Assembly (NCBI GenBank): GCA_005116965.1
Contig: SWDG01000006.1
Coordinates: 825,176 to 889,175 of the forward strand
Source of the DNA: Nitrospira sp.
Lineage (GTDB): Bacteria > Nitrospirota > Nitrospiria > Nitrospirales > Nitrospiraceae
Length of the DNA: 64,000 bases
Direction of reading: 5' to 3'
Shown in pieces: positions 1 through 64,000 of this stretch; position 1 is the first letter of the stretch; each line of letters begins with the position of its first letter. Below the pieces are notes generated by a model. That model saw only the letters and a program-made list of their open reading frames with translations. It was not told the DNA's origin and made no database searches. The position numbers were made by a program, and so were the translations under genes.

Positions 1-54
1 CATGTTTACAATAATCAAGCATGCTGTTATAAATGAATAGGTGGAGCACGTCTT

Positions 55-1146
55 GTGTCTGTTGACCTTAAAACATCTCAAGAAATTCAAGAATTTATCA
101 TCCGCAATGTCGGGGACCATCCAACCGATATTGGTCGCCTGACAGCTGAAACATTCGGTCTGTCTCGGGTGGCCATCGTCAATCGCCTCGTGGGCCTCAT
201 AAAAGCTGGCCTCCTCGTAGCGGAAGGAAAGACCAAGGCAAGACGCTATACCCTGAAGATTTTGGGTGGCAATCAGAAGGTTATCCAGCTTGTTCCTGGG
301 CTGACGGAGGACCAGGTCTGGTTACGCGAAGTAAAGCCGTACCTGCTTGGTGTACCCAGTAATGTGTTGGATATCTGTGCGCACGGGGTCACGGAGATGG
401 TCAACAACGTCATTGACCACTCTGAGTCGACCACGGCGGCGATCAGTGTTTCCCGCGATGCGGCCACCATCATCATTACGATCCGCGATTACGGAGTCGG
501 GATCTTTAACAAGATTCAACAGGCCCTGAATCTCAGCGATCCTCAACATGCGATTCTTGAGTTGGCCAAAGGCAAACTGACGACTGATCACGCGAAGCAT
601 ACGGGCGAAGGCATTTTCTTTACCGCCCGAATGTTTGATGAGTTCAGCATTGCTTCGGGTACATTGCTGTTCATTAGGCTCCGACGAACGGACGATTGGT
701 TGTTTGAATCAGACGAAGCGCCGAAGAACGGCACAGAAGTGATGATGAAGATCGCCACAAATGCGAGTCACACGGCCAAGGAGATCTTTGATATCTACCG
801 AGCAGAATTCGACCAATTTGGCTTCTCAAAGACGAACATTCCGCTCGTGCTTCTTAAGTACGAGGGGGAGCAGCTCATTTCTCGTTCTCAAGCCAAGCGG
901 TTGATGGCTCGCATTGATCAATTTCGAGAGGTGATTCTCGACTTCAAAGGCATTACCTCAATCGGTCAAGCCTTTGCCGATGAGGTCTTCCGCATCTATC
1001 GACGCGACCATCCAGGGGTCAATGTTTCTCCTGTGAATATGGCGCCGGATGTCAAAGGGATGATTCAACGGAGCCTATCGGGAAACCCGGATGATCCGCT
1101 GCATGAATATCTCCGAAGCGACATGGACAAACAACGAGTCATGTGA
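55..1146 (+). CDS. HTH / HATPase-like / C-terminal STAS-like (DUF4325-type) regulatory protein
   Basis: GTG start; N-terminal winged-helix-like segment, HATPase N and G box-like motifs (EMVNNVIDHS, IRDYGVGI, TGEGIFF), C-terminal VILDFKGITSIGQAFADEVFRI. Confidence 0.7.
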   Translation: MSVDLKTSQEIQEFIIRNVGDHPTDIGRLTAETFGLSRVAIVNRLVGLIKAGLLVAEGKTKARRYTLKILGGNQKVIQLVPGLTEDQVWLREVKPYLLGVPSNVLDICAHGVTEMVNNVIDHSESTTAAISVSRDAATIIITIRDYGVGIFNKIQQALNLSDPQHAILELAKGKLTTDHAKHTGEGIFFTARMFDEFSIASGTLLFIRLRRTDDWLFESDEAPKNGTEVMMKIATNASHTAKEIFDIYRAEFDQFGFSKTNIPLVLLKYEGEQLISRSQAKRLMARIDQFREVILDFKGITSIGQAFADEVFRIYRRDHPGVNVSPVNMAPDVKGMIQRSLSGNPDDPLHEYLRSDMDKQRVM

Positions 1147-1235
1147 ATACTCAACTCATGAGCATCTGCTCTCAGGAACGGCGCGTTGATTGGTTCACCG
1201 AATGAGAGGATGAAGACACCTAACCAGGAGGAATC

Positions 1236-1556
1236 ATGATTCTATCGACGACCAACAATATCGAAGGCAAAAAAGCAGTGAAGTACTTGGGCTTGGTGTC
1301 CGGAGACGCGATTCTGGGCGCGAATATCTTTCGGGATTTTTTCGCCTCGATCCGGGATATTGTCGGTGGGCGCTCGGCGGGCTATGAAAAGGAACTCCGG
1401 AAGGCCAAGACGATTGCGCTTGAAGAGATGCAGGAACAGGCCAAGAATCTCGGCGCCAATGCAATCGTGGGCATCGACATCGATTATGAAACGATTGGCA
1501 CCAACAGCAGCATGTTGATGGTGAGTGCTAATGGGACAGCTGTCCTGTTGGAATAA
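1236..1556 (+). CDS. YbjQ/UPF0145 family protein
   Basis: Pattern [43 protein letters not shown]...[19 protein letters not shown] upstream of ATG. Confidence 0.9.
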
Positions 1557-1565
1557 CCGACTTGC

Positions 1566-2141
1566 ATGACACTCCTCACGAATGCCGAGTATCTCGATCT
1601 CGGCCGTTGCATTGTGCCGCTGCTCGGTTCGGCGTTGGGCGGGCCGTCGGCGGAGGCGCTGCGTGAGCTCGCCCACGCCTATGATCCTTCCGCAGATGAC
1701 TCTCGCATCAGCGCCGAGGTGTTTCTCTTCCATAAGTATTTCCTGATGCAGGCCTGTGTTGGTGTCTTTCCAGAAGCGCACGTCGATCACGTGGTGGGTG
1801 GGTTGTTCGCGGCGCTCAACGAACGGGCCAGTGGGCTGGAACTTGGTCCAGACCGGCAGCAGGCGATGGAAGCGGTGTGGCAGCGCCGGGCAGGGCAATT
1901 CGAACGATCATTTTCACAAGACCGAGTTCTGCTTCTTGATGAAGGGGCAGGGCCGGCCCACTGGAAAGAGACGATCGGCCGATTCTGTCAGAATGTGCGA
2001 GCAATCGAGAGCCCACCGGATCTCTGGGCCGGGCACGATGGCCCGTCTTACCTGGCCAGCCATTCTGTTACCATCGCCCTAGATCAGATGCTGGTAGCTC
2101 TCGGGGAGATCAATCGATTACATTTCAGCGGACCGGTATAG
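1566..2141 (+). CDS. Hypothetical protein
   Basis: 191-aa ORF directly downstream of the ybjQ-like gene. Confidence 0.6.
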   Translation: MTLLTNAEYLDLGRCIVPLLGSALGGPSAEALRELAHAYDPSADDSRISAEVFLFHKYFLMQACVGVFPEAHVDHVVGGLFAALNERASGLELGPDRQQAMEAVWQRRAGQFERSFSQDRVLLLDEGAGPAHWKETIGRFCQNVRAIESPPDLWAGHDGPSYLASHSVTIALDQMLVALGEINRLHFSGPV

Positions 2142-2150
2142 AGGTTTCGC

Positions 2151-2402
2151 TTACCGGTAGACGTCTTTGCGGTATTCAATCGACAGGATCTCGATCCAGA
2201 CGCCGGAGGTTCGGTAGAGCACACGATAGGGCCAGACTCGGTAGGACCACACCTTGTCTTTCTGAAATCGACCTTTGAGCGGTTTGCCTTCGGAGGGATG
2301 ATCGGCAAGGTGGCGGAGAGACTCTTTAATGTGTTCGCGGATTCCCTGATCGAAGGCTTCGAGGTCTTTGACTGCCTGGTGGGTCAGTCTGACGTGTTTC
2401 AC
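2151..2402 (-). CDS. RelE/ParE-family toxin
   Basis: MKHVRLTHQAVKDLEAFDQGIREHIKESLRHLADHPSEGKPLKG...YRVLYR...ILSIEYRKDVY; overlaps antitoxin ORF by 4 nt. Confidence 0.85.
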   Translation of the reverse strand: MKHVRLTHQAVKDLEAFDQGIREHIKESLRHLADHPSEGKPLKGRFQKDKVWSYRVWPYRVLYRTSGVWIEILSIEYRKDVYR

Positions 2403-2665
2403 TGATCTTCGCCGAACACATCCTTGAAGGAGCGCACCTTCCCGACTTTTGCTTCTTTCAAGCCTTGCTGGAGTGCCTTGACCGCTTTCGGATTTGAGAG
2501 CAACTCCAGGGTTTCCACCCAGCTCTCATATTCGTCAGCTCCCATCACGACGGCTTTCGGCGTTCCGTTCTTGGTCACAATGAACCGTTCTGACAAGCGA
2601 TCCGCTTTATCAATCAGAGAAGAGAATCGAGACCGAGCTTGTTTGAGAGACATCGTTTTGGTCAT
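2399..2665 (-). CDS. Phd/YefM-family antitoxin
   Basis: MSLKQARSRFSSLIDKADRLSERFIVTKNGTPKAVVMGADEYESW; upstream of and overlapping the RelE-like ORF. Confidence 0.85.
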   Translation of the reverse strand: MTKTMSLKQARSRFSSLIDKADRLSERFIVTKNGTPKAVVMGADEYESWVETLELLSNPKAVKALQQGLKEAKVGKVRSFKDVFGEDQ

Positions 2666-2744
2666 GGCTGCATCTCGCTTTCAGGAAGTGTACGCAATAA
2701 TGTACCCTTTGGCAAGCCGAAGCTCACTGGCTAACCCACAGGAT

Positions 2745-3083
2745 CTAACGCAACACCAGCTTCACCAGTCCCACACATCCCATATACAAGACGAGCGATC
2801 CGGCCATCGCCGGCCAGAAGCCAAGGCGGGGAATGCCCAGGATCATCGCGACGACGTAGACGGTCCAGGGCGGGACAAACCACAGCAAGTTCTTGGCGTA
2901 GTCGACCGTCGTGGCCCCACCGCCGCTGCCATAGAGCAAGATAAAGGTGACGCCAGTAATGGCGGGAAACGTGCTGGCCATGGCGGCCAAGAACGATTTG
3001 CCCTGCGAGCCAAGATACGTGGAGAAGCTCACAATCGAGCCGCCTAGCAGAAAATAGAGCAGATACTTCCCGAGATCGTTCAC
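2745..3083 (-). CDS. Small membrane protein, DUF3147-like
   Basis: About four hydrophobic segments, 112 aa. Confidence 0.6.
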   Translation of the reverse strand: MNDLGKYLLYFLLGGSIVSFSTYLGSQGKSFLAAMASTFPAITGVTFILLYGSGGGATTVDYAKNLLWFVPPWTVYVVAMILGIPRLGFWPAMAGSLVLYMGCVGLVKLVLR

Positions 3084-3181
3084 TGGATCGCCTCCCTCCG
3101 GTTCTCAACAATCAGATCGGTCTCTTATTTGGTTTCTTGAGTGTGTGACTGAATGAATCGGCGGGTAACGGGAATCAACTG

Positions 3182-3889
3182 CTATCCGATCGCCGCCCTC
3201 ACCGCACTGTACATCACAATGACCTCGGCCGCATGCGCCACGATGGTGATCCAGAGGTTGCGCGTTCGTAGCCAGATCATCCCCCAGATCAATCCGTCCC
3301 ACAGAGCGATCCAGTGAAGATGGTGGAACGTCTGTACCATGAATGGGTCAAATGTAAACGTGAGTGTGCTGATTACGAGAGCCAGCGGTGCGAGCCGTTT
3401 GCTCGAGTCAGCTCCCCGCCAATGCCATTCAAGTTCGGCGAGCCGTCCCAGGAGAAAGCCACGAAAATTCACCTCCACGAACAATGCAATGCTACAGATC
3501 AGCCAGGGTATCATCAGGAGAACTGGAACTCGGCCATGAGGGGTTTGCTTTAGGAACGTGATGTCGTAGCCGAAGGATGGATAGATTCCCAGGATCACAA
3601 CCGTATTTAGACCACCCAACAAGAATCCTGTCAGGACTCCCCACTGGAGCCCACTCCGTACCTTTGCCTTCTCCAATCCGAGTTGAACGACAGGGTGAGC
3701 ATGACGGGTGGCCCAGAGAGCTAGCCCAAGATAGGCAAGAAGTTGTGGGGCGAACTGGATGAGCAGTTCATCTCCGAGTGAGGTGGGGAGCCAGTAATAG
3801 CTGAACGTGGCTGCGATGGGGAGCCACACCAACGCTGCGCCTGCAGGAGGACTGTGATGACGCCCGAGCTGATCCGGCTCGGGCGTCAT
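3182..3889 (-). CDS. CPBP-like intramembrane protease-family protein (start uncertain)
   Basis: Multi-TM; EVNFRGFLLGRL, HHLHWIALWDGLIWGMIW and TIVAHAAEV resemble CPBP motifs; annotated ATG lies inside a hairpin. Confidence 0.5.
   Translation of the reverse strand: MTPEPDQLGRHHSPPAGAALVWLPIAATFSYYWLPTSLGDELLIQFAPQLLAYLGLALWATRHAHPVVQLGLEKAKVRSGLQWGVLTGFLLGGLNTVVILGIYPSFGYDITFLKQTPHGRVPVLLMIPWLICSIALFVEVNFRGFLLGRLAELEWHWRGADSSKRLAPLALVISTLTFTFDPFMVQTFHHLHWIALWDGLIWGMIWLRTRNLWITIVAHAAEVIVMYSAVRAAIG
3857..3889 (-). terminator. 13-bp perfect hairpin just after the tolC-like stop codon
   Basis: ATGACGCCCGAGC-tgatccg-GCTCGGGCGTCAT; no clear U-tract. Confidence 0.45.
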
Positions 3890-3898
3890 AAGAAAGGG

Positions 3899-5461
3899 CT
3901 ATGAGAGCTCAAGGTGATAGCGGTCCAACGTGGTCGCCTTATGGCGAGCGAGGTTGGACAGCGATTTGTTGTAATCAACGATGGCCCGTAGCTCGTTTCC
4001 CTGAGCCGTGGCCAGGTCGCGTTGGAAATCGAGCACGAAGCGAGTCGTGCTGAGGCCAACTTTCAGCCGTTCCTGTTCGGCTTGCAGCTGTTTTTCGGCC
4101 ATGATCCGTGCTGAACGGGTGGTCTCAATTCGTTTGAAGTCCGTTTGGACGCGGCGCACCGCTTCCCGAACGCCGACGATGATTTGTTGGCGCACGTTGG
4201 CGAGTGCGACTTCCGCATTCTTGGCTTCTAGTTGGCGCTTGCTATACGTACTGACCGCCGCGCGGTTGCCGAGCGGATAACTGAGTACCAATCCCGCTCC
4301 ATAGTTGTAGAAGTCGCCGCTGAAGTTCCTGGTAAAGGCTTCGCTGTAGTCGCCGCCGAGCCCGGCGAGTCCGAGGGTGCCTTGAAACGACAGCGTCGGC
4401 AGCAATTGGTTGCGGGCGAATTGCTTGTTGAGCTCACCGGACTCGATCTGTTTTTTGGCCTGGGTGATTTCCGGACGTTGTTCGATCGCGATGTCGATGG
4501 TTTCCTGGAGGCTGAGGGGCTCCAGGACCGTGACGGGGGCATCGGTGGGAGTGAGTCGTACGTCCTGACGCAATTCTTCTTCGCCTGGATTTAAGAGACG
4601 CCGTAGTTGATCTTCCTGGTCACGAATGGCTTTCTCCGCCACCAACACCTGCTCTACTCTGGATGCCATCGCGGCCTCGGCTTGGAGCACGTCGACAATC
4701 GACATGATCCCCGCTTTCGCCTTGGCGCGGTTTGTGGCTAAGAGTTCTTCGGCGGCCTTCAACGCGGCCTGTGCGACCTTCAAGTTTTCGTTCGCAAATA
4801 CCAGCTCCCAGTAGGTTTGTTCCACCGTGGAGACGACGGTCATCACGCGATCTCGAAATACATGTTGCTCGACTTCGGCATTGTTTTGCGCGACCTTGAT
4901 GAAGGTCCTGTTGATCGCGATCCCGGCGTTTCTGAGCAATGGCTGCGTGAAGGTGAAGGCCAGGCCGCCCGTCCACGAGGGATTGAACAAGAATCCTCTG
5001 GCGACATTTTGATTAACACTACTTCGTGCCGGCGCATAGTTCACGTCGAAATTACCGCCGGTGATGAGGTTGGTCGAGGCGTCCACGGTCACGGAATGGC
5101 TGCGTTGATCGAACGTCGTGATCTGATCGAGGATGCCTTGTGTGCCTCCGAACACCGGTCGATTGAGCGGGTTCACCGTTCGGTTATATTGACCGTTGAT
5201 GCTGAGGTTGGGGTCGAACTTGGATTGTTCGATGATAATATCGGCCAGCCGACTTTCACGATTCTGACGGCTGATGCTGATGTCGAGATTGTGCTGGAGT
5301 GCGCGGATCGCGGCGTCAGCCAGGGAGACCGTTTCACGTCGCTCAGCGGGAATAGGCTGAGTCACATCGAGGCTCCAACTTTGAGATGGTGACAAGACGC
5401 AGCATACGCCCGCGATCACGAGATTCGCGAGTGTGTGGCGAGGTGGAGATGTGCGATTCAT
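3899..5461 (-). CDS. TolC-family outer membrane efflux protein
   Basis: Signal peptide from MNRTSPPRHT with AAGGAGG upstream; OEP repeats (AAEELLATNRAKAKAGIMSIVDVLQAEAAMASR; LSYPLGNRAA). Track ORF extends upstream without support. Confidence 0.85.
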   Translation of the reverse strand: MNRTSPPRHTLANLVIAGVCCVLSPSQSWSLDVTQPIPAERRETVSLADAAIRALQHNLDISISRQNRESRLADIIIEQSKFDPNLSINGQYNRTVNPLNRPVFGGTQGILDQITTFDQRSHSVTVDASTNLITGGNFDVNYAPARSSVNQNVARGFLFNPSWTGGLAFTFTQPLLRNAGIAINRTFIKVAQNNAEVEQHVFRDRVMTVVSTVEQTYWELVFANENLKVAQAALKAAEELLATNRAKAKAGIMSIVDVLQAEAAMASRVEQVLVAEKAIRDQEDQLRRLLNPGEEELRQDVRLTPTDAPVTVLEPLSLQETIDIAIEQRPEITQAKKQIESGELNKQFARNQLLPTLSFQGTLGLAGLGGDYSEAFTRNFSGDFYNYGAGLVLSYPLGNRAAVSTYSKRQLEAKNAEVALANVRQQIIVGVREAVRRVQTDFKRIETTRSARIMAEKQLQAEQERLKVGLSTTRFVLDFQRDLATAQGNELRAIVDYNKSLSNLARHKATTLDRYHLELS

Positions 5462-5524
5462 ACAGGCCTCCTTGATCGACGATCTGAGCAAGAGCATACT
5501 ATAATGTGTCCTATGGGCTCTGTC

Positions 5525-5977
5525 ATGAACATTAATGCTCGTCTCATCCAACAAGCCGGCAACCGCGTGCGACGCGTGAGGGTCATAGGTGGTTTGCTGG
5601 GTCTGCTGGCGGTTGTGGCGCCCTATGCTGATCGGGTCGCCCTCGCGCAGAGTACTGCGGGCGCATCGAGCGTCCGATCGTTCGGTGGAGGAGTCTCTCC
5701 GCTGTTTAAGTTCGGCGGCGGCAGTCTGTACATCGATAATCAGGGCACCCAAGGGTTTCTCTACGCACCAGCCCCGAACTTTCAGTCCTTTAATTTCCGT
5801 AATCCGACGACTGGTCAGGCGTGGAGTGGAGCGATGATGACCTTTGGACCACAACTGTCCATTGGGCTTATCCAAGGTGCGAATCAGGTTGGCAGCCCCA
5901 CCGTCCTTCCTGGGCCGCCACGCGAAACCGCTCCGTTGCCTCCGATCGAGTCCGGGTTACTCGACGAGATGCCGTAA
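5525..5977 (+). CDS. Secreted hypothetical protein
   Basis: N-terminal signal-like segment VIGGLLGLLAVVAPYADRVALAQ; divergent from tolC-like gene. Confidence 0.5.
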   Translation: MNINARLIQQAGNRVRRVRVIGGLLGLLAVVAPYADRVALAQSTAGASSVRSFGGGVSPLFKFGGGSLYIDNQGTQGFLYAPAPNFQSFNFRNPTTGQAWSGAMMTFGPQLSIGLIQGANQVGSPTVLPGPPRETAPLPPIESGLLDEMP

Positions 5978-6126
5978 GTACGCGAGCTGGTTGCCCCTGC
6001 CTTGTTGTATTTCCTGCAACAGCATCAATCGTCAATTGCAATGGGCGGATTGACCGATGTTTCAGAATCTATCTTCTTCGCCCTTGACGATCGCTGCCGG
6101 TCGTTTGTGAAACGATGTGCAGTCGT

Positions 6127-7683
6127 TCATGGCCCATAGGCCAGCTGCCAGATCATGGCCAGTACGTATCGAGCGGTGGATGTTAAGATTCCTGAGTCAA
6201 TGGTCTCGGCGGTATCTGTTGGTTGGTGAAAATGGGGATGCACCCCGCCACTTACCACGGTGACGGTCGGCACGTCAGCTTCTTTGAACGGCACATGGTC
6301 ACCGCCGGGGAAGAATCCATAGAGATCCAGTGTGTCGTGAATGCCCGCGGCTTTCCCTGCCGCGAGAGGGACGTCCTTCTCTAACCCTGTCACGCCGACA
6401 GTGAGCCGCCCATTGCCGACGCCCGCATGGTCGATGTTGATCATGGCCCTCGTGGTATTGAGGGGAATGATCGGCTGAGAGGTATAGAGACGTGAGCCGA
6501 GCAGGTCGCGCTCCTCACCACTAAATGAGATGAAGAGGATCGTTCGAGAGGGACGCGACTCAAGTTTGGCGAGTGCGCGGGCCACTTCCAAGATGACTGC
6601 CGTTCCAGAGGCATTGTCATCCGCGCCAGGGAACAGCACTCCTCCCGGACGACCGAAGTGATCGCGATGGGCTCCGACAATGACGGTTTCGGTTCCGGTT
6701 CCAGGGATCATCCCCAGCACATTGACCAGGAGGCCGTCCTCTGTGGCAGTCTCCCAATGAAGCGAGGCGAATCGGTCGGTGCGTGTGGCCTGTGATGAGG
6801 CTGCATGGTTCAGTCGCTCCTGAAGCGTGCGAAGGTGATCGGGAGCGGCTCCGCTCAACTCGGTGAGAAGTTCTTGGGCGAGCGCCGTGCTGATCCAGGC
6901 GCCAGGAATGGCTTGATCAGGCGGCAACTGTCCGTAAAAGGCGCTGGGGTTACCAGTCACGCCTCGGCGGATCTCGTAGGGGTGGAGCAGAGGACCGGTC
7001 GCCGTCAGATGGCCGACCGCTCCACGTTCCCGGGCAAACCGAACTTTGTCGGCGTGGCTGACGGCTCGTGGGTAATGCTCCGGCTTGCCTCGCAGAAACA
7101 GCACGATGCAATTGTTCACGTCGACTCCGGCATAGTCGTCAATGCCGTGCGTTGTATCGACAATGCCATATCCGACGAACACGATTGGGGCTTGGATGTC
7201 AGCCGATGGCGCATCAAAGATCGGGAGATAGTCTGAGCCAAGGTTCCTGGTGGCCAGCTGATCGGCGGTACCGACTCGCAACGCCGGATCTGGCGCCATG
7301 AGGGGAGTAGGTATTACGGCTGTCATCGCGCCTGATGAGGTGCCGTCCTTTCCGCTTGGGAAAGAGGGTGTGCGTGAACTGTTGCGAATGAGCGGCAGAC
7401 GCAGGCCTGCCGAGAGAAACTCTTGCGCCACCCACTGTGCTGATCGCAGGTCGTCGGTCGTGCCGCTTTGCCTCCCATTGAATGCTGGTCCGCTGAGGGT
7501 TCGGATATCTGCGAGCATTCGATCTGCCGAGAGTGATTCGATGGCAGTCTCAAGCGTCGACGTCGATAATTGAGCCAGACTGGACAGAGGCTGCAGTCCC
7601 AGCGTTGCGCAGACCAAGACCCAAAAGGGCCAGGTATGCGTGAAGGGACAGACACGTTTCGATGGTGAGCGTCTGGTCATCAT
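6127..7683 (-). CDS. M28-family metallopeptidase (secreted aminopeptidase-like)
   Basis: VIVGAHRDHFGRPGG, PGADDNASGTAVILEVARAL, SFSGEERDLLGSRLY, GGDHVPF. Confidence 0.9.
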   Translation of the reverse strand: MMTRRSPSKRVCPFTHTWPFWVLVCATLGLQPLSSLAQLSTSTLETAIESLSADRMLADIRTLSGPAFNGRQSGTTDDLRSAQWVAQEFLSAGLRLPLIRNSSRTPSFPSGKDGTSSGAMTAVIPTPLMAPDPALRVGTADQLATRNLGSDYLPIFDAPSADIQAPIVFVGYGIVDTTHGIDDYAGVDVNNCIVLFLRGKPEHYPRAVSHADKVRFARERGAVGHLTATGPLLHPYEIRRGVTGNPSAFYGQLPPDQAIPGAWISTALAQELLTELSGAAPDHLRTLQERLNHAASSQATRTDRFASLHWETATEDGLLVNVLGMIPGTGTETVIVGAHRDHFGRPGGVLFPGADDNASGTAVILEVARALAKLESRPSRTILFISFSGEERDLLGSRLYTSQPIIPLNTTRAMINIDHAGVGNGRLTVGVTGLEKDVPLAAGKAAGIHDTLDLYGFFPGGDHVPFKEADVPTVTVVSGGVHPHFHQPTDTAETIDSGILTSTARYVLAMIWQLAYGP

Positions 7684-7860
7684 CAGGCCATTGCATTTAT
7701 GTGGCCGATCATAGCACAGTGGGCAACGCCGCTTGCAGAGCTGTATTGAGCCCAGGTAGTATTCGCTGCATCAGCGAGTACGATTGGCTCAGTGCTGTGT
7801 CCCTGAAGGGACGCGAACGAGCTGGGCAGAGTGAACGCTTCACTCAGTGATGGAGTGGAT

Positions 7861-8115
7861 ATGGCAGGCGGTGAATCAGGAAAAGGTTTATACGATCATT
7901 TGTACCGGCGGTTTTTTGAGCAACGTGACAGCCATGACGGCTATTCGTTTCAGGAGGCTCCCGGCGGCAGCGCTCCGACGACGACGGTGAGTTTTAGCCA
8001 GAAACTGCGGTGGTGGATCTGGAATCGGGGTCAGCGGAAGAAGAAGATTCTTGCCGAGCGGGACCGGCTGCAGTGCGAGATTCTCCAAATCAAGAACACG
8101 GGCAGATCGAAGTAG
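7861..8115 (+). CDS. Small hypothetical protein
   Basis: In-frame ATG inside track ORF 7831..8115; 84 aa. Confidence 0.35.
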   Translation: MAGGESGKGLYDHLYRRFFEQRDSHDGYSFQEAPGGSAPTTTVSFSQKLRWWIWNRGQRKKKILAERDRLQCEILQIKNTGRSK

Positions 8116-8159
8116 TGCGGATGCTGTCGGTGTGTGAGCCTGCTCGATCGTGTGTCGTC

Positions 8160-8921
8160 ATGAAACGAACTCCCAGGATCGGCTGTGTTGCGCTTGTCAC
8201 CAGCATCAGTCTGCTGCTGGGGGGGCTCTCGGCGCACGCCATTCAGAATGAAACACACGAGGAGAAAGCTGCCAATCTCAGGAAACAGGCGGTGGGAGGG
8301 CTTTTTCAAAAGTGGACCTTCGACCAGGATCTCCTCAACGCTCAGCCCGCCAGCTTCGTCAAGGGGAGTTCCGCCGACGAACCGCTTGCGGAGTGGGTCG
8401 TCCAAAGGCATGCGACGGCGCCTTCTCCGCCGCACGTGGTCACTGGCTCCTCGACCTGTGCCCAGAATTGCTACCAGCTTCTGTTGGCCGAGGGAATGCA
8501 GTATGAATATCCTGACCTGAGTGTTCGATTTCATACGCCGGATGGGGCCGTTGGATCAGGGGGGGTTGTCCTGGGGGTGCGTGACACAAGGAATTTTTAT
8601 GCGGCGATCGTCGACCCTCTCTCTCGACACGTTCGATTTGTTCGGCTCTCTGACGGACTCGCAACGGTTCTCGGTCAAGCATCGGTCACGCTGAAACCGG
8701 TTGAGTGGCATTCACTTAGGGTGCAGCGGAATACTATTATCAGCAAGGATTTTATCGAAGTGTTTGTGGATGGAACGCTTGTCCTCTCTATCGAAGACCA
8801 AGTATTGGGGTTGGGGCAGGTTGGGTTAGTCGTTGCTGGAACATCGACGATGCGGTTCGATAGCTTTCATGCCGTTCCTCTCTTCTCCCACCGACCGTTT
8901 TCCGCTCCGCCAGCCTATTAA
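8160..8921 (+). CDS. Secreted protein with concanavalin-like / DUF1080-like domain
   Basis: ATG at 8160 followed by signal peptide; GVVLGVRDTRNFYAAIVDPLSRHVRFVRL...EWHSLRVQRN...FVDGTLVLSIED. Confidence 0.55.
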   Translation: MKRTPRIGCVALVTSISLLLGGLSAHAIQNETHEEKAANLRKQAVGGLFQKWTFDQDLLNAQPASFVKGSSADEPLAEWVVQRHATAPSPPHVVTGSSTCAQNCYQLLLAEGMQYEYPDLSVRFHTPDGAVGSGGVVLGVRDTRNFYAAIVDPLSRHVRFVRLSDGLATVLGQASVTLKPVEWHSLRVQRNTIISKDFIEVFVDGTLVLSIEDQVLGLGQVGLVVAGTSTMRFDSFHAVPLFSHRPFSAPPAY

Positions 8922-9184
8922 CCTGGGCTCACCAGCGAGCCGGTTTGGCCTCAACCTTGCCTTTTCTTATCTGCCTGGAGTAGCATGAACTGACCGGTGT
9001 GCTAAAGGCCTGGCAAAACCGGCGCGGAAAGTGACAAGGCCTGAATAGATGTTGTATTGGGCCAGCCCGGGAATCTGATCGGAAGCCAGAGCTAAGTCGC
9101 CGCTGTGTTGACGCCTTCGGCCCATTCCTTCCTCGTTGCTTTCTCGAGTCCAAGACAACATCATTGTGTCATAGGAGGAGTCCG

Positions 9185-9487
9185 ATGGGTGCGAAGATTT
9201 ATGTCGGTGGGTTACCGTATTCAACAACCGAGCAACAGCTAAGCGATCTGTTTGCGGCGCATGGGGCGGTTGCCTCGGCGCGGATTATTACGGATAAGTT
9301 CACTGGGCAGTCTCGTGGGTTTGGGTTTGTGGAAATGTCGTCCGATGCTGAAGCACAAGCGGCGGTTGCCGCGTTGAACGGCACACCCCTCGGTGGCCGG
9401 ACGTTAACGGTGAATGAAGCGCGTCCTCAAGAGCCCCGTTCAGGTGGAGGTGGTGGGCGTGGAGGATTCGGAGGCGACCGAGGGTAA
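9185..9487 (+). CDS. Glycine-rich RRM RNA-binding protein
   Basis: KIYVGGLPYSTTEQQL (RNP2) and SRGFGFVEM (RNP1), Gly-rich tail; AGGAGG upstream. Confidence 0.93.
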   Translation: MGAKIYVGGLPYSTTEQQLSDLFAAHGAVASARIITDKFTGQSRGFGFVEMSSDAEAQAAVAALNGTPLGGRTLTVNEARPQEPRSGGGGGRGGFGGDRG

Positions 9488-9510
9488 CGTCAGATTTGTT
9501 TTGCTGCGAT

Positions 9511-9544
9511 AAGGGCTGCCGGAATTTCCGGCAGCCCTTTTTAC
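9511..9544 (+). terminator. Rho-independent terminator after RRM gene
   Basis: AAGGGCTGCCGGAATTTCCGGCAGCCCTTTTT. Confidence 0.9.
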
Positions 9545-9575
9545 TTTTGGGCTTGAGACGTCACGAGTCATTGGT

Positions 9576-11615
9576 GTGTATCCGGATGTCCGTTCACATG
9601 GTTTCACCGGGGGGATCGTGCCGCCCTTTAAGCTAGAGGCTCCCTTTCAAGCCTGCGGGGACCAGCCGCAAGCCATCGCCAGGTTGACGGCTGGAGTGCA
9701 GTCCGGGAAAAAACACCATGTCTTGCTCGGAGTGACGGGGTCCGGCAAGACTTTCACGATGGCCAATCTCATCGAGCGTGTTCAGAAGCCGACGCTTGTG
9801 CTGGTCCACAACAAGACGTTGGCCGGTCAACTCTATCAGGAGTTCAAACAGTTTTTCCCCCAGAATGCCGTCGAGTACTTCGTGAGCTATTACGACTATT
9901 ATCAACCGGAAGCGTATATCCCACAGAGTGACACGTATATCGCGAAGGATGCCTCCATCAACGATGCGATTGATCAGATGCGCCACTCCGCCACGACCGA
10001 GCTGTTACAACGAAACGACGTGCTGATCGTGTCCTCGGTGTCCTGTATCTATGGGCTTGGGTCACCGGAGGTCTACCATGACATGCTGATTTATTTGGAG
10101 GAAGGCGTCGAGACGAGGCGTGAAAAGATCTTATCGAAACTGGTGGAGATTCAATACGAGCGCAATGATGCGGATTTTCATCGAGGGACGTTCCGGGCGC
10201 GGGGAGACGTGATCGAGATTTTTCCTGCTTCGTCTGAGGCGAAGTCGGTGCGCATCGAGCTGTTCGGAGACGTCGTGGACGCGATTCATGAAATCGATCC
10301 ACTCACCGGGAAATCGCTGGGTAAGCTCCCCAAGATCGCGATCTATCCGAACACCCATTACCTCATTGCCCCCGATCGCTATGAGCGGGCCATTACCGGC
10401 ATTGAGGAAGAACTCGACGAACGCGTCATGTCGTTCAGGAAAGCGGGACGCCTGCTGGAAGCCCAACGCATCGAGCAGCGGACCAAGTTCGACCTGGAGA
10501 TGATCCGAGCCATGGGCTATTGCCATGGAATCGAGAATTACTCACGCCATCTCAGCGGGCGAAAGTCGGGTGAGCCGCCTCCCACGTTGTTGGATTATTT
10601 TCCGAAGGATTTCCTGTTGATCGTCGATGAGTCCCACGCGATGGTTCCACAAGTCGGTGGGATGTATGAGGGAGATTACTCCAGGAAACGGACGTTGGTG
10701 GAGTATGGATTTCGACTGCCGTCGGCGGTCGACAACCGCCCGTTGAAGTTCTCCGAGTTTGAGAGCTGTCTCAATCAGGTGGTGTATGTGTCCGCAACAC
10801 CAGGGACCTATGAGCTGGAGCATGCCGGCCCCGATGTGGTTGAGCAGATTGTTCGCCCGACCGGTTTGATGGATCCGCGAATCGAGGTCGTGCCGGCCAA
10901 GGGCCAGGTGGACCATCTCCTCGGCCAGGTCCGCGCGGAGGTTGCGAAGGGCGCCAGGGTGCTCGTAACGACCTTGACGAAGCGGATGGCGGAGGACTTG
11001 ACTGAGTATTACCACGACTTGGGGGTGAAAGTTCGCTATTTGCATTCCGATATTAAGACACTTGAACGAGCTGAGATCATCCGAGATCTCCGGCGCGGAG
11101 CATTTGACGTGCTGGTAGGGATCAATCTTCTGCGCGAAGGGCTTGATCTTCCCGAAGTGAGTCTGGTCGCGATTCTTGATGCCGATAAAGAAGGGTACCT
11201 GCGCTCGTACCGCTCGCTCATTCAAACGGCGGGGCGAGCCGCACGCCATCTCGAAGGACGGGTGATTTTTTACGGAGATGTAGTGACGGACTCGATGAAA
11301 CAGGCGATCGAGGAAACGAACCGACGCCGCGAGATTCAAGCCGAGTACAACCGAGTGCACGGCATTACCCCGGTCGGTATTACGAAAAGTATTCCTTCCC
11401 TTGAGTATGCGGTGGCCGACATGGACTATGTTCGGTTGGACCTCGCAGCGGAATCACTCGAACAGTACGGAGGTTCGGAATCAACGGATCAGCTTATCAA
11501 ACGCCTGGAGTCAGAGATGAAAGCTGCCGCCAAAGAGCTGGCCTTTGAGCGCGCCGCAGAACTGCGCAATCACATTCGATCGCTCCGACTGCAAGCATTG
11601 AACGCGAGGTCCTAG
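9576..11615 (+). CDS. uvrB: Excinuclease ABC subunit B
   Basis: [55 protein letters not shown]-terminal UVR motif; start may be 9618. Confidence 0.97.
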
Positions 11616-11758
11616 AAAGAAGCACACGCGGACCTTCATCCACGGAAGCATGAGGCCGTTCATCGAAAAGCTTGTGTGTTCACGTGCTCGCGCTGTACTG
11701 AGCAACGCCTTCGTGAGGTTCGCCAGACGAGAACGAAACCGATAGGCTGTTTCGGCTA

Positions 11759-12019
11759 CTAGACGTGTTTGTAGAGGTAGATTCCGATGAACATGCCAAG
11801 GATGCTCAGGATGTTGACTTTAATATTGAATCCTAAGACTAGTTTGATCAGGACAAGGTCAATGGTGAGCGGGGGGCTGATCCCAGGATTAAAGTTCGTC
11901 GCAAAAATGTTTTGGATGGTGCCTTGAGGTGCCATAACGTGGAGAATCTCCCCAAGTATTCCACCAAGGAGTCCTCCAATCAGCACGAAGATGATCAAAA
12001 CCCAGGGCGACTTTCTCAC
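11759..12019 (-). CDS. DUF4321-like membrane protein
   Basis: Two hydrophobic segments, GLLGGILGEIL; 86 aa. Confidence 0.6.
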   Translation of the reverse strand: MRKSPWVLIIFVLIGGLLGGILGEILHVMAPQGTIQNIFATNFNPGISPPLTIDLVLIKLVLGFNIKVNILSILGMFIGIYLYKHV

Positions 12020-12250
12020 GCGGCCACTCTTCTTTCTTTATGAGTTTCCGTACGTATGGTGTTCGGTGGCTGAGGGGCACCATATCCGAAGGTTTTCGGC
12101 ATGTCAATAAAACTACTGACTTGTGGATGACCTTGACTTGCCCTGCTTGGTCCGATACACTCCCCGATGCTCTTTTTCCAGGATTTTCGAGGCGATCGGA
12201 TGTCTGGTGCAAGGCTTCGATGGCCTCTTTCTTTGTGGTGATATGGCGTC

Positions 12251-13597
12251 ATGCTTGATGCGTTGAGCGATAAGTTTGAAAAAATTCTGAAGAAGCTTCG
12301 AGGGCAGGGTGTGCTCACGGAGCAGAACATCACGGAAGCGCTGAAAGATGTGCGGTTTGCGCTTCTTGAAGCAGACGTCAACTTCAAGATCGTCAAAGAA
12401 TTCATCGATCGCGTCCGTCAAAAAGCCGTTGGCCAAGAAGTCCTGCAGAGTCTGACTCCTGGGCATCAAGTCGTCAAAGTCGTCTGGGATGAACTCAGGG
12501 CGATGATGGGGCATGAGCGGGCGGGACTTGCCCTGAGCTCGATGCCTCCGACCATCTTGATGATGGTTGGATTGCAAGGAGCCGGAAAGACGACGGCCAG
12601 TGGCAAGCTCGCACGTTTGTTTAAGAATCAAGGCAAGCGAGTGCTCTTGGTTGCAGCCGACCCGCGTCGCCCTGCGGCTGGTGAGCAGCTGAGTGCTCTT
12701 GGTCGGGATCTCGGAGTGGAGGTGCACCGCGCGGATCACATTCAGGCTTCTCAGATGGATGTGGTGCGGATCTGCCGTGCGGGGGTCGAGCGGGGGCGCG
12801 ATCAGGGTTTTGATCTGATCATCTTGGATACCGGCGGTCGGCTGCATATCGACAACGAGCTCATGGATGAACTGGTTGCCGTGAAAACAGCGGTGTCCCC
12901 TCATGAGGTGTTGTTGGTTGCCGACGCGATGACGGGGCAAGATGCGGTGACCATGGCCGGCCAGTTTGATCAGAAGGTCGGGGTGACCGGTGTTATTTTG
13001 ACCAAGGTTGAAGGGGATGCGCGCGGAGGGGCGGTCTTGTCGATCCGGGCCGCTACCGGCAAGCCCATCAAGTTTCTTGGTGTCGGGGAGAAGTTGGATG
13101 CACTGGAGCCGTTTCATCCGGACCGGATGGCTTCCCGTATTCTTGGGATGGGCGATGTGCTCTCGCTCATTGAGAAAGCCCAAGAAAGCATTACTCGGGA
13201 GCAGGCGGAGGAAGCGCAGAAGCGGCTCACCAGCAATACCTTCACCCTGGAAGATTTTCGAACTCAGCTCGGCCAGATGAGCCGCATGGGTTCGTTTGAG
13301 CAGATTCTTGGCATGCTCCCGGGTGGGCAAAAGCTCAAGCACGCGATGGAAGGCGACAAGCCGGAGCGAGAGATCGGCCGTGTGGTCGCCGTGATCGATT
13401 CGATGACCCCGCGGGAGCGCCGCGATCATACGATTATCAATGGAAGTCGGAAGAAGCGGATCGCTCGTGGCAGCGGCACGACGGTGCAGGATGTGAATCG
13501 TCTGATCAAGCAGTTTTTGTCCGCGAAGAAGCTGGCAAAGGCAATGACCGGTGCAGGAGGGCGTCGACAGCTTGCCCAACTCATGCGCTCGATGTGA
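12251..13597 (+). CDS. ffh: Signal recognition particle protein
   Basis: GLQGAGKTTASGKLA, DPRRPAAGEQL, ILDTGGRLHID, M-domain IINGSRKKRIARGSGTTVQDVN. Confidence 0.98.
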   Translation: MLDALSDKFEKILKKLRGQGVLTEQNITEALKDVRFALLEADVNFKIVKEFIDRVRQKAVGQEVLQSLTPGHQVVKVVWDELRAMMGHERAGLALSSMPPTILMMVGLQGAGKTTASGKLARLFKNQGKRVLLVAADPRRPAAGEQLSALGRDLGVEVHRADHIQASQMDVVRICRAGVERGRDQGFDLIILDTGGRLHIDNELMDELVAVKTAVSPHEVLLVADAMTGQDAVTMAGQFDQKVGVTGVILTKVEGDARGGAVLSIRAATGKPIKFLGVGEKLDALEPFHPDRMASRILGMGDVLSLIEKAQESITREQAEEAQKRLTSNTFTLEDFRTQLGQMSRMGSFEQILGMLPGGQKLKHAMEGDKPEREIGRVVAVIDSMTPRERRDHTIINGSRKKRIARGSGTTVQDVNRLIKQFLSAKKLAKAMTGAGGRRQLAQLMRSM

Positions 13598-13702
13598 GGG
13601 ACTCAGTCGGCTGTCAGTGAATGGTTTTCAGCTATGGGCTGCAAGCAATGTTTGGAATGAAGAAGCTGACAGCTGTCGGCTCACTTATCTAAGGAGGACT
13701 TT

Positions 13703-13996
13703 ATGGCTGTACATTTGAGACTGGCTCGAACGGGAAGGCATAAGCGACCGATGTATCGGGTGGTGGCCGCCGATTCACGGAAAGCACGTGACGGTCGGTT
13801 CTTGGAGATCCTTGGAATTTTTGACCCGTTGAAAGAAGCCGGCCTACCGGAATTGAAGCAGGAACGTGTCCTGTCCTGGTTGCGGCACGGCGCGCAACCT
13901 ACGGTGACCGTGCGGACGTTGCTGCGTCGGGCAGGAGTCTGGAAGCAGTTTGAGGATGAAAAAGCCGCGCAGAAAAAAGCCTCTGTAAAGTCCTGA
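13703..13996 (+). CDS. rpsP: 30S ribosomal protein S16
   Basis: MAVHLRLARTGRHKRPMYRVVAADSRKARDGRFLEILGIFDPL; follows ffh. Confidence 0.97.
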   Translation: MAVHLRLARTGRHKRPMYRVVAADSRKARDGRFLEILGIFDPLKEAGLPELKQERVLSWLRHGAQPTVTVRTLLRRAGVWKQFEDEKAAQKKASVKS

Positions 13997-14003
13997 TCTC
14001 GTG

Positions 14004-14522
14004 ATGGTGAGTCAGCTGGACACTGTGACGGTGGGACTGATTGAGCGGCCATTTGGCGTCAGAGGAGAGGTGAAGGTTCGACCACTGTCCGATGTCCCGG
14101 GTCGATTTGAAGGGCTGAGGAGTGTGAGCCTCCTCGCAAGGAACGGGCAGACGCTGGAGACCAGTGTCACCCATGTGAGGCGGGCTGGGACTAGATTTAT
14201 TCTTGGATTGAGCGGTTTAACCACGCCGGAGGCCGCGAGTCTCTGGCGAGGTGGATTCATCCGAACGGTTCGGGGAATCGTGCCCGAGCTTCCGGATGGG
14301 CACTACTATGAGTGTGATCTCATCGGTCTTGCTGTTTATACCGAGGAGAGTCAGTTGATCGGTGTGCTGGAAGAGATCTTGGAGGTGCCGGGGAATCCGG
14401 TATTTGTTGTTCGCCAAGGAGCCAAAGAGATCTTGATCCCTGCCGCCAAAGAATGGGTGAGCGCCGTCGACGTGGTAGCTGGCACAATGACCGTCCGGCT
14501 GATCGACGGATTGGGTGAGTAG
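14004..14522 (+). CDS. rimM: Ribosome maturation factor RimM
   Basis: VGLIERPFGVRGEVKVRPLSD; between rpsP and trmD. Confidence 0.95.
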   Translation: MVSQLDTVTVGLIERPFGVRGEVKVRPLSDVPGRFEGLRSVSLLARNGQTLETSVTHVRRAGTRFILGLSGLTTPEAASLWRGGFIRTVRGIVPELPDGHYYECDLIGLAVYTEESQLIGVLEEILEVPGNPVFVVRQGAKEILIPAAKEWVSAVDVVAGTMTVRLIDGLGE

Positions 14523-14523
14523 C

Positions 14524-15312
14524 ATGTTGCGGTTCGATGTGCTGACATTGTTCCCAGGCATGTTCGCTCCGGTCTTGACTCACAGCATGCTCAAGCGAGG
14601 GCAAGACAAGGGGTTACTCACTGTGAAGGTGCATAATTTGCGGGACTTCACGGCGGATCGCCACAAAGTGGTCGATGATATGCCGTATGGAGGTGGGGCC
14701 GGCATGGTCATGAAGGCCGAGCCGATTCTTCTTGCGGTTGCCGCGATCCGAGATGAAGCGCAGGCGAGCGGTGAAGACATTCGGATGGTGTTTCCATCTC
14801 CTCATGGGCGGCCGTTTACGCAAGACTATGCGCAGCAGTTGGCGGGTGAGCGCCGACGAATCGTTATCCTGTGCGGGCATTATGAGGGAGTGGATGAGCG
14901 TGTCCGTATGGCCGTTGCTCCGGAGGAAGTTTCACTCGGAGATTATGTGTTGACCGGAGGTGAGTTGCCGGCGCTCGTCTTGATTGATGCAGCAGCCAGA
15001 CTTGTCCCTGGCGTCTTGGGCGATCCCACTTCTGTCTTGGACGAGTCGTTTTCTGATTCGTTGCTGGAGTATCCCCAGTATACGAGGCCTGCAGAGATTG
15101 GAGGAGTCGGCGTGCCCGACATCTTGCTTTCGGGCCATCATGAGGCCATTCGGTTGTGGCGTCGGAAACAAGCATTGCGCAGCACGTATCTGCGTCGCCC
15201 CGATCTTCTGCAAGGTCGGGTGTTCACGAGGGAAGATCAACAGTTGTTGGATGAATTGATGAGCGAGGGCCTTTTGACGGCCACGATATCACGTTGGGAG
15301 GAGGCGGGATAA
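14524..15312 (+). CDS. trmD: tRNA (guanine-N1)-methyltransferase
   Basis: [48 protein letters not shown]. Confidence 0.98.
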
Positions 15313-15316
15313 GTTC

Positions 15317-15724
15317 ATGAATCAGTTGGAGCGAATTCAGCGGTCCTTGACGAAGAAATCAGCGCCACGCTTTGAGATCGGGGATACCGTCAGGGTCCAC
15401 GTCAAAGTCATCGAAGGTGAAAAAGAGCGTATCCAGGTCTATGAAGGAACTGTGATCGCGCGCAAGGGAAGTTTGAATACCGAAACGTTTACGGTCCGAA
15501 AACTTTCATACGGAGTGGGGGTCGAACGGATTTTTCCGGTCCATTCTCCGATTGTCACCAAGGTTGATGTGGTTCGGCAGGGGCGCGTTCGGCGCGCGAA
15601 GCTGTACTATCTGCGCGGCAAAAAAGGCAAGTTTGCGAAGGTCGAGGAGCGAGAGTTTGTCGGAGGGAGCAAATCCTCGGCACAACCTCCGGCTGCCGAA
15701 GCGGAGACCGTGTCGGCCTCCTAG
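15317..15724 (+). CDS. rplS: 50S ribosomal protein L19
   Basis: [47 protein letters not shown]. Confidence 0.97.
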
Positions 15725-15774
15725 CCTTCTTCGGAGCACATGTTCCCTCACAGCGGGGGCGATCTCGTGAGTCG

Positions 15775-16461
15775 GTGATCGGTGAAGGGACGTCTGATCT
15801 GATGGGACCCACCGAAGAGTTCGAGCGGGCGGCCCGGCTGTGTGGGTATCGTCGTATTGCCGGCATCGATGAAGCCGGACGGGGTCCGTTAGCCGGTCCG
15901 GTCGTTGCCGCTGCGGTTGTCTTACCGGTCCGCTGTCGGCTCTCGGGGATCGATGATTCTAAGCAGCGGTCCGAAGGGGAGCGAGCCCGATTGTATGCCG
16001 CGATTCTTGAGCATGCCGTGGGGATGGGAATCGGATCGGCGGACGTCGGTGAGATCGATCGGCTCAATATTCTCGAGGCGACCAAGCTGGCGATGCGGCG
16101 AGCCATCGATCAGCTGACTCCCCCCCCTGATTATCTACTCATTGATGCCGTGATGCTTCCTGGGATCGGAATCCCTCAACGGCCTATCATCAAGGGAGAC
16201 TCCCTCTCCTTCTCGATTGCGGCAGCCTCCATCATCGCCAAAGTTACGAGGGATCGTCTCATGGCAGAGTACCATGACATGTTTCCCGAATATGATTTTC
16301 TCTCGCATAAGGGGTATGGCACGAGAGAACATCTGCAACGATTGACGCGCCATGGCCCCTGCTCCATCCATCGCCGAACATTCACGCCGGTGCACGAGGC
16401 GATCCTCGCCGCGAAGCGTGAGTCGTCCCGGCGGATGAGCTCCACAGTGCTCGAACAGTAA
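15775..16461 (+). CDS. rnhB: Ribonuclease HII
   Basis: IAGIDEAGRGPLAGPVVAAAVVLP, DSKQRSEGER, SIIAKVTRDRLM. Confidence 0.96.
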   Translation: MIGEGTSDLMGPTEEFERAARLCGYRRIAGIDEAGRGPLAGPVVAAAVVLPVRCRLSGIDDSKQRSEGERARLYAAILEHAVGMGIGSADVGEIDRLNILEATKLAMRRAIDQLTPPPDYLLIDAVMLPGIGIPQRPIIKGDSLSFSIAAASIIAKVTRDRLMAEYHDMFPEYDFLSHKGYGTREHLQRLTRHGPCSIHRRTFTPVHEAILAAKRESSRRMSSTVLEQ

Positions 16462-16465
16462 CGGC

Positions 16466-16846
16466 ATGGTTCCTTCAGACCCCCGCCATCAGTTTGGCCA
16501 AGCCAGCGAAATGCAGGCCGAACAGTTCTTGGTGGCCAAGGGCTATCGCATTCTCGATCGTAACGTACGGACTAGGCTTGGTGAATTGGACCTCGTCGCG
16601 GATGATCATGGTGTCGTGGTTTTTGTCGAAGTGAAGGGCAGGACCACAGACGCCTTCGGCGGGGCTCTGCTGGCGGTGGATCACCGCAAGCGGGTGAAGC
16701 TGACAAAACTGGCCACGCAGTATTTAGCCCAACGCCATTGGTCCGATAAGGTCTGCCGATTCGATGTGGTGTTGGTCCAGGGGAGATCTTCGGACCAGGG
16801 GCGGATCGAACATCTCCAGAACGCATTTGACGTTGCCGAACACTGA
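16466..16846 (+). CDS. YraN/UPF0102 endonuclease-like protein
   Basis: LVAKGYRILDRNVRTRLGELDLVADDHGVVVFVEVKGR; follows rnhB. Confidence 0.93.
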   Translation: MVPSDPRHQFGQASEMQAEQFLVAKGYRILDRNVRTRLGELDLVADDHGVVVFVEVKGRTTDAFGGALLAVDHRKRVKLTKLATQYLAQRHWSDKVCRFDVVLVQGRSSDQGRIEHLQNAFDVAEH

Positions 16847-16876
16847 GGGTGTTCGTCTTTACTCGAAGGGGTTTCC

Positions 16877-17566
16877 ATGGATGCCATCATTCAACTCATC
16901 CATGTGTCAAAATGGCATGATCGCAGAGCCGCATTGTCCGATGTCACCTTTGAGATCGAGAAGGGGGAGTTTGTCCTGCTCATGGGCGCGAGTGGGGCCG
17001 GGAAGTCGACCCTGTTGCGCATGTTGATCGCGGAGGAGCAGCCGGACGAGGGCCAGATTTTCGTTCACGGCAAGAATGTGACCAAGCTCAGACCATCCGA
17101 GATTCCCTATCTTCGACGGAAGGTTGGGGCGGTGTTTCAAGACTTTCGTCTGTTGCCGAAGAAATCCGTCTTCGACAATGTGGCGCTTCCGCTGATTGTC
17201 CAAGGAGCTTCCGAGAAAGATATCCGTCGTAAAGTCACGGAGGCATTGCGCGCGGTCGATGTTGATCACAAGAATGATCAGTTACCGAGCAGTCTTTCAA
17301 CGGGAGAGCAGCAGCGTGTGTGTATCGCGCGGTCGATCGTCAATGGGCCGGTGGTGCTTCTGGCCGATGAACCAACAGGCAATCTTGATCCAGAACGCAC
17401 CAGGGAAATTATTGAATTGTTTAAATTGATCAATGCCCGAGGGACGACCGTGGTCGTCGCGACGCACGATCCTCATGTCCTGAAATATGTGAATCGACGG
17501 GTGATCACATTGGTGCATGGCGTGTTGTTGGCAGAGCACAGAGTCGGGGAAGGGGTCGGAGGATGA
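16877..17566 (+). CDS. ftsE: Cell division ATP-binding protein FtsE
   Basis: Walker A GASGAGKST, VFQDFRLLPKKSVFDNV, LSTGEQQRVCIARSI; coupled to ftsX. Confidence 0.95.
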   Translation: MDAIIQLIHVSKWHDRRAALSDVTFEIEKGEFVLLMGASGAGKSTLLRMLIAEEQPDEGQIFVHGKNVTKLRPSEIPYLRRKVGAVFQDFRLLPKKSVFDNVALPLIVQGASEKDIRRKVTEALRAVDVDHKNDQLPSSLSTGEQQRVCIARSIVNGPVVLLADEPTGNLDPERTREIIELFKLINARGTTVVVATHDPHVLKYVNRRVITLVHGVLLAEHRVGEGVGG

Positions 17567-18462
17567 GACGCCTGTTTTATCTCGTTCGCGAAGCGTGGGT
17601 GAACATGCGGACCAATCGGACGACGACGATCGTCGCCATTCTGACCACGGCCTTTGCCTTGGCCTGTGTCGGCATTTTTCTGTTGCTCTATATGAATCTC
17701 CGGAACGCGGCGGGGTCGCTCCAGGAAGATGTCAAGGTCATGGTCTATTTGGAGGATCGACGGTCGAGCGAACAGGTGCGAGAACTTGAACGAACACTCA
17801 AGACCGATCGTATGGTCGACGGGGTGCTCTTTATTTCAAAAGAACAGGCGCTGGGAGAATTTCGAGTTCAATTTCCCAGTGAGTCGCACTTACTCGAAGG
17901 GCTTGGGGAGAACCCGCTCCCGGCCTCGTTCGTTGTGACGCTTGCGCCGAGCTTTCGGTCTCCGGACGCCATGAAAGCGTGGGTAGAACGAGTGCAAACA
18001 ATGGAAGGGGTCGCGAAGGTCGACTATAATCAAGAATGGAGTAGTCTGTTGGCCGGACTGATCGGATACATTGAGCTGGCGGCGATCGGGGTGGGGATCC
18101 TCCTTTCTGCGGCCGCAGTGACGATCATCGGAAATACGACCAGACTCGCACTGTTGGCCAGACAGGAGGAGATCGAAATTCTTCGCTCGATCGGAGCCAC
18201 ACGTACATTCATCCGTATTCCCTATTTTCTCGAAGGAGCTGTACTGGGAGCCTGTGGTAGCGCGCTGTCGTTGGGGATTCTCAAGTTCGCAGTTGAACTG
18301 TTCCGGCAGCAGATTCAATTGACGGGCCGTTTTGGCGGGATCGAAGGCCTGATCTCTTTTTTCCCCCTCTCGGTGTGTCTGGCGCTCGTGATGGCGGGAA
18401 TGGGGCTTGGCTTTGCCGGGAGCGTGGTATCGCTTCTACGTGTTGGAGACGGGCGGGCATGA
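17563..18462 (+). CDS. ftsX: Cell division protein FtsX
   Basis: Permease with SLQEDVKVMVYLEDRRS and GLIGYIELAAIGVGILLSAAAVTIIGNTTRLALLARQEEIEIL; overlaps ftsE by 4 nt. Confidence 0.93.
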   Translation: MRRLFYLVREAWVNMRTNRTTTIVAILTTAFALACVGIFLLLYMNLRNAAGSLQEDVKVMVYLEDRRSSEQVRELERTLKTDRMVDGVLFISKEQALGEFRVQFPSESHLLEGLGENPLPASFVVTLAPSFRSPDAMKAWVERVQTMEGVAKVDYNQEWSSLLAGLIGYIELAAIGVGILLSAAAVTIIGNTTRLALLARQEEIEILRSIGATRTFIRIPYFLEGAVLGACGSALSLGILKFAVELFRQQIQLTGRFGGIEGLISFFPLSVCLALVMAGMGLGFAGSVVSLLRVGDGRA

Positions 18463-19643
18463 GAGGCTTCTGCGCCATCCTCTTCTGGTGTCTTGTGGTG
18501 GGAGGAGGGGGGGCATCTGTGGCGGGTGCGGCGAATGATCCGATCTCTGAGAAAATCGAGCGAGAGAGAAAGACGCTTGAGAAGCTGAAGGGCAAGATTG
18601 AGGAAAAACGGAAACGCGCCGAGGCTGCAGAGAAAAAGCGAGAATCGGTGTTGCAAGGGCTCCAATCCCTGGATGAGCGACTGGTGCATCATCGACAAGA
18701 TCATCATGAGATCAGCAAGAAACTGCGACAGAAGGATCGGGAGATCGACGAGATTACGGATCGGCTAGGGGCGATGCGAACCAGTATTGATGCCCGACGT
18801 GAGGCCATTCTTGCCCGACTCCGCGTGCAGTATATGGAAGGGCGGTTTGGGCGTGTGAAGGCCCTCTTAACAGCGGACTCGTACAGTGATTTCCAGCGTC
18901 GTGGACAATACCTCTCGGTTGTGTCACACAAGGACTACGAATTGTTGGAGACCTTCCGCGCCGATATGGAGCGGATGGAGCAGGTTGAGCGTCAGCGCGC
19001 CGAGGCCAGAGGCGGACTGGTTGCCTTCAAGCAAACCATCGAGAAAAAGCTGGCCGACATCCGAGTGCTTCAGAGAGAGAAGAAAGTCTATTTAGTGAAG
19101 ATTACGCACGAAAAGGACTCCTATAATCGCACGGTCGACGAACTGGAACGTTCCGCCTCTCGGGTGGATGGCTTGTTGCATGAGTTGGAAACGCGCCGAC
19201 GTACCATGGCCCTGGCCCCTCCCTCGTCGTCACCATCGGCGCATGGAGTCCGAGGCACACTCCCGTGGCCGGCCGATGGAAAAGTCGTGTCGTTCTTCGG
19301 GCGCCAGAAACATCCGACGTTCAATACCTACGTGCAGCGCAAGGGCATTGAAATTCGAACGGCAGAGGGAAGCCTCATCCATGCTGTCATGACGGGGAGT
19401 GTGGTCTATGCGGACTGGTTGAAAGGCTACGGACTCGTTATAATCCTAGATCATGCCAACGGATTCTTTTCCTTATACGCGCATGCCTCCAAGATTCTGT
19501 CCAAATCGGGCGAGCAGGTTGCCGAAGGTCAACCGATCGGGGAGACTGGGGATACGGGCATGATTGGAGAAAATACTTTATACTTCGAGTTGCGGGAGGG
19601 AGCCGAGCCGGTGGATCCCCTCCACTGGTTGGCCAAACGATAA
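18459..19643 (+). CDS. EnvC-like murein hydrolase activator (coiled coil plus M23/LytM domain)
   Basis: ATG at 18459 with signal peptide; long coiled coil; GIEIRTAEGSLIHAVMTGSVVYADWLKGYGLVIILDHANGFFSLYAHAS. Confidence 0.9.
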   Translation: MRGFCAILFWCLVVGGGGASVAGAANDPISEKIERERKTLEKLKGKIEEKRKRAEAAEKKRESVLQGLQSLDERLVHHRQDHHEISKKLRQKDREIDEITDRLGAMRTSIDARREAILARLRVQYMEGRFGRVKALLTADSYSDFQRRGQYLSVVSHKDYELLETFRADMERMEQVERQRAEARGGLVAFKQTIEKKLADIRVLQREKKVYLVKITHEKDSYNRTVDELERSASRVDGLLHELETRRRTMALAPPSSSPSAHGVRGTLPWPADGKVVSFFGRQKHPTFNTYVQRKGIEIRTAEGSLIHAVMTGSVVYADWLKGYGLVIILDHANGFFSLYAHASKILSKSGEQVAEGQPIGETGDTGMIGENTLYFELREGAEPVDPLHWLAKR

Positions 19644-19701
19644 GCATGGCCTTCTTGGTGTATTCTGATCGGAAGGTCCGACAACTCAGGAAAGAAGGGA
19701 T

Positions 19702-21066
19702 GTGAAGATTATGGAACAGCAGCCTCGGAAGAAGTCTTGGGTGGTCGTGCCGATGATTGCCCTTGCGCTGCTCGGTGGACTGGTCATCGGAAAAGGGTGG
19801 GAGCGGACCGGTCATGCGGGTGAAACCTATGAGGAGCTCAAAACCTTCTCCGAAGTCCTGAACCAAGTTCAGAAACATTATGTCGATGAGACGAAACCAA
19901 AGGACCTCATTCAAGGGGCCATCCGTGGCATGCTCTCGACGCTCGATCCACACTCAGCCTACATGACTCCGGAGATGTATAAGGAGATGCAGGTTGAAAC
20001 CAGGGGAGAATTTGGGGGAGTTGGCATTCAAATCGGTGTCAAGGACAACCGGTTGGCCGTCATCGCACCGATCGAAGGCACGCCGGCCCATCGAGCCGGG
20101 ATTAAGGCCGGCGACTTTATCACGAAGGTCAATGACGATACGACCAAGGACCTGACCTTGATGGATGCGGTCCAGAAGATGCGAGGACCGAAAGGCAGCA
20201 AGGTCAATCTCACGATTCAACGAGATGGCACACCGGACCCATTGGTCTTCACCCTCGTCCGAGACACCATTAAAATTGAAAGCGTGAAGTCGAAGGTCAT
20301 CGACAACCTCGGTTATGTTCGGCTCACTCAGTTTCAGGAAGCCACTGGGCGAGATCTCTCCAAGGCGATCAAACAGTTCAAGGAACAGAAGGTCCAAGGA
20401 ACTATTCTTGACCTGCGAAACAATCCCGGCGGGTTGCTGACCGCGGCTGTCGATGTGTCCGAACAATTTCTTCCCAGCGGGAAACTGGTTGTGTATACCA
20501 AGAGCCGAGAAGGAAAAAAAGACGAATGGTTCGCCAAAGCCAAGGATCAGTTGGAGGATCTACCGGTCATTGTCCTGGTCAATGAAGGATCCGCGAGTGC
20601 ATCGGAAATTGTCGCCGGAGCGCTGCAGGATTATGGACGAGGCCTTGTTGTTGGGACCACCTCATTCGGAAAGGGATCGGTGCAGACGATCCTCGCGCTG
20701 GGTGACGGTTCTGGGCTTCGTCTCACGACCGCAAAGTACTATACGCCAAAGGGCCGGTCCATTCAGTCGACCGGCATTACGCCGGACATCGTCGTGAAGC
20801 TTTCAGCGCCGGTGGTGGCTAAAGCGTCTGAGGGGAAACCTGCTGAAAAGGAGGCGGAACCGAAGGCGGTCAAGCCGCCAACAGGAAAAGAAACCTCACC
20901 TCAGAATGGCAAGTCTCCAGACGAGGGGGGACCGAAGAATGGGACGCCTCCACCGGCATTGCCTGAAGTCGGGGGAGAGCCTTCGCTTGAACAGGACGCA
21001 CAGCTTCAGAAGGCTGTCGAATTGTTGAAGAGTTGGAAGATCTTCAAGGATCTCAAGACGTCCTAA
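19702..21066 (+). CDS. ctpA: C-terminal processing peptidase (S41 family)
   Basis: PDZ GTPAHRAGIKAGDFI; GSASASEIVAGALQDYGRGLVVGTTSFGKGSVQT. Confidence 0.95.
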   Translation: MKIMEQQPRKKSWVVVPMIALALLGGLVIGKGWERTGHAGETYEELKTFSEVLNQVQKHYVDETKPKDLIQGAIRGMLSTLDPHSAYMTPEMYKEMQVETRGEFGGVGIQIGVKDNRLAVIAPIEGTPAHRAGIKAGDFITKVNDDTTKDLTLMDAVQKMRGPKGSKVNLTIQRDGTPDPLVFTLVRDTIKIESVKSKVIDNLGYVRLTQFQEATGRDLSKAIKQFKEQKVQGTILDLRNNPGGLLTAAVDVSEQFLPSGKLVVYTKSREGKKDEWFAKAKDQLEDLPVIVLVNEGSASASEIVAGALQDYGRGLVVGTTSFGKGSVQTILALGDGSGLRLTTAKYYTPKGRSIQSTGITPDIVVKLSAPVVAKASEGKPAEKEAEPKAVKPPTGKETSPQNGKSPDEGGPKNGTPPPALPEVGGEPSLEQDAQLQKAVELLKSWKIFKDLKTS

Positions 21067-21533
21067 GGTTCTCGATCATGAATTCGTTCCTGAACGGCCT
21101 GGAGTAAGCGCTCTTCGGACCCTGAAAAACTTGGCAGGGTCCGAAGCAGGTGCGAGCGGATGATCTGCTCGAGGTCGTCGAGCGTCCGTATGCCGAGGCG
21201 GAAGTATAAATAGGTCACGAGCGACTCGGAAAGTCCTGGCAGGCTCGCCCAGCTCTTCACCTCCGTCGGGAGTGGCGTTTTCAGTTCTTCGTAGGCGCGA
21301 ACCGTACCGGTTTCAAGAAACTCTTCTATTTTTTTTGCCAGGTCACCCCCGATTCCATCAACCTCCTCAAGCCCCTGGCGCTCAACCAGGGTCGCCACAT
21401 CTTCATCGATGGCCAGCAGAGCATCCGCAGCCCGCCGATAGGCCCGCACCCGATAGGGGTTGGTGCGTTGGGCCGAAAGGAGATCGGCCATCGATCGGAA
21501 GATGGTGGCGAGTTGCTGGTTGTTCTCTTTCAT
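21063..21533 (-). CDS. Stand-alone PolX/Pol-beta-like N-terminal HhH protein
   Basis: LATIFRSMADLLSAQRTNPYRVRAYRRAADALL...VDGIGGDLAKKIEEFLETG; no polymerase or PHP domain. Confidence 0.8.
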   Translation of the reverse strand: MKENNQQLATIFRSMADLLSAQRTNPYRVRAYRRAADALLAIDEDVATLVERQGLEEVDGIGGDLAKKIEEFLETGTVRAYEELKTPLPTEVKSWASLPGLSESLVTYLYFRLGIRTLDDLEQIIRSHLLRTLPSFSGSEERLLQAVQERIHDREP

Positions 21534-21622
21534 GTGTAGGACCGTAGAGTTCTATTGTGCGGTCTCTTTGGTCCTTCAGGCAAGGGGCACTTTGTTGACA
21601 AGGTGAATTCTACTCTCATAGG

Positions 21623-21850
21623 ATGATAGATGTGCAGGATGCAATCCATATCCATGTGAATGGGGAAGCACGGACTTGGCGCAGTGGCGCAACGGTCACT
21701 GAGCTGCTGCAAGATCTGGATATACGGACGGAACGTGTGGCGGTCGAGTTGAATCTTGAAATTCTGGACCGTGCAACATTCGATCAACGGTCCCTGAAAG
21801 ATGGGGATAGGATCGAGATTCTCTGGTTTATCGGTGGCGGGTCATTGTAA
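21623..21850 (+). CDS. thiS: Sulfur carrier protein ThiS
   Basis: MoaD/ThiS-like ORF ending ...GGGSL upstream of thiG; the C-terminus is not the plain Gly-Gly seen in many ThiS. Confidence 0.85.
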   Translation: MIDVQDAIHIHVNGEARTWRSGATVTELLQDLDIRTERVAVELNLEILDRATFDQRSLKDGDRIEILWFIGGGSL

Positions 21851-21859
21851 GAGGACACT

Positions 21860-22633
21860 ATGGCAGACGATCGGCTGATTATTGCGGGGCGTGAGTTTAA
21901 GTCGCGCTTGTGGGTTGGGACGGGCAAATACAAAGACTTTGCTGAGACGAAAAAGGCGATTGAAGTCTCTGGCGCCGATGTCGTGACGGTTGCGGTACGT
22001 CGAGTGAATATCACTGATCGATCGAAAGAGAATCTGCTCGACTACATCGATCCGAAGAAATATACGATCTTGCCCAATACGGCTGGCTGCTACACAGTGG
22101 AGGATGCGGTTCGATACTCTCGTCTGGCGCGCGCGGCCGGAGTTTCTGATTTGGTGAAGTTAGAGGTGCTCGGCGATGAGCGGACCTTGTTTCCCGATAC
22201 GGCGGGGTTGATCGAAGCGGCGAAGATTCTTGTCAAAGAAGGCTTTATCGTGCTGCCCTATACGAATGATGATCCCATTGTCGCTCAGAAGCTCGTCGAT
22301 GTTGGATGTCCAGCCGTCATGCCGTTGGCGGCACCGATCGGATCAGGACTCGGGATTCGCAATCCCTATAATCTAAAAATCATCATGGAAATGATCAAGG
22401 TGCCAATTATCGTCGATGCCGGTGTCGGAACTGCTTCCGATGCTGCGTTTGCAATGGAGTTAGGAGCGGATGCGGTGCTCATGAATACAGCCATCGCCGG
22501 TGCGCAGGACCCGATTGCCATGGCGGAAGCCATGAACTATGCGGTTCAGGCTGGTCGCCTGGCCTATAAGGCCGGTCGCATTCCCAGGAGACTCTATGCG
22601 ACGGCGAGTAGCCCGATCGAAGGCATGCTCTAA
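21860..22633 (+). CDS. thiG: Thiazole synthase
   Basis: [67 protein letters not shown]. Confidence 0.98.
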
Positions 22634-22762
22634 CAGGATGTTGAACAAAGCCGCCAGCTTTGTTCTCGCGTCGCGTAGAGGCTCGACGTACGGCTCAAAG
22701 TACGCCTCCGCCTCTGCGCTCGCTGCGGCCTCGCTGGGCGGCATTTTTGAACATCCTGCTAA
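22632..22762. repeat. Palindromic intergenic element (REP/MITE-like)
   Basis: Imperfect terminal inverted repeat TAACAGGATGTTGAACAAAGCCGCCAGC ... GCTGGGCGGCATTTTTGAACATCCTGCTA with further internal pairing. Confidence 0.75.
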
Positions 22763-22786
22763 GATGTCGATCTCAGTCCTTCACAG

Positions 22787-23413
22787 ATGCCTTCAATAGA
22801 TTTCCGGCTGCTGCTCGTTACCGATCGTCACCAAATCCACGGGCGTTCTCTTGTAACAGTTCTCAGTCACGCGATCATGGCTGGTGTGCCGGCTATACAA
22901 CTTCGAGAACGGGATTTGCCTACTGGTGAGTTGCTCCCGCTGGCACAAGAGATTCACTCGCTGACTGCACCGCGAGCCGTTCCGTTGATCCTCAACGATC
23001 GTGTCGATCTCGTGCTGGCGCTGAACTTGGACGGTGTGCACCTTCGTGCCAACAGCCTTCCGGTCTCCGTGGTCCGGCGGCTCATTGGGCCCAATCGATT
23101 GATCGGGATTTCCACACATTCCGTTGAAGACGTTCAACGGGCGAATCATGATGGAGCCGACTACATCATCTTCGGGCCGATTTTCGATACTCCGTCAAAG
23201 CGTTCATTCGGTGCTCCGCTCGGACTCGAGGTTCTTGCCGATGTCTGTCGCAACTCGATGGTCCCCATCTTTGCCATCGGAGGCATCACAAGCGAACGGG
23301 TGCGTAATGTGCGTCGAGCTGGGGCCCATGGAGTCGCCGTGATCGGCGCGCTGCTCACGTCTGCTGATATCAGCGGTGCCGTGCGCGAGTTCAGCACCGC
23401 ACTGCAGGCATGA
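22787..23413 (+). CDS. thiE: Thiamine-phosphate synthase
   Basis: GVPAIQLRERDLPTGELLPLA, VHLRANSLPV, DYIIFGPIFDTPSKRSFGAPLGLE, PIFAIGGI. Confidence 0.94.
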   Translation: MPSIDFRLLLVTDRHQIHGRSLVTVLSHAIMAGVPAIQLRERDLPTGELLPLAQEIHSLTAPRAVPLILNDRVDLVLALNLDGVHLRANSLPVSVVRRLIGPNRLIGISTHSVEDVQRANHDGADYIIFGPIFDTPSKRSFGAPLGLEVLADVCRNSMVPIFAIGGITSERVRNVRRAGAHGVAVIGALLTSADISGAVREFSTALQA

Positions 23414-23553
23414 GACGTGATCAGGTTACGTTGACCTGCCTTGCGTAGAATCCCCTGTTGCAGTTGACCACCTCTAGGTCGGGTGTTAGAATCCGATCAC
23501 ACGCGTGATCCACGAACTCATTCGACGTTGCGTCCGATTCTTGTTGTGCCGAA

Positions 23554-25323
23554 ATGGCGTCTAGCAAAGATCAGCGCGGTCGGCTCCGGTCCCTCCGAGA
23601 TTCCGTCAAGAAGATTACGAAGCGGTTGTCCGAGGGGAATGGGGAGATGATTCACAAGAACGACGAACACAGTCGTGAAGTCGATAAGCTTCGCGTTCAG
23701 ATTCAGTCGATGGAAGAAGAAATCCGTCGGTTGTATCAGTCCCGTCACCAACTCGATCAGGCAACCAAGCACAACGAAAAACTTGTGGCGACGCTGCAGG
23801 AGGCGAAGGCTCAGATCGAGGCCCTGCGGGCCGAGGTCGAGAAGCTGACAGCGCCACCGTCGGCCTACGCCATCTTTTCCAGCCTGAACGAGGATGGAAC
23901 GGGCAACGTGTATGTGTCGGGACGGAAAATGAAGGTGAGCCTGCACCCCTCGATTAAGAGCACTGAATTGCGGAAGGGCCGAGAAGTTGTTCTCAATGAA
24001 GCGCTCAACGTGATTGAGGTGAAGGGGTTCGACAGTCAGGGAGAGGTCGTTCGACTCAAAGACGTGCTGGAGGGAGGACGAGCCTTGGTCACGCTCCATT
24101 TCGACGAAGAGAAGGTGGCCGAGCTCGGCGATCCATTGCTCGCTGAGCGACTGAGTGTCGGTGACCACCTCCTTTATGATGCCCGTTCCGGGTATGTCAT
24201 TGAGAAGTTGCCGAAGTCCGAAGCGGAAGAGCTGGTATTAGAAGAGATTCCGGATGTCGACTATGAGCATATCGGCGGCCTGCAGAAAGAATTGGAACAG
24301 GTCCGTGATGCGGTCGAACTTCCGTTCCTGCATCCGCACGTATTCTCTGAATATAAGCTCAGCGCACCGAAGGGGGTGCTACTCTATGGCCCACCCGGTT
24401 GTGGGAAGACGCTGATCGCCAAGGCCGTCGCCAATTCGATCGCGAAGAAATTGGGCCATCGAGCCGGTAAAGAGATTCGCAGTTACTTTCTGCACGTCAA
24501 AGGCCCGGAGCTCCTGAATAAATATGTGGGTGAATCAGAACGCCAGGTGCGCGAGGTCTTCAAAAAGGCGAAGGAACGGGCTGATGACGGCCATCCGGTG
24601 ATCGTCTTTTTTGATGAAATGGATGCGCTCTTCAGGACTCGTGGGACCGGGGTGTCCTCGGATATCGAATCGACCATTGTGCCGCAGTTTCTCTCTGAGA
24701 TTGACGGGGTTGAGCGATTGCGCAACGTCATTGTCATTGGAGCGAGCAATCGCCAGGATTTGATCGACCCGGCAGTGCTTCGCGCCGGACGATTGGACGT
24801 CAAAGTCAAAGTGGGACGACCGGATGCCACGGCTGCCAAGGACATTTTCTCGAAGTACATCTCGACGGATCTCCCGTTTGCCGCCGAAGACCTGGAACAG
24901 CATGGAGGCGATCGACAGGCGCTTGTGGATCGCTTGACGGCGTTGACAGTCGAGACGATGTACGCCGCTAGTGAAGAAAACAAATTCATCGAAGTGACCT
25001 ACGCCAATGGCGAAAAGGAAGTGCTGTACTTCAAGGACTTCGCCAGTGGAGCCTTGATCGAAGGCATTGTCTCACGCGCGAAAAAATTTGCCGTGAAGCG
25101 CGTGATCGCGCAAGAGGGAGCCGGCCTGCGCTCGGACGACTTGATCCGCGCCATCCGTGAGGAGTTCAAGGAACACGAAGATCTTCCCAACACGACCAAT
25201 CCGGACGATTGGGCAAAAGTCGCCGGAAAGAAGGGCGAGAAAATCATTCATCTCAGGACCATCAGCGGTGGACCTGCCGAACATCGGCAGATTGAAACCG
25301 TCAATACCGGCCACTATCTCTAG
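23554..25323 (+). CDS. arc: Proteasome-activating AAA ATPase (ARC/Mpa)
   Basis: N-terminal coiled coil, OB-like interdomain, GPPGCGKTLIAKAVAN, FFDEMDALF, C-terminal NTGHYL tail like proteasome-docking motifs. Confidence 0.95.
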   Translation: MASSKDQRGRLRSLRDSVKKITKRLSEGNGEMIHKNDEHSREVDKLRVQIQSMEEEIRRLYQSRHQLDQATKHNEKLVATLQEAKAQIEALRAEVEKLTAPPSAYAIFSSLNEDGTGNVYVSGRKMKVSLHPSIKSTELRKGREVVLNEALNVIEVKGFDSQGEVVRLKDVLEGGRALVTLHFDEEKVAELGDPLLAERLSVGDHLLYDARSGYVIEKLPKSEAEELVLEEIPDVDYEHIGGLQKELEQVRDAVELPFLHPHVFSEYKLSAPKGVLLYGPPGCGKTLIAKAVANSIAKKLGHRAGKEIRSYFLHVKGPELLNKYVGESERQVREVFKKAKERADDGHPVIVFFDEMDALFRTRGTGVSSDIESTIVPQFLSEIDGVERLRNVIVIGASNRQDLIDPAVLRAGRLDVKVKVGRPDATAAKDIFSKYISTDLPFAAEDLEQHGGDRQALVDRLTALTVETMYAASEENKFIEVTYANGEKEVLYFKDFASGALIEGIVSRAKKFAVKRVIAQEGAGLRSDDLIRAIREEFKEHEDLPNTTNPDDWAKVAGKKGEKIIHLRTISGGPAEHRQIETVNTGHYL

Positions 25324-25330
25324 CGAACCT

Positions 25331-26830
25331 ATGCCAGACCCTACCGCCACGAATCGCTTGCGCGTGATTGGTACTGAAACCGAGTTCGGCATTGCGTCAA
25401 AAGATCCATCTGCGATGGACCCTGTGTCAGGCTCCTTCACCGTCATTGGACAGTATCCAGGATTGCCGGCTCCAAGGGCGCTCTGGGATTACGAACACGA
25501 AAATCCTCTCGTGGATGCCCGTGGATTTGAAGTCGATGGTGAGCGAGAGCGCCCGAATCCAGACTATAACCGGCAGCTGAACAAGGTGCTGGCGAACGGC
25601 GGACGGTTATATGTCGATGGCGCTCATCCGGAATACTCGACACCGGAGTGCTCGAATGCTCGGGAGGTGGTGGCGTTCGAACGAGTCGGGGAGCGCATTC
25701 TCGCCAAATGTCTTCAAGAATTGACTCGGGTGAGAGGAAGCGAACAGTATGTCCTATACAAGAATAATTCTGACGGCAAGGGCAACAGCTACGGGTACCA
25801 TGAAAATTATTTAGTCTCGCGGGCCGTGTCGTTCGACCGGATTGCTAGGGTGTTGACGCCGTTTTTCGTCACACGACCGATCTTTGCCGGAGCAGGGAAA
25901 GTTGGAGCTGAAAATCACACCAGCCCGGCGGAATATCAAATCTCGCAGCGCGCCGACTTTTTCGAATGTCTCATGGACCTCAATACGATGGTCAAACGGC
26001 CGATCATCAACACGCGGGACGAACCGCATGCCGATGCGGCGAGGTTTCGGAGACTCCATGTCATCACGGGTGATGCCAATATGGCGGAACTCTCCACCTA
26101 TTTAAAGGTGGGAACGTTGGACATTGTCTTGGACTTGCTGGAATCAGGAGCCGATCTACCCCAACTGGAACTGGACGAACCGGTTCGTGTGTTTAAGCAG
26201 GTGTCGCGCGACCTGGACGTGAAGGAAACTCTGAAACTTGTCGGTGGAAGGCCCACCACGGCTCTTGCCGTCCAGCGGGCGTACCTGAGTGCCGCCAAGA
26301 CTTTTTATGCCTCGCATGCTCACAGTCCTACCACGGATGATGTATTGCGTCGTTGGGAGGAGGTCCTGGACCAGCTTGATCAGGATCCGCGGCTGTTGGT
26401 CCACGCGTTGGATTGGGTCGCCAAGCGGCATATGATCGAGTCCTACATGGAGCGTAAAGGTTGCGGATGGGATGATCCACGAATGAAGCTGATGGATCTC
26501 CAATACCATGATGTTCGTCCGGAGAAGGGATTGTTTTATACCCTGGAACGCAGTCGCCTCATCGAACGGATTGTTGAGGAAGATGAGATTCAGCACGCTG
26601 AATTGAACCCTCCGACGGGAACGAGGGCCTATTTTCGCGGGCGCTGTGTCAGTAAGTTTGCGAAAGCGCTCTATGGGGCTAGTTGGACATCGGTACTGTT
26701 CGACGTCGGCAATACGACGATCAAAAAAGTGCCACTGATGGACCCCCATCGAGGGACTCAGGCCTTGACGCAGGCGTTGCTTGATACAACCGATTCGGTC
26801 GATGCCCTGATCGAGAAACTCAAGGTTTAA
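25331..26830 (+). CDS. dop: Depupylase/deamidase Dop
   Basis: VIGTETEFGIASKDPS, DGAHPEYSTPECSNAREVVA, YKNNSDGKGNSYGYHENYLVSR; first of two PafA/Dop paralogs and retains the Dop-type N-terminal insertion. Track ORF starts upstream inside arc. Confidence 0.94.
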   Translation: MPDPTATNRLRVIGTETEFGIASKDPSAMDPVSGSFTVIGQYPGLPAPRALWDYEHENPLVDARGFEVDGERERPNPDYNRQLNKVLANGGRLYVDGAHPEYSTPECSNAREVVAFERVGERILAKCLQELTRVRGSEQYVLYKNNSDGKGNSYGYHENYLVSRAVSFDRIARVLTPFFVTRPIFAGAGKVGAENHTSPAEYQISQRADFFECLMDLNTMVKRPIINTRDEPHADAARFRRLHVITGDANMAELSTYLKVGTLDIVLDLLESGADLPQLELDEPVRVFKQVSRDLDVKETLKLVGGRPTTALAVQRAYLSAAKTFYASHAHSPTTDDVLRRWEEVLDQLDQDPRLLVHALDWVAKRHMIESYMERKGCGWDDPRMKLMDLQYHDVRPEKGLFYTLERSRLIERIVEEDEIQHAELNPPTGTRAYFRGRCVSKFAKALYGASWTSVLFDVGNTTIKKVPLMDPHRGTQALTQALLDTTDSVDALIEKLKV

Positions 26831-26853
26831 CGAAGGGTGGTTCGAAGATCGCG

Positions 26854-27669
26854 ATGAAGCTGCCTTATCTCCCTGACCACGACGGCTCCAGTTTTTTTGA
26901 CTTTGTCTCGACACATCATCCCGAGTTGGCATTGCGAAGCCACGGCATGGCGGTCGTTCCCGACCAGACGCGCGCCGTTGGGCCGGTCGCTGTACCTTCT
27001 GCCACGACCGTGCTGGCTCTCAAGTATCAGCAGGGGGTGGTGATTGCCGGAGACCGCCGAGCCACGGAAGGGTTTCAGATTGCGGATCGCCGAATCGAAA
27101 AAGTCTTCAAGATCGATGACTGGTCGGCCATGGCGATCGCGGGGGCGGCCGGGCCTTGCATCGAGATGGCCAAGCTATTTCAGACCGAGTTGGAGCATTA
27201 CGAAAAACTGGAAGGTGTGCCGCTCTCCTGTGAAGGAAAGGCCAATAAGCTGGGCCAGATGGTCAAGGCGAATCTTCCGATGGTGTTTCAGGGACTGGTC
27301 GTCATGCCGTTGTATGTCGGGTATGACGTGAAGCGCGGCGAGGGCCGCATCTTCAAGTACGACATCACCGGCGGGAGGTACGAAGAGTCCGATTACCATG
27401 CGATCGGTTCAGGTGGGAAAGATGCCCGCAACACGATGCGCGAACATTTTAAGCGGCAACTTTCCGAGGGGGATGCGATCAAATTAGCCTTGTTGGCGCT
27501 CTATAATGCCGCGGATGACGACGTCGGCACCGGGGGACCTGATCTCGTGCGGGGCATTTATCCCACGGCGAAGGTTGTGACGGCTCAAGGCATCGCCGAT
27601 GTATCCGACGACACCTTGCGTGCCGTGTGCAACGATGTGATGGCCGCGCGCCGTTCACGGGAGACGTAA
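26854..27669 (+). CDS. prcB: 20S proteasome subunit beta
   Basis: Propeptide SSFFDFVSTHHPEL, then TTVLALKYQQGVVIAGDRRATEG with predicted catalytic Thr, ELEHYEKLEGVPL, DDDVGTGGPDLVRGIYPTA. Confidence 0.96.
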   Translation: MKLPYLPDHDGSSFFDFVSTHHPELALRSHGMAVVPDQTRAVGPVAVPSATTVLALKYQQGVVIAGDRRATEGFQIADRRIEKVFKIDDWSAMAIAGAAGPCIEMAKLFQTELEHYEKLEGVPLSCEGKANKLGQMVKANLPMVFQGLVVMPLYVGYDVKRGEGRIFKYDITGGRYEESDYHAIGSGGKDARNTMREHFKRQLSEGDAIKLALLALYNAADDDVGTGGPDLVRGIYPTAKVVTAQGIADVSDDTLRAVCNDVMAARRSRET

Positions 27670-27671
27670 TT

Positions 27672-28358
27672 ATGCCGATGCCCTACTACGTGTCCCCTGA
27701 GCAGATGATGCAGGATAAGGCGGAGTATGCCAGGAAGGGGATCGCCAAAGGCCGCTCGATCATCGCGATGGAGTATGTCGACGGCATTCTCTTGACGGCG
27801 GATAATCCGAGCGCCTCGCTGCACAAGGTGTCGGAAATCTACGACAACATTGCGTTTGCGGGAGCCGGTAAGTACAGCGAGTTCGAGAACCTTCGAAAGG
27901 CGGGAATCCGTCACGCTGACCTCAAAGGGTTCATGTACAGTCGAGAAGACGTCACGGGCCGCTCTCTGGCGAACGGGTATTCTCAAAGCCTGGGGACCGT
28001 ATTCAGTCAGGAAATGAAGCCGCTTGAGGTAGAGATCCTTGTGGTGCAGGCCGGTGCCAACCATCACCCGAACGAAATCTATCGTATTTCGTTTGACGGC
28101 AGTATCATCGACGAGAAGAACTTTGCGGTGATCGGCGGCAAGTCTGAGGCGGTGCAGACGCTGTTGAAGGAAAACAGTCCCAGTCAGGCGCCGCCCTTGG
28201 ATGCCGCGTTGAAGCTGTGTGTCACGGCGCTGGAGCAGACGGCTAATCAAAAGCTGCAGCCGGAAGGGTTGGAAGTCGCAGTTTTGGACCGAACCCGTGC
28301 CGGCCGAAAGTTTCGCCGGGTCTCGATTGCCGATGTTCGACTCATCCTCTCTCCCTGA
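27672..28358 (+). CDS. prcA: 20S proteasome subunit alpha
   Basis: YYVSPEQMMQDKAEYARKGIAKGRSIIAMEY, LANGYSQSLGTVF, AVLDRTRAGRKFRRV. Confidence 0.96.
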   Translation: MPMPYYVSPEQMMQDKAEYARKGIAKGRSIIAMEYVDGILLTADNPSASLHKVSEIYDNIAFAGAGKYSEFENLRKAGIRHADLKGFMYSREDVTGRSLANGYSQSLGTVFSQEMKPLEVEILVVQAGANHHPNEIYRISFDGSIIDEKNFAVIGGKSEAVQTLLKENSPSQAPPLDAALKLCVTALEQTANQKLQPEGLEVAVLDRTRAGRKFRRVSIADVRLILSP

Positions 28359-28430
28359 CCTCTGCCTTTCGTAGAGGCTTCCTTTGTTGCAGATCCGCAA
28401 AGCGGCGTATACTCTATCTAAAGGCCATTC

Positions 28431-29825
28431 ATGATGTCTGGTGGTTCCATGAAGCAACGGATATACGGCCTCGAGAACGAATACGGCCTCATTTTTTCCC
28501 CCAACGGTCGTATCTACCTTCCCATGGAAAAAGTCCTGGGGTACATCTTTGAAGGACTGATTCCCAACAGCTGGCCGTCGAACGCATTCTTGGTCAACGG
28601 GGCGCGATTCTATCAAGACACCGGCTGTCATCCCGAATATTCAACTCCAGAGTGCGACAACATCCTGGACCTCGTGATCCACGATAAAGCGGGGGAGCGA
28701 TTGTTGGAGGCCTGTTTGCCGGCTGCTGAAGAACGGCTCCGAGAGGAAGGGTTGTCCGGGGAAATCTATATTTTCAAGAATAATACGGATTCTCTTGGGA
28801 ATACCTACGGATGCCACGAGAATTTCCTCATGCGGCGCGATGTCGATTTTTGGAAAGTCACCGAACAATTGATTCCGTTTTTCGTGACCCGACAGGTGTT
28901 CAGCGGGGCGGGCAAAGTATTAAAAGTATCCGGCAAGCCGCAGTATTTCATCTCTCAGCGCGCGCAACATATTCATGAGAAGACGTCTTCGTCGACGACC
29001 TCTTCTCGGAGCATCATCAACACCCGCGACGAGCCCCATTCAGATGCCGAACGCTATCGGCGCCTCCATATCATCGTCGGCGATTCCAACATGTCGGAGT
29101 ACGCGACGTACCTCAAAGTGGGGACTGCTGCGCTTGTCTTGTCGATGATCGAAGACGGGTACACGGTTCATGGGTTGGAACTCGAAGATCCTGTCAAGGC
29201 GATTCGAGAGGTCTCGCGTGATCCGACCCTGAAGAAAAGGGTCAAGCTCGATGACGGTCGGCAGATGACCGCCATCGAGATTCAGCAGGTCTATCTCAAG
29301 CGGGCGAGAGAGTACCTGAATCAACAGGCGCATGAGGCTATCTTGGATGATGTGTACGATAAGTGGGAACGGATGCTCCAGCAGCTGGAGGAAGATCCGA
29401 TGCAACTCATCCATCAGGTCGATTGGGTCACGAAGAAACATCTGATCCAGTCTTACGTAGACAAGAAAAATTGCGGGTGGGACGACCCGAGGGTGCTCCT
29501 TATGGATTTACAGTTCCATGACGTGAAGCGAACAAGAGGGTTGTATTACCTGATGGAGTCTCGAGGGCTTATCGAACGGGTCGTCGAAGAGGAGGCGGTC
29601 CAGCGGGCGATGTCCACACCTCCACAGACGACAAGGGCCAAGGTTCGTGGAGATTTTATTCGGTTTGCACGGGCCAAGAATCGATCCTATACCGTCGATT
29701 GGACCTATCTGAAGCTGAACGGGTATTGGGAGGAAACGATTCTGTGTATGGACCCCTTCAGCGCGGTGAATCGACGGGTCGAGGAGCTGATTTCCCAGGT
29801 GTCCGGAGGACGGTTTTACCGATGA
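28431..29825 (+). CDS. pafA: Pup--protein ligase PafA
   Basis: IYGLENEYGLIFSPNGR, GCHPEYSTPECDN, FKNNTDSLGNTYGCHENFLMRR; start may be 28449. Confidence 0.95.
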   Translation: MMSGGSMKQRIYGLENEYGLIFSPNGRIYLPMEKVLGYIFEGLIPNSWPSNAFLVNGARFYQDTGCHPEYSTPECDNILDLVIHDKAGERLLEACLPAAEERLREEGLSGEIYIFKNNTDSLGNTYGCHENFLMRRDVDFWKVTEQLIPFFVTRQVFSGAGKVLKVSGKPQYFISQRAQHIHEKTSSSTTSSRSIINTRDEPHSDAERYRRLHIIVGDSNMSEYATYLKVGTAALVLSMIEDGYTVHGLELEDPVKAIREVSRDPTLKKRVKLDDGRQMTAIEIQQVYLKRAREYLNQQAHEAILDDVYDKWERMLQQLEEDPMQLIHQVDWVTKKHLIQSYVDKKNCGWDDPRVLLMDLQFHDVKRTRGLYYLMESRGLIERVVEEEAVQRAMSTPPQTTRAKVRGDFIRFARAKNRSYTVDWTYLKLNGYWEETILCMDPFSAVNRRVEELISQVSGGRFYR

Positions 29826-29850
29826 AGCCACTGTGTGCGTGGAATCATGG

Positions 29851-29877
29851 ACCAGGCGTGCTGTCAGCACGCCTGGT
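29851..29877. repeat. 27-bp perfect palindrome (13-bp arms, 1-nt centre)
   Basis: ACCAGGCGTGCTG-T-CAGCACGCCTGGT. Confidence 0.9.
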
Positions 29878-29958
29878 GCTCGGTAGGACGAGCCGGGAAT
29901 TCACGAACTGACCGTCGAGGCAGAATCTGGAGAGTCACGTCAGACGTTTCGCTATCAG

Positions 29959-30576
29959 GTGCTGGTCCAGAAAGAAAAATTCCATGTTGAGCATCTCACG
30001 CTGCCGAAAGACAAAGTCGATTTAGACGACAAGGCAGTGGCACGTTGGAAAGCCGAACAGGAGCAGGTGAAGACGGCACTGGCCACGGACTCTCAGGCCA
30101 AGTTGTGGCAACCGGGTTTTGTGGAACCGGTGAACGGCAGACGAACCGGGATCTTCGGCAGTGTCAGAATCATGAATGGGCAGCCACGGAATCCGCACAA
30201 TGGTGAAGACATCAGTGCGCCGCTCGGAGCGGATGTGTTGGCGACGAATGATGGCATTGTACGGCTCACTGTCGAGCATTTCTTCTCTGGGAAAGGCATC
30301 TTTGTCGACCACGGACTCGGCTTTTATTCGATGTACTTTCATCTATCCGAAGTCCTGGTCAAAGACGGAGAACCGGTGAAAGCCGGGCAAATTGTCGGAA
30401 AAGTTGGAGCAACCGGCCGGGCCACAGGTCCGCATCTCCACTGGGGCGTGAAACTCAATGGCGCGCGCGTGAATCCCTATGCCTTGCTGGATCTGCCGTT
30501 CAAGAGCGGGGAACAATCGGTGGTTCCAGTCTCAATTTCTGATCCTGGCTCCATGGTTGGTGCGCCAACGCCCTAG
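29959..30576 (+). CDS. M23-family metallopeptidase, apparently N-terminally truncated
   Basis: FGSVRIMNGQPRNPHNGEDISAPLGADVLATNDG, VDHGLGFYSMYFHLSEV, GATGRATGPHLHWGVKLNGARVNPYALL; no signal peptide and an in-frame TAG upstream of homologous-looking residues. Confidence 0.85.
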   Translation: MLVQKEKFHVEHLTLPKDKVDLDDKAVARWKAEQEQVKTALATDSQAKLWQPGFVEPVNGRRTGIFGSVRIMNGQPRNPHNGEDISAPLGADVLATNDGIVRLTVEHFFSGKGIFVDHGLGFYSMYFHLSEVLVKDGEPVKAGQIVGKVGATGRATGPHLHWGVKLNGARVNPYALLDLPFKSGEQSVVPVSISDPGSMVGAPTP

Positions 30577-30649
30577 GTTTGACCGGTTTCAGTTTCTATC
30601 TTCTCCATGATTTCTGGTTGACCTTATCTCTTCTGCAAGCATACCCTCA

Positions 30650-30943
30650 TTGCTGCGACTTAGGCCTGAGGCATTCCGCATGAGAACCTTCTTGTTCCTC
30701 TGCTCAGCGCTCTCTCTGCTACTCTCCGCGCACAAGTTTTCACTTGCCGAGCCTAGCGGGCAGTACAAGGGAGCCTTATTCTTTCTTTTGATGGGCATCC
30801 AGCTGCTCATCACTGGGGCACTCATTTCTGAGCATCAAGAAAGCCAAACACCTAAATCACCGCCGTCGGCAGGGAAGAAGGATGACAAAGAAGCTGGGGT
30901 AAGTAGGGTGAACGCTTCGAAGGAACAGGAGAAGGAGTCTTGA
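30650..30943 (+). CDS. Small membrane hypothetical protein
   Basis: Two hydrophobic segments and charged tail; may start at internal ATG (MRTFLFLCSALSLLL). Confidence 0.4.
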   Translation: MLRLRPEAFRMRTFLFLCSALSLLLSAHKFSLAEPSGQYKGALFFLLMGIQLLITGALISEHQESQTPKSPPSAGKKDDKEAGVSRVNASKEQEKES

Positions 30944-31143
30944 AGGAAGTGGTGTGTAAGACTAGAGCAGCTAGATGCTCCATCAGCTCTACGCCGGCTA
31001 ACTCACCCTCATTGTGCTCTCCAAAGCACCAGGGGCAAAAACCCTCGTAAATTCAAAAAAAGAGTCAGTATATTTCTCAATGGGTTAGACTTATCCTACG
31101 GCGGGTTCAAAAACAAGTGCTTTTGGTGATGAGAGCTTAGTAG

Positions 31144-32220
31144 ATGCTACCGAAACAGAATAGCGGCAGTCCTGATGAGGACAAGGAGCCTGACTCATCA
31201 AGCCCGCTTCATGACTTTTCACAGGTTCAGCGACAAGCTGAGGAAACCCTTCGGCGCTTCGCATATCTGATAAGTCCTACGCAGATTCACCTCGATGAAA
31301 AACACCGTCATATCGAGGAAACCTTTAAACGCCTTACCGTTCCGGCTGATCCAATTCGAAAGGCCATAATTGGGTATACAGAACACTATCGCAACATCGA
31401 ACAAGTCTGGACGAACAATCTATCGCGCCTTGCTGTTCAACAACGCCAAATCGAAGAAACGTTCAAACTATTGCAAGATCCAGCTGGTCCTATCGCATTA
31501 ACCTTTCGTCGATACACGAAAGAAGAAAATAGGGCGAGGGATTTTTTCAGTTCCGTACTTGCTCGCATTCCAGCAGATAGTTCTCTAGGCACTATTGCGG
31601 CAGCATCGTTAAAGGTCAATGTAATCTTAAGCGATATCAGCAATGTGCCCCTTGAAGTTACGCCTGACACCCAGATACCACTAGCTAAGAATTCGCTGCC
31701 GATTCAAGATGTCGCAGTTCGAATCGACGAGTTCATTTCGAATAGCCAGACCCTTTCCCAACTAACAAAGGGACAGCACAAATTAAGCGATGCTATAGAT
31801 TCAATTTCTGATGAGATTAAAAAGCAGAACTCTCCAATCCAAATTATCCTATTCCAGGTACTACTTGCTGTCCTGGTTGGCTATTTCATTAACCTTACGA
31901 CCCCCTCTGTCGATGAAGCCATCCATCGACAACTCAAAAAGAAAGAGATCGTAAAAAAATTACAGACAGAGGCTAACTCGCTAGGATTACAGGGCAAGGA
32001 TCTTCAGAGTCTTCGTGTGGTCATGGCAAGTTCTCTAAGGGCCCGAGAGACTCCAAGCAGAAGGTCCAAAACCATCGGAATTCTTTACCAAGGGCAAGTG
32101 GTAAAGCAAGTGACAAAGGGACGCGATTGGACACTCGTTGAGTTTTTGGATGGCGACACCACTCATAGAGGCTGGGCTTTCACTAGATACTTAATGCGTA
32201 TTGAGCTCAATTCTAGATAA
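31144..32220 (+). CDS. Hypothetical protein with one TM segment and C-terminal SH3-like domain
   Basis: IQIILFQVLLAVLVGYFINL (TM); SLRARETPSRRSKTIGILYQGQVVKQVTKGRDWTLVEF (bacterial SH3-like). Confidence 0.6.
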   Translation: MLPKQNSGSPDEDKEPDSSSPLHDFSQVQRQAEETLRRFAYLISPTQIHLDEKHRHIEETFKRLTVPADPIRKAIIGYTEHYRNIEQVWTNNLSRLAVQQRQIEETFKLLQDPAGPIALTFRRYTKEENRARDFFSSVLARIPADSSLGTIAAASLKVNVILSDISNVPLEVTPDTQIPLAKNSLPIQDVAVRIDEFISNSQTLSQLTKGQHKLSDAIDSISDEIKKQNSPIQIILFQVLLAVLVGYFINLTTPSVDEAIHRQLKKKEIVKKLQTEANSLGLQGKDLQSLRVVMASSLRARETPSRRSKTIGILYQGQVVKQVTKGRDWTLVEFLDGDTTHRGWAFTRYLMRIELNSR

Positions 32221-32358
32221 CGATGCTCTTATTCCTAGGCAGCGCCAGAAATAGTTGTTTTTGGATCATCTCAACAGTCGGCTTATGGCATCGAAAGATC
32301 AGCATGTTACCTCTCTCAGCCACGGGGTTTATGACGGGAAGGGTCAACAGGTGCCCCA

Positions 32359-33378
32359 GTGAATACTCCACATGACAAGCGGCGACCAATCGACAAATTA
32401 AGGGATGGAGCAGGCTCGTTCGAGATAAGAACGCCTGATGATGACAGCGCAATATCGGAGATTATTTCGACTGGCGACCGGCTGTTCGTCGTCAAAGGCA
32501 AGGGCGTCTACGAGGTCAAGCTCGCCGACGATGTAGATCCCAAGAGAACGAATATCAATGCGCCTAACACGATTCAAAAAGTTCTTTCCTACGGAGCGGA
32601 TGATCCTTGGATAGGCGCAGTTTTGTTGACAGGGCATCATCTACTTTTAAGCTCCTGTTCTCCGAGCAATGTTGACGGCAATTCAGCGTTCGGCCTAATG
32701 CTCAAAATTGCTGAGGAAATCGCGGGAGCCCACCAATTAGTGGGGAAATACCACGAGGCGGAAGGTGCAGCAACAAAGTCACTTGACCCAAAGATTCGAA
32801 AAGACCGCACCGTTGTTGTACCAGCCATCGGGAGTGTCGAATCAAGATGCAACGAGTTCCTACTGAGATCAGACCATGCGTTCCGAGAACTATTCAGGCT
32901 CGTCAAGATGTTCTATTCGGATGTCGGTTCTGGTGGGTGGGAAGGGCTAAAGAAGAAGATCGATGGAGGGTCGCGGGACATTGATAATTTCCCACAGTTC
33001 TTAGCTGAGACGGTTCCGTTCCTACAACTAATTCGCAATGCTCGGAATTGTGTTGAGCATCCAAGGCCAGAGCAAAGACTGGTCGTCGAAGATTTCAGCC
33101 TAGATCCAATGAATGTCGTACTCCCACCTATAGTCGAGATCATCCACCCAAGAACACCACTCAGTAGGGTGCCTATGAGTACGTTCTTTACCAAGACTCT
33201 CCAGCAAATCGTGCGCGTTGTGGAACTAATGGTGGTTTTTCTCTGCAACAGACATGTGATGTCGCCTGGAGGCTTTCCCGTCCAAGTAATCGAGTTCCCG
33301 CCAGAGCACCGAAAATCTGCACATGTCCGGTACGGATACGATACGGTAATTGGAGACCAAATCGTCCCAATGTCGTAG
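32359..33378 (+). CDS. Hypothetical protein with HEPN-like RNxxxH motif
   Basis: LIRNARNCVEHPRPEQR within a predicted helical region. Confidence 0.5.
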   Translation: MNTPHDKRRPIDKLRDGAGSFEIRTPDDDSAISEIISTGDRLFVVKGKGVYEVKLADDVDPKRTNINAPNTIQKVLSYGADDPWIGAVLLTGHHLLLSSCSPSNVDGNSAFGLMLKIAEEIAGAHQLVGKYHEAEGAATKSLDPKIRKDRTVVVPAIGSVESRCNEFLLRSDHAFRELFRLVKMFYSDVGSGGWEGLKKKIDGGSRDIDNFPQFLAETVPFLQLIRNARNCVEHPRPEQRLVVEDFSLDPMNVVLPPIVEIIHPRTPLSRVPMSTFFTKTLQQIVRVVELMVVFLCNRHVMSPGGFPVQVIEFPPEHRKSAHVRYGYDTVIGDQIVPMS

Positions 33379-33528
33379 CTTGAAGTTGGTGAGCATGAAA
33401 AGTCTAGAAGTGTTCGGTAAGATACACAACAATCGATTGCAGTGCACGCGCCTCACGCACCGAACCGGGGCTGCAGTCCACTCTGCGTTGGCCGCTGAAG
33501 CAAGACGTTAGATGGGGGAGAAGAGAAA

Positions 33529-34110
33529 ATGGATGCCTTTGAGGCTGTCGTCGCTGCAATACTTCAGCGACAGGGCTACTGGACTTTAACAAGCGTCAAG
33601 GTTGAGCTGACTAAAGAAGAGAAGCGCGCTATTGACCGTCACTCCTCGCCCCGATGGGAACTTGACGTCGTGGCGTATCGAGGGAAAGACAACGAAGTTC
33701 GCGTTGTCGAATGCAAATCCTTCCTAGACTCACCCGGAGTTGATTGCAGCGCATTTGACGGATCGAATAAAAAGGCAGAAAAACGATACAAGCTATTCTG
33801 TGAAGACACGCTTCGGAAGGTCGTATTCCGGCGGCTTGAGCAGCAGCTGGTCTCGGGTGGCTTCTGTGCAAAGAACCCGACCATTCGCCTTTGCCTAGCG
33901 GCTGGTAGGATTCGTGGGGACGAAAGCTGGTTGCAGACGCACTTCAAAAAGAAAGGGTGGCTTCTTCTTGGCCCGGAATGCATACGGCAAGAGCTGAAGA
34001 AACTTCGAGACGTTGGCTATGAGAACAGCGTAGCGGCAGTTGTCACAAAGCTGATAATGCGGGAGGGTAAGCCAGTACGAAATGAAGCGGGTATAGATGC
34101 CGATGTCTAA
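33529..34110 (+). CDS. Restriction-endonuclease-like (PD-(D/E)XK/Mrr-type) protein
   Basis: AFEAVVAAILQRQGYWT ... WELDVVAYRGKDNEVRVVECKSF matches a D-(x)n-ExK core. Confidence 0.6.
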   Translation: MDAFEAVVAAILQRQGYWTLTSVKVELTKEEKRAIDRHSSPRWELDVVAYRGKDNEVRVVECKSFLDSPGVDCSAFDGSNKKAEKRYKLFCEDTLRKVVFRRLEQQLVSGGFCAKNPTIRLCLAAGRIRGDESWLQTHFKKKGWLLLGPECIRQELKKLRDVGYENSVAAVVTKLIMREGKPVRNEAGIDADV

Positions 34111-34320
34111 CAACAAGTTCACCGCGCGCCGCCGCTTGGTGATCGAATAACATGACAATTGTGCTCATTTTGTGCTCAAGCCTACCTCACTCCATCCCAC
34201 TCAGGCCTATTCCAGCCAAAACCGCGGGTCGTATGGGTTTGTCCTCGTAGCATCGGGTCTTTAGGATATAGTTCGGATGGTTTGAAAAAGCCGATGGCAA
34301 TCAAGATTCTTGCGGCTCTC

Positions 34321-34470
34321 TCAATACACAATGGCCGGGCGCTTGCCCTTGATGATCAGCAGCAGCCGCTTAAATTGTAATGGCTTGTCGGGATCACGTG
34401 TATAGTGGCTGGGATCGTCTGAGATCTTGAGGTCCTGAAGGGGATCGACAGTTTCTGTCCGATGTGGGGA
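34321..34470 (-). pseudogene. C-terminal fragment of a paralog of ORF 35428..35796
   Basis: Minus-strand DDPSHYTRDPDKPLQFKRLLLIIKGKRPAIVY* vs intact EDPSHYTRDPDMPLQFKRLLLLVKGKRPGIVY*, with a 1-nt deletion upstream. Confidence 0.85.
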
Positions 34471-34618
34471 CGGCGGGGCACCGCAATCGGTTTCCAAGGA
34501 GTTTCATCGCCTCAGCTTCCAGTCTGCACGCCATCTATTGGGCAGTCCATTGTGCCTCCTCATGATGACCGTGTTGGGTTTTGTACAATCGAGCGTGACG
34601 TGCTATGAATGACACGTC

Positions 34619-35380
34619 ATGAAAGAGCTCCTGACCGCTATCGCCACAAAGAAAATGCAACTCGACGCGTTGCGTCCTATCTCACACGCGGCGTTGCGGG
34701 CTCTACAGAAATCTTATGATGTGGACTTGACCTATACGTCCAACGCCATTGAAGGCAACACGCTGACCTTGCGAGAGACGGCGGAGCTGATCGAGCATGG
34801 GATTACCGTTGGGGGAAAACCCTTGCGCGATCATCTTGAAGCAGTCGACCACTACGAGGCCGTCTTATGGATGCGTGAGCTCGCGGCTAAGACGACACCG
34901 ATTACTGAACACACAGTGTGCGAGTTGCATCGACGTATTGTGTCTCGCAGTCAGCCTGAGATCGGCGGGATGTACAGTACCCTTCCCCGGCGTATTGCTG
35001 GTTCCCCAGTTGTCTTTCCGAACGCGGTGAAAATTCACGAGCTGATGCGGACCTATGGCGAATGGATTTCGCAGGCGGCATCTGAACCGGCAACCAGCTT
35101 TGATGCCCATTACCGGCTTGTTGCCATTCACCCGTTTTCGGATGGCAACGGACGTACGGCCAGGCTTGTGATGAATGTCTTGCTCCTGCGTGGAGGGTAT
35201 CCACCAGTTGCGGTACGACCGGAAGACCGAAAAGCCTACCTCGACGCACTTGAGCACGCGTCGATGAGGGAAGATCTGACGCTCTTTCAGACTTTCATGC
35301 ACCAGAGACTGGACGCGACCCTAGTAGAGTATCTGAACGCCTTGCAAGAGCCACGGCCTCCGGGAAGCGAAGCGATCTGA
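34619..35380 (+). CDS. Fic family protein
   Basis: YTSNAIEGNTLTLRETAELIEHG (inhibitory-helix-like [S/T]xxxE[G/N]) and catalytic HPFSDGNGRTARL. Confidence 0.95.
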   Translation: MKELLTAIATKKMQLDALRPISHAALRALQKSYDVDLTYTSNAIEGNTLTLRETAELIEHGITVGGKPLRDHLEAVDHYEAVLWMRELAAKTTPITEHTVCELHRRIVSRSQPEIGGMYSTLPRRIAGSPVVFPNAVKIHELMRTYGEWISQAASEPATSFDAHYRLVAIHPFSDGNGRTARLVMNVLLLRGGYPPVAVRPEDRKAYLDALEHASMREDLTLFQTFMHQRLDATLVEYLNALQEPRPPGSEAI

Positions 35381-35427
35381 GCCTCGTGATAGTCAGTAGG
35401 ATATTGGGAAAGTCCTCCAGCTCTCTC

Positions 35428-35796
35428 TCAATACACAATCCCCGGACGTTTGCCTTTGACGAGCAACAGCAGCCGTTTAAATTGTAACGGCATGTCCGGA
35501 TCGCGCGTGTAGTGGCTGGGATCTTCTGCGATCTCGATCTCACTGAGCGGGATCGACAGTTTCTGCCGGAGGTGAGGCACGGTGGTTTCTAACGCCACAT
35601 CCACTAACTGCTCGGTGCAGGCGATCACCTCGCTGTTGATATCGCGTTGATCGTCGAACTGCACAGTGATCCGTTCTTCAGGGTTGATCCATGGTGTGAT
35701 GAGGGCCAGCTTATCTGCACGACTCATGGGGGAAGGATTGTCCATCACGGGGCCATTAGTTTTATGTCGTGACTCGGGATAGCTCAGCAGCTTCAA
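35428..35796 (-). CDS. Hypothetical protein (intact paralog of the 34321-34470 fragment)
   Basis: 122-aa ORF with homologous remnant about 1.1 kb away. Confidence 0.6.
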   Translation of the reverse strand: MKLLSYPESRHKTNGPVMDNPSPMSRADKLALITPWINPEERITVQFDDQRDINSEVIACTEQLVDVALETTVPHLRQKLSIPLSEIEIAEDPSHYTRDPDMPLQFKRLLLLVKGKRPGIVY

Positions 35797-36012
35797 ACGT
35801 CATTTCTTCTATCACAGGTCATGCGCGAACTGCTTCTCAAATCGTCGTGCTACGGAGGCGCAGGTTCATGAATTGTAGTGACAGTGCGAAACCAACTCTC
35901 CAAGCCAAGGTTTTGCCATTCATTGATATTTAGAGGTAACGATATAGAATGAGAGTTTGCGGGCTCGAGATCAGGCCTTGAAGTTGGCCCGTGAAAATAT
36001 CTTTAGAAAGCC

Positions 36013-36711
36013 ATGATGCGTCAACTACGTCTGATTTGCCTCATGTTCCTATTTGCATCGATGAATGCCTGTATAATTGCGAATTACCAAATAACTGCTC
36101 AAGAGTCTTCTGAGAAAAGGGCTATTGGGGGTTCGAAGGGTGACGAGGCTCTGCAAGTTGTGATTCCCGGGTACCACATCTTTGAAACGCGTTGTCGCAG
36201 TGGTAGAGGAGGAGGGGGATGGATAGGTCTGATTGGCGGTATTGTAGCCAGGTCTTGTGAAGAGTCCCGCGATTTTATCGGGACTCAGATGTATGATGGT
36301 GTGTCAGTGGCCCTCAGTGACATGCCGTTGGGAAGGCCCGTTGAGTTTATTGCGCACATTCGGTCACAAGGATTGGTGTGCGTCGTCACTGTGAATAAGC
36401 AAATCAACGACGATATTTCCTACAGTGAGCTTCTCAGTCTGGCGACCTTGCTCACCATTCCTGCTTACACGACGCACAAGTATGTTCTTAGTTATTCTGT
36501 ACTCTTTGATTTTAAAACGGTTAAGGAGTACGAGTACCACATTACAGAGAAAGCCATTTTTGGCTGGGGTGCATGGCTACTGTTTCCTGTAATGTATCCG
36601 TTTTGGGACGAGATCAAGTTCAACGTAACTGAGTATGGACCGCGCGCCAGTGTCGTTAGAGAAACTACGAAGAGGTTTCTGCGTGAGGCTCATCGAGATG
36701 GGATTTTGTAG
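36013..36711 (+). CDS. Putative lipoprotein
   Basis: MMRQLRLICLMFLFASMNAC signal and lipobox-like Cys. Confidence 0.55.
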   Translation: MMRQLRLICLMFLFASMNACIIANYQITAQESSEKRAIGGSKGDEALQVVIPGYHIFETRCRSGRGGGGWIGLIGGIVARSCEESRDFIGTQMYDGVSVALSDMPLGRPVEFIAHIRSQGLVCVVTVNKQINDDISYSELLSLATLLTIPAYTTHKYVLSYSVLFDFKTVKEYEYHITEKAIFGWGAWLLFPVMYPFWDEIKFNVTEYGPRASVVRETTKRFLREAHRDGIL

Positions 36712-36769
36712 ATAACTTCCATGAGTTCACTTAGCGGGATGGACAGTTCTGTTGGTGGGTACCCGTCTG

Positions 36770-37144
36770 TTAGTTCGCCGAGCTGCCCAATCCTCCCATC
36801 AACGGCATCAAGCTATCCTCGCTTGGCCCTTTGCCCTGCTTTGACGCCTCGCTGATTTCCGACAACAACCCATCTGCTACTGGATTCAGTTGTTTTAACT
36901 TCTCGGCTAATTTGCCAGACAGCATGCCGTTCTGAACATCCTCCTCCGTGAGTTTTCCCTCTTTGAGGCCCTGTTGAAGGATCTGTGCTAAGGAGCGCAC
37001 CTTTGCCAGGACGTCGGGGGGCATGCCGTTCAGGAGACTGGCTGCGTCCGGTTGGCCACTCCCAAGTTGGGCATAGGCTGGCATGGTCAACGAAAGCAAA
37101 AGCCCACAGAGAACGATCATCAGTTTTCCGGTCAAACCCATCAT
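36770..37144 (-). CDS. Secreted hypothetical protein
   Basis: MMGLTGKLMIVLCGLLLSLTMPAYAQ signal peptide; GGAGG upstream of this start. Confidence 0.6.
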   Translation of the reverse strand: MMGLTGKLMIVLCGLLLSLTMPAYAQLGSGQPDAASLLNGMPPDVLAKVRSLAQILQQGLKEGKLTEEDVQNGMLSGKLAEKLKQLNPVADGLLSEISEASKQGKGPSEDSLMPLMGGLGSSAN

Positions 37145-37470
37145 AGCCTCCTCTGTGTTGACCCTCTGAATCAAGTCTCACATCAACTCGATTCACTGCA
37201 GGATGCCTGCCAGCTTCGGTGGAAGGAGAAAAGATGTTGTCGTGCAAAGGTAGAGGAGGAAGAACTTCACAATGTCAGGCAGCACTGACCTCTATGTATT
37301 GAGAAAATGGAGAACTTCGCTAACCACTTGTCTATGCATGACATTCTCGATCATCTGAAATTGATAGTGGATGGGAGCCCTGATGTTCGGATGTGCGAAG
37401 GAGAGGGAGTGGACGAAACAGTGTACTCGGTCTGCGGGATTGTTCAAAAATGGGACTTGGCGTGGATTAT

Positions 37471-38889
37471 TCAGTAATTAGATTCGAGGCTGGTCGGTGT
37501 CTTATTAAGGACGGTTGCGGCAGCTTGCGAGAGAGCGGCGTCGTGATGGTGGTCGGGAGAATAGATTCGAAACTGGATGAGTCGCGTGGGCAGCAGGTCT
37601 AAGCATTCCTCCAGCGGCTCGGTTGAAACCTGCCCCGTCCCGGGATCGTATACGTAGAGAGGATTACCCCGGTGGTCTTTGGGGTCCGGTCGTGGATCCA
37701 ACAGGGCCATGTCCACGCGAAACGGCAGCCGTCTCAAACTGGACGGCAGCTCTTTCGAAATTTGCTGCTCAAAATGCCGATGGCTGGGAAACGCCATGCC
37801 GCGTTCCTGTCCTTTTTCTTTCAACGTCGTGCTGTAGGCCATTTTCCATTTGATGTCTCGGCCTAAGATCCGTGCCCACTCCTGTCCCAACTGCCGGCGG
37901 GCTTTGTGGCGGGACTGTGCCCATCCTCGGACTTCTTCCAACAGCGACCAATCGGTCAGGGTGCGATACCGATCCATATTCTTACGCGGATCCTTGGGGC
38001 AGAGCAGTTGCATCGTCTGGCCGAAGATGTCCCGCAGATGGATGTCGATTGCTCTGGTAGTGCGATGGAAGTAGACGTTGGAGTAGAGGTACATCCTGGT
38101 GTTCAGGAACATTTGGAGGGACGGAAGTCCTGTCTTATGAATGGTGAACCCTTTCTCCGTCACGATGGTGTAATGAATCAACCGTGTCAGATCGACCGGA
38201 CCAACCGCCACGCCACACATATACGAGTCCCTCAAGACATAGTCCAGATTGTCTCCGGTGTAACTCCCTGAGATCACGGGCTGGAGCATGTTCAACCATC
38301 GAGGGAGGCGGGAGTTGTCCTTGCCTTTTTCCTTGAGGATCAGATGAGCGATTTGGTCGGGATTCAGTTCTTCTCCTTTCGCGAAGGGGCCGGACGGGCT
38401 TCGGCGGATTTTCTTGATGAGGGGGGCTAAATGTTCTCGGATGATGATCTGGCCCAGCCGCTCATGGGTGAGGCCATGGGCATGGAGAAAATTGTCGTCG
38501 AAGAAATGGCAAAACGGTCCGTGCCCGATGTCGTGGACCAAGGCCGTGACACGGAGGAACTCTTCGACGAAATTGGAAGAAGGCACATCCTTCACGACTT
38601 TCTTGAGAAACGGGTACAGGTGTCGAGCAAACCGTCCTGCGACGTGCATCGTCCCGAGTGAATGCACGAACCGGGTATGTTCCGCAGAGGGATAGACCCA
38701 GCGAGCACTTTGCAGCTGGTAGATGTATCGCAGCCGCTGAACCCAGGGGGAGTCGATCAGGTCTTTCTCGGTGTGCTCATGCGGATCAGGATGAGCATAG
38801 GGGACGGTGAAGGTGACGTACTTGTGGATGGGATCAGCGATGAGCGCCGAGCCATCATAGGGAGCGTTCGGTCGGTCTTCTGATTCCAT
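37471..38889 (-). CDS. HD-domain phosphohydrolase
   Basis: VQRLRYIYQLQSARWVYPSAEHTRFVHSLGTMHVA; VTALVHDIGHGPFCHFFDD. Confidence 0.92.
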   Translation of the reverse strand: MESEDRPNAPYDGSALIADPIHKYVTFTVPYAHPDPHEHTEKDLIDSPWVQRLRYIYQLQSARWVYPSAEHTRFVHSLGTMHVAGRFARHLYPFLKKVVKDVPSSNFVEEFLRVTALVHDIGHGPFCHFFDDNFLHAHGLTHERLGQIIIREHLAPLIKKIRRSPSGPFAKGEELNPDQIAHLILKEKGKDNSRLPRWLNMLQPVISGSYTGDNLDYVLRDSYMCGVAVGPVDLTRLIHYTIVTEKGFTIHKTGLPSLQMFLNTRMYLYSNVYFHRTTRAIDIHLRDIFGQTMQLLCPKDPRKNMDRYRTLTDWSLLEEVRGWAQSRHKARRQLGQEWARILGRDIKWKMAYSTTLKEKGQERGMAFPSHRHFEQQISKELPSSLRRLPFRVDMALLDPRPDPKDHRGNPLYVYDPGTGQVSTEPLEECLDLLPTRLIQFRIYSPDHHHDAALSQAAATVLNKTPTSLESNY

Positions 38890-38903
38890 AGTCAGTGGGT
38901 ATC

Positions 38904-39422
38904 TTAGCCCACTTGGTCAGAGGGCGGCAACGGTTCGGTCGTGGGACTGGTAGGCGCGGAGCGATGTTTTTGGAAAAACAAGTAGGCGGCAGGATAGGAC
39001 AAGAGGGCTCCGAGCACACTGAGAACAAGTGCTCCGAGCACGAAGGGAGCAGCGTAGGGAAGGACTTGTTGGTAGATGCCGCTGAAACTCATATCCTGCC
39101 AGTCGAAGCTCGGTTGATCCGTACGTCCGAGCAAGAAGGCGCCGGTCCAGTAGGTTGCGCCTAATATCGGAATGACGGTCCAGGGATTATTGACCAAGGC
39201 ACCGGCGAGCAAGGCCAAGAAATTGAGACCGAACAGCCAGGTGCACAGCACGACCATCGCCGTGTGCAGACCATAGGCGGGAGAGAACGCGATGAAGACG
39301 CCCAGCGCAAAGGCCAACGCGGTGCGTTGCGGTGACTCCTGTAAATGGAGGACTTGGCGCAAGAGTGCCCGAAACGATCGGGTCCGTTGAGCCGAGGGCT
39401 GGTGACTGCTGTTGGCCATCAA
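38904..39422 (-). CDS. DUF2062 membrane protein
   Basis: ESPQRTALAFALGVFIAFSPAYGLHTAMVVLCTWLFGLNFLALLAGALVNNPWTVIPI. Confidence 0.85.
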   Translation of the reverse strand: MMANSSHQPSAQRTRSFRALLRQVLHLQESPQRTALAFALGVFIAFSPAYGLHTAMVVLCTWLFGLNFLALLAGALVNNPWTVIPILGATYWTGAFLLGRTDQPSFDWQDMSFSGIYQQVLPYAAPFVLGALVLSVLGALLSYPAAYLFFQKHRSAPTSPTTEPLPPSDQVG

Positions 39423-40462
39423 CGGAAATGCTCGTAACTGGTGACCGGCAGAGGTTGCGTCCGACCGTCAGTCATCATCTGAATCCCAAACCGCTGTGGG
39501 CGAATCGTTCCGATATGGGTTATGCGATAGCCGCGTGTTCGCGCCTGCCGCTCAACCTTCTTGGCGTCGCGTGGCGATGTGGTGAAGAGCAACTCATAGT
39601 CTTCGCCTCCAGTGAGTGCGAGTCGATTCGGCGACACTCCGATCGTCCGGGCATAGGCTCGGCAGGCCGGTGAGATCGGAATCTTGTCGAGTTCCACCTC
39701 TGCCCCGACTCGACTTGCTTCACACAGATGCCGAAGATCTCCGGAGAGGCCGTCGGACAGATCGATAGCAGCGGAGGCAAGTCGTTTCTCGTTGAGCCAC
39801 TGGCCTTCGGCGACTCTCGCAGTAGGGCGGAAATGGCGGCGGAGAAGAAATGCTCGATGAGTGCGAGAGAACTCGGATTTCCTCTTTCTTGAGGGGCCTG
39901 AGCCTGTGTGACCCGTCAAGAGCGTAAGGCCGGCTAGGGAGTCTCCTAGCGTGCCCGAAACGTAAATGTAATCTCCTACGTTGGCACCGTGTCGAAACAG
40001 TGCTCGGCACCTGCTTGTCGCGCCGACCAGGGTGATGCTGAGAAAGAGTCCCGCTTTGGACGCCGAGGTATCCCCACCGACGAGTGTCACGTCATACAGG
40101 CGACAAGCCTTCATCAAGCCGGTGTATAGCTCATGGATGTGCGGCCGCGTCCATGTTTTTGGGATGGCGAGCGAGATGAGCAGATAGCGGGGGACGGCTC
40201 CCATGGCGGCGATATCGCTGAGGTTGGCCATGGCTGCCCGGTATCCGACGGACTCAGGGGTCGCTGACTTCATATCAAAGTGAATGCCTTCGGCAAGCAA
40301 GTCCGTTGTGAGGTGCCACCACGTCGGCGAGGAGGTGTCAATCACGGCGGCGTCGTCGCCGATGCCTTGGACAAGTCCTGGTGTGCGACGGGCAAACCGA
40401 CGCTCGAGCGTTCGGATGAGCGCAAATTCTTGAATAGAGGGGCTGGCCTGACGGCGGGCCAC
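39419..40462 (-). CDS. thiL: Thiamine-monophosphate kinase
   Basis: GIGDDAAVID, TTDLLAEGIHF, VGGDTSASKAGLFLSITLVG, ALTGGEDYELLFT. Confidence 0.95.
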   Translation of the reverse strand: MARRQASPSIQEFALIRTLERRFARRTPGLVQGIGDDAAVIDTSSPTWWHLTTDLLAEGIHFDMKSATPESVGYRAAMANLSDIAAMGAVPRYLLISLAIPKTWTRPHIHELYTGLMKACRLYDVTLVGGDTSASKAGLFLSITLVGATSRCRALFRHGANVGDYIYVSGTLGDSLAGLTLLTGHTGSGPSRKRKSEFSRTHRAFLLRRHFRPTARVAEGQWLNEKRLASAAIDLSDGLSGDLRHLCEASRVGAEVELDKIPISPACRAYARTIGVSPNRLALTGGEDYELLFTTSPRDAKKVERQARTRGYRITHIGTIRPQRFGIQMMTDGRTQPLPVTSYEHFR

Positions 40463-40473
40463 GGTACGATCCT

Positions 40474-42972
<2,499 letters not shown>

Positions 42973-43196
42973 GTGCCTGCCTGTTCTTTATCTATGGAGG
43001 TGGCGGGTTAGACGAATCAGGGTCTGTATGTGCTCATCACGCGCCTCGGCACCCTGCGCGCTCGCCTTAGGAGTCTCAGTGTTCCATCCGATGGAAGCGC
43101 GCACCAGGTTCGACAATCTATCCGAATGATCACGTTGGATGCAGAACGATCGTTGCCGGGAGTCTCGCGACTGAGTCACCACCACGACCGATGGGA

Positions 43197-44093
43197 TCAT
43201 GCCCGACGATTACTCGAGGTGGTGTGCATCCTGGTCGAAAGATAGTCGCGGAATTCTGCTCCCAATGCCGGGTTCTTCAACCCAAACTCAACGGTGGCGA
43301 TTAAAAAGCCCAACTTGTCCCCGGCATCATGGCGCTGTCCCTCTATCTCAAGCGCAAACATCGGAGATTTTCTTGCCAGAGTCCTCAGTGCATCGGTCAG
43401 CTGAATTTCTCCGTTCTTTCCAGGAGGAGTTTTTCTTAGGATCGGAAAAATCTCAGGAGGAAGGATATACCGGCCGATTACGGCGAGCGTGGAGGGGGCA
43501 TCAGCCGGCGATGGCTTCTCGACCAAATCCTCGACCCGATGCAGACCGTGAGCGAGGCGCTTGGGCGTCACGATGCCGTATCGGCTGACGTCTGCCTTGG
43601 GAACTTCCTGTACCCCGAGAACTGCCCCATGGCGCTTTTTATAGATGTGGATCAACTGCGCAAGCCCTGGAACATCGGCGTCAATGATCTCATCCCCGAG
43701 AATGACGGCGAAAGGTTCGTCGCCGATCAGGTGTTGCGCACACAACACGGCGTGCCCTAAGCCGAGGGCTTCGGATTGCCGAACATAACAGAAGTTGGCG
43801 AGGTTCGAGATCTGTCGGATTTGATGGAGCACCTGACTCTTGCCGGTGCCTTTCAGATTTTCTTCCAACTCGACGGAGCGATCGAAGTGATCTTCAATCG
43901 CGCGTTTGCCACGGCCGGTAATCACGATGATGTCTTCAATGCCAGACGCCACCGCTTCTTCGACCGTATATTGGATGAGTGGCTTATCGACCAACGGCAG
44001 CATCTCCTTGGGAGATGCCTTTGTGGCAGGAAGGAATCGCGTCCCAAGACCGGCGGCTGGAATGATCGCTTTTCTGACCGTCAGACGTGACAT
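43197..44093 (-). CDS. galU: UTP--glucose-1-phosphate uridylyltransferase
   Basis: KAIIPAAGLGTRFLPATKASPKEMLPLVDKPLIQYTVEEAV. Confidence 0.96.
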   Translation of the reverse strand: MSRLTVRKAIIPAAGLGTRFLPATKASPKEMLPLVDKPLIQYTVEEAVASGIEDIIVITGRGKRAIEDHFDRSVELEENLKGTGKSQVLHQIRQISNLANFCYVRQSEALGLGHAVLCAQHLIGDEPFAVILGDEIIDADVPGLAQLIHIYKKRHGAVLGVQEVPKADVSRYGIVTPKRLAHGLHRVEDLVEKPSPADAPSTLAVIGRYILPPEIFPILRKTPPGKNGEIQLTDALRTLARKSPMFALEIEGQRHDAGDKLGFLIATVEFGLKNPALGAEFRDYLSTRMHTTSSNRRA

Positions 44094-44589
44094 GAAAGGA
44101 TAGTATGTGATGGGGGGAGTGAAGTCAAGAAACGGACGAACTCATCGCATCAAAAACAACGGTGTCGTTTCCATGAGAGAGAACACGAGCGATATTCATG
44201 AGCGACGCGTGTCGCACACAGACTTTTTTGCATCGATGGCCGGCGGCGAGGATCGATGCACCATCCCTCATGGAGCTACGGAATTCAGTGCGGCACAAGG
44301 AATGATGCACGTCGAGTCCGACCGGAAGGGGGGACGCTTCTTTACAATGCAGGATGACCTCAATATAATCCGGAAGTTTTGCGCGGTCGGGTGACGTGAG
44401 AGCTGCTCACGTGGTAGAGCTGCCTGGCTTCGGATTTCCGGCGAGAACACCCGTGTGGGGCAGCGCGTTCTCTGGAGCGGGACAGACTGACTCGTAGGAA
44501 GTTGGCGTACGGTCGATAACGGAGAGGACCTGTGTGATGGTTTCAACCGCATCATCCATCCCCATACTTCGTTACAGGAATCCGTATCG

Positions 44590-46911
44590 GTGACCGAGCA
44601 TGCCGTCTACAGGCCTCGATCGTTCGTGGTCGCGGTCATGGTTGTTTCTGTGTTGTGGAGTGTGCTCGAAGCACTCGCTCAGACTCCTGAACTCAAGGTT
44701 GCTTCGATTGATATTCGGGGAGCCAAACGAATCGAAATGCCGGCGATTGCTGGTCGACTCACGCTGAAAGCCGGTGATCGCTATATGCCGGACCATGTGC
44801 GTGGACAGGTGAAGATTTTATACGATACGGGATTTTTCGAGGATGTGCAGGTTGAAACCGACTCGATTGCCGAGGGGATGGCGGTGACCTTCGTTGTGCA
44901 GGAGAAGCCGTTCATCACCGAGATCGTCTTCGACGGCAATCAACAGTTGACCGACGAGAAGCTGAAGGAAAAAACGACCATCAAGAGCCAGACATTTCTT
45001 GATCAACAACAGGTGAAGGAAAGCGCCGAGACCATCCGGCGGGTCTATCAGCATGACGGCTATTACAATGCGCAGGTCGTTCCCGTGATCGAGGCATTGG
45101 ATGAGGATCGGAAGCGTCTCACCTTTCATATTACAGAAGGGGAGAAAGCCAAGGTCAAGACGGTGATATTCGAAGGACTGCGTGCGGCGACGAAGACCGA
45201 GATGCTCAGTGTCATGTCGACGAGGGAATGGATCCCTTGGTATGGCGTCTTCACGAAGCTCAAGCTGCCGTCGATGGTGTCCGACGCGGGCGTCTTGAAA
45301 CACGAGGAGGTGGGGAATGATGTGGAGCGCATTAGGGAAGTCCTCCTGAATAAAGGGTATTTCAATGTTCGGGTCGGCCAGCCGTCGGTGGAGCTCACCG
45401 AAGATAAAAAATGGTTCACTGTCAGCTACCCCATTACGGAGGGAGAGCCATTCACCATCGCTGAGATAGGGTTTCGAGGATACACGGTGTTTGAAGACTC
45501 TGAGCTTCGAGCGGGAGTGAGGATCAAGGATGGTGAGATCTTTCAACGTGCCAAAATCCGAGATGAGATCTCACGAATTACGGATTTGTACGGGAGTAAG
45601 GGGTATTCATTCGCCGAAGTCGTGCCCAATGTGAATCCAAACAATGAAGAACGGACCGTGACCATCATCTTCAGCATCAAAGAAGGGGAGATGATGCGGA
45701 TCCGGCAGATCAATATCTACGGGAATGACAAAACACGAGACAACGTCATCCGTCGAGAAATCAGAGTCGATGAACAGGATGTGATCGACACCGCGTCTCT
45801 GAAGCGAAGCTTTCAACGATTAAACAACTTGAATTTCTTCGAGACGGTCGAAATCCTGCCCGCGCAAATCGCGCCAGACAAGGTCGATCTGAACGTGCGA
45901 GTGAAGGAAAAACCGACGGGGATGTTCAGTCTTGGCGGTGGGTTCAGTACGCTGGATCGACTGGTGGCGATCGCCGATATTACCCAAGGGAATTTGGGTG
46001 GATACGGCTATATGGGTCGCATCCGCGGGCAACTGGGCCAGCGAAGAAGTCTCGGGTCCATTACCTTCCGCAATCCCTATTTAAATGACTCCTTGACCTC
46101 ATTGCAAATAGACGGCTACCGCAGTATCACGAATTACCTTTCCTATTTTGAGGAACGGACCGGTGGAAACGTGACACTCGGTCGTTGGTTATCGGAATAT
46201 GTGACGGGGAGCGTCAGTCTCTTTGGAGAACAAATCACGTTTAAGGACCCTCAACTCGGTATCTGTCCTGATTTGGTCCCCATCGTGTGTCGACAGTTAG
46301 GGACCCGGTCGTCGACAGGATTTCGGTTTGCTTTGTTCCGGGATACCAGAGACTACTACCTTGATCCGAGATCCGGCTGGCGCATCGGTGGAGGGTTTGA
46401 TATCGGAACCCCCTATATGGGCGGGAGCAATAACTTCATCAAGTACCATGTGGACGTCATCAAGGTCACACCCCTTCCACTGGATATGAGGATTTCGTTA
46501 CGGGCTCGTTTCGGAGAGGTCATCGCACTCGGCGGGACACAGATTCCTTTGAATGAACGGTTCTTCGTGGGCGGCATCAATACCATGCGTGGGTTTGCCT
46601 TCGGTCGGGCCGGTCCCACAGTTCCCACGACTCGTGCTCCATTCGGCGCCGCCAAGCAATTGATCTTCAGCAACGAGCTGATCTTTACGATCTCGTCCGA
46701 GGCGAAATTGAATGGTGTGCTCTTTTTTGACTACGGAAAAGGGTTTGACGACGATGAACCCTTGTCGCTCGATCTGAGGAGCGCGGCTGGTCTCGAAGGG
46801 CGCTGGATCTCTCCGTTTGGGCCGTTGCGTGTCGCCTATGGGATCAATCTTGATAAACGGACCGGTGAGCGATTTGGCGTGTTCGAGTTTACGATCGGGA
46901 CCTTATTCTAG
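44590..46911 (+). CDS. bamA: Outer membrane protein assembly factor BamA
   Basis: Successive POTRA repeats and C-terminal Omp85 barrel (LNERFFVGGINTMRGFAFGRAGP; SPFGPLRVAYGINL). Confidence 0.96.
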   Translation: MTEHAVYRPRSFVVAVMVVSVLWSVLEALAQTPELKVASIDIRGAKRIEMPAIAGRLTLKAGDRYMPDHVRGQVKILYDTGFFEDVQVETDSIAEGMAVTFVVQEKPFITEIVFDGNQQLTDEKLKEKTTIKSQTFLDQQQVKESAETIRRVYQHDGYYNAQVVPVIEALDEDRKRLTFHITEGEKAKVKTVIFEGLRAATKTEMLSVMSTREWIPWYGVFTKLKLPSMVSDAGVLKHEEVGNDVERIREVLLNKGYFNVRVGQPSVELTEDKKWFTVSYPITEGEPFTIAEIGFRGYTVFEDSELRAGVRIKDGEIFQRAKIRDEISRITDLYGSKGYSFAEVVPNVNPNNEERTVTIIFSIKEGEMMRIRQINIYGNDKTRDNVIRREIRVDEQDVIDTASLKRSFQRLNNLNFFETVEILPAQIAPDKVDLNVRVKEKPTGMFSLGGGFSTLDRLVAIADITQGNLGGYGYMGRIRGQLGQRRSLGSITFRNPYLNDSLTSLQIDGYRSITNYLSYFEERTGGNVTLGRWLSEYVTGSVSLFGEQITFKDPQLGICPDLVPIVCRQLGTRSSTGFRFALFRDTRDYYLDPRSGWRIGGGFDIGTPYMGGSNNFIKYHVDVIKVTPLPLDMRISLRARFGEVIALGGTQIPLNERFFVGGINTMRGFAFGRAGPTVPTTRAPFGAAKQLIFSNELIFTISSEAKLNGVLFFDYGKGFDDDEPLSLDLRSAAGLEGRWISPFGPLRVAYGINLDKRTGERFGVFEFTIGTLF

Positions 46912-46960
46912 TCGGAGTCTTGGCGTGGTACGTTGCAACGAGAAGGGGTGGACGCACGTG

Positions 46961-47148
46961 GCGGAACGGATCGAATGGACGGCGATGTCGGCTGCGGTCG
47001 CCGTCATGCTGGCTCTGAGTGGAGGATGCGCCGTCTTGGATTGCAGGTTGTGGTCGACAGGAGTAAGGGTGGTCCAACGATCTATCATGAAGAAGGTCTG
47101 GACATTTCAGGCCAGGTCATCGAAGAGTTCAATCGAGAATACCCCTAG
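46961..47148 (+). pseudogene. Decayed OmpH/Skp-like gene
   Basis: Signal-peptide-like VAERIEWTAMSAAVAVMLALSGG in one frame and Skp-like C-terminus LQVVVDRSKGGPTIYHEEGLDISGQVIEEFNREYP* in another; central coiled coil missing. Confidence 0.7.
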
Positions 47149-47167
47149 TGTCTGAGGGAGGTGGGTT

Positions 47168-47710
47168 ATGACGGGTGCAGCGCGGGCGACATGGCTAGGC
47201 ATCGCGGTAGTGCTGGCGCAGGGAGTTGCGCCGCTCTATGCAGGAGAGGTGGTTCGGGTCGGGGTCATGGATCAGCAGATGGTGATAGAGCGAACCAAGG
47301 CTGGGAAGCTGGCCTTGGAAGAGGTGAAGGGATATTCCATGACCAGGCAAAAGATCATTCATGCCGATGAGCAAGAGTTAAAGGACTTGGAGCAGTCCTT
47401 ACAAGATCCGAACGTCAAGCTTGCTGACCAGGCACGGCAAGAAAAAGAGGAGCAGTTGCGCGGTAAGATGGAAGCGTTTCAGCGTCGGCTTCAAGAGTTC
47501 AATCGTGAAGTTCAGCAAAAACAGCGCGAAATGGTCGTGGAATATGCGCAAAAAGTTGCCGCTGCCGCGCAGGCTGTGGCTCAGAAAGAGGGATATACGG
47601 CTATCCTCGACAGGGGCAATGAAGCGCTCATCCGCATTGTCCTCTATCATCAGCCAGCGTTGGATGTGACAGATTCGATCATCAAGGAATTTGATCGACA
47701 GAATCCCTAG
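47168..47710 (+). CDS. skp: OmpH/Skp-family periplasmic chaperone
   Basis: VRVGVMDQQMVIERTKAGK..., coiled coil, YTAILDRGNEALIRIVLYHQPALDVTDSIIKEFDRQNP. Confidence 0.85.
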   Translation: MTGAARATWLGIAVVLAQGVAPLYAGEVVRVGVMDQQMVIERTKAGKLALEEVKGYSMTRQKIIHADEQELKDLEQSLQDPNVKLADQARQEKEEQLRGKMEAFQRRLQEFNREVQQKQREMVVEYAQKVAAAAQAVAQKEGYTAILDRGNEALIRIVLYHQPALDVTDSIIKEFDRQNP

Positions 47711-47748
47711 ACGGTAGCTCTATTCAGGATGGAGAGGAGGCAGAGCCC

Positions 47749-48201
47749 ATGGCATCGGTCGAACAGGCTGAGATTCAGGCGTTACTTCCCCACCGATATC
47801 CGTTCCTACTGGTGGATCGAGTCAAAGAGTTTGAACCGCATAAAAGCATCATCGGCATCAAAAACGTGACGATCAATGAGCCGTTCTTTCAAGGACACTT
47901 TCCAGGCCGCCCGGTGATGCCGGGGGTGCTGATTGTCGAAGCCATGGCCCAGGTGGGTGGTGTGCTGGTCTTCAAGTCGGGAGGGACAGTCGGAAAAACG
48001 ATTATGTATCTCACGGGTATTGAGGAGGCCAAGTTCAGGCGACCGGTGGTCCCGGGCGATCAACTGCGTATTGAAATCGAGGTTATCAAGAAGCGTCCGC
48101 CATTCTGGAAAATGCAAGGGAAGGCATACGTAGACAATGAAATGGTCTGTGATGCCGTGATGACGGCAATGGTGATGGACGAGAAGGTGGACACGAAATA
48201 A
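47749..48201 (+). CDS. fabZ: 3-hydroxyacyl-ACP dehydratase FabZ
   Basis: LLPHRYPFLLVDRV; FFQGHFPGRPVMPGVLIVEAMAQ. Confidence 0.97.
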   Translation: MASVEQAEIQALLPHRYPFLLVDRVKEFEPHKSIIGIKNVTINEPFFQGHFPGRPVMPGVLIVEAMAQVGGVLVFKSGGTVGKTIMYLTGIEEAKFRRPVVPGDQLRIEIEVIKKRPPFWKMQGKAYVDNEMVCDAVMTAMVMDEKVDTK

Positions 48202-48315
48202 TCGGGTTTGATGAGTACTCGATTCCTGAAGCGTACGGTCGGCGTGTGGGCCAGGCGGTGATCCGGCAGTTGACTCATGGCCGGTGAGGTCTGACGCGAG
48301 TAAAAGGGGGCATGC

Positions 48316-49134
48316 GTGAAGATACATCCAACGGCGATCATTCATCCCAAGGCGAGCCTCGATCATGACGTAGAAGTTGGGCCGTTCTGCGTCGTGGGAG
48401 AGCACGTCGTGATCGGAAAGGGGAGCCGACTTCTTTCCCATGCGACGATCGATGGCTGGACGGAAATCGGGGAGCGGAATGAAGTGCATCCGTTTGCTTC
48501 GATCGGAGGGCCTCCACAGCATCTTGGTTATAAAGGGGAACCGACCAAGGTCGTCATCGGTCATGACAACATCATCCGCGAATATGTCACGATCAATCGA
48601 GGAACCGTCCAGGGAGGGGGTGTGACCTCTCTCGGGTCCAAGGGCATTCTGATGGCCTACGTGCATGTGGCCCATGATTGCCGGCTCGGCGACCATATTA
48701 TTATGGCCAATGCGGCAAGCCTGGCAGGACATATTACCATCGGTGATCACTCGGTCATCGGTGGCTTGACCGGCGTTCTTCAGTTTGTGCGTATCGGAGA
48801 CTATGTAATGGTCGGAGGGTGCTGTGCGATCGGCCAGGATATCCCACCGTTTGCGTTCGCAGCCGGCGGGTATCGCGCGCATCTGTACGGCCTCAACTCG
48901 GTTGGCTTGCAACGGCACGGTTTCTCTGTGGATCGGATTGCCCTGTTGAAGAAGGCATTTGACTTGCTGTTCCGATCGGGCCATCGGACAGCGGAGGCGG
49001 TACGATTGGCAAAAAAGGAGTTTAAAGGACAGGCGGATGTGGCCAAGATCCTCACGTTTATGGAGGGAACCAAACGTGGCATCTCAAGGGCTGTCAACCA
49101 TGACCTAGAGCGCGAGTTCGATCAACCGGTGTGA
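48316..49134 (+). CDS. lpxA: UDP-GlcNAc acyltransferase LpxA
   Basis: Left-handed beta-helix hexapeptides; GGPPQHLGYKGEPTKVVIGHDNIIREYVTINRGT; YVHVAHDCRLGDHI. Confidence 0.97.
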   Translation: MKIHPTAIIHPKASLDHDVEVGPFCVVGEHVVIGKGSRLLSHATIDGWTEIGERNEVHPFASIGGPPQHLGYKGEPTKVVIGHDNIIREYVTINRGTVQGGGVTSLGSKGILMAYVHVAHDCRLGDHIIMANAASLAGHITIGDHSVIGGLTGVLQFVRIGDYVMVGGCCAIGQDIPPFAFAAGGYRAHLYGLNSVGLQRHGFSVDRIALLKKAFDLLFRSGHRTAEAVRLAKKEFKGQADVAKILTFMEGTKRGISRAVNHDLEREFDQPV

Positions 49135-49147
49135 GCTCTCAGCCACT

Positions 49148-50002
49148 ATGACGCTGGCCATGCCTATAGCGGACGGTCGAATCGGGGTGATCGCCGGGAA
49201 CGGACGATTTCCGATCATCTTTGCGGATAACGCTCGCAAGATGGGTCTTCAAGTGTATGCGGTGGCTCATGAGGGGGAAACTGAACCGGAGCTCGAACAG
49301 CATGTCGATCGGATCCATTGGGTCAAGATCGGCCAACTCAACAAGTTGATCAACGCGTTCAAGGCCGACGGCGTCCGGAATGTGGTCATGCTGGGAGGCA
49401 TCAAGAAAACGCATGTCTATAGCCATGCCCGTCCTGATTTTCGCGTGCTCGCGCTCGCCACGAAATTGGCCCTCTGGAAGGATGACGATATTCTACGCGC
49501 ACTTGCTGCGGAACTCGAGAAGGATGGCATCACCATTTGTGAATCGACGTTCGGTCTGGAAGGGATTTTGGTTGAGGAAGGGACGCTCACGTCGCGTCAA
49601 CCGACCAAGAAGGAGTGGGTGGACATCCGTTATGGCTGGGACGTGGCCAAAGAAACGGGGCGCCTCGACATCGGCCAATGCGTCGTGATCAAAGACCGCG
49701 TTGTTGTGGCGGTCGAAGCGGTCGAAGGGACCGATGAAGCGATTAAGCGTGGCGGTGAACTGGCCAAGGATGGTGCGGTCGTGGTGAAGCGGAGCAAACC
49801 GCAGCAGGATCTCCGGTTTGACTTGCCGGCCGTGGGTCCCAGGACGATCGAGGTCATGCAATCCGTCAAGGCGTCGGTACTGGCCGTTGAGGCCGGCCGA
49901 TCCGTGATGCTGGATCGAGAATCGCTTCTCCGCACTGCGGAGGAAGCCGGCATCGCCGTCGTTGGCCTTGCTCGCGAAGAGGAGCCGTGCCCAGAGACCT
50001 GA
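49148..50002 (+). CDS. lpxI: UDP-2,3-diacylglucosamine pyrophosphatase LpxI (DUF1009)
   Basis: IGVIAGNGRFPIIFADNARKMG; CESTFGLEGILVEEGTLT; follows lpxA. Confidence 0.93.
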   Translation: MTLAMPIADGRIGVIAGNGRFPIIFADNARKMGLQVYAVAHEGETEPELEQHVDRIHWVKIGQLNKLINAFKADGVRNVVMLGGIKKTHVYSHARPDFRVLALATKLALWKDDDILRALAAELEKDGITICESTFGLEGILVEEGTLTSRQPTKKEWVDIRYGWDVAKETGRLDIGQCVVIKDRVVVAVEAVEGTDEAIKRGGELAKDGAVVVKRSKPQQDLRFDLPAVGPRTIEVMQSVKASVLAVEAGRSVMLDRESLLRTAEEAGIAVVGLAREEEPCPET

Positions 50003-50105
50003 GTCAACGAAGAAGTTTTGGAATCTGACGATCTGTTGATCGATTGATTTCAGACACTCAACACATCAATCGATCAGAGATTCCCCAATTCAGTCTAAGA
50101 GGTGT

Positions 50106-51053
50106 ATGGTCAAGCTCCGTGCCGGTGTCATCGGGGTCGGACATCTCGGTCAGCACCATGCACGTCTCTATGCCTCATTGCCAGATTCGACGCTGGTTGG
50201 CGTGATGGACCAAGATCAGGGGCGAGCCTCTGTCATTGCCCAGAAGCATGGCGCACAGGTATTCAGTGATCTGCCAGATTTCTTGAAGCAGGTCGAGGTC
50301 GTCAGTATCGCCGTCCCCACATCCAGTCACTATTCCGTGACCAAAGCCTGTCTTGAAGCTGGGAAACATGTGCTGGTGGAGAAACCGATCGCCGTTCTGC
50401 CGATTGAGGCACGGGAGCTGGTGGGGTTGGCAACACGCAACCGCTGTACGCTGCAAGTGGGGCATAGTGAGCGTTTCAATCCTATTCTGCAGCTGATGAG
50501 GCCACATATTCGGAAACCTGTGTTGTTTGAATGTTATCGACTGGGGACCTACAGCGGGCGTGGCACCGACGTTGATGTCGTCCTGGATTTGATGATTCAT
50601 GACCTGGACTTAGTGCTGTCATTGGATCCAGGTCCTGTTGAAGATGTGCGGGCCGTTGGAGTGACGGTGCTCTCCTCGACCAGTGATGTGTCTCATGCAC
50701 GTGTTCAGTTTAGGAGTGGGTGTATCGTCAACCTTACCGCAAGTCGAATCTCACCAAAGGCAATGCGACAATGGCATATATTTCAAGGCGATGGGTGTGT
50801 GTCGATCGATTTTCAGTCCCGGCAGGGCGTGATCGGACGCCGATCGGTTGAGCCTGGCGGGAAGCCCACGGTGGCAGTTGAAGAGCTACAAGCCGGAGAC
50901 GGTGAGCCGCTGAAACAACAGCTTGAATCGTTTCTCTATGCGATTCGTTCAGCATCTCGCCCAGTCGTGTCTGGCGAGGACGGGGTCGCTGCTCTGGAGC
51001 TGGCCTATCGTGTGCTGTCGGCGATGGAAATGTCTGTATATCAGCAGACATGA
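50106..51053 (+). CDS. Gfo/Idh/MocA-family oxidoreductase
   Basis: RAGVIGVGHLGQHHARLYASLP; GKHVLVEKPIAV. Confidence 0.92.
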   Translation: MVKLRAGVIGVGHLGQHHARLYASLPDSTLVGVMDQDQGRASVIAQKHGAQVFSDLPDFLKQVEVVSIAVPTSSHYSVTKACLEAGKHVLVEKPIAVLPIEARELVGLATRNRCTLQVGHSERFNPILQLMRPHIRKPVLFECYRLGTYSGRGTDVDVVLDLMIHDLDLVLSLDPGPVEDVRAVGVTVLSSTSDVSHARVQFRSGCIVNLTASRISPKAMRQWHIFQGDGCVSIDFQSRQGVIGRRSVEPGGKPTVAVEELQAGDGEPLKQQLESFLYAIRSASRPVVSGEDGVAALELAYRVLSAMEMSVYQQT

Positions 51054-51138
51054 GACCATCTCTACGAATCAACCGTCACGTGCCTTCTCAGCCGCGTGCA
51101 TCGAATCGCAATCACTGTCTGTGCTCCAATACATCGTC

Positions 51139-52269
51139 ATGGCGCGTATTCTGATCATTACTGGTGAAGCCTCCGGCGACCTCCACGGAGCCAATCTGGC
51201 CAAGGCGCTCAGAGCCAAGGACCCTCAGGTCTCGTTGGCTGGGATCGGAGGGGCGGCGATGGAGGCAGCTGGCGTGCAATTGGTCTGCAAGATGGGGCAA
51301 TTCGACGTGATGGGGATGGTCGGGCCCTTGGTGTTGGTGGCGATCATGCGACGGTTTTTCTTCATGCGGCGGTTGTTTCGGTCCGAACCATGGGATGCGG
51401 TCATCTTTGTCGATAACCCCGGATTAAACTTACGGTACGCCTATTTTGCCAAGGGCGCTGGGTTGCGCGTGTTCTATTATGTTGCGCCGCAGATTTGGGC
51501 CTGGGGGGCCTGGCGGATGTACTGGATCAAGAAACGAGTCGATCAGGTGTTGGTCATTCTACCTTTTGAAAAACCCCTCTATGACAGCGCGGGTATGCGC
51601 TGCACATTTGTCGGCCATCCCATCCTGGATGCAGTCCAAAGATCCTACGATCGGACGGCCCTGCGCAGCAGATTTGGCTTCGCTCAGGATGAGCGGGTAA
51701 TTGGCTTGTTGCCGGGGAGTCGCGTGCATGAGGTACAGGCGCTGTTGCCGATCCTGATCAGGGCCGCAGAGCAATTGGCTCACCGGGCGCCAAAAACGAA
51801 GTTTATCTTGGCGCAGGCCTCCACAATTCAGGATAATCTGCTGCAGCCGCTCTTGCGGCACAGTTCGGTTCCTGTCACCCTGGTCAAGGAACAAGCTAGT
51901 GAAGTGATGGCCGTATCCGATGTGGTGCTGGTGGCCTCGGGGACAGCCACGTTGCAAGCAGCCGTCGTGGGTACTCCTATGGTGTTGATCTATCGAACGT
52001 CGGAATTGGAATTTTGGATCGCAAGTTTCTTTCTCCGGGTCAAATGGATTGGACTCGTCAATTTGGTGGCAGGTCGATCCGTCGTGCCGGAGTTGTTGCA
52101 GGATGAGGCCACTGGTCAGCGGCTCTACGAGGAGGCGCTGCGGATCTTAGAAGATCCCGCAGCCTATGCGGAAATGAAGCGGAGCTTGGCACAAGTACGA
52201 GACGCGTTGGGTGAACCAGGCGCGTCCGTTCGAGCGGCAGAACTGGTGTTGGCGGCATGTCAGGCTTAG
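51139..52269 (+). CDS. lpxB: Lipid-A-disaccharide synthase LpxB
   Basis: RILIITGEASGDLHGANLAKAL; YVAPQIWAWGAWR; LLPGSRVHEVQALLPI. Confidence 0.96.
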   Translation: MARILIITGEASGDLHGANLAKALRAKDPQVSLAGIGGAAMEAAGVQLVCKMGQFDVMGMVGPLVLVAIMRRFFFMRRLFRSEPWDAVIFVDNPGLNLRYAYFAKGAGLRVFYYVAPQIWAWGAWRMYWIKKRVDQVLVILPFEKPLYDSAGMRCTFVGHPILDAVQRSYDRTALRSRFGFAQDERVIGLLPGSRVHEVQALLPILIRAAEQLAHRAPKTKFILAQASTIQDNLLQPLLRHSSVPVTLVKEQASEVMAVSDVVLVASGTATLQAAVVGTPMVLIYRTSELEFWIASFFLRVKWIGLVNLVAGRSVVPELLQDEATGQRLYEEALRILEDPAAYAEMKRSLAQVRDALGEPGASVRAAELVLAACQA

Positions 52270-54002
52270 AACGATTCAAGCGGCTCATGCGGTATGTTCG
52301 CCCGTATCGGGCGAGGTTTTTGGGTGGGTTCGCCTGCTCTGGTATGGTAGCGATCTTGACCGGGGTGTATGCCTGGTTAGCACGTCCAGTGCTCGACGGG
52401 ATCTTCATCGAAAAAAATGAACAGTTGCTGCTGGTCTTGCCGCTGGCGATATTGGCCGTTGCGGCAGTGAAGGCCCTCTTCAGCTATGGGGTCGGGTATC
52501 TGATGGCGTATGTCGGGAATCGGGTGGTGGCAGATATTCGGCAAGAGTTGTTTCAGCAGCTCATGCGCATGCCGATCGGATTTCACGACTCCAACACGTC
52601 GGGTCGTTTGGTGTCGCGGATCGTGAACGATGTTGGGTTGATGGCGAATGCGGCGTCGAGTGTCATCAAGGACATGTTTCAAAATGCCCTGACATTTCTG
52701 GCCATGGTCGGCGTGATTCTCTATCAGGACTGGAAGTTGGCGGGCATCTCGCTGGTCGTGATTCCGCTTGCTGGGCTGACGATGGTTCGAGTGGGGAAGC
52801 GGTTGAAGAAATTGGCGGCGAGTGGACAAGCCCAGATGGGCGATATGTCTTCAACGCTCCAAGAAACGTTTGCCGGCATCAGGGTCGTGAAGGCCTTCGG
52901 TCGTGAAGACGCAGAAGCCGAGCGATTTCAAACGCGGAACCAGGCCTTTCTGGCCACCACCTTGAAAACGAATCAGGTCTGGTCGATCGGCCATTCGCAT
53001 ATGGAAGTCATCGGCGTGATCAGTATCGCGGTCATTATTTGGTATGGCGGCTATCTCGTCATCAACGGGACGATGACGCCCGGCGCGTTCTTTTCGTTTA
53101 TGGCCGCCATGTTATTGGCCTATACCCCGGTTCGGAAGTTGTCTGGGGCCAACAATCTGATCCAGCAAGCACTGGCTGCGGCTGAACGCGTCTTTGATGT
53201 GTTGGACATGAAGACGGAACAGGCACAGACCCAGGGCATGGTCCCGTTGGCTGGGATCCACCGTGCCATTGAATTCCAGGGTGTCTCGTTGCGATATGAG
53301 AGCCAGAAGATTCCCGCGCTGGCCAAGGTTGATCTCACCATCAGGCCCGGTGAAGTGATTGCGCTCGTCGGGAGCAGTGGAAGTGGAAAGACCACGTTAG
53401 TCAGTTTGTTGCCGCGGTTCTATGCGCCGACCACAGGCCGCATTCTGATCGACGGAGTTCCGCTTGACTCGTATGAATTACAGTCATTACGGGCCCATAT
53501 CGGGATCGTGTCGCAAGAGATTGTGCTGTTCGATGATACCATCCGGAACAACATCGCCTTCGGGCGAACAGGGGCCAGTCAGGCTGATGTTGAACAGGCG
53601 GCCAAACTGGCCTATGCGCATGACTTCATTCTTCGGATCCCAGACGGGTATGATGCCCTCATCGGAGAACGGGGACTCAAGCTCTCGGGGGGCGAGCGCC
53701 AGCGTCTGGCCATCGCTCGCGCGCTGCTTCGCGATCCACCGTTGCTGATCCTAGATGAAGCGACGTCGGCCTTAGATACGGAGTCTGAACGGATCGTGCA
53801 GTTGGCCTTAGCGAACTTAATGAGGAATCGGACGACGTTGGTGATTGCTCACCGGCTGTCCACGATTCAAAATGCGGATCGCATTGTGGTGCTAGACCGT
53901 GGGACGGTCGTCGAAATAGGCTCGCACGAGGACCTGCTTCGGCAGGGAGGCGTCTATCGCCGTCTGCATGCCATGCAGTTCCAGGATGTGACCAGTGTCT
54001 GA
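52257..54002 (+). CDS. msbA: ABC transporter/permease MsbA-like
   Basis: Fused TM + NBD; Walker A GSSGSGKTTL, LSGGERQRLAIARALL; in lpx cluster. Confidence 0.93.
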   Translation: MSGLERFKRLMRYVRPYRARFLGGFACSGMVAILTGVYAWLARPVLDGIFIEKNEQLLLVLPLAILAVAAVKALFSYGVGYLMAYVGNRVVADIRQELFQQLMRMPIGFHDSNTSGRLVSRIVNDVGLMANAASSVIKDMFQNALTFLAMVGVILYQDWKLAGISLVVIPLAGLTMVRVGKRLKKLAASGQAQMGDMSSTLQETFAGIRVVKAFGREDAEAERFQTRNQAFLATTLKTNQVWSIGHSHMEVIGVISIAVIIWYGGYLVINGTMTPGAFFSFMAAMLLAYTPVRKLSGANNLIQQALAAAERVFDVLDMKTEQAQTQGMVPLAGIHRAIEFQGVSLRYESQKIPALAKVDLTIRPGEVIALVGSSGSGKTTLVSLLPRFYAPTTGRILIDGVPLDSYELQSLRAHIGIVSQEIVLFDDTIRNNIAFGRTGASQADVEQAAKLAYAHDFILRIPDGYDALIGERGLKLSGGERQRLAIARALLRDPPLLILDEATSALDTESERIVQLALANLMRNRTTLVIAHRLSTIQNADRIVVLDRGTVVEIGSHEDLLRQGGVYRRLHAMQFQDVTSV

Positions 54003-54665
54003 TTTCACGAAAGCCTGTAGCCGTTGGGCCAAAGTGTCGCTTCTGCCGCCGGTTGCCGCCGCCGCTATTCGGTGCATTGCGCGCTCCATGCGCTATGAAA
54101 CGCGTGGGCATGAAGAGGTTGATGCGCTGTATCGAGATGGACGCCACATCATTCTTGCCTTCTGGCACGCACAACAGTTGATGATGCTGTTCGGCTACCG
54201 AGGCACTGGTTCGCATGTGCTGATCAGTCAACATGGTGACGGGGAAATCATTGCGCGGATCATTGCGCGGTTCGGGCATGGAGCAGTTCGTGGGTCGAGC
54301 ACGCGTGGAGGTGCCGGCGCGCTACGCGCTCTGATCAGGGTGGGCCGATCCGGGCGAGATGTTGCGGTCACGCCGGACGGACCAAAGGGGCCGAGGCAGG
54401 TGGCGAAGCTGGGCGTGATTCAGTTGGCCAAGGCGACGGGGTTTCCGGTTGTGCCGTTTGTCTTTGCCTGCTCAAAAAAAAACTCTTTGCGAGCTGGGAT
54501 CGCTACATGGTCCCGTACCCGTTTTCACAAGGGTTATTTCTCTACGGCAATCCGCTCTGGGTCTCGCGCGAAGCCGATGACGTCTCGCTTGAGGCGACTC
54601 GGCTGGAACTTGAAACGGTCCTCAACCGACTGACGGAGCAGGCGGAACAAGATGTCATGCGTTAA
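53995..54665 (+). CDS. DUF374 lysophospholipid acyltransferase-like protein, frame interrupted at an A9 tract
   Basis: ILAFWHAQQLMMLF, RGGAGALRALIR, DVAVTPDGPKGP; after A9 (54474-54482) the family-like C-terminus KLFASWDRYMVPYPFSQGLFLYGNPLWVSREADD continues in a different frame to TAA at 54663-54665. Confidence 0.85.
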
Positions 54666-54738
54666 CCGTCACGTGCCGTCCCGGAGGCGAATGTCTCCGG
54701 TTGTTCAACGTATGACGCTGGTCGAGTGACGGTCAGCG

Positions 54739-56085
54739 GTGTTTTCCATGTGGAAGCTTCTCTATAACATCGGCCTTCTTCTCGCTGCCCCTGTGATCGT
54801 GGGCATTCTCCTCGCTAAGCCACGTTGCCGACCGGGATTTTCCCAGCGGATGGGTTGGCAGGGCCACTCTCCAAACGGCAGCGGGTCGCCTCAGCCCCTT
54901 ATTTGGGTGCATGCGGTGTCGCTCGGTGAAGTGGTGGCGGCAGCGCCGCTCGTGAAGGCACTGCACGCGCAGCATCCGGAGTGTCGCTACATCGTGACGA
55001 CGGTCACCGAGACCGGACGTGAGGCGGTCGAACAACGGTTAGGGGGCATCGCTGAACATCGATACGCGCCACTTGATTTTTCCTGGGCTGTGGCTGGCAT
55101 GGTCCGACGTCTGCAGCCAGTGCTGTATGTGTTCGTCGAGACCGAACTATGGCCGAACCTCCTGTGGACGTTACGAAAACAGGGTGTGCCCTCTGTCTTG
55201 GTGAATGGTCGCTTGTCTTCCCGGTCGTTTCGCCGTCAGGATCTACCCGGGATCCGCTCCTTCTATCGGTCTGTGCTTCAAGATCTGACGCTCTGTCTCA
55301 TGCAATCTGAGAGGGATCGACAGCGTATTGTTGCGCTAGGGGCTGAGCCGTCGCGAGCTCATGTGACTGGTAATATCAAGTTTGATCAGCCCCTACCGGA
55401 CGTCCGCTTAGACGAGTCGCTCCGCCAGAGCTTCGGGCTCGATGAGAATGAACAATTGATACTCGCGGGTAGCACGCACGCTGGAGAAGAGGAATTGTTG
55501 GTTTCGGCCTACCGACACATCGTGAAGACCTATCCCACAACCGTGTTGATGTTGGCGCCGCGCCATATCGAGCGAGCGGATCGAGTCGAAGCCGTGTTGA
55601 GGGAGGCCGGATTTGCCGTGCAGCGGAGGAGTCGGATTCAGGAGAAGCAATCTGGCCCGCGCGTGATTATTTTGGATACGAGAGGAGAGTTGTCTCGCGC
55701 ATATCGAGACGCTGTCGTGGCATTTGTCGGTGGGACTCTGGTTCCCGTGGGGGGGCACAATTTGTTGGAACCGGCTGTGTGGGGTACCCCCGTCATGTTT
55801 GGGCCCTATACGGACCATTGCGCCGAGGTCGCGGCACTGTTATCAGAGGCTGGAGGAGGTCGCCGTGTGATGGGAGTGGAGGACCTCGTTAGCTCTCTTG
55901 AAGAATGGCTCGGTCAGTCCGACACTCGACATCGGGTGGGGCAGGTTGCAAGACAGGTGGTGTTGGACAATCAAGGCGCACTCACACGGAGTCTGGAGTT
56001 CATTGAAACCTGCCTCCGTGCGGCTCCGGCGTATTCCGACTCGTGTGTGGCAACCAGGCCGGGACCTCTTATGGCCAAACACTGA
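54739..56085 (+). CDS. waaA: 3-deoxy-D-manno-octulosonic acid transferase
   Basis: IWVHAVSLGEVVAAAPLVKAL; LMLAPRHIERADRVE; FVGGTLVPVGGHNLLEPAVWGTPVMFGPY. Confidence 0.95.
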   Translation: MFSMWKLLYNIGLLLAAPVIVGILLAKPRCRPGFSQRMGWQGHSPNGSGSPQPLIWVHAVSLGEVVAAAPLVKALHAQHPECRYIVTTVTETGREAVEQRLGGIAEHRYAPLDFSWAVAGMVRRLQPVLYVFVETELWPNLLWTLRKQGVPSVLVNGRLSSRSFRRQDLPGIRSFYRSVLQDLTLCLMQSERDRQRIVALGAEPSRAHVTGNIKFDQPLPDVRLDESLRQSFGLDENEQLILAGSTHAGEEELLVSAYRHIVKTYPTTVLMLAPRHIERADRVEAVLREAGFAVQRRSRIQEKQSGPRVIILDTRGELSRAYRDAVVAFVGGTLVPVGGHNLLEPAVWGTPVMFGPYTDHCAEVAALLSEAGGGRRVMGVEDLVSSLEEWLGQSDTRHRVGQVARQVVLDNQGALTRSLEFIETCLRAAPAYSDSCVATRPGPLMAKH

Positions 56086-56086
56086 C

Positions 56087-57178
56087 ATGGCATTCTTGCA
56101 TCCTGGACAACCGGTCCGCAAAGGGCTGTATGGTGTTGCCGGGTTGTACGGCCTCATTATCCGATGTCGGCTGTGGTGTTATCGGAACGGTTGGCTTACG
56201 ACCACACGGCTGCCCTGCCGGGTGGTGAGCGTAGGCAATCTTACGGTGGGAGGGACGGGAAAAACTCCCGTCGTCATTCTCCTCACCGAATGGCTGTTGG
56301 CCAAAGGGCAGAGGGTAGCGATCTTGAGCCGCGGGTACAAACGGACGAGCACGGTGCCCTATCTATTGGTGTCCGATGGATCACGAATGTTGGCCGGTCC
56401 ATCGGAGGCCGGGGATGAGCCCTTTCTCATGGCGCAGCGTTGCCCACGTGCCATTGTCGCCGTGGGGTCTGATCGAGTTGCGCTTGGCCGGTGGGTGTTG
56501 GAACGGTATCCCGTCGACTGCATTGTGCTCGATGATGGCTTTCAGCATCGGTCGCTTCATCGTGATGTCGATCTGGTGCTACTGGATGCCACCGATGCGG
56601 CGGGACTGGATGCGCTGCTTCCTGCGGGACGGCTACGGGAACCCTTAGAGGAGCTGGATCGAGCGAGTGCCGTCATGATTACCCGCGCCGATTCACGTCA
56701 GGATGTGGAAGCGATTCATAGCCGATTGCGAGCGGTTGTCTACCCATCTGAGGACACCATTGAAGTCGTGTTTCGACCGGAGTCCTTTATGGCGGTTGTT
56801 TCGGGGGGGCAACAATCGGTTGGCTGGGGCCGAAAGAAAAAGGCGTGGCTGGTAAGCGGGATCGGGAACAGCTACTCATTCCGCCGATCAGCCGAATCCA
56901 TCGGGGTTGAGATCCTTGGAGAGACAGTGTTTGAAGATCATCATCGCTACTGTGATGAAGAGATCAGACAGATCCGCGCCACTGTGCAGACCAATGGGAG
57001 CGAGATGGTCCTGACGACTGAGAAGGATGGTGGAAAACTGTCCCCTTTTCTCCAGCCCAGCGATCCCTGGTGGATGCTTCGCCTTGGGACGGAAGTGGTA
57101 CGTGGAAAAGACCAGCTGCAGCGGTTGATCGAGGGACCGTTATCCGACGGGAGACAACGGGTAGGAGCTCGTGCGTAA
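56087..57178 (+). CDS. lpxK: Tetraacyldisaccharide 4'-kinase
   Basis: [43 protein letters not shown] at 56087. Confidence 0.96.
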
Positions 57179-58880
57179 GGATCTGCCCCAAAACATCTTG
57201 GTGCGGGTGCCGAATTGGATCGGCGATGCCGTGATGTGCGAGCCGGCTATTCGCGGGCTACGGTCACTGTTCCCGGAAGCGGAGATCACGATACTTGCCA
57301 AGCCGGCCGTCGCCGAACTGTTCAGTGCCGCTTCAGAGCTGAGTCGAGTTGTGGTGTATGAGGACAAGGGGCTTCATGCGGGGCTTTCTGGAAAATGGGC
57401 ACTTGCGGGCACGTTGCGGCGGCATGGTTTTGATTTGGCCGTGCTTTTTCAGAACGCCTTCGAGGCGGCATTTCTCACGTGGCTCGCCGGTATCCCGCAG
57501 CGATATGGTTATGCAACTGATGGAAGAGTCTTTTTTCTGACCACGCCTGTTGCCGTGCCGAGTCGTCGTCATGCCGTCCATCAAGTCGAGTACTATTGGA
57601 ACCTATTGAAGCCCTTAGGGCTGTCTGGCGGGGCTTCGTTGCCAACGCTGGTTGTGACAGCAGACGAGAGTCGTCAGTTGGATGTCAGGCTCGCTGGGGC
57701 CGGTGTCGGTGTGTCAGATGTCGTGATTGGCATCAATCCAGGGTCGACCTACGGAAGTGCAAAGCGTTGGTTGCCTGAGCGATTCGCTGAAGTCGCGCAG
57801 CGGCTTGCGGAACAAATAGGGCAGAACGAGAGTGCACAGGTGGTCGTGGTCATCCTGGGGGCACGGGGAGAGGAGTCCTTGGGAAAGGACATCGCCGCTC
57901 GAATCAATAGGCGATCAGTGGTGCTGTCGGGTGCCACGACCATTCGTGAGTTGATGGCGGTGGTCAAGCGATGTCGGTTACTCGTTACCAATGATACAGG
58001 GCCGATGCATATCGCTGCCGCGTGTGGTGTGCCGGTCGTGGCGGTGTTTGGTCCTACGGATTCACAGGCCACCGCACCCTATGGGCAAGAACGGTCGATT
58101 GTGCGGGAAGCCGTAGACTGTGCGCCCTGCCTCCTCAGGGAATGCCCGATCGATCACCGTTGCATGACGCGCATCCCCGTTGACCGGGTGTATGACGCGG
58201 CAGTGGAACAGCTGAATGGTTTGTCTCGTCCGTCCGGTCTACCTCTTCTATCGAGTCCAGACCACACAGACCAGACGAACATTCTGTCCGGCTACACCAT
58301 CTTTCTCGACCGAGATGGAACGCTCAATCCTGATCCCGGCTATATCAAGTCTCCGGATCAGTTTGAGCTGTTTCCCGGAGTGTCCGAGGCGCTCGCGCGT
58401 CTGAAGCGGGCTGGTGCCCGATTGATCATCGTCACCAATCAATCGGGAATTGCGCGAGGACTCTTGTCGCGCAAGGATCTCGATGCCGTGCACATGAAAC
58501 TGAAGCGTCTGCTCGATGGCGAGAGTGTGACACTCGACGCGATCTATTTCTGTCCTCACCATCCTGACGACGGGTGCGAGTGTCGAAAGCCGAACCGTGG
58601 GATGATTGACCAAGCGGTGCGAGAGTGCGGGGTGAATCTCGATCGTTCCTATCTGATCGGCGATCATCTGCGTGATATCGAATTGGCGAAGCGGGTCGGG
58701 GCGCGCAGTGTCTTAGTGACGACGGGAGTCGTTTCCCCGCAGGACGCAGAAAAACTGAACGTCTCAGGGACAACTGCGGATCGGATTGTATCCTCGCTGG
58801 CGGAGGCTGCAGACTGGCTGTTGTCCGATGCAAGCAGGTTATCCGGACAGATCCGTGAGCGGCAGGTCTCACATCCGTGA
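57171..58880 (+). CDS. Heptosyltransferase II fused to heptose-1,7-bisphosphate phosphatase-like HAD domain (WaaF-GmhB)
   Basis: N-term ILVRVPNWIGDAVMCEPAIRGLR ... LVTNDTGPMHIAAACGVPVVAVFGPT; C-term IFLDRDGTLNPDPGYI ... IIVTNQSGIARGLLS ... FCPHHPDDGCECRKPNRGM. Confidence 0.95.
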   Translation: MRKDLPQNILVRVPNWIGDAVMCEPAIRGLRSLFPEAEITILAKPAVAELFSAASELSRVVVYEDKGLHAGLSGKWALAGTLRRHGFDLAVLFQNAFEAAFLTWLAGIPQRYGYATDGRVFFLTTPVAVPSRRHAVHQVEYYWNLLKPLGLSGGASLPTLVVTADESRQLDVRLAGAGVGVSDVVIGINPGSTYGSAKRWLPERFAEVAQRLAEQIGQNESAQVVVVILGARGEESLGKDIAARINRRSVVLSGATTIRELMAVVKRCRLLVTNDTGPMHIAAACGVPVVAVFGPTDSQATAPYGQERSIVREAVDCAPCLLRECPIDHRCMTRIPVDRVYDAAVEQLNGLSRPSGLPLLSSPDHTDQTNILSGYTIFLDRDGTLNPDPGYIKSPDQFELFPGVSEALARLKRAGARLIIVTNQSGIARGLLSRKDLDAVHMKLKRLLDGESVTLDAIYFCPHHPDDGCECRKPNRGMIDQAVRECGVNLDRSYLIGDHLRDIELAKRVGARSVLVTTGVVSPQDAEKLNVSGTTADRIVSSLAEAADWLLSDASRLSGQIRERQVSHP

Positions 58881-59002
58881 ATACCTGTTGGAGTGGAGCG
58901 GCTGTGTTCGCCCCGATCTTGTGTTGGGTGGAGAGCCGGCGTAAGTTATAGAGGCGCCCGACGTGCAATTGAGTCGGCTATGTTGCTCAGTGAGAGGGGT
59001 AG

Positions 59003-60004
59003 ATGGCAGCGAACCAGCTCGTGAACGCGTGTTCCATTCCGTGTAATCTCTGTGGTGGTACCGAGGTGTCGATCCTTTCGGACAGAAGTCGAAGCGGGAA
59101 GCCGTTGCGGACCGTCATTTGTCAGGCATGTGGGCTCGTATGGTCGGATCCACGCCCCCATGATGCCAGGCAGTTTTACGAGGAGGAGTACCGCCTTTCC
59201 TATAAAGACACCTACAGTCCGAGACCAAAACATGTTTTGCGGGCCGGGAAGGTGGCCTTGTCGCGATTCGAGAAGATCGAGTCGTTGCTGTCGAGTCGGA
59301 AAGCCATTCTCGATGTCGGCACGGGCGGAGGAGAGTTTGCCTATCTCCTGCAATCGTTGGGACATGGCGTGAGCGGGATTGAACCGAATAAAGGGTATGC
59401 CGACTATTCCATACGGGAATATAGGCTCACGGTTCAGGTCGGGTTTGCGCAAGACGCGACGTTTGGACTCGAATCGTTCGATGTGGTGACGATTTGGCAC
59501 GTACTCGAACATACAGAAGATCCGGGTTCCATTTTGGCACTGCTCCGATCCTGGCTGAAACCGGACGGCACGCTTGTGGTGGAAGTGCCGAATGTCGAGG
59601 CGACGTGCCAGGCTCCGCACAGCACGTTCCATGAAGCCCATCTGTATAACTTTAATGTGGTGTCATTGCGCAGGCTGGCCAGGAAACACGGGTTGTACGA
59701 GGCCAAGCATCTGATCTCTCGCGATGGTGGAAACATTACGATGTTTCTGTCTCGCATGGAGCCGCTGGTCCAAGATCATTGCGACGCCTCGATCCCCGGT
59801 AACTGCGAATGGATCTCGAGGATCGTGCATCAGCATAGCAACGTGCGGCGCCACTTGACGCCGATGCCGTACCTGCGGGCCTGGCAGCGCCTCTGCCGAT
59901 CATTCAAAGAGAGGCGTGAAACGGCGGACGCAAAGAGCGGTAAGGCATTGCTCGACACCCTCTATTCGCCTCAGTTTCGCTCCCATTCTGTGGGACGTGG
60001 ATGA
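59003..60004 (+). CDS. Class I SAM methyltransferase with N-terminal CxxC...CxxC region
   Basis: CNLCGGTEV...VICQACGLVWSDPRP; ILDVGTGGGEFAYLLQSLGHGVSGIEPN. Confidence 0.88.
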   Translation: MAANQLVNACSIPCNLCGGTEVSILSDRSRSGKPLRTVICQACGLVWSDPRPHDARQFYEEEYRLSYKDTYSPRPKHVLRAGKVALSRFEKIESLLSSRKAILDVGTGGGEFAYLLQSLGHGVSGIEPNKGYADYSIREYRLTVQVGFAQDATFGLESFDVVTIWHVLEHTEDPGSILALLRSWLKPDGTLVVEVPNVEATCQAPHSTFHEAHLYNFNVVSLRRLARKHGLYEAKHLISRDGGNITMFLSRMEPLVQDHCDASIPGNCEWISRIVHQHSNVRRHLTPMPYLRAWQRLCRSFKERRETADAKSGKALLDTLYSPQFRSHSVGRG

Positions 60005-60010
60005 ACAGAT

Positions 60011-61165
60011 TTGGATGATGTAAGGATCATCACGCGTGGTCTTGCTTCATTTCTAGGTATTGACGCGCAGGGTTCGCTGGAAGGTCCTCCGGTGTCATCT
60101 ATCAACCCTCTCGATAGTCGCTTCTCATCGGTGTTGAACAATGCCCGCATCCTTTTGATCAAGCCCAGTTCTCTCGGCGATATCGTGCATGCATTGCCGG
60201 TTGTCTCGGCGATCAAAGCACAATGGCCGGGATCACATCTCACGTGGGTGGTGAAGCGCCAGTGGGCTGACCTTGTCGAACGGGCAGAAGGAATCGACCG
60301 TGTCTGGCCGGTTGATATGACGGTGGGAAGTTGGATCAGGGAAGGCCGGGCACTGCGCGCACAGCGGTTTGACCTCGCCATCGATTTGCAAGGGCTGTTT
60401 CGCAGTGGCGTTTTGACGTGGCTCAGCGGTGCCCCGACGCGTATTGGCTTCGCGAATGGAAGGGAAGGAAGCCCATGGTTCTATACGCGGCGTGTGCCAG
60501 TTCTTAGTCCCGATGTCCATGCCGTCGACCGATATCTTTCGGTTGCTGCGACGTTAGGAGCGTCTCCGCCGGACAAGCCGCGATTTGGATTCAAGTTGCT
60601 GGAGGAGGATATGGCAGCTGTTCGGGAAATTGCTGAGCGAAGAGGCTTCTCGGTAGACAGGCCGTGGATTGCCATGAATATTGGGGCGCGGTGGCCAACA
60701 AAACGCTGGCCGCTCGAGTCCTTCGCTGCCGTTGTAGATCAGCTGTGCGAGGCACGTCGTGATCCGCTCGTGATGATAGGAGGCTCGGAAGAGCGCGCAG
60801 ACACGAAGAGGCTGAAGGTCTTGACGAAGTCTCCGTTCATCGATCTGTGCGGTGAGATTCCATTGAAGTGTTTGCCGGCACTGCTTTCAACCGCGACCGC
60901 CATGATCACGAACGATTCCGGGCCCATGCATATCGCTGCGGGCCTTGGGGTTCCGGTGGTCGCGATGTTCGGACCGACCAGTGCGGCGCGGACCGGCCCG
61001 TATGGGACAGGCCATCATGTACTGTCAGGTCAGGTGTCCTGTAGCCCCTGCTTCAGTCGTGTGTGCCGGCATAATCCAGAAATGGAATGTCTGCATGTCG
61101 TCACGCCGACCCAAGTGGTCGATGTGATACGGCCCTTATTGACAGCTCACGTACCATGTCGATGA
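60011..61165 (+). CDS. Lipopolysaccharide heptosyltransferase I-like (GT9); start uncertain
   Basis: ARILLIKPSSLGDIVHALPVVSAIKAQWPGSHLTWVV; TNDSGPMHIAAGLGVPVVAMFGPT. Confidence 0.9.
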   Translation: MDDVRIITRGLASFLGIDAQGSLEGPPVSSINPLDSRFSSVLNNARILLIKPSSLGDIVHALPVVSAIKAQWPGSHLTWVVKRQWADLVERAEGIDRVWPVDMTVGSWIREGRALRAQRFDLAIDLQGLFRSGVLTWLSGAPTRIGFANGREGSPWFYTRRVPVLSPDVHAVDRYLSVAATLGASPPDKPRFGFKLLEEDMAAVREIAERRGFSVDRPWIAMNIGARWPTKRWPLESFAAVVDQLCEARRDPLVMIGGSEERADTKRLKVLTKSPFIDLCGEIPLKCLPALLSTATAMITNDSGPMHIAAGLGVPVVAMFGPTSAARTGPYGTGHHVLSGQVSCSPCFSRVCRHNPEMECLHVVTPTQVVDVIRPLLTAHVPCR

Positions 61166-62181
61166 ATGTCTTGATTGTTCGCCCGGACGGCATCGGCGAT
61201 GTCTTACTCTCTCTTCCCGTGGCAACCCAACTCAGGCGGCTTCTGCCCGGGGTTAGGATTGGGTTTCTCACCAGCCCTACCGTCGCGCCCCTTCTTGATC
61301 GGCATCCCGACGTGGACTATGTGCGGACAATTCGCTTTACAGACCCATGGAAGGAACTCCGGCACGCCTTTTCGCAGGGAGTTGAGGCGGCAATGTTTTT
61401 GAAGCCGTTTCGCCGTCTGATGTGGGCCGCATGGATGGCCGGTGTCCCGCTTCGAGTGGCCACTGGCTACCGTTGGTATAGCCTGCTGGCCAATCGCCAT
61501 GTCTATGAACATCGCAGTGAGTTTTCCAAGCATGAATCGGAGTACAACGTTGACATGTTGAAAGGGTTGGGGTTGTGCCCTCAGCCTGTGAGCCACCCAG
61601 TGCTGACTCTGACCGAGGCCGAACGAGCAGCCGGGGCATCGTGGTGGTCGGGATTGCCGAGCCCTCGCGTCGTGGTCCACCCGGGAGGAGTTTCCGCACG
61701 TCGCTGGCGGCTGGAGCATTACCGTGACCTGGTCTCGACATTGACAGACAGAGGATATGGTGTGGTGCTGACCGGTAGCGATCAGGAACGAAGAGAGTTT
61801 GGGAAAGGTCTGTCGTCGCCTACGGCGTTCCCCTCAGGGATAGTAGATCTTATGGGGAAACTGTCGCTGCGAGAACTGATGTCGATGATTGCCAATGCTC
61901 ATGTCGTCGTCTCAGGAGCCACAGGGCCAGCGCACCTGGCGGCAGCTCTGGGTATCCCCACGGTCACCTTGTTTGATCCTCGGCGAAACAATTTGCCGGT
62001 GCGATGGAAACCGCTTGGGACGGGAGTTTTGCTGCGCCCCGATGTTCCTACTTGCGATAAATGTATCGGGGAGGTCTGTCCCTATTGGGATTGTCTTGAT
62101 CGATTGACGGTTGCAACTGTCACGTCAGTCGTCTCCAAAGTTTCAGAGGCCCCGTCAGCGCTGACCGTACTTCACCTATAA
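61156..62181 (+). CDS. GT9 heptosyltransferase-like protein
   Basis: MNVLIVRPDGIGDVLLSLPVATQLRRLLP; SGATGPAHLAAALGIPTVTLFDPR. Confidence 0.88.
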   Translation: MSMNVLIVRPDGIGDVLLSLPVATQLRRLLPGVRIGFLTSPTVAPLLDRHPDVDYVRTIRFTDPWKELRHAFSQGVEAAMFLKPFRRLMWAAWMAGVPLRVATGYRWYSLLANRHVYEHRSEFSKHESEYNVDMLKGLGLCPQPVSHPVLTLTEAERAAGASWWSGLPSPRVVVHPGGVSARRWRLEHYRDLVSTLTDRGYGVVLTGSDQERREFGKGLSSPTAFPSGIVDLMGKLSLRELMSMIANAHVVVSGATGPAHLAAALGIPTVTLFDPRRNNLPVRWKPLGTGVLLRPDVPTCDKCIGEVCPYWDCLDRLTVATVTSVVSKVSEAPSALTVLHL

Positions 62182-62286
62182 GCCGGTCCATCGGTGGGGT
62201 GGAAGAGTTGTTGCGAGGTGTCGCTCTTGACTCAACTGCGCTTCTATGTTCATATCCTGAACGTTGGAAGACGGCACGCTAACTCT

Positions 62287-62874
62287 ATGAATTTCCAAGG
62301 GCAACGAGATCTTCTCTTGCTGGCTGAGGTGGAGCGTGATGGTGCGGTCACACAGCGGTCCCTTTCGACCAAGCTAGGAGTCGCTCTGGGGCTGACCAAT
62401 CTCTATCTCAAGCGATTGGCGCGGAAGGGTTATATCAAGATCACTACGATTCCCTCACACCGAGTTCGGTATTTGTTGACTCCGCAAGGGTTTGCCGAGA
62501 AATCCAGACTGGCCTACCTCTATATGGAGTATTCCCTGTCTCATTACCGTGATATGCGTGCGCGGCTACGAGAAACGCTGTCTCAGGCAGCCAACAACGG
62601 AACGAAACGCGTCGTCATCTATGGAACCGGTGAACTTGCTGAGATGGCCTATCTGTCGCTCCGAGAAATGCATATGACTTTGGTTGGATTTGTCGATGAT
62701 AACCAGCAGGAGTCGTTCTTGTCTTATCCGGTCTGGTCGCCGGAGGCGTTGAGCGGATGGGAGTTCGATGTGGTGTTGCTGGCGGATTTTGACCAAACGG
62801 CGGGGCACCGTACAACACTCGGACAGTGCCAGGTTCCGGATAGCAAGGTCATCGCGCTTACTCCTACGATGTAG
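62287..62874 (+). CDS. Winged-helix (MarR-like) regulator with C-terminal Rossmann-type domain
   Basis: DGAVTQRSLSTKLGVALGLTNLYLKRLARKGYIK (wHTH); VVIYGTGELAEMAYLSLREMHMTLVGFVDDNQ (Rossmann). Confidence 0.75.
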   Translation: MNFQGQRDLLLLAEVERDGAVTQRSLSTKLGVALGLTNLYLKRLARKGYIKITTIPSHRVRYLLTPQGFAEKSRLAYLYMEYSLSHYRDMRARLRETLSQAANNGTKRVVIYGTGELAEMAYLSLREMHMTLVGFVDDNQQESFLSYPVWSPEALSGWEFDVVLLADFDQTAGHRTTLGQCQVPDSKVIALTPTM

Positions 62875-62925
62875 GCGCCGTTAGGCGACCGTTTTTCCAT
62901 GCACTGTAAGTGAGAGGGCGAAGCT

Positions 62926-63462
62926 GTGTCCGATGACAACGTCTATAGGGACAAGGAGTCCAGTCAAACCAGCAGCCTTCACTGGTACGCCTTACGTACT
63001 AAGTCTCGTCACGAAAAACTGGTGCGGGATCAGTTGGACAAACAAGGAATCGAGCCGTTGCTTCCGACGGTCAAGCGGTTGAGCCAATGGAAGGATCGAA
63101 AGAAGGAAATCGAGGTCCCGCTGTTTTCCGGCTATTGTTTCGTGCGGTTTTCTCAGCAGGAGAAGACACCGGTGCAACAGACGACAGGTGTTGTCGAAAT
63201 CGTCGGTAGCGGAAGTCGTCCTGAACCGATCCCGGAGCAGGAAATTGATGCACTCCGCCGTCTCATGACGAGCGTGCTTCCCTATGATCCACACCCCTAT
63301 CTCCATGAAGGCATGAAGGTGGAAGTCGTTCGTGGCCCCCTGCAGGGGGTTCTCGGAATTCTGATGCGGAAAGAGAAACGACATCGCTTAGTTATCGGAG
63401 TGCACCTGATTCAACAAGCGGCGGCAGTCGAAATCGATGTGAACGATGTGGTGCCGGCATAG
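62926..63462 (+). CDS. NusG-like specialised transcription factor (UpxY/RfaH-like)
   Basis: HWYALRTKSRHEKLVRDQLDKQGIEPLLPTVKR; KGOW-like GMKVEVVRGPLQGVLGILMRKEKRHRLVIGV; precedes a polysaccharide-type gene. Confidence 0.88.
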   Translation: MSDDNVYRDKESSQTSSLHWYALRTKSRHEKLVRDQLDKQGIEPLLPTVKRLSQWKDRKKEIEVPLFSGYCFVRFSQQEKTPVQQTTGVVEIVGSGSRPEPIPEQEIDALRRLMTSVLPYDPHPYLHEGMKVEVVRGPLQGVLGILMRKEKRHRLVIGVHLIQQAAAVEIDVNDVVPA

Positions 63463-63566
63463 GACATCACATCCGATGGCGTGCTAATGTGGGGTCACCG
63501 TCAGCTCAGTTGAGGTTCTGTCTAGCAGGTCCTCATTCCTAAAGCATTAAGTCTCTCCTCCAAAAT

Positions 63567-64000
63567 ATGTGTGGCATTGCTGGGAAGATCAGGTTTGATG
63601 GGCGTCCAATTCTCCGTGAGTTGCTTGAATCCATGTGCAACGCTCTTCACCACCGTGGGCCGGATGCCGCCAACTATCATTTTGAGCCAGGAGTGGGGCT
63701 CGGTCAGCGCCGGTTATCGGTAATTGACCTTAGTGATGCTGCAACGCCTCCGCTTGCTAATGAAACTAATCGTATCTGGGTTGTATTCAATGGCGAGATC
63801 TACAATTTCCGCGCACTCCGTCAAGAGTTAGAAGGGAAAGGTCACACGTTTAGAACGGAGACTGATACTGAAGTCATCATTCATCTCTATGAAGAATATG
63901 ATGTCGAGTGTGTCCAGAAGTTGCATGGAATGTTTGCACTCGCTCTCTGGGATGCAGATCGTCGTCGACTGATAGCCGCGCGAGACAGATTAGGCAAGAA
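63567..64000 (+). CDS. asnB: Asparagine synthase (glutamine-hydrolysing), partial at window edge
   Basis: MCGIAGKIRFDG...HHRGPDAANYHFEPGVGLGQRRLSVIDLS...FNGEIYNF...TDTEVIIHLYEEY; runs off the window, so absent from the ORF track. Confidence 0.93.
   Translation, partial: MCGIAGKIRFDGRPILRELLESMCNALHHRGPDAANYHFEPGVGLGQRRLSVIDLSDAATPPLANETNRIWVVFNGEIYNFRALRQELEGKGHTFRTETDTEVIIHLYEEYDVECVQKLHGMFALALWDADRRRLIAARDRLGK

Follow-up and report, generated by a model that had tools for sequence, protein, structure and literature searches.

A pafA-side insertion hotspot in Nitrospira that appears to stack independent single-gene units, including a predicted stand-alone PD-(D/E)XK nuclease

Chromosomal hotspots of horizontal gene transfer have been modeled as the outcome of double recombination in the core genes on either side (Oliveira et al. 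2017, PMC5635113). The locus beside pafA in Nitrospira sp., which we analyzed within a stretch of 64,000 nucleotides (the window), resembles those hotspots in its fixed core flanks, its genome-specific cargo of small units and the lack of a recombinase or integrase gene in the window's cargo. Since the double-recombination model fits this locus, we counted it in favor of reading the locus as an insertion hotspot. A literature search found no paper on a pafA-side hotspot. Among 40 genomes of the same genus in which both flanks are present, the core genes on the pafA side and those on the HD/lon side lie 7 bp to 9 kb apart, and the cargo inside the conserved flanks differed almost everywhere. 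The locus thus has the shared core flanks and the genome-to-genome change in gene content by which a hotspot of horizontal gene transfer is recognized. In one genome (G051, locus L037) pafA is 99% identical, yet the interval is just 132 bp long, 66 bp of which are left over from the anchor. Cargo in sister genomes comprises amoC-ftsH-SDR, Abi_C, a histidine kinase with a regulator, an acyltransferase and a cytochrome. Ammonia-oxidation genes (amoC with ftsH) also land here, and the ~40 genomes provide a naturally replicated insertion spot from which steps of cargo gain and loss can be read in nitrifying bacteria.

We consider it likely that the variable segment of the window represents cargo collected by a hypervariable insertion hotspot in the chromosome, which stacks independent single-gene units, and not a functional operon (Table 1). 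With its anchor fragments, the hotspot spans 30944 to about 35800. The four consecutive plus-strand ORFs that an earlier note had described as a candidate defense/toxin island do exist. Their shared strand could hint at co-transcription, despite the intergenic gaps of 138, 150 and 508 bp. A promoter and terminator scan gave nothing above shuffled sequences. The right anchor is followed by DUF2062, thiL and lon, and the lipoprotein-like gene on that side had no DNA match in the hotspots of relatives. A tRNA-linked island was ruled out, as neither the window nor the surroundings of the repeats contain a tRNA gene.

Table 1. Features of the pafA-side hotspot and its flanks in the window
Feature	Position	Strand	Remarks
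pafA, left core anchor	28431-29825	+	Syntenic in all relatives examined
M23 peptidase gene, left-anchor side beside pafA	29959-30576		M23 by Pfam
Small ORF, left-anchor side	30650-30943		Ends at stop codon 30943
Variable hotspot cargo	30944-35422	.	From the end of the small ORF (stop codon at 30943) to the 3' end of o35428
ORF1, 358 aa	31144-32220	+	Helical N-terminal region, one TM stretch, C-terminal bacterial SH3
ORF2, 339 aa, HEPN-like	32359-33378	+	GTG start; RNxxEH motif R229, N230, H234
ORF2 transfer unit, 1.18 kb	32332-33511	+	81% DNA identity with the G428/L205 locus
ORF3, 193 aa, predicted stand-alone PD-(D/E)XK nuclease	33529-34110	+	E5, E44, D46, E61, K63
Dispersed repeat, truncated copy	34158-34220	.	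~165 bp when complete
o35428 3'-terminal fragment, duplicated	34316-34474	-	Repeat search and nhmmer
Fic protein, 253 aa	34619-35380	+	Motifs: HPFSDGNGRTAR and, N-terminally, the inhibitory-type SNAIEGN
o35428, anchor gene, ~105 conserved aa	35428-35796	-	Right cargo boundary
Lipoprotein-like gene, between o35428 and o36770	36013-36711	+	
Right core anchor	36770-38889	-	o36770 (36770-37174) and HD hydrolase gene (37471-38889)

Two kinds of repeat, both absent from the earlier note, occur in the cargo. A repeat search paired the duplicated fragment in Table 1 with positions 35423-35577. Most relatives that carry cargo conserve the o35428 protein at their hotspot, where nhmmer located 1 to 3 copies of its fragments per hotspot, all in one shared orientation and the short ones with similar ends. 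These duplicated 3' fragments are marks of module boundaries, and one of them separates ORF3 from Fic. Good matches to the anchor copies were confined to the pafA locus in the genomes searched, and a genome-wide MITE was rejected. The dispersed repeat has one further copy in the host genome and five in G081, two of them in the corresponding hotspot; an integron-like array was rejected after inspection by eye, as no RYYYAAC/GTTRRRY box is common to all copies of the 165-bp repeat.

Within one clade of the genus, single-gene units of foreign origin would have entered between two fixed anchors, with pafA, M23 and the small ORF on the left and o35428, o36770, HD and lon on the right. Insertion would most simply proceed by homologous recombination on the anchors, which would leave duplicated o35428 3' fragments between the modules. 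The partial copies would also fit an integrase that acts in trans and inserts units site-specifically where o35428 ends (3'), and the dispersed repeat sits within the cargo; both observations weigh against this reading. At least four separate arrivals are probably represented in the window (ORF1, ORF2, ORF3 and an o35428'-Fic module), and each of the four genes most likely works alone.

Base composition matches the AT-richness suggested earlier for ORF1 (GC 0.45, GC3 0.44) and in part for ORF2 and ORF3 (GC3 of 0.52 and 0.54), but not for Fic (0.61), the flanks having GC3 values of 0.60 to 0.67. ORF1, previously described as a transmembrane and SH3-like protein, indeed has a TM stretch at about residues 233 to 250 and a C-terminal SH3_3 domain by Pfam (E = 4.4e-6), and would be a membrane protein with an SH3b domain. 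In 77 genomes of the genus its only matches were itself and one weak partial one. Neither ORF1 nor ORF2 matched any PADLOC model.

The HEPN call for ORF2 held at the level of the motif, since RNCVEH is present, agrees with the HEPN R-phi-x3-H (Rx4-6H) pattern and is kept in distant relatives (N230 and H234 in 9 of 9 aligned sequences, R229 in 8 of 9, with S in place of R in L119). ORF2 has no Pfam match, and no HEPN profile reached its curated cut-off. Of its distant relatives, L121 alone matched HEPN_Apea weakly over the motif region (E = 0.019; 15.8 bits, below the curated cut-off of 24.4 bits). The AF2 model of ORF2, built from two sequences only, reached a pLDDT of 39.7 and is unreliable. 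A HEPN-type RNase activity that uses R229/H234 is probable for ORF2. A relative in another family (G428/L205) is 75% identical and is found without the other genes of the window; the DNA similarity is confined to the transfer unit and ends before ORF1 and ORF3. ORF2 in this respect represents a solo HEPN-like gene that crossed between families fairly recently and can be tested by itself. A phage collection contained no match to ORF2 or ORF3, nor did viral-contig scans with either single protein, while scans with alignments recovered ten loci for ORF3 and one for ORF2.

The nuclease call for ORF3 was borne out. The ELDVVAY...VVECKS segment is present, D46, E61 and K63 are invariant in all 26 aligned sequences, and the structure model (pLDDT 89.7) has an alpha-beta core, giving a predicted PD-(D/E)XK core fold with the catalytic D...(D/E)xK arrangement. 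The best Foldseek match was 1y88 (AF1548; E = 6e-5), Card1/VC1899, Upx and SduA were also among the matches, and a profile match to Card1 was obtained as well (E = 8.6e-5). PADLOC matches were found only at E values of 0.01 to 0.02, and no Pfam, NCBIfam or PHROGs family reached its cut-off. ORF3 stands for a compact, highly conserved nuclease family that those databases do not name and that can be tested singly, with the signature GYW / SSPRWELD / ECKSYLDS / YKLF. Its relatives occupy 27 genome loci and 10 viral contigs, distributed over many phyla and amid unrelated neighbors; in several proviral contigs a DNA methyltransferase or ParB-like gene lies immediately upstream of them, as a methylase gene does in L100. 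ORF3 would be a DNA endonuclease that depends on metal, and it probably serves to restrict foreign DNA from phages or plasmids. More tentatively, ORF3 might found an undescribed minimal family of stand-alone restriction-like nucleases across many phyla and proviruses, and the hotspot might also grow by specific insertion of units at the o35428 3' end that leaves ~175-bp gene-end copies. A free-standing gene with patchy occurrence in many phyla and in proviral contigs, amid unrelated neighbors, could also be a selfish homing-like endonuclease spreading itself into variable loci rather than a defense enzyme. We regard this as unlikely, as the loci show no common insertion site or target gene and the nearest solved structures are largely restriction or defense nucleases; the methyltransferase, ParB-like or methylase gene directly upstream in several of them makes a restriction-like role fit better.

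Pfam supports the Fic domain (E = 1.6e-16). The active motif HPFSDGNGRTAR conforms to HPFx[D/E]GN[G/K]R, and SNAIEGN, which aligns with AIEGN(T) of FICD, conforms to the N-terminal-side inhibitory pattern (S/T)xxxE(G/N). On these motifs Fic is of the self-inhibited kind (class II), close to FICD, and would be an AMP-transferase that a glutamate in its N-terminal part keeps inactive. Of the three earlier enzyme calls, PD-(D/E)XK and Fic stand firmly, and the genes may have individual defense roles. A class I Fic toxin-antitoxin module was rejected: the inhibitory motif is within the protein, and there is no antitoxin-like small ORF directly upstream, where the dispersed repeat and an anchor fragment lie in the 508-bp gap. 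In PADLOC, Fic matched only the candidate models PDC-S04 (E = 1.4e-27) and a SoFic model. Three other genomes have Fic at the corresponding hotspot, without ORF1 to ORF3: G011 and G060 (~89%), and G039, where the gene is broken.

No two of the four genes share any other locus examined (those of ORF2, of ORF3 and of other Fic genes), and neither ORF1, ORF2 nor Fic lies within reach of ORF3 relatives in the 27 genome loci and 10 viral contigs. PADLOC and the mixed cargo of relatives' hotspots likewise revealed no clustering of recognized defense systems. Entry of ORF1 to ORF3 in one step, as what is left of one mobile element (a prophage, an integrative element or a satellite) that has lost its recombinase, would accord with integrases adjoining relatives of these genes (Rhizobium plasmid, proviral contigs, prophage L133, G368), with the truncated dispersed repeat and with the low GC of ORF1 and ORF2, but it seems improbable given that the cargo carries no recombinase, that the three genes differ in relatives and GC3 and are never together elsewhere, and that ORF2 occurs without the other two. 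A coherent anti-phage system in which all four genes act together, as a membrane SH3 sensor, a HEPN RNase, a nuclease and a Fic protein, is very improbable and largely refuted because its genes never co-occur in the ORF2, ORF3 and other Fic loci examined; they are adjacent on one strand, defense genes often have HEPN, PD-(D/E)XK and Fic domains, and Fic matches PDC-S04, but ORF2 moves as a single-gene unit, the gaps are wide and a duplicated anchor fragment divides ORF3 from Fic.

The island proposed earlier does not survive as a unit, with general cargo in the sister genomes, a self-inhibited Fic that has no antitoxin gene and no co-occurrence, the refuting outcome that the earlier note had itself named and by which joint action fails. 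What was called an island is an insertion hotspot in which fragments of the anchor are duplicated. We infer that some of its single-gene units are probably anti-phage, and the vague "defense island" becomes a set of singly testable genes.

Set against known systems, ORF2 shares an R-N-x-x-E-H type motif with Apea-like HEPN (PF18739), but its family (~340 aa) has its own N-terminal region. Fic has the active and inhibitory motifs of FICD/HYPE, BtFic and CdFic, the group with an N-terminal inhibitory glutamate; unlike them, it is a bacterial single-domain protein without TPR or membrane part. ORF3 shares the fold and the E..D..ExK active site with AF1548 (1y88), Card1/VC1899, Upx, SduA (Shedu) and Mrr/McrC-like restriction enzymes, whereas it consists of the nuclease domain alone (~190 aa) and has no CARF, ATPase, methyl-binding or N-terminal Shedu part. 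The pafA hotspot itself is a known kind of locus, and what is new in it is the family of solo nucleases, together with the duplication of anchor pieces: unlike in the hotspots of PMC5635113, module boundaries are marked here by duplicated 3' fragments of the anchor o35428 and, in G049, by a second copy of the small ORF (30650).

The genes between pafA and the HD gene occupy a hypervariable hotspot and appear as independently acquired single genes, a reading that replaces the single defence/toxin island proposed in an earlier note. The four ORFs were found at the positions claimed there, and the recognition of their domains was good: Pfam backed both the SH3 domain of ORF1 (SH3_3), which also has a TM stretch, and the Fic domain of the fourth gene, while giving no family match for ORF2 or ORF3.

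Coordinates of the features discussed (window positions unless a contig or locus is named)
Feature	Location	Strand
Left small ORF	30650-30943	
ORF1 (SH3/TM)	31144-32220	plus
ORF2 (HEPN-like)	32359-33378	plus
ORF3 (nuclease-like)	33529-34110	plus
Dispersed repeat, truncated	34158-34220	
Dispersed repeat, other sites	G000:C25:123122-123182; L182-L187	
Repeat pair	34316-34430; 35423-35537	
Fic	34619-35380	plus
o35428 (anchor gene)	35428-35796	minus
Lipoprotein-like gene	36013-36711	
o36770	36770-37174	
336-aa gene	L120 4486-5496; L207 7097-8107	
Proteins with ORF2-like C-terminal part	L122 4757-6742 (G039); L209 4741-6690 (G312)	
Prophage contig with ORF2 relative	L133 3632-7122	

The order of the flanking core genes (pafA, M23 and the small ORF on the left; o36770, HD, DUF2062, thiL and lon on the right) was conserved in genomes of the same genus, and the interval between them spanned 7 bp to 9.0 kb in the 40 relatives having both flanks on one contig. 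By our count, cargo exceeded 1 kb in 22 of these, while 14 had intervals of about 130 bp or less; since the latter are mostly more distant relatives, the hotspot seems to characterize the window's own clade. Loss of cargo is also possible, as the close relative G051 (pafA 99% identical) has an interval of 132 bp, of which 66 bp are left over from the anchor gene. Singletons made up 111 of the 251 ORFs called in these intervals or at their borders. For G011, the right end of the hotspot lay on a separate contig (Fic, then HD, thiL and lon).

The content of the hotspot is general variable cargo and not a dedicated defence island. Pfam identified amoC, ftsH (M41) and a short-chain dehydrogenase (locus L036) together with Abi_C in G049, clusters of the first three recurring in the same hotspot of G039 (L052) and G011 (L084), as well as a histidine kinase with a response regulator (G047), an acyltransferase-SGNH (G016), a multihaem cytochrome (G042) and further families elsewhere. 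G081 has six amoC genes. The window's genome, assigned to Nitrospira from its gene content (pafA, amoC), has one, which suggests that it may belong to a complete ammonia oxidizer. The lipoprotein-like gene inserted between o35428 and o36770 weakly matches the LIC12231 family and had no DNA match within the relatives' hotspots. A dispersed intergenic repeat of ~165 bp (TTGTGCTCATTTTGTGCTCAAGCC...GCTTTCCTAAACCGCGGGTC), at which no tRNA was found, has five copies in G081, two of them inside the pafA hotspot.

Co-occurrence of the four genes, a check named in the earlier note, was not seen: no ORF1, ORF2 or Fic was found in the ORF3 loci searched, and no ORF1, ORF3 or Fic in the ORF2 loci. ORF2 matched only itself in a first search of 79 genomes of the genus, and a wider profile search gave matches in 12 of 270 genomes of the class. 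Its closest relative (protein 75% identical) belongs to G428, a genome of another family, where DNA similarity (81% over 1182 bp) is limited to positions 32332-33511, that is, ORF2 without ORF1 and ORF3. Relatives of ORF3 appeared at 27 loci in genome contigs (Pseudomonadota, Acidobacteria, Planctomycetota, Armatimonadetes and others), 10 times in IMG/VR and once on a Rhizobium plasmid, with neighbors that vary by locus (VWA, beta-lactamase, RNase J, gyrB, ThiF, methylase). Fic relatives were present in three other genomes of the genus, all in the same hotspot, the G039 copy being a broken gene. ORF1 matched itself and one weak partial sequence, and its plasmid matches were restricted to the TM and SH3 region. 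The local AT richness claimed in the earlier note holds at ORF1 (GC down to 44.7% in a 1-kb window versus 55% across the whole window; GC3 of 0.44) but not at Fic, whose GC3 of 0.61 lies within the range of the flanking core genes (0.60 to 0.67); with values of 0.52 for ORF2 and 0.54 for ORF3, no single composition is common to the four.

ORF3 and possibly ORF2 are plausible candidates for stand-alone anti-phage genes. The putative nuclease assignment of ORF3 is supported by residues kept in 26 aligned sequences (F4 E5 G16 W18 ... R42 E44 D46 ... E61 K63) and by a confident structure model (pLDDT 89.7, pTM 0.84) whose best matches are PD-(D/E)XK proteins (AF1548, VC1899, Upx, Cdn1, MspJI, MunI and SduA). 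On several proviral contigs, its relatives lie immediately downstream of a ParB/DNA-methyltransferase gene (L123, L124, L125 and L126) or a ParB-like gene (L128 and L129), and a methylase gene lies 14 bp upstream at locus L100; such an adjacent gene was absent from most cellular ORF3 loci, including that of the window. Across nine diverse ORF2 relatives, few features are better conserved than the RNxxEH motif behind the putative HEPN call (N and H in 9/9, R in 8/9), but the structure model was of low confidence; one relative weakly matches Apea-like HEPN. A 336-aa gene adjoins the ORF2 relative in G178 and G368, with tyrosine recombinase genes nearby in the latter, and the two may form a two-gene unit. 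ORF2-like sequence also makes up the C-terminal part of ~650-660-aa proteins, that of L122 having an N-terminal region with a weak match to DUF6602, and on the prophage contig the genes on either side of an ORF2 relative encode an integrase and a DUF4238 protein. Fic, with the motifs HPFSDGNGRTAR and an N-terminal SNAIEGN, has FICD as its best solved relative, followed by BtFic and CdFic; from this internal motif and likeness it is predicted to be a self-regulated enzyme, and a toxin needing a separate antitoxin was discarded on the same grounds.

The conserved gene o35428 (about 105 codons) marks the right border. Its copies occur in about 25 hotspots, with the 3' end repeatedly duplicated between cargo modules, and good matches were confined to the hotspot in the 21 genomes searched. 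A profile search gave one to three copies per hotspot in one shared orientation, the short ones ending mostly near model positions 140 to 190. The repeat pair of the window (84%) corresponds to this 3' end, and Fic is flanked on both sides by o35428 copies in the window, G060 and G011; G049 also has a second copy of the left small ORF. It is conceivable that an integrase supplied in trans targets the 3' end of o35428 for cargo insertion. Double recombination at the core genes on either side has been described as the way in which hotspots lacking mobility genes grow (PMC5635113), and the anchor duplications found at the pafA hotspot fit this model.
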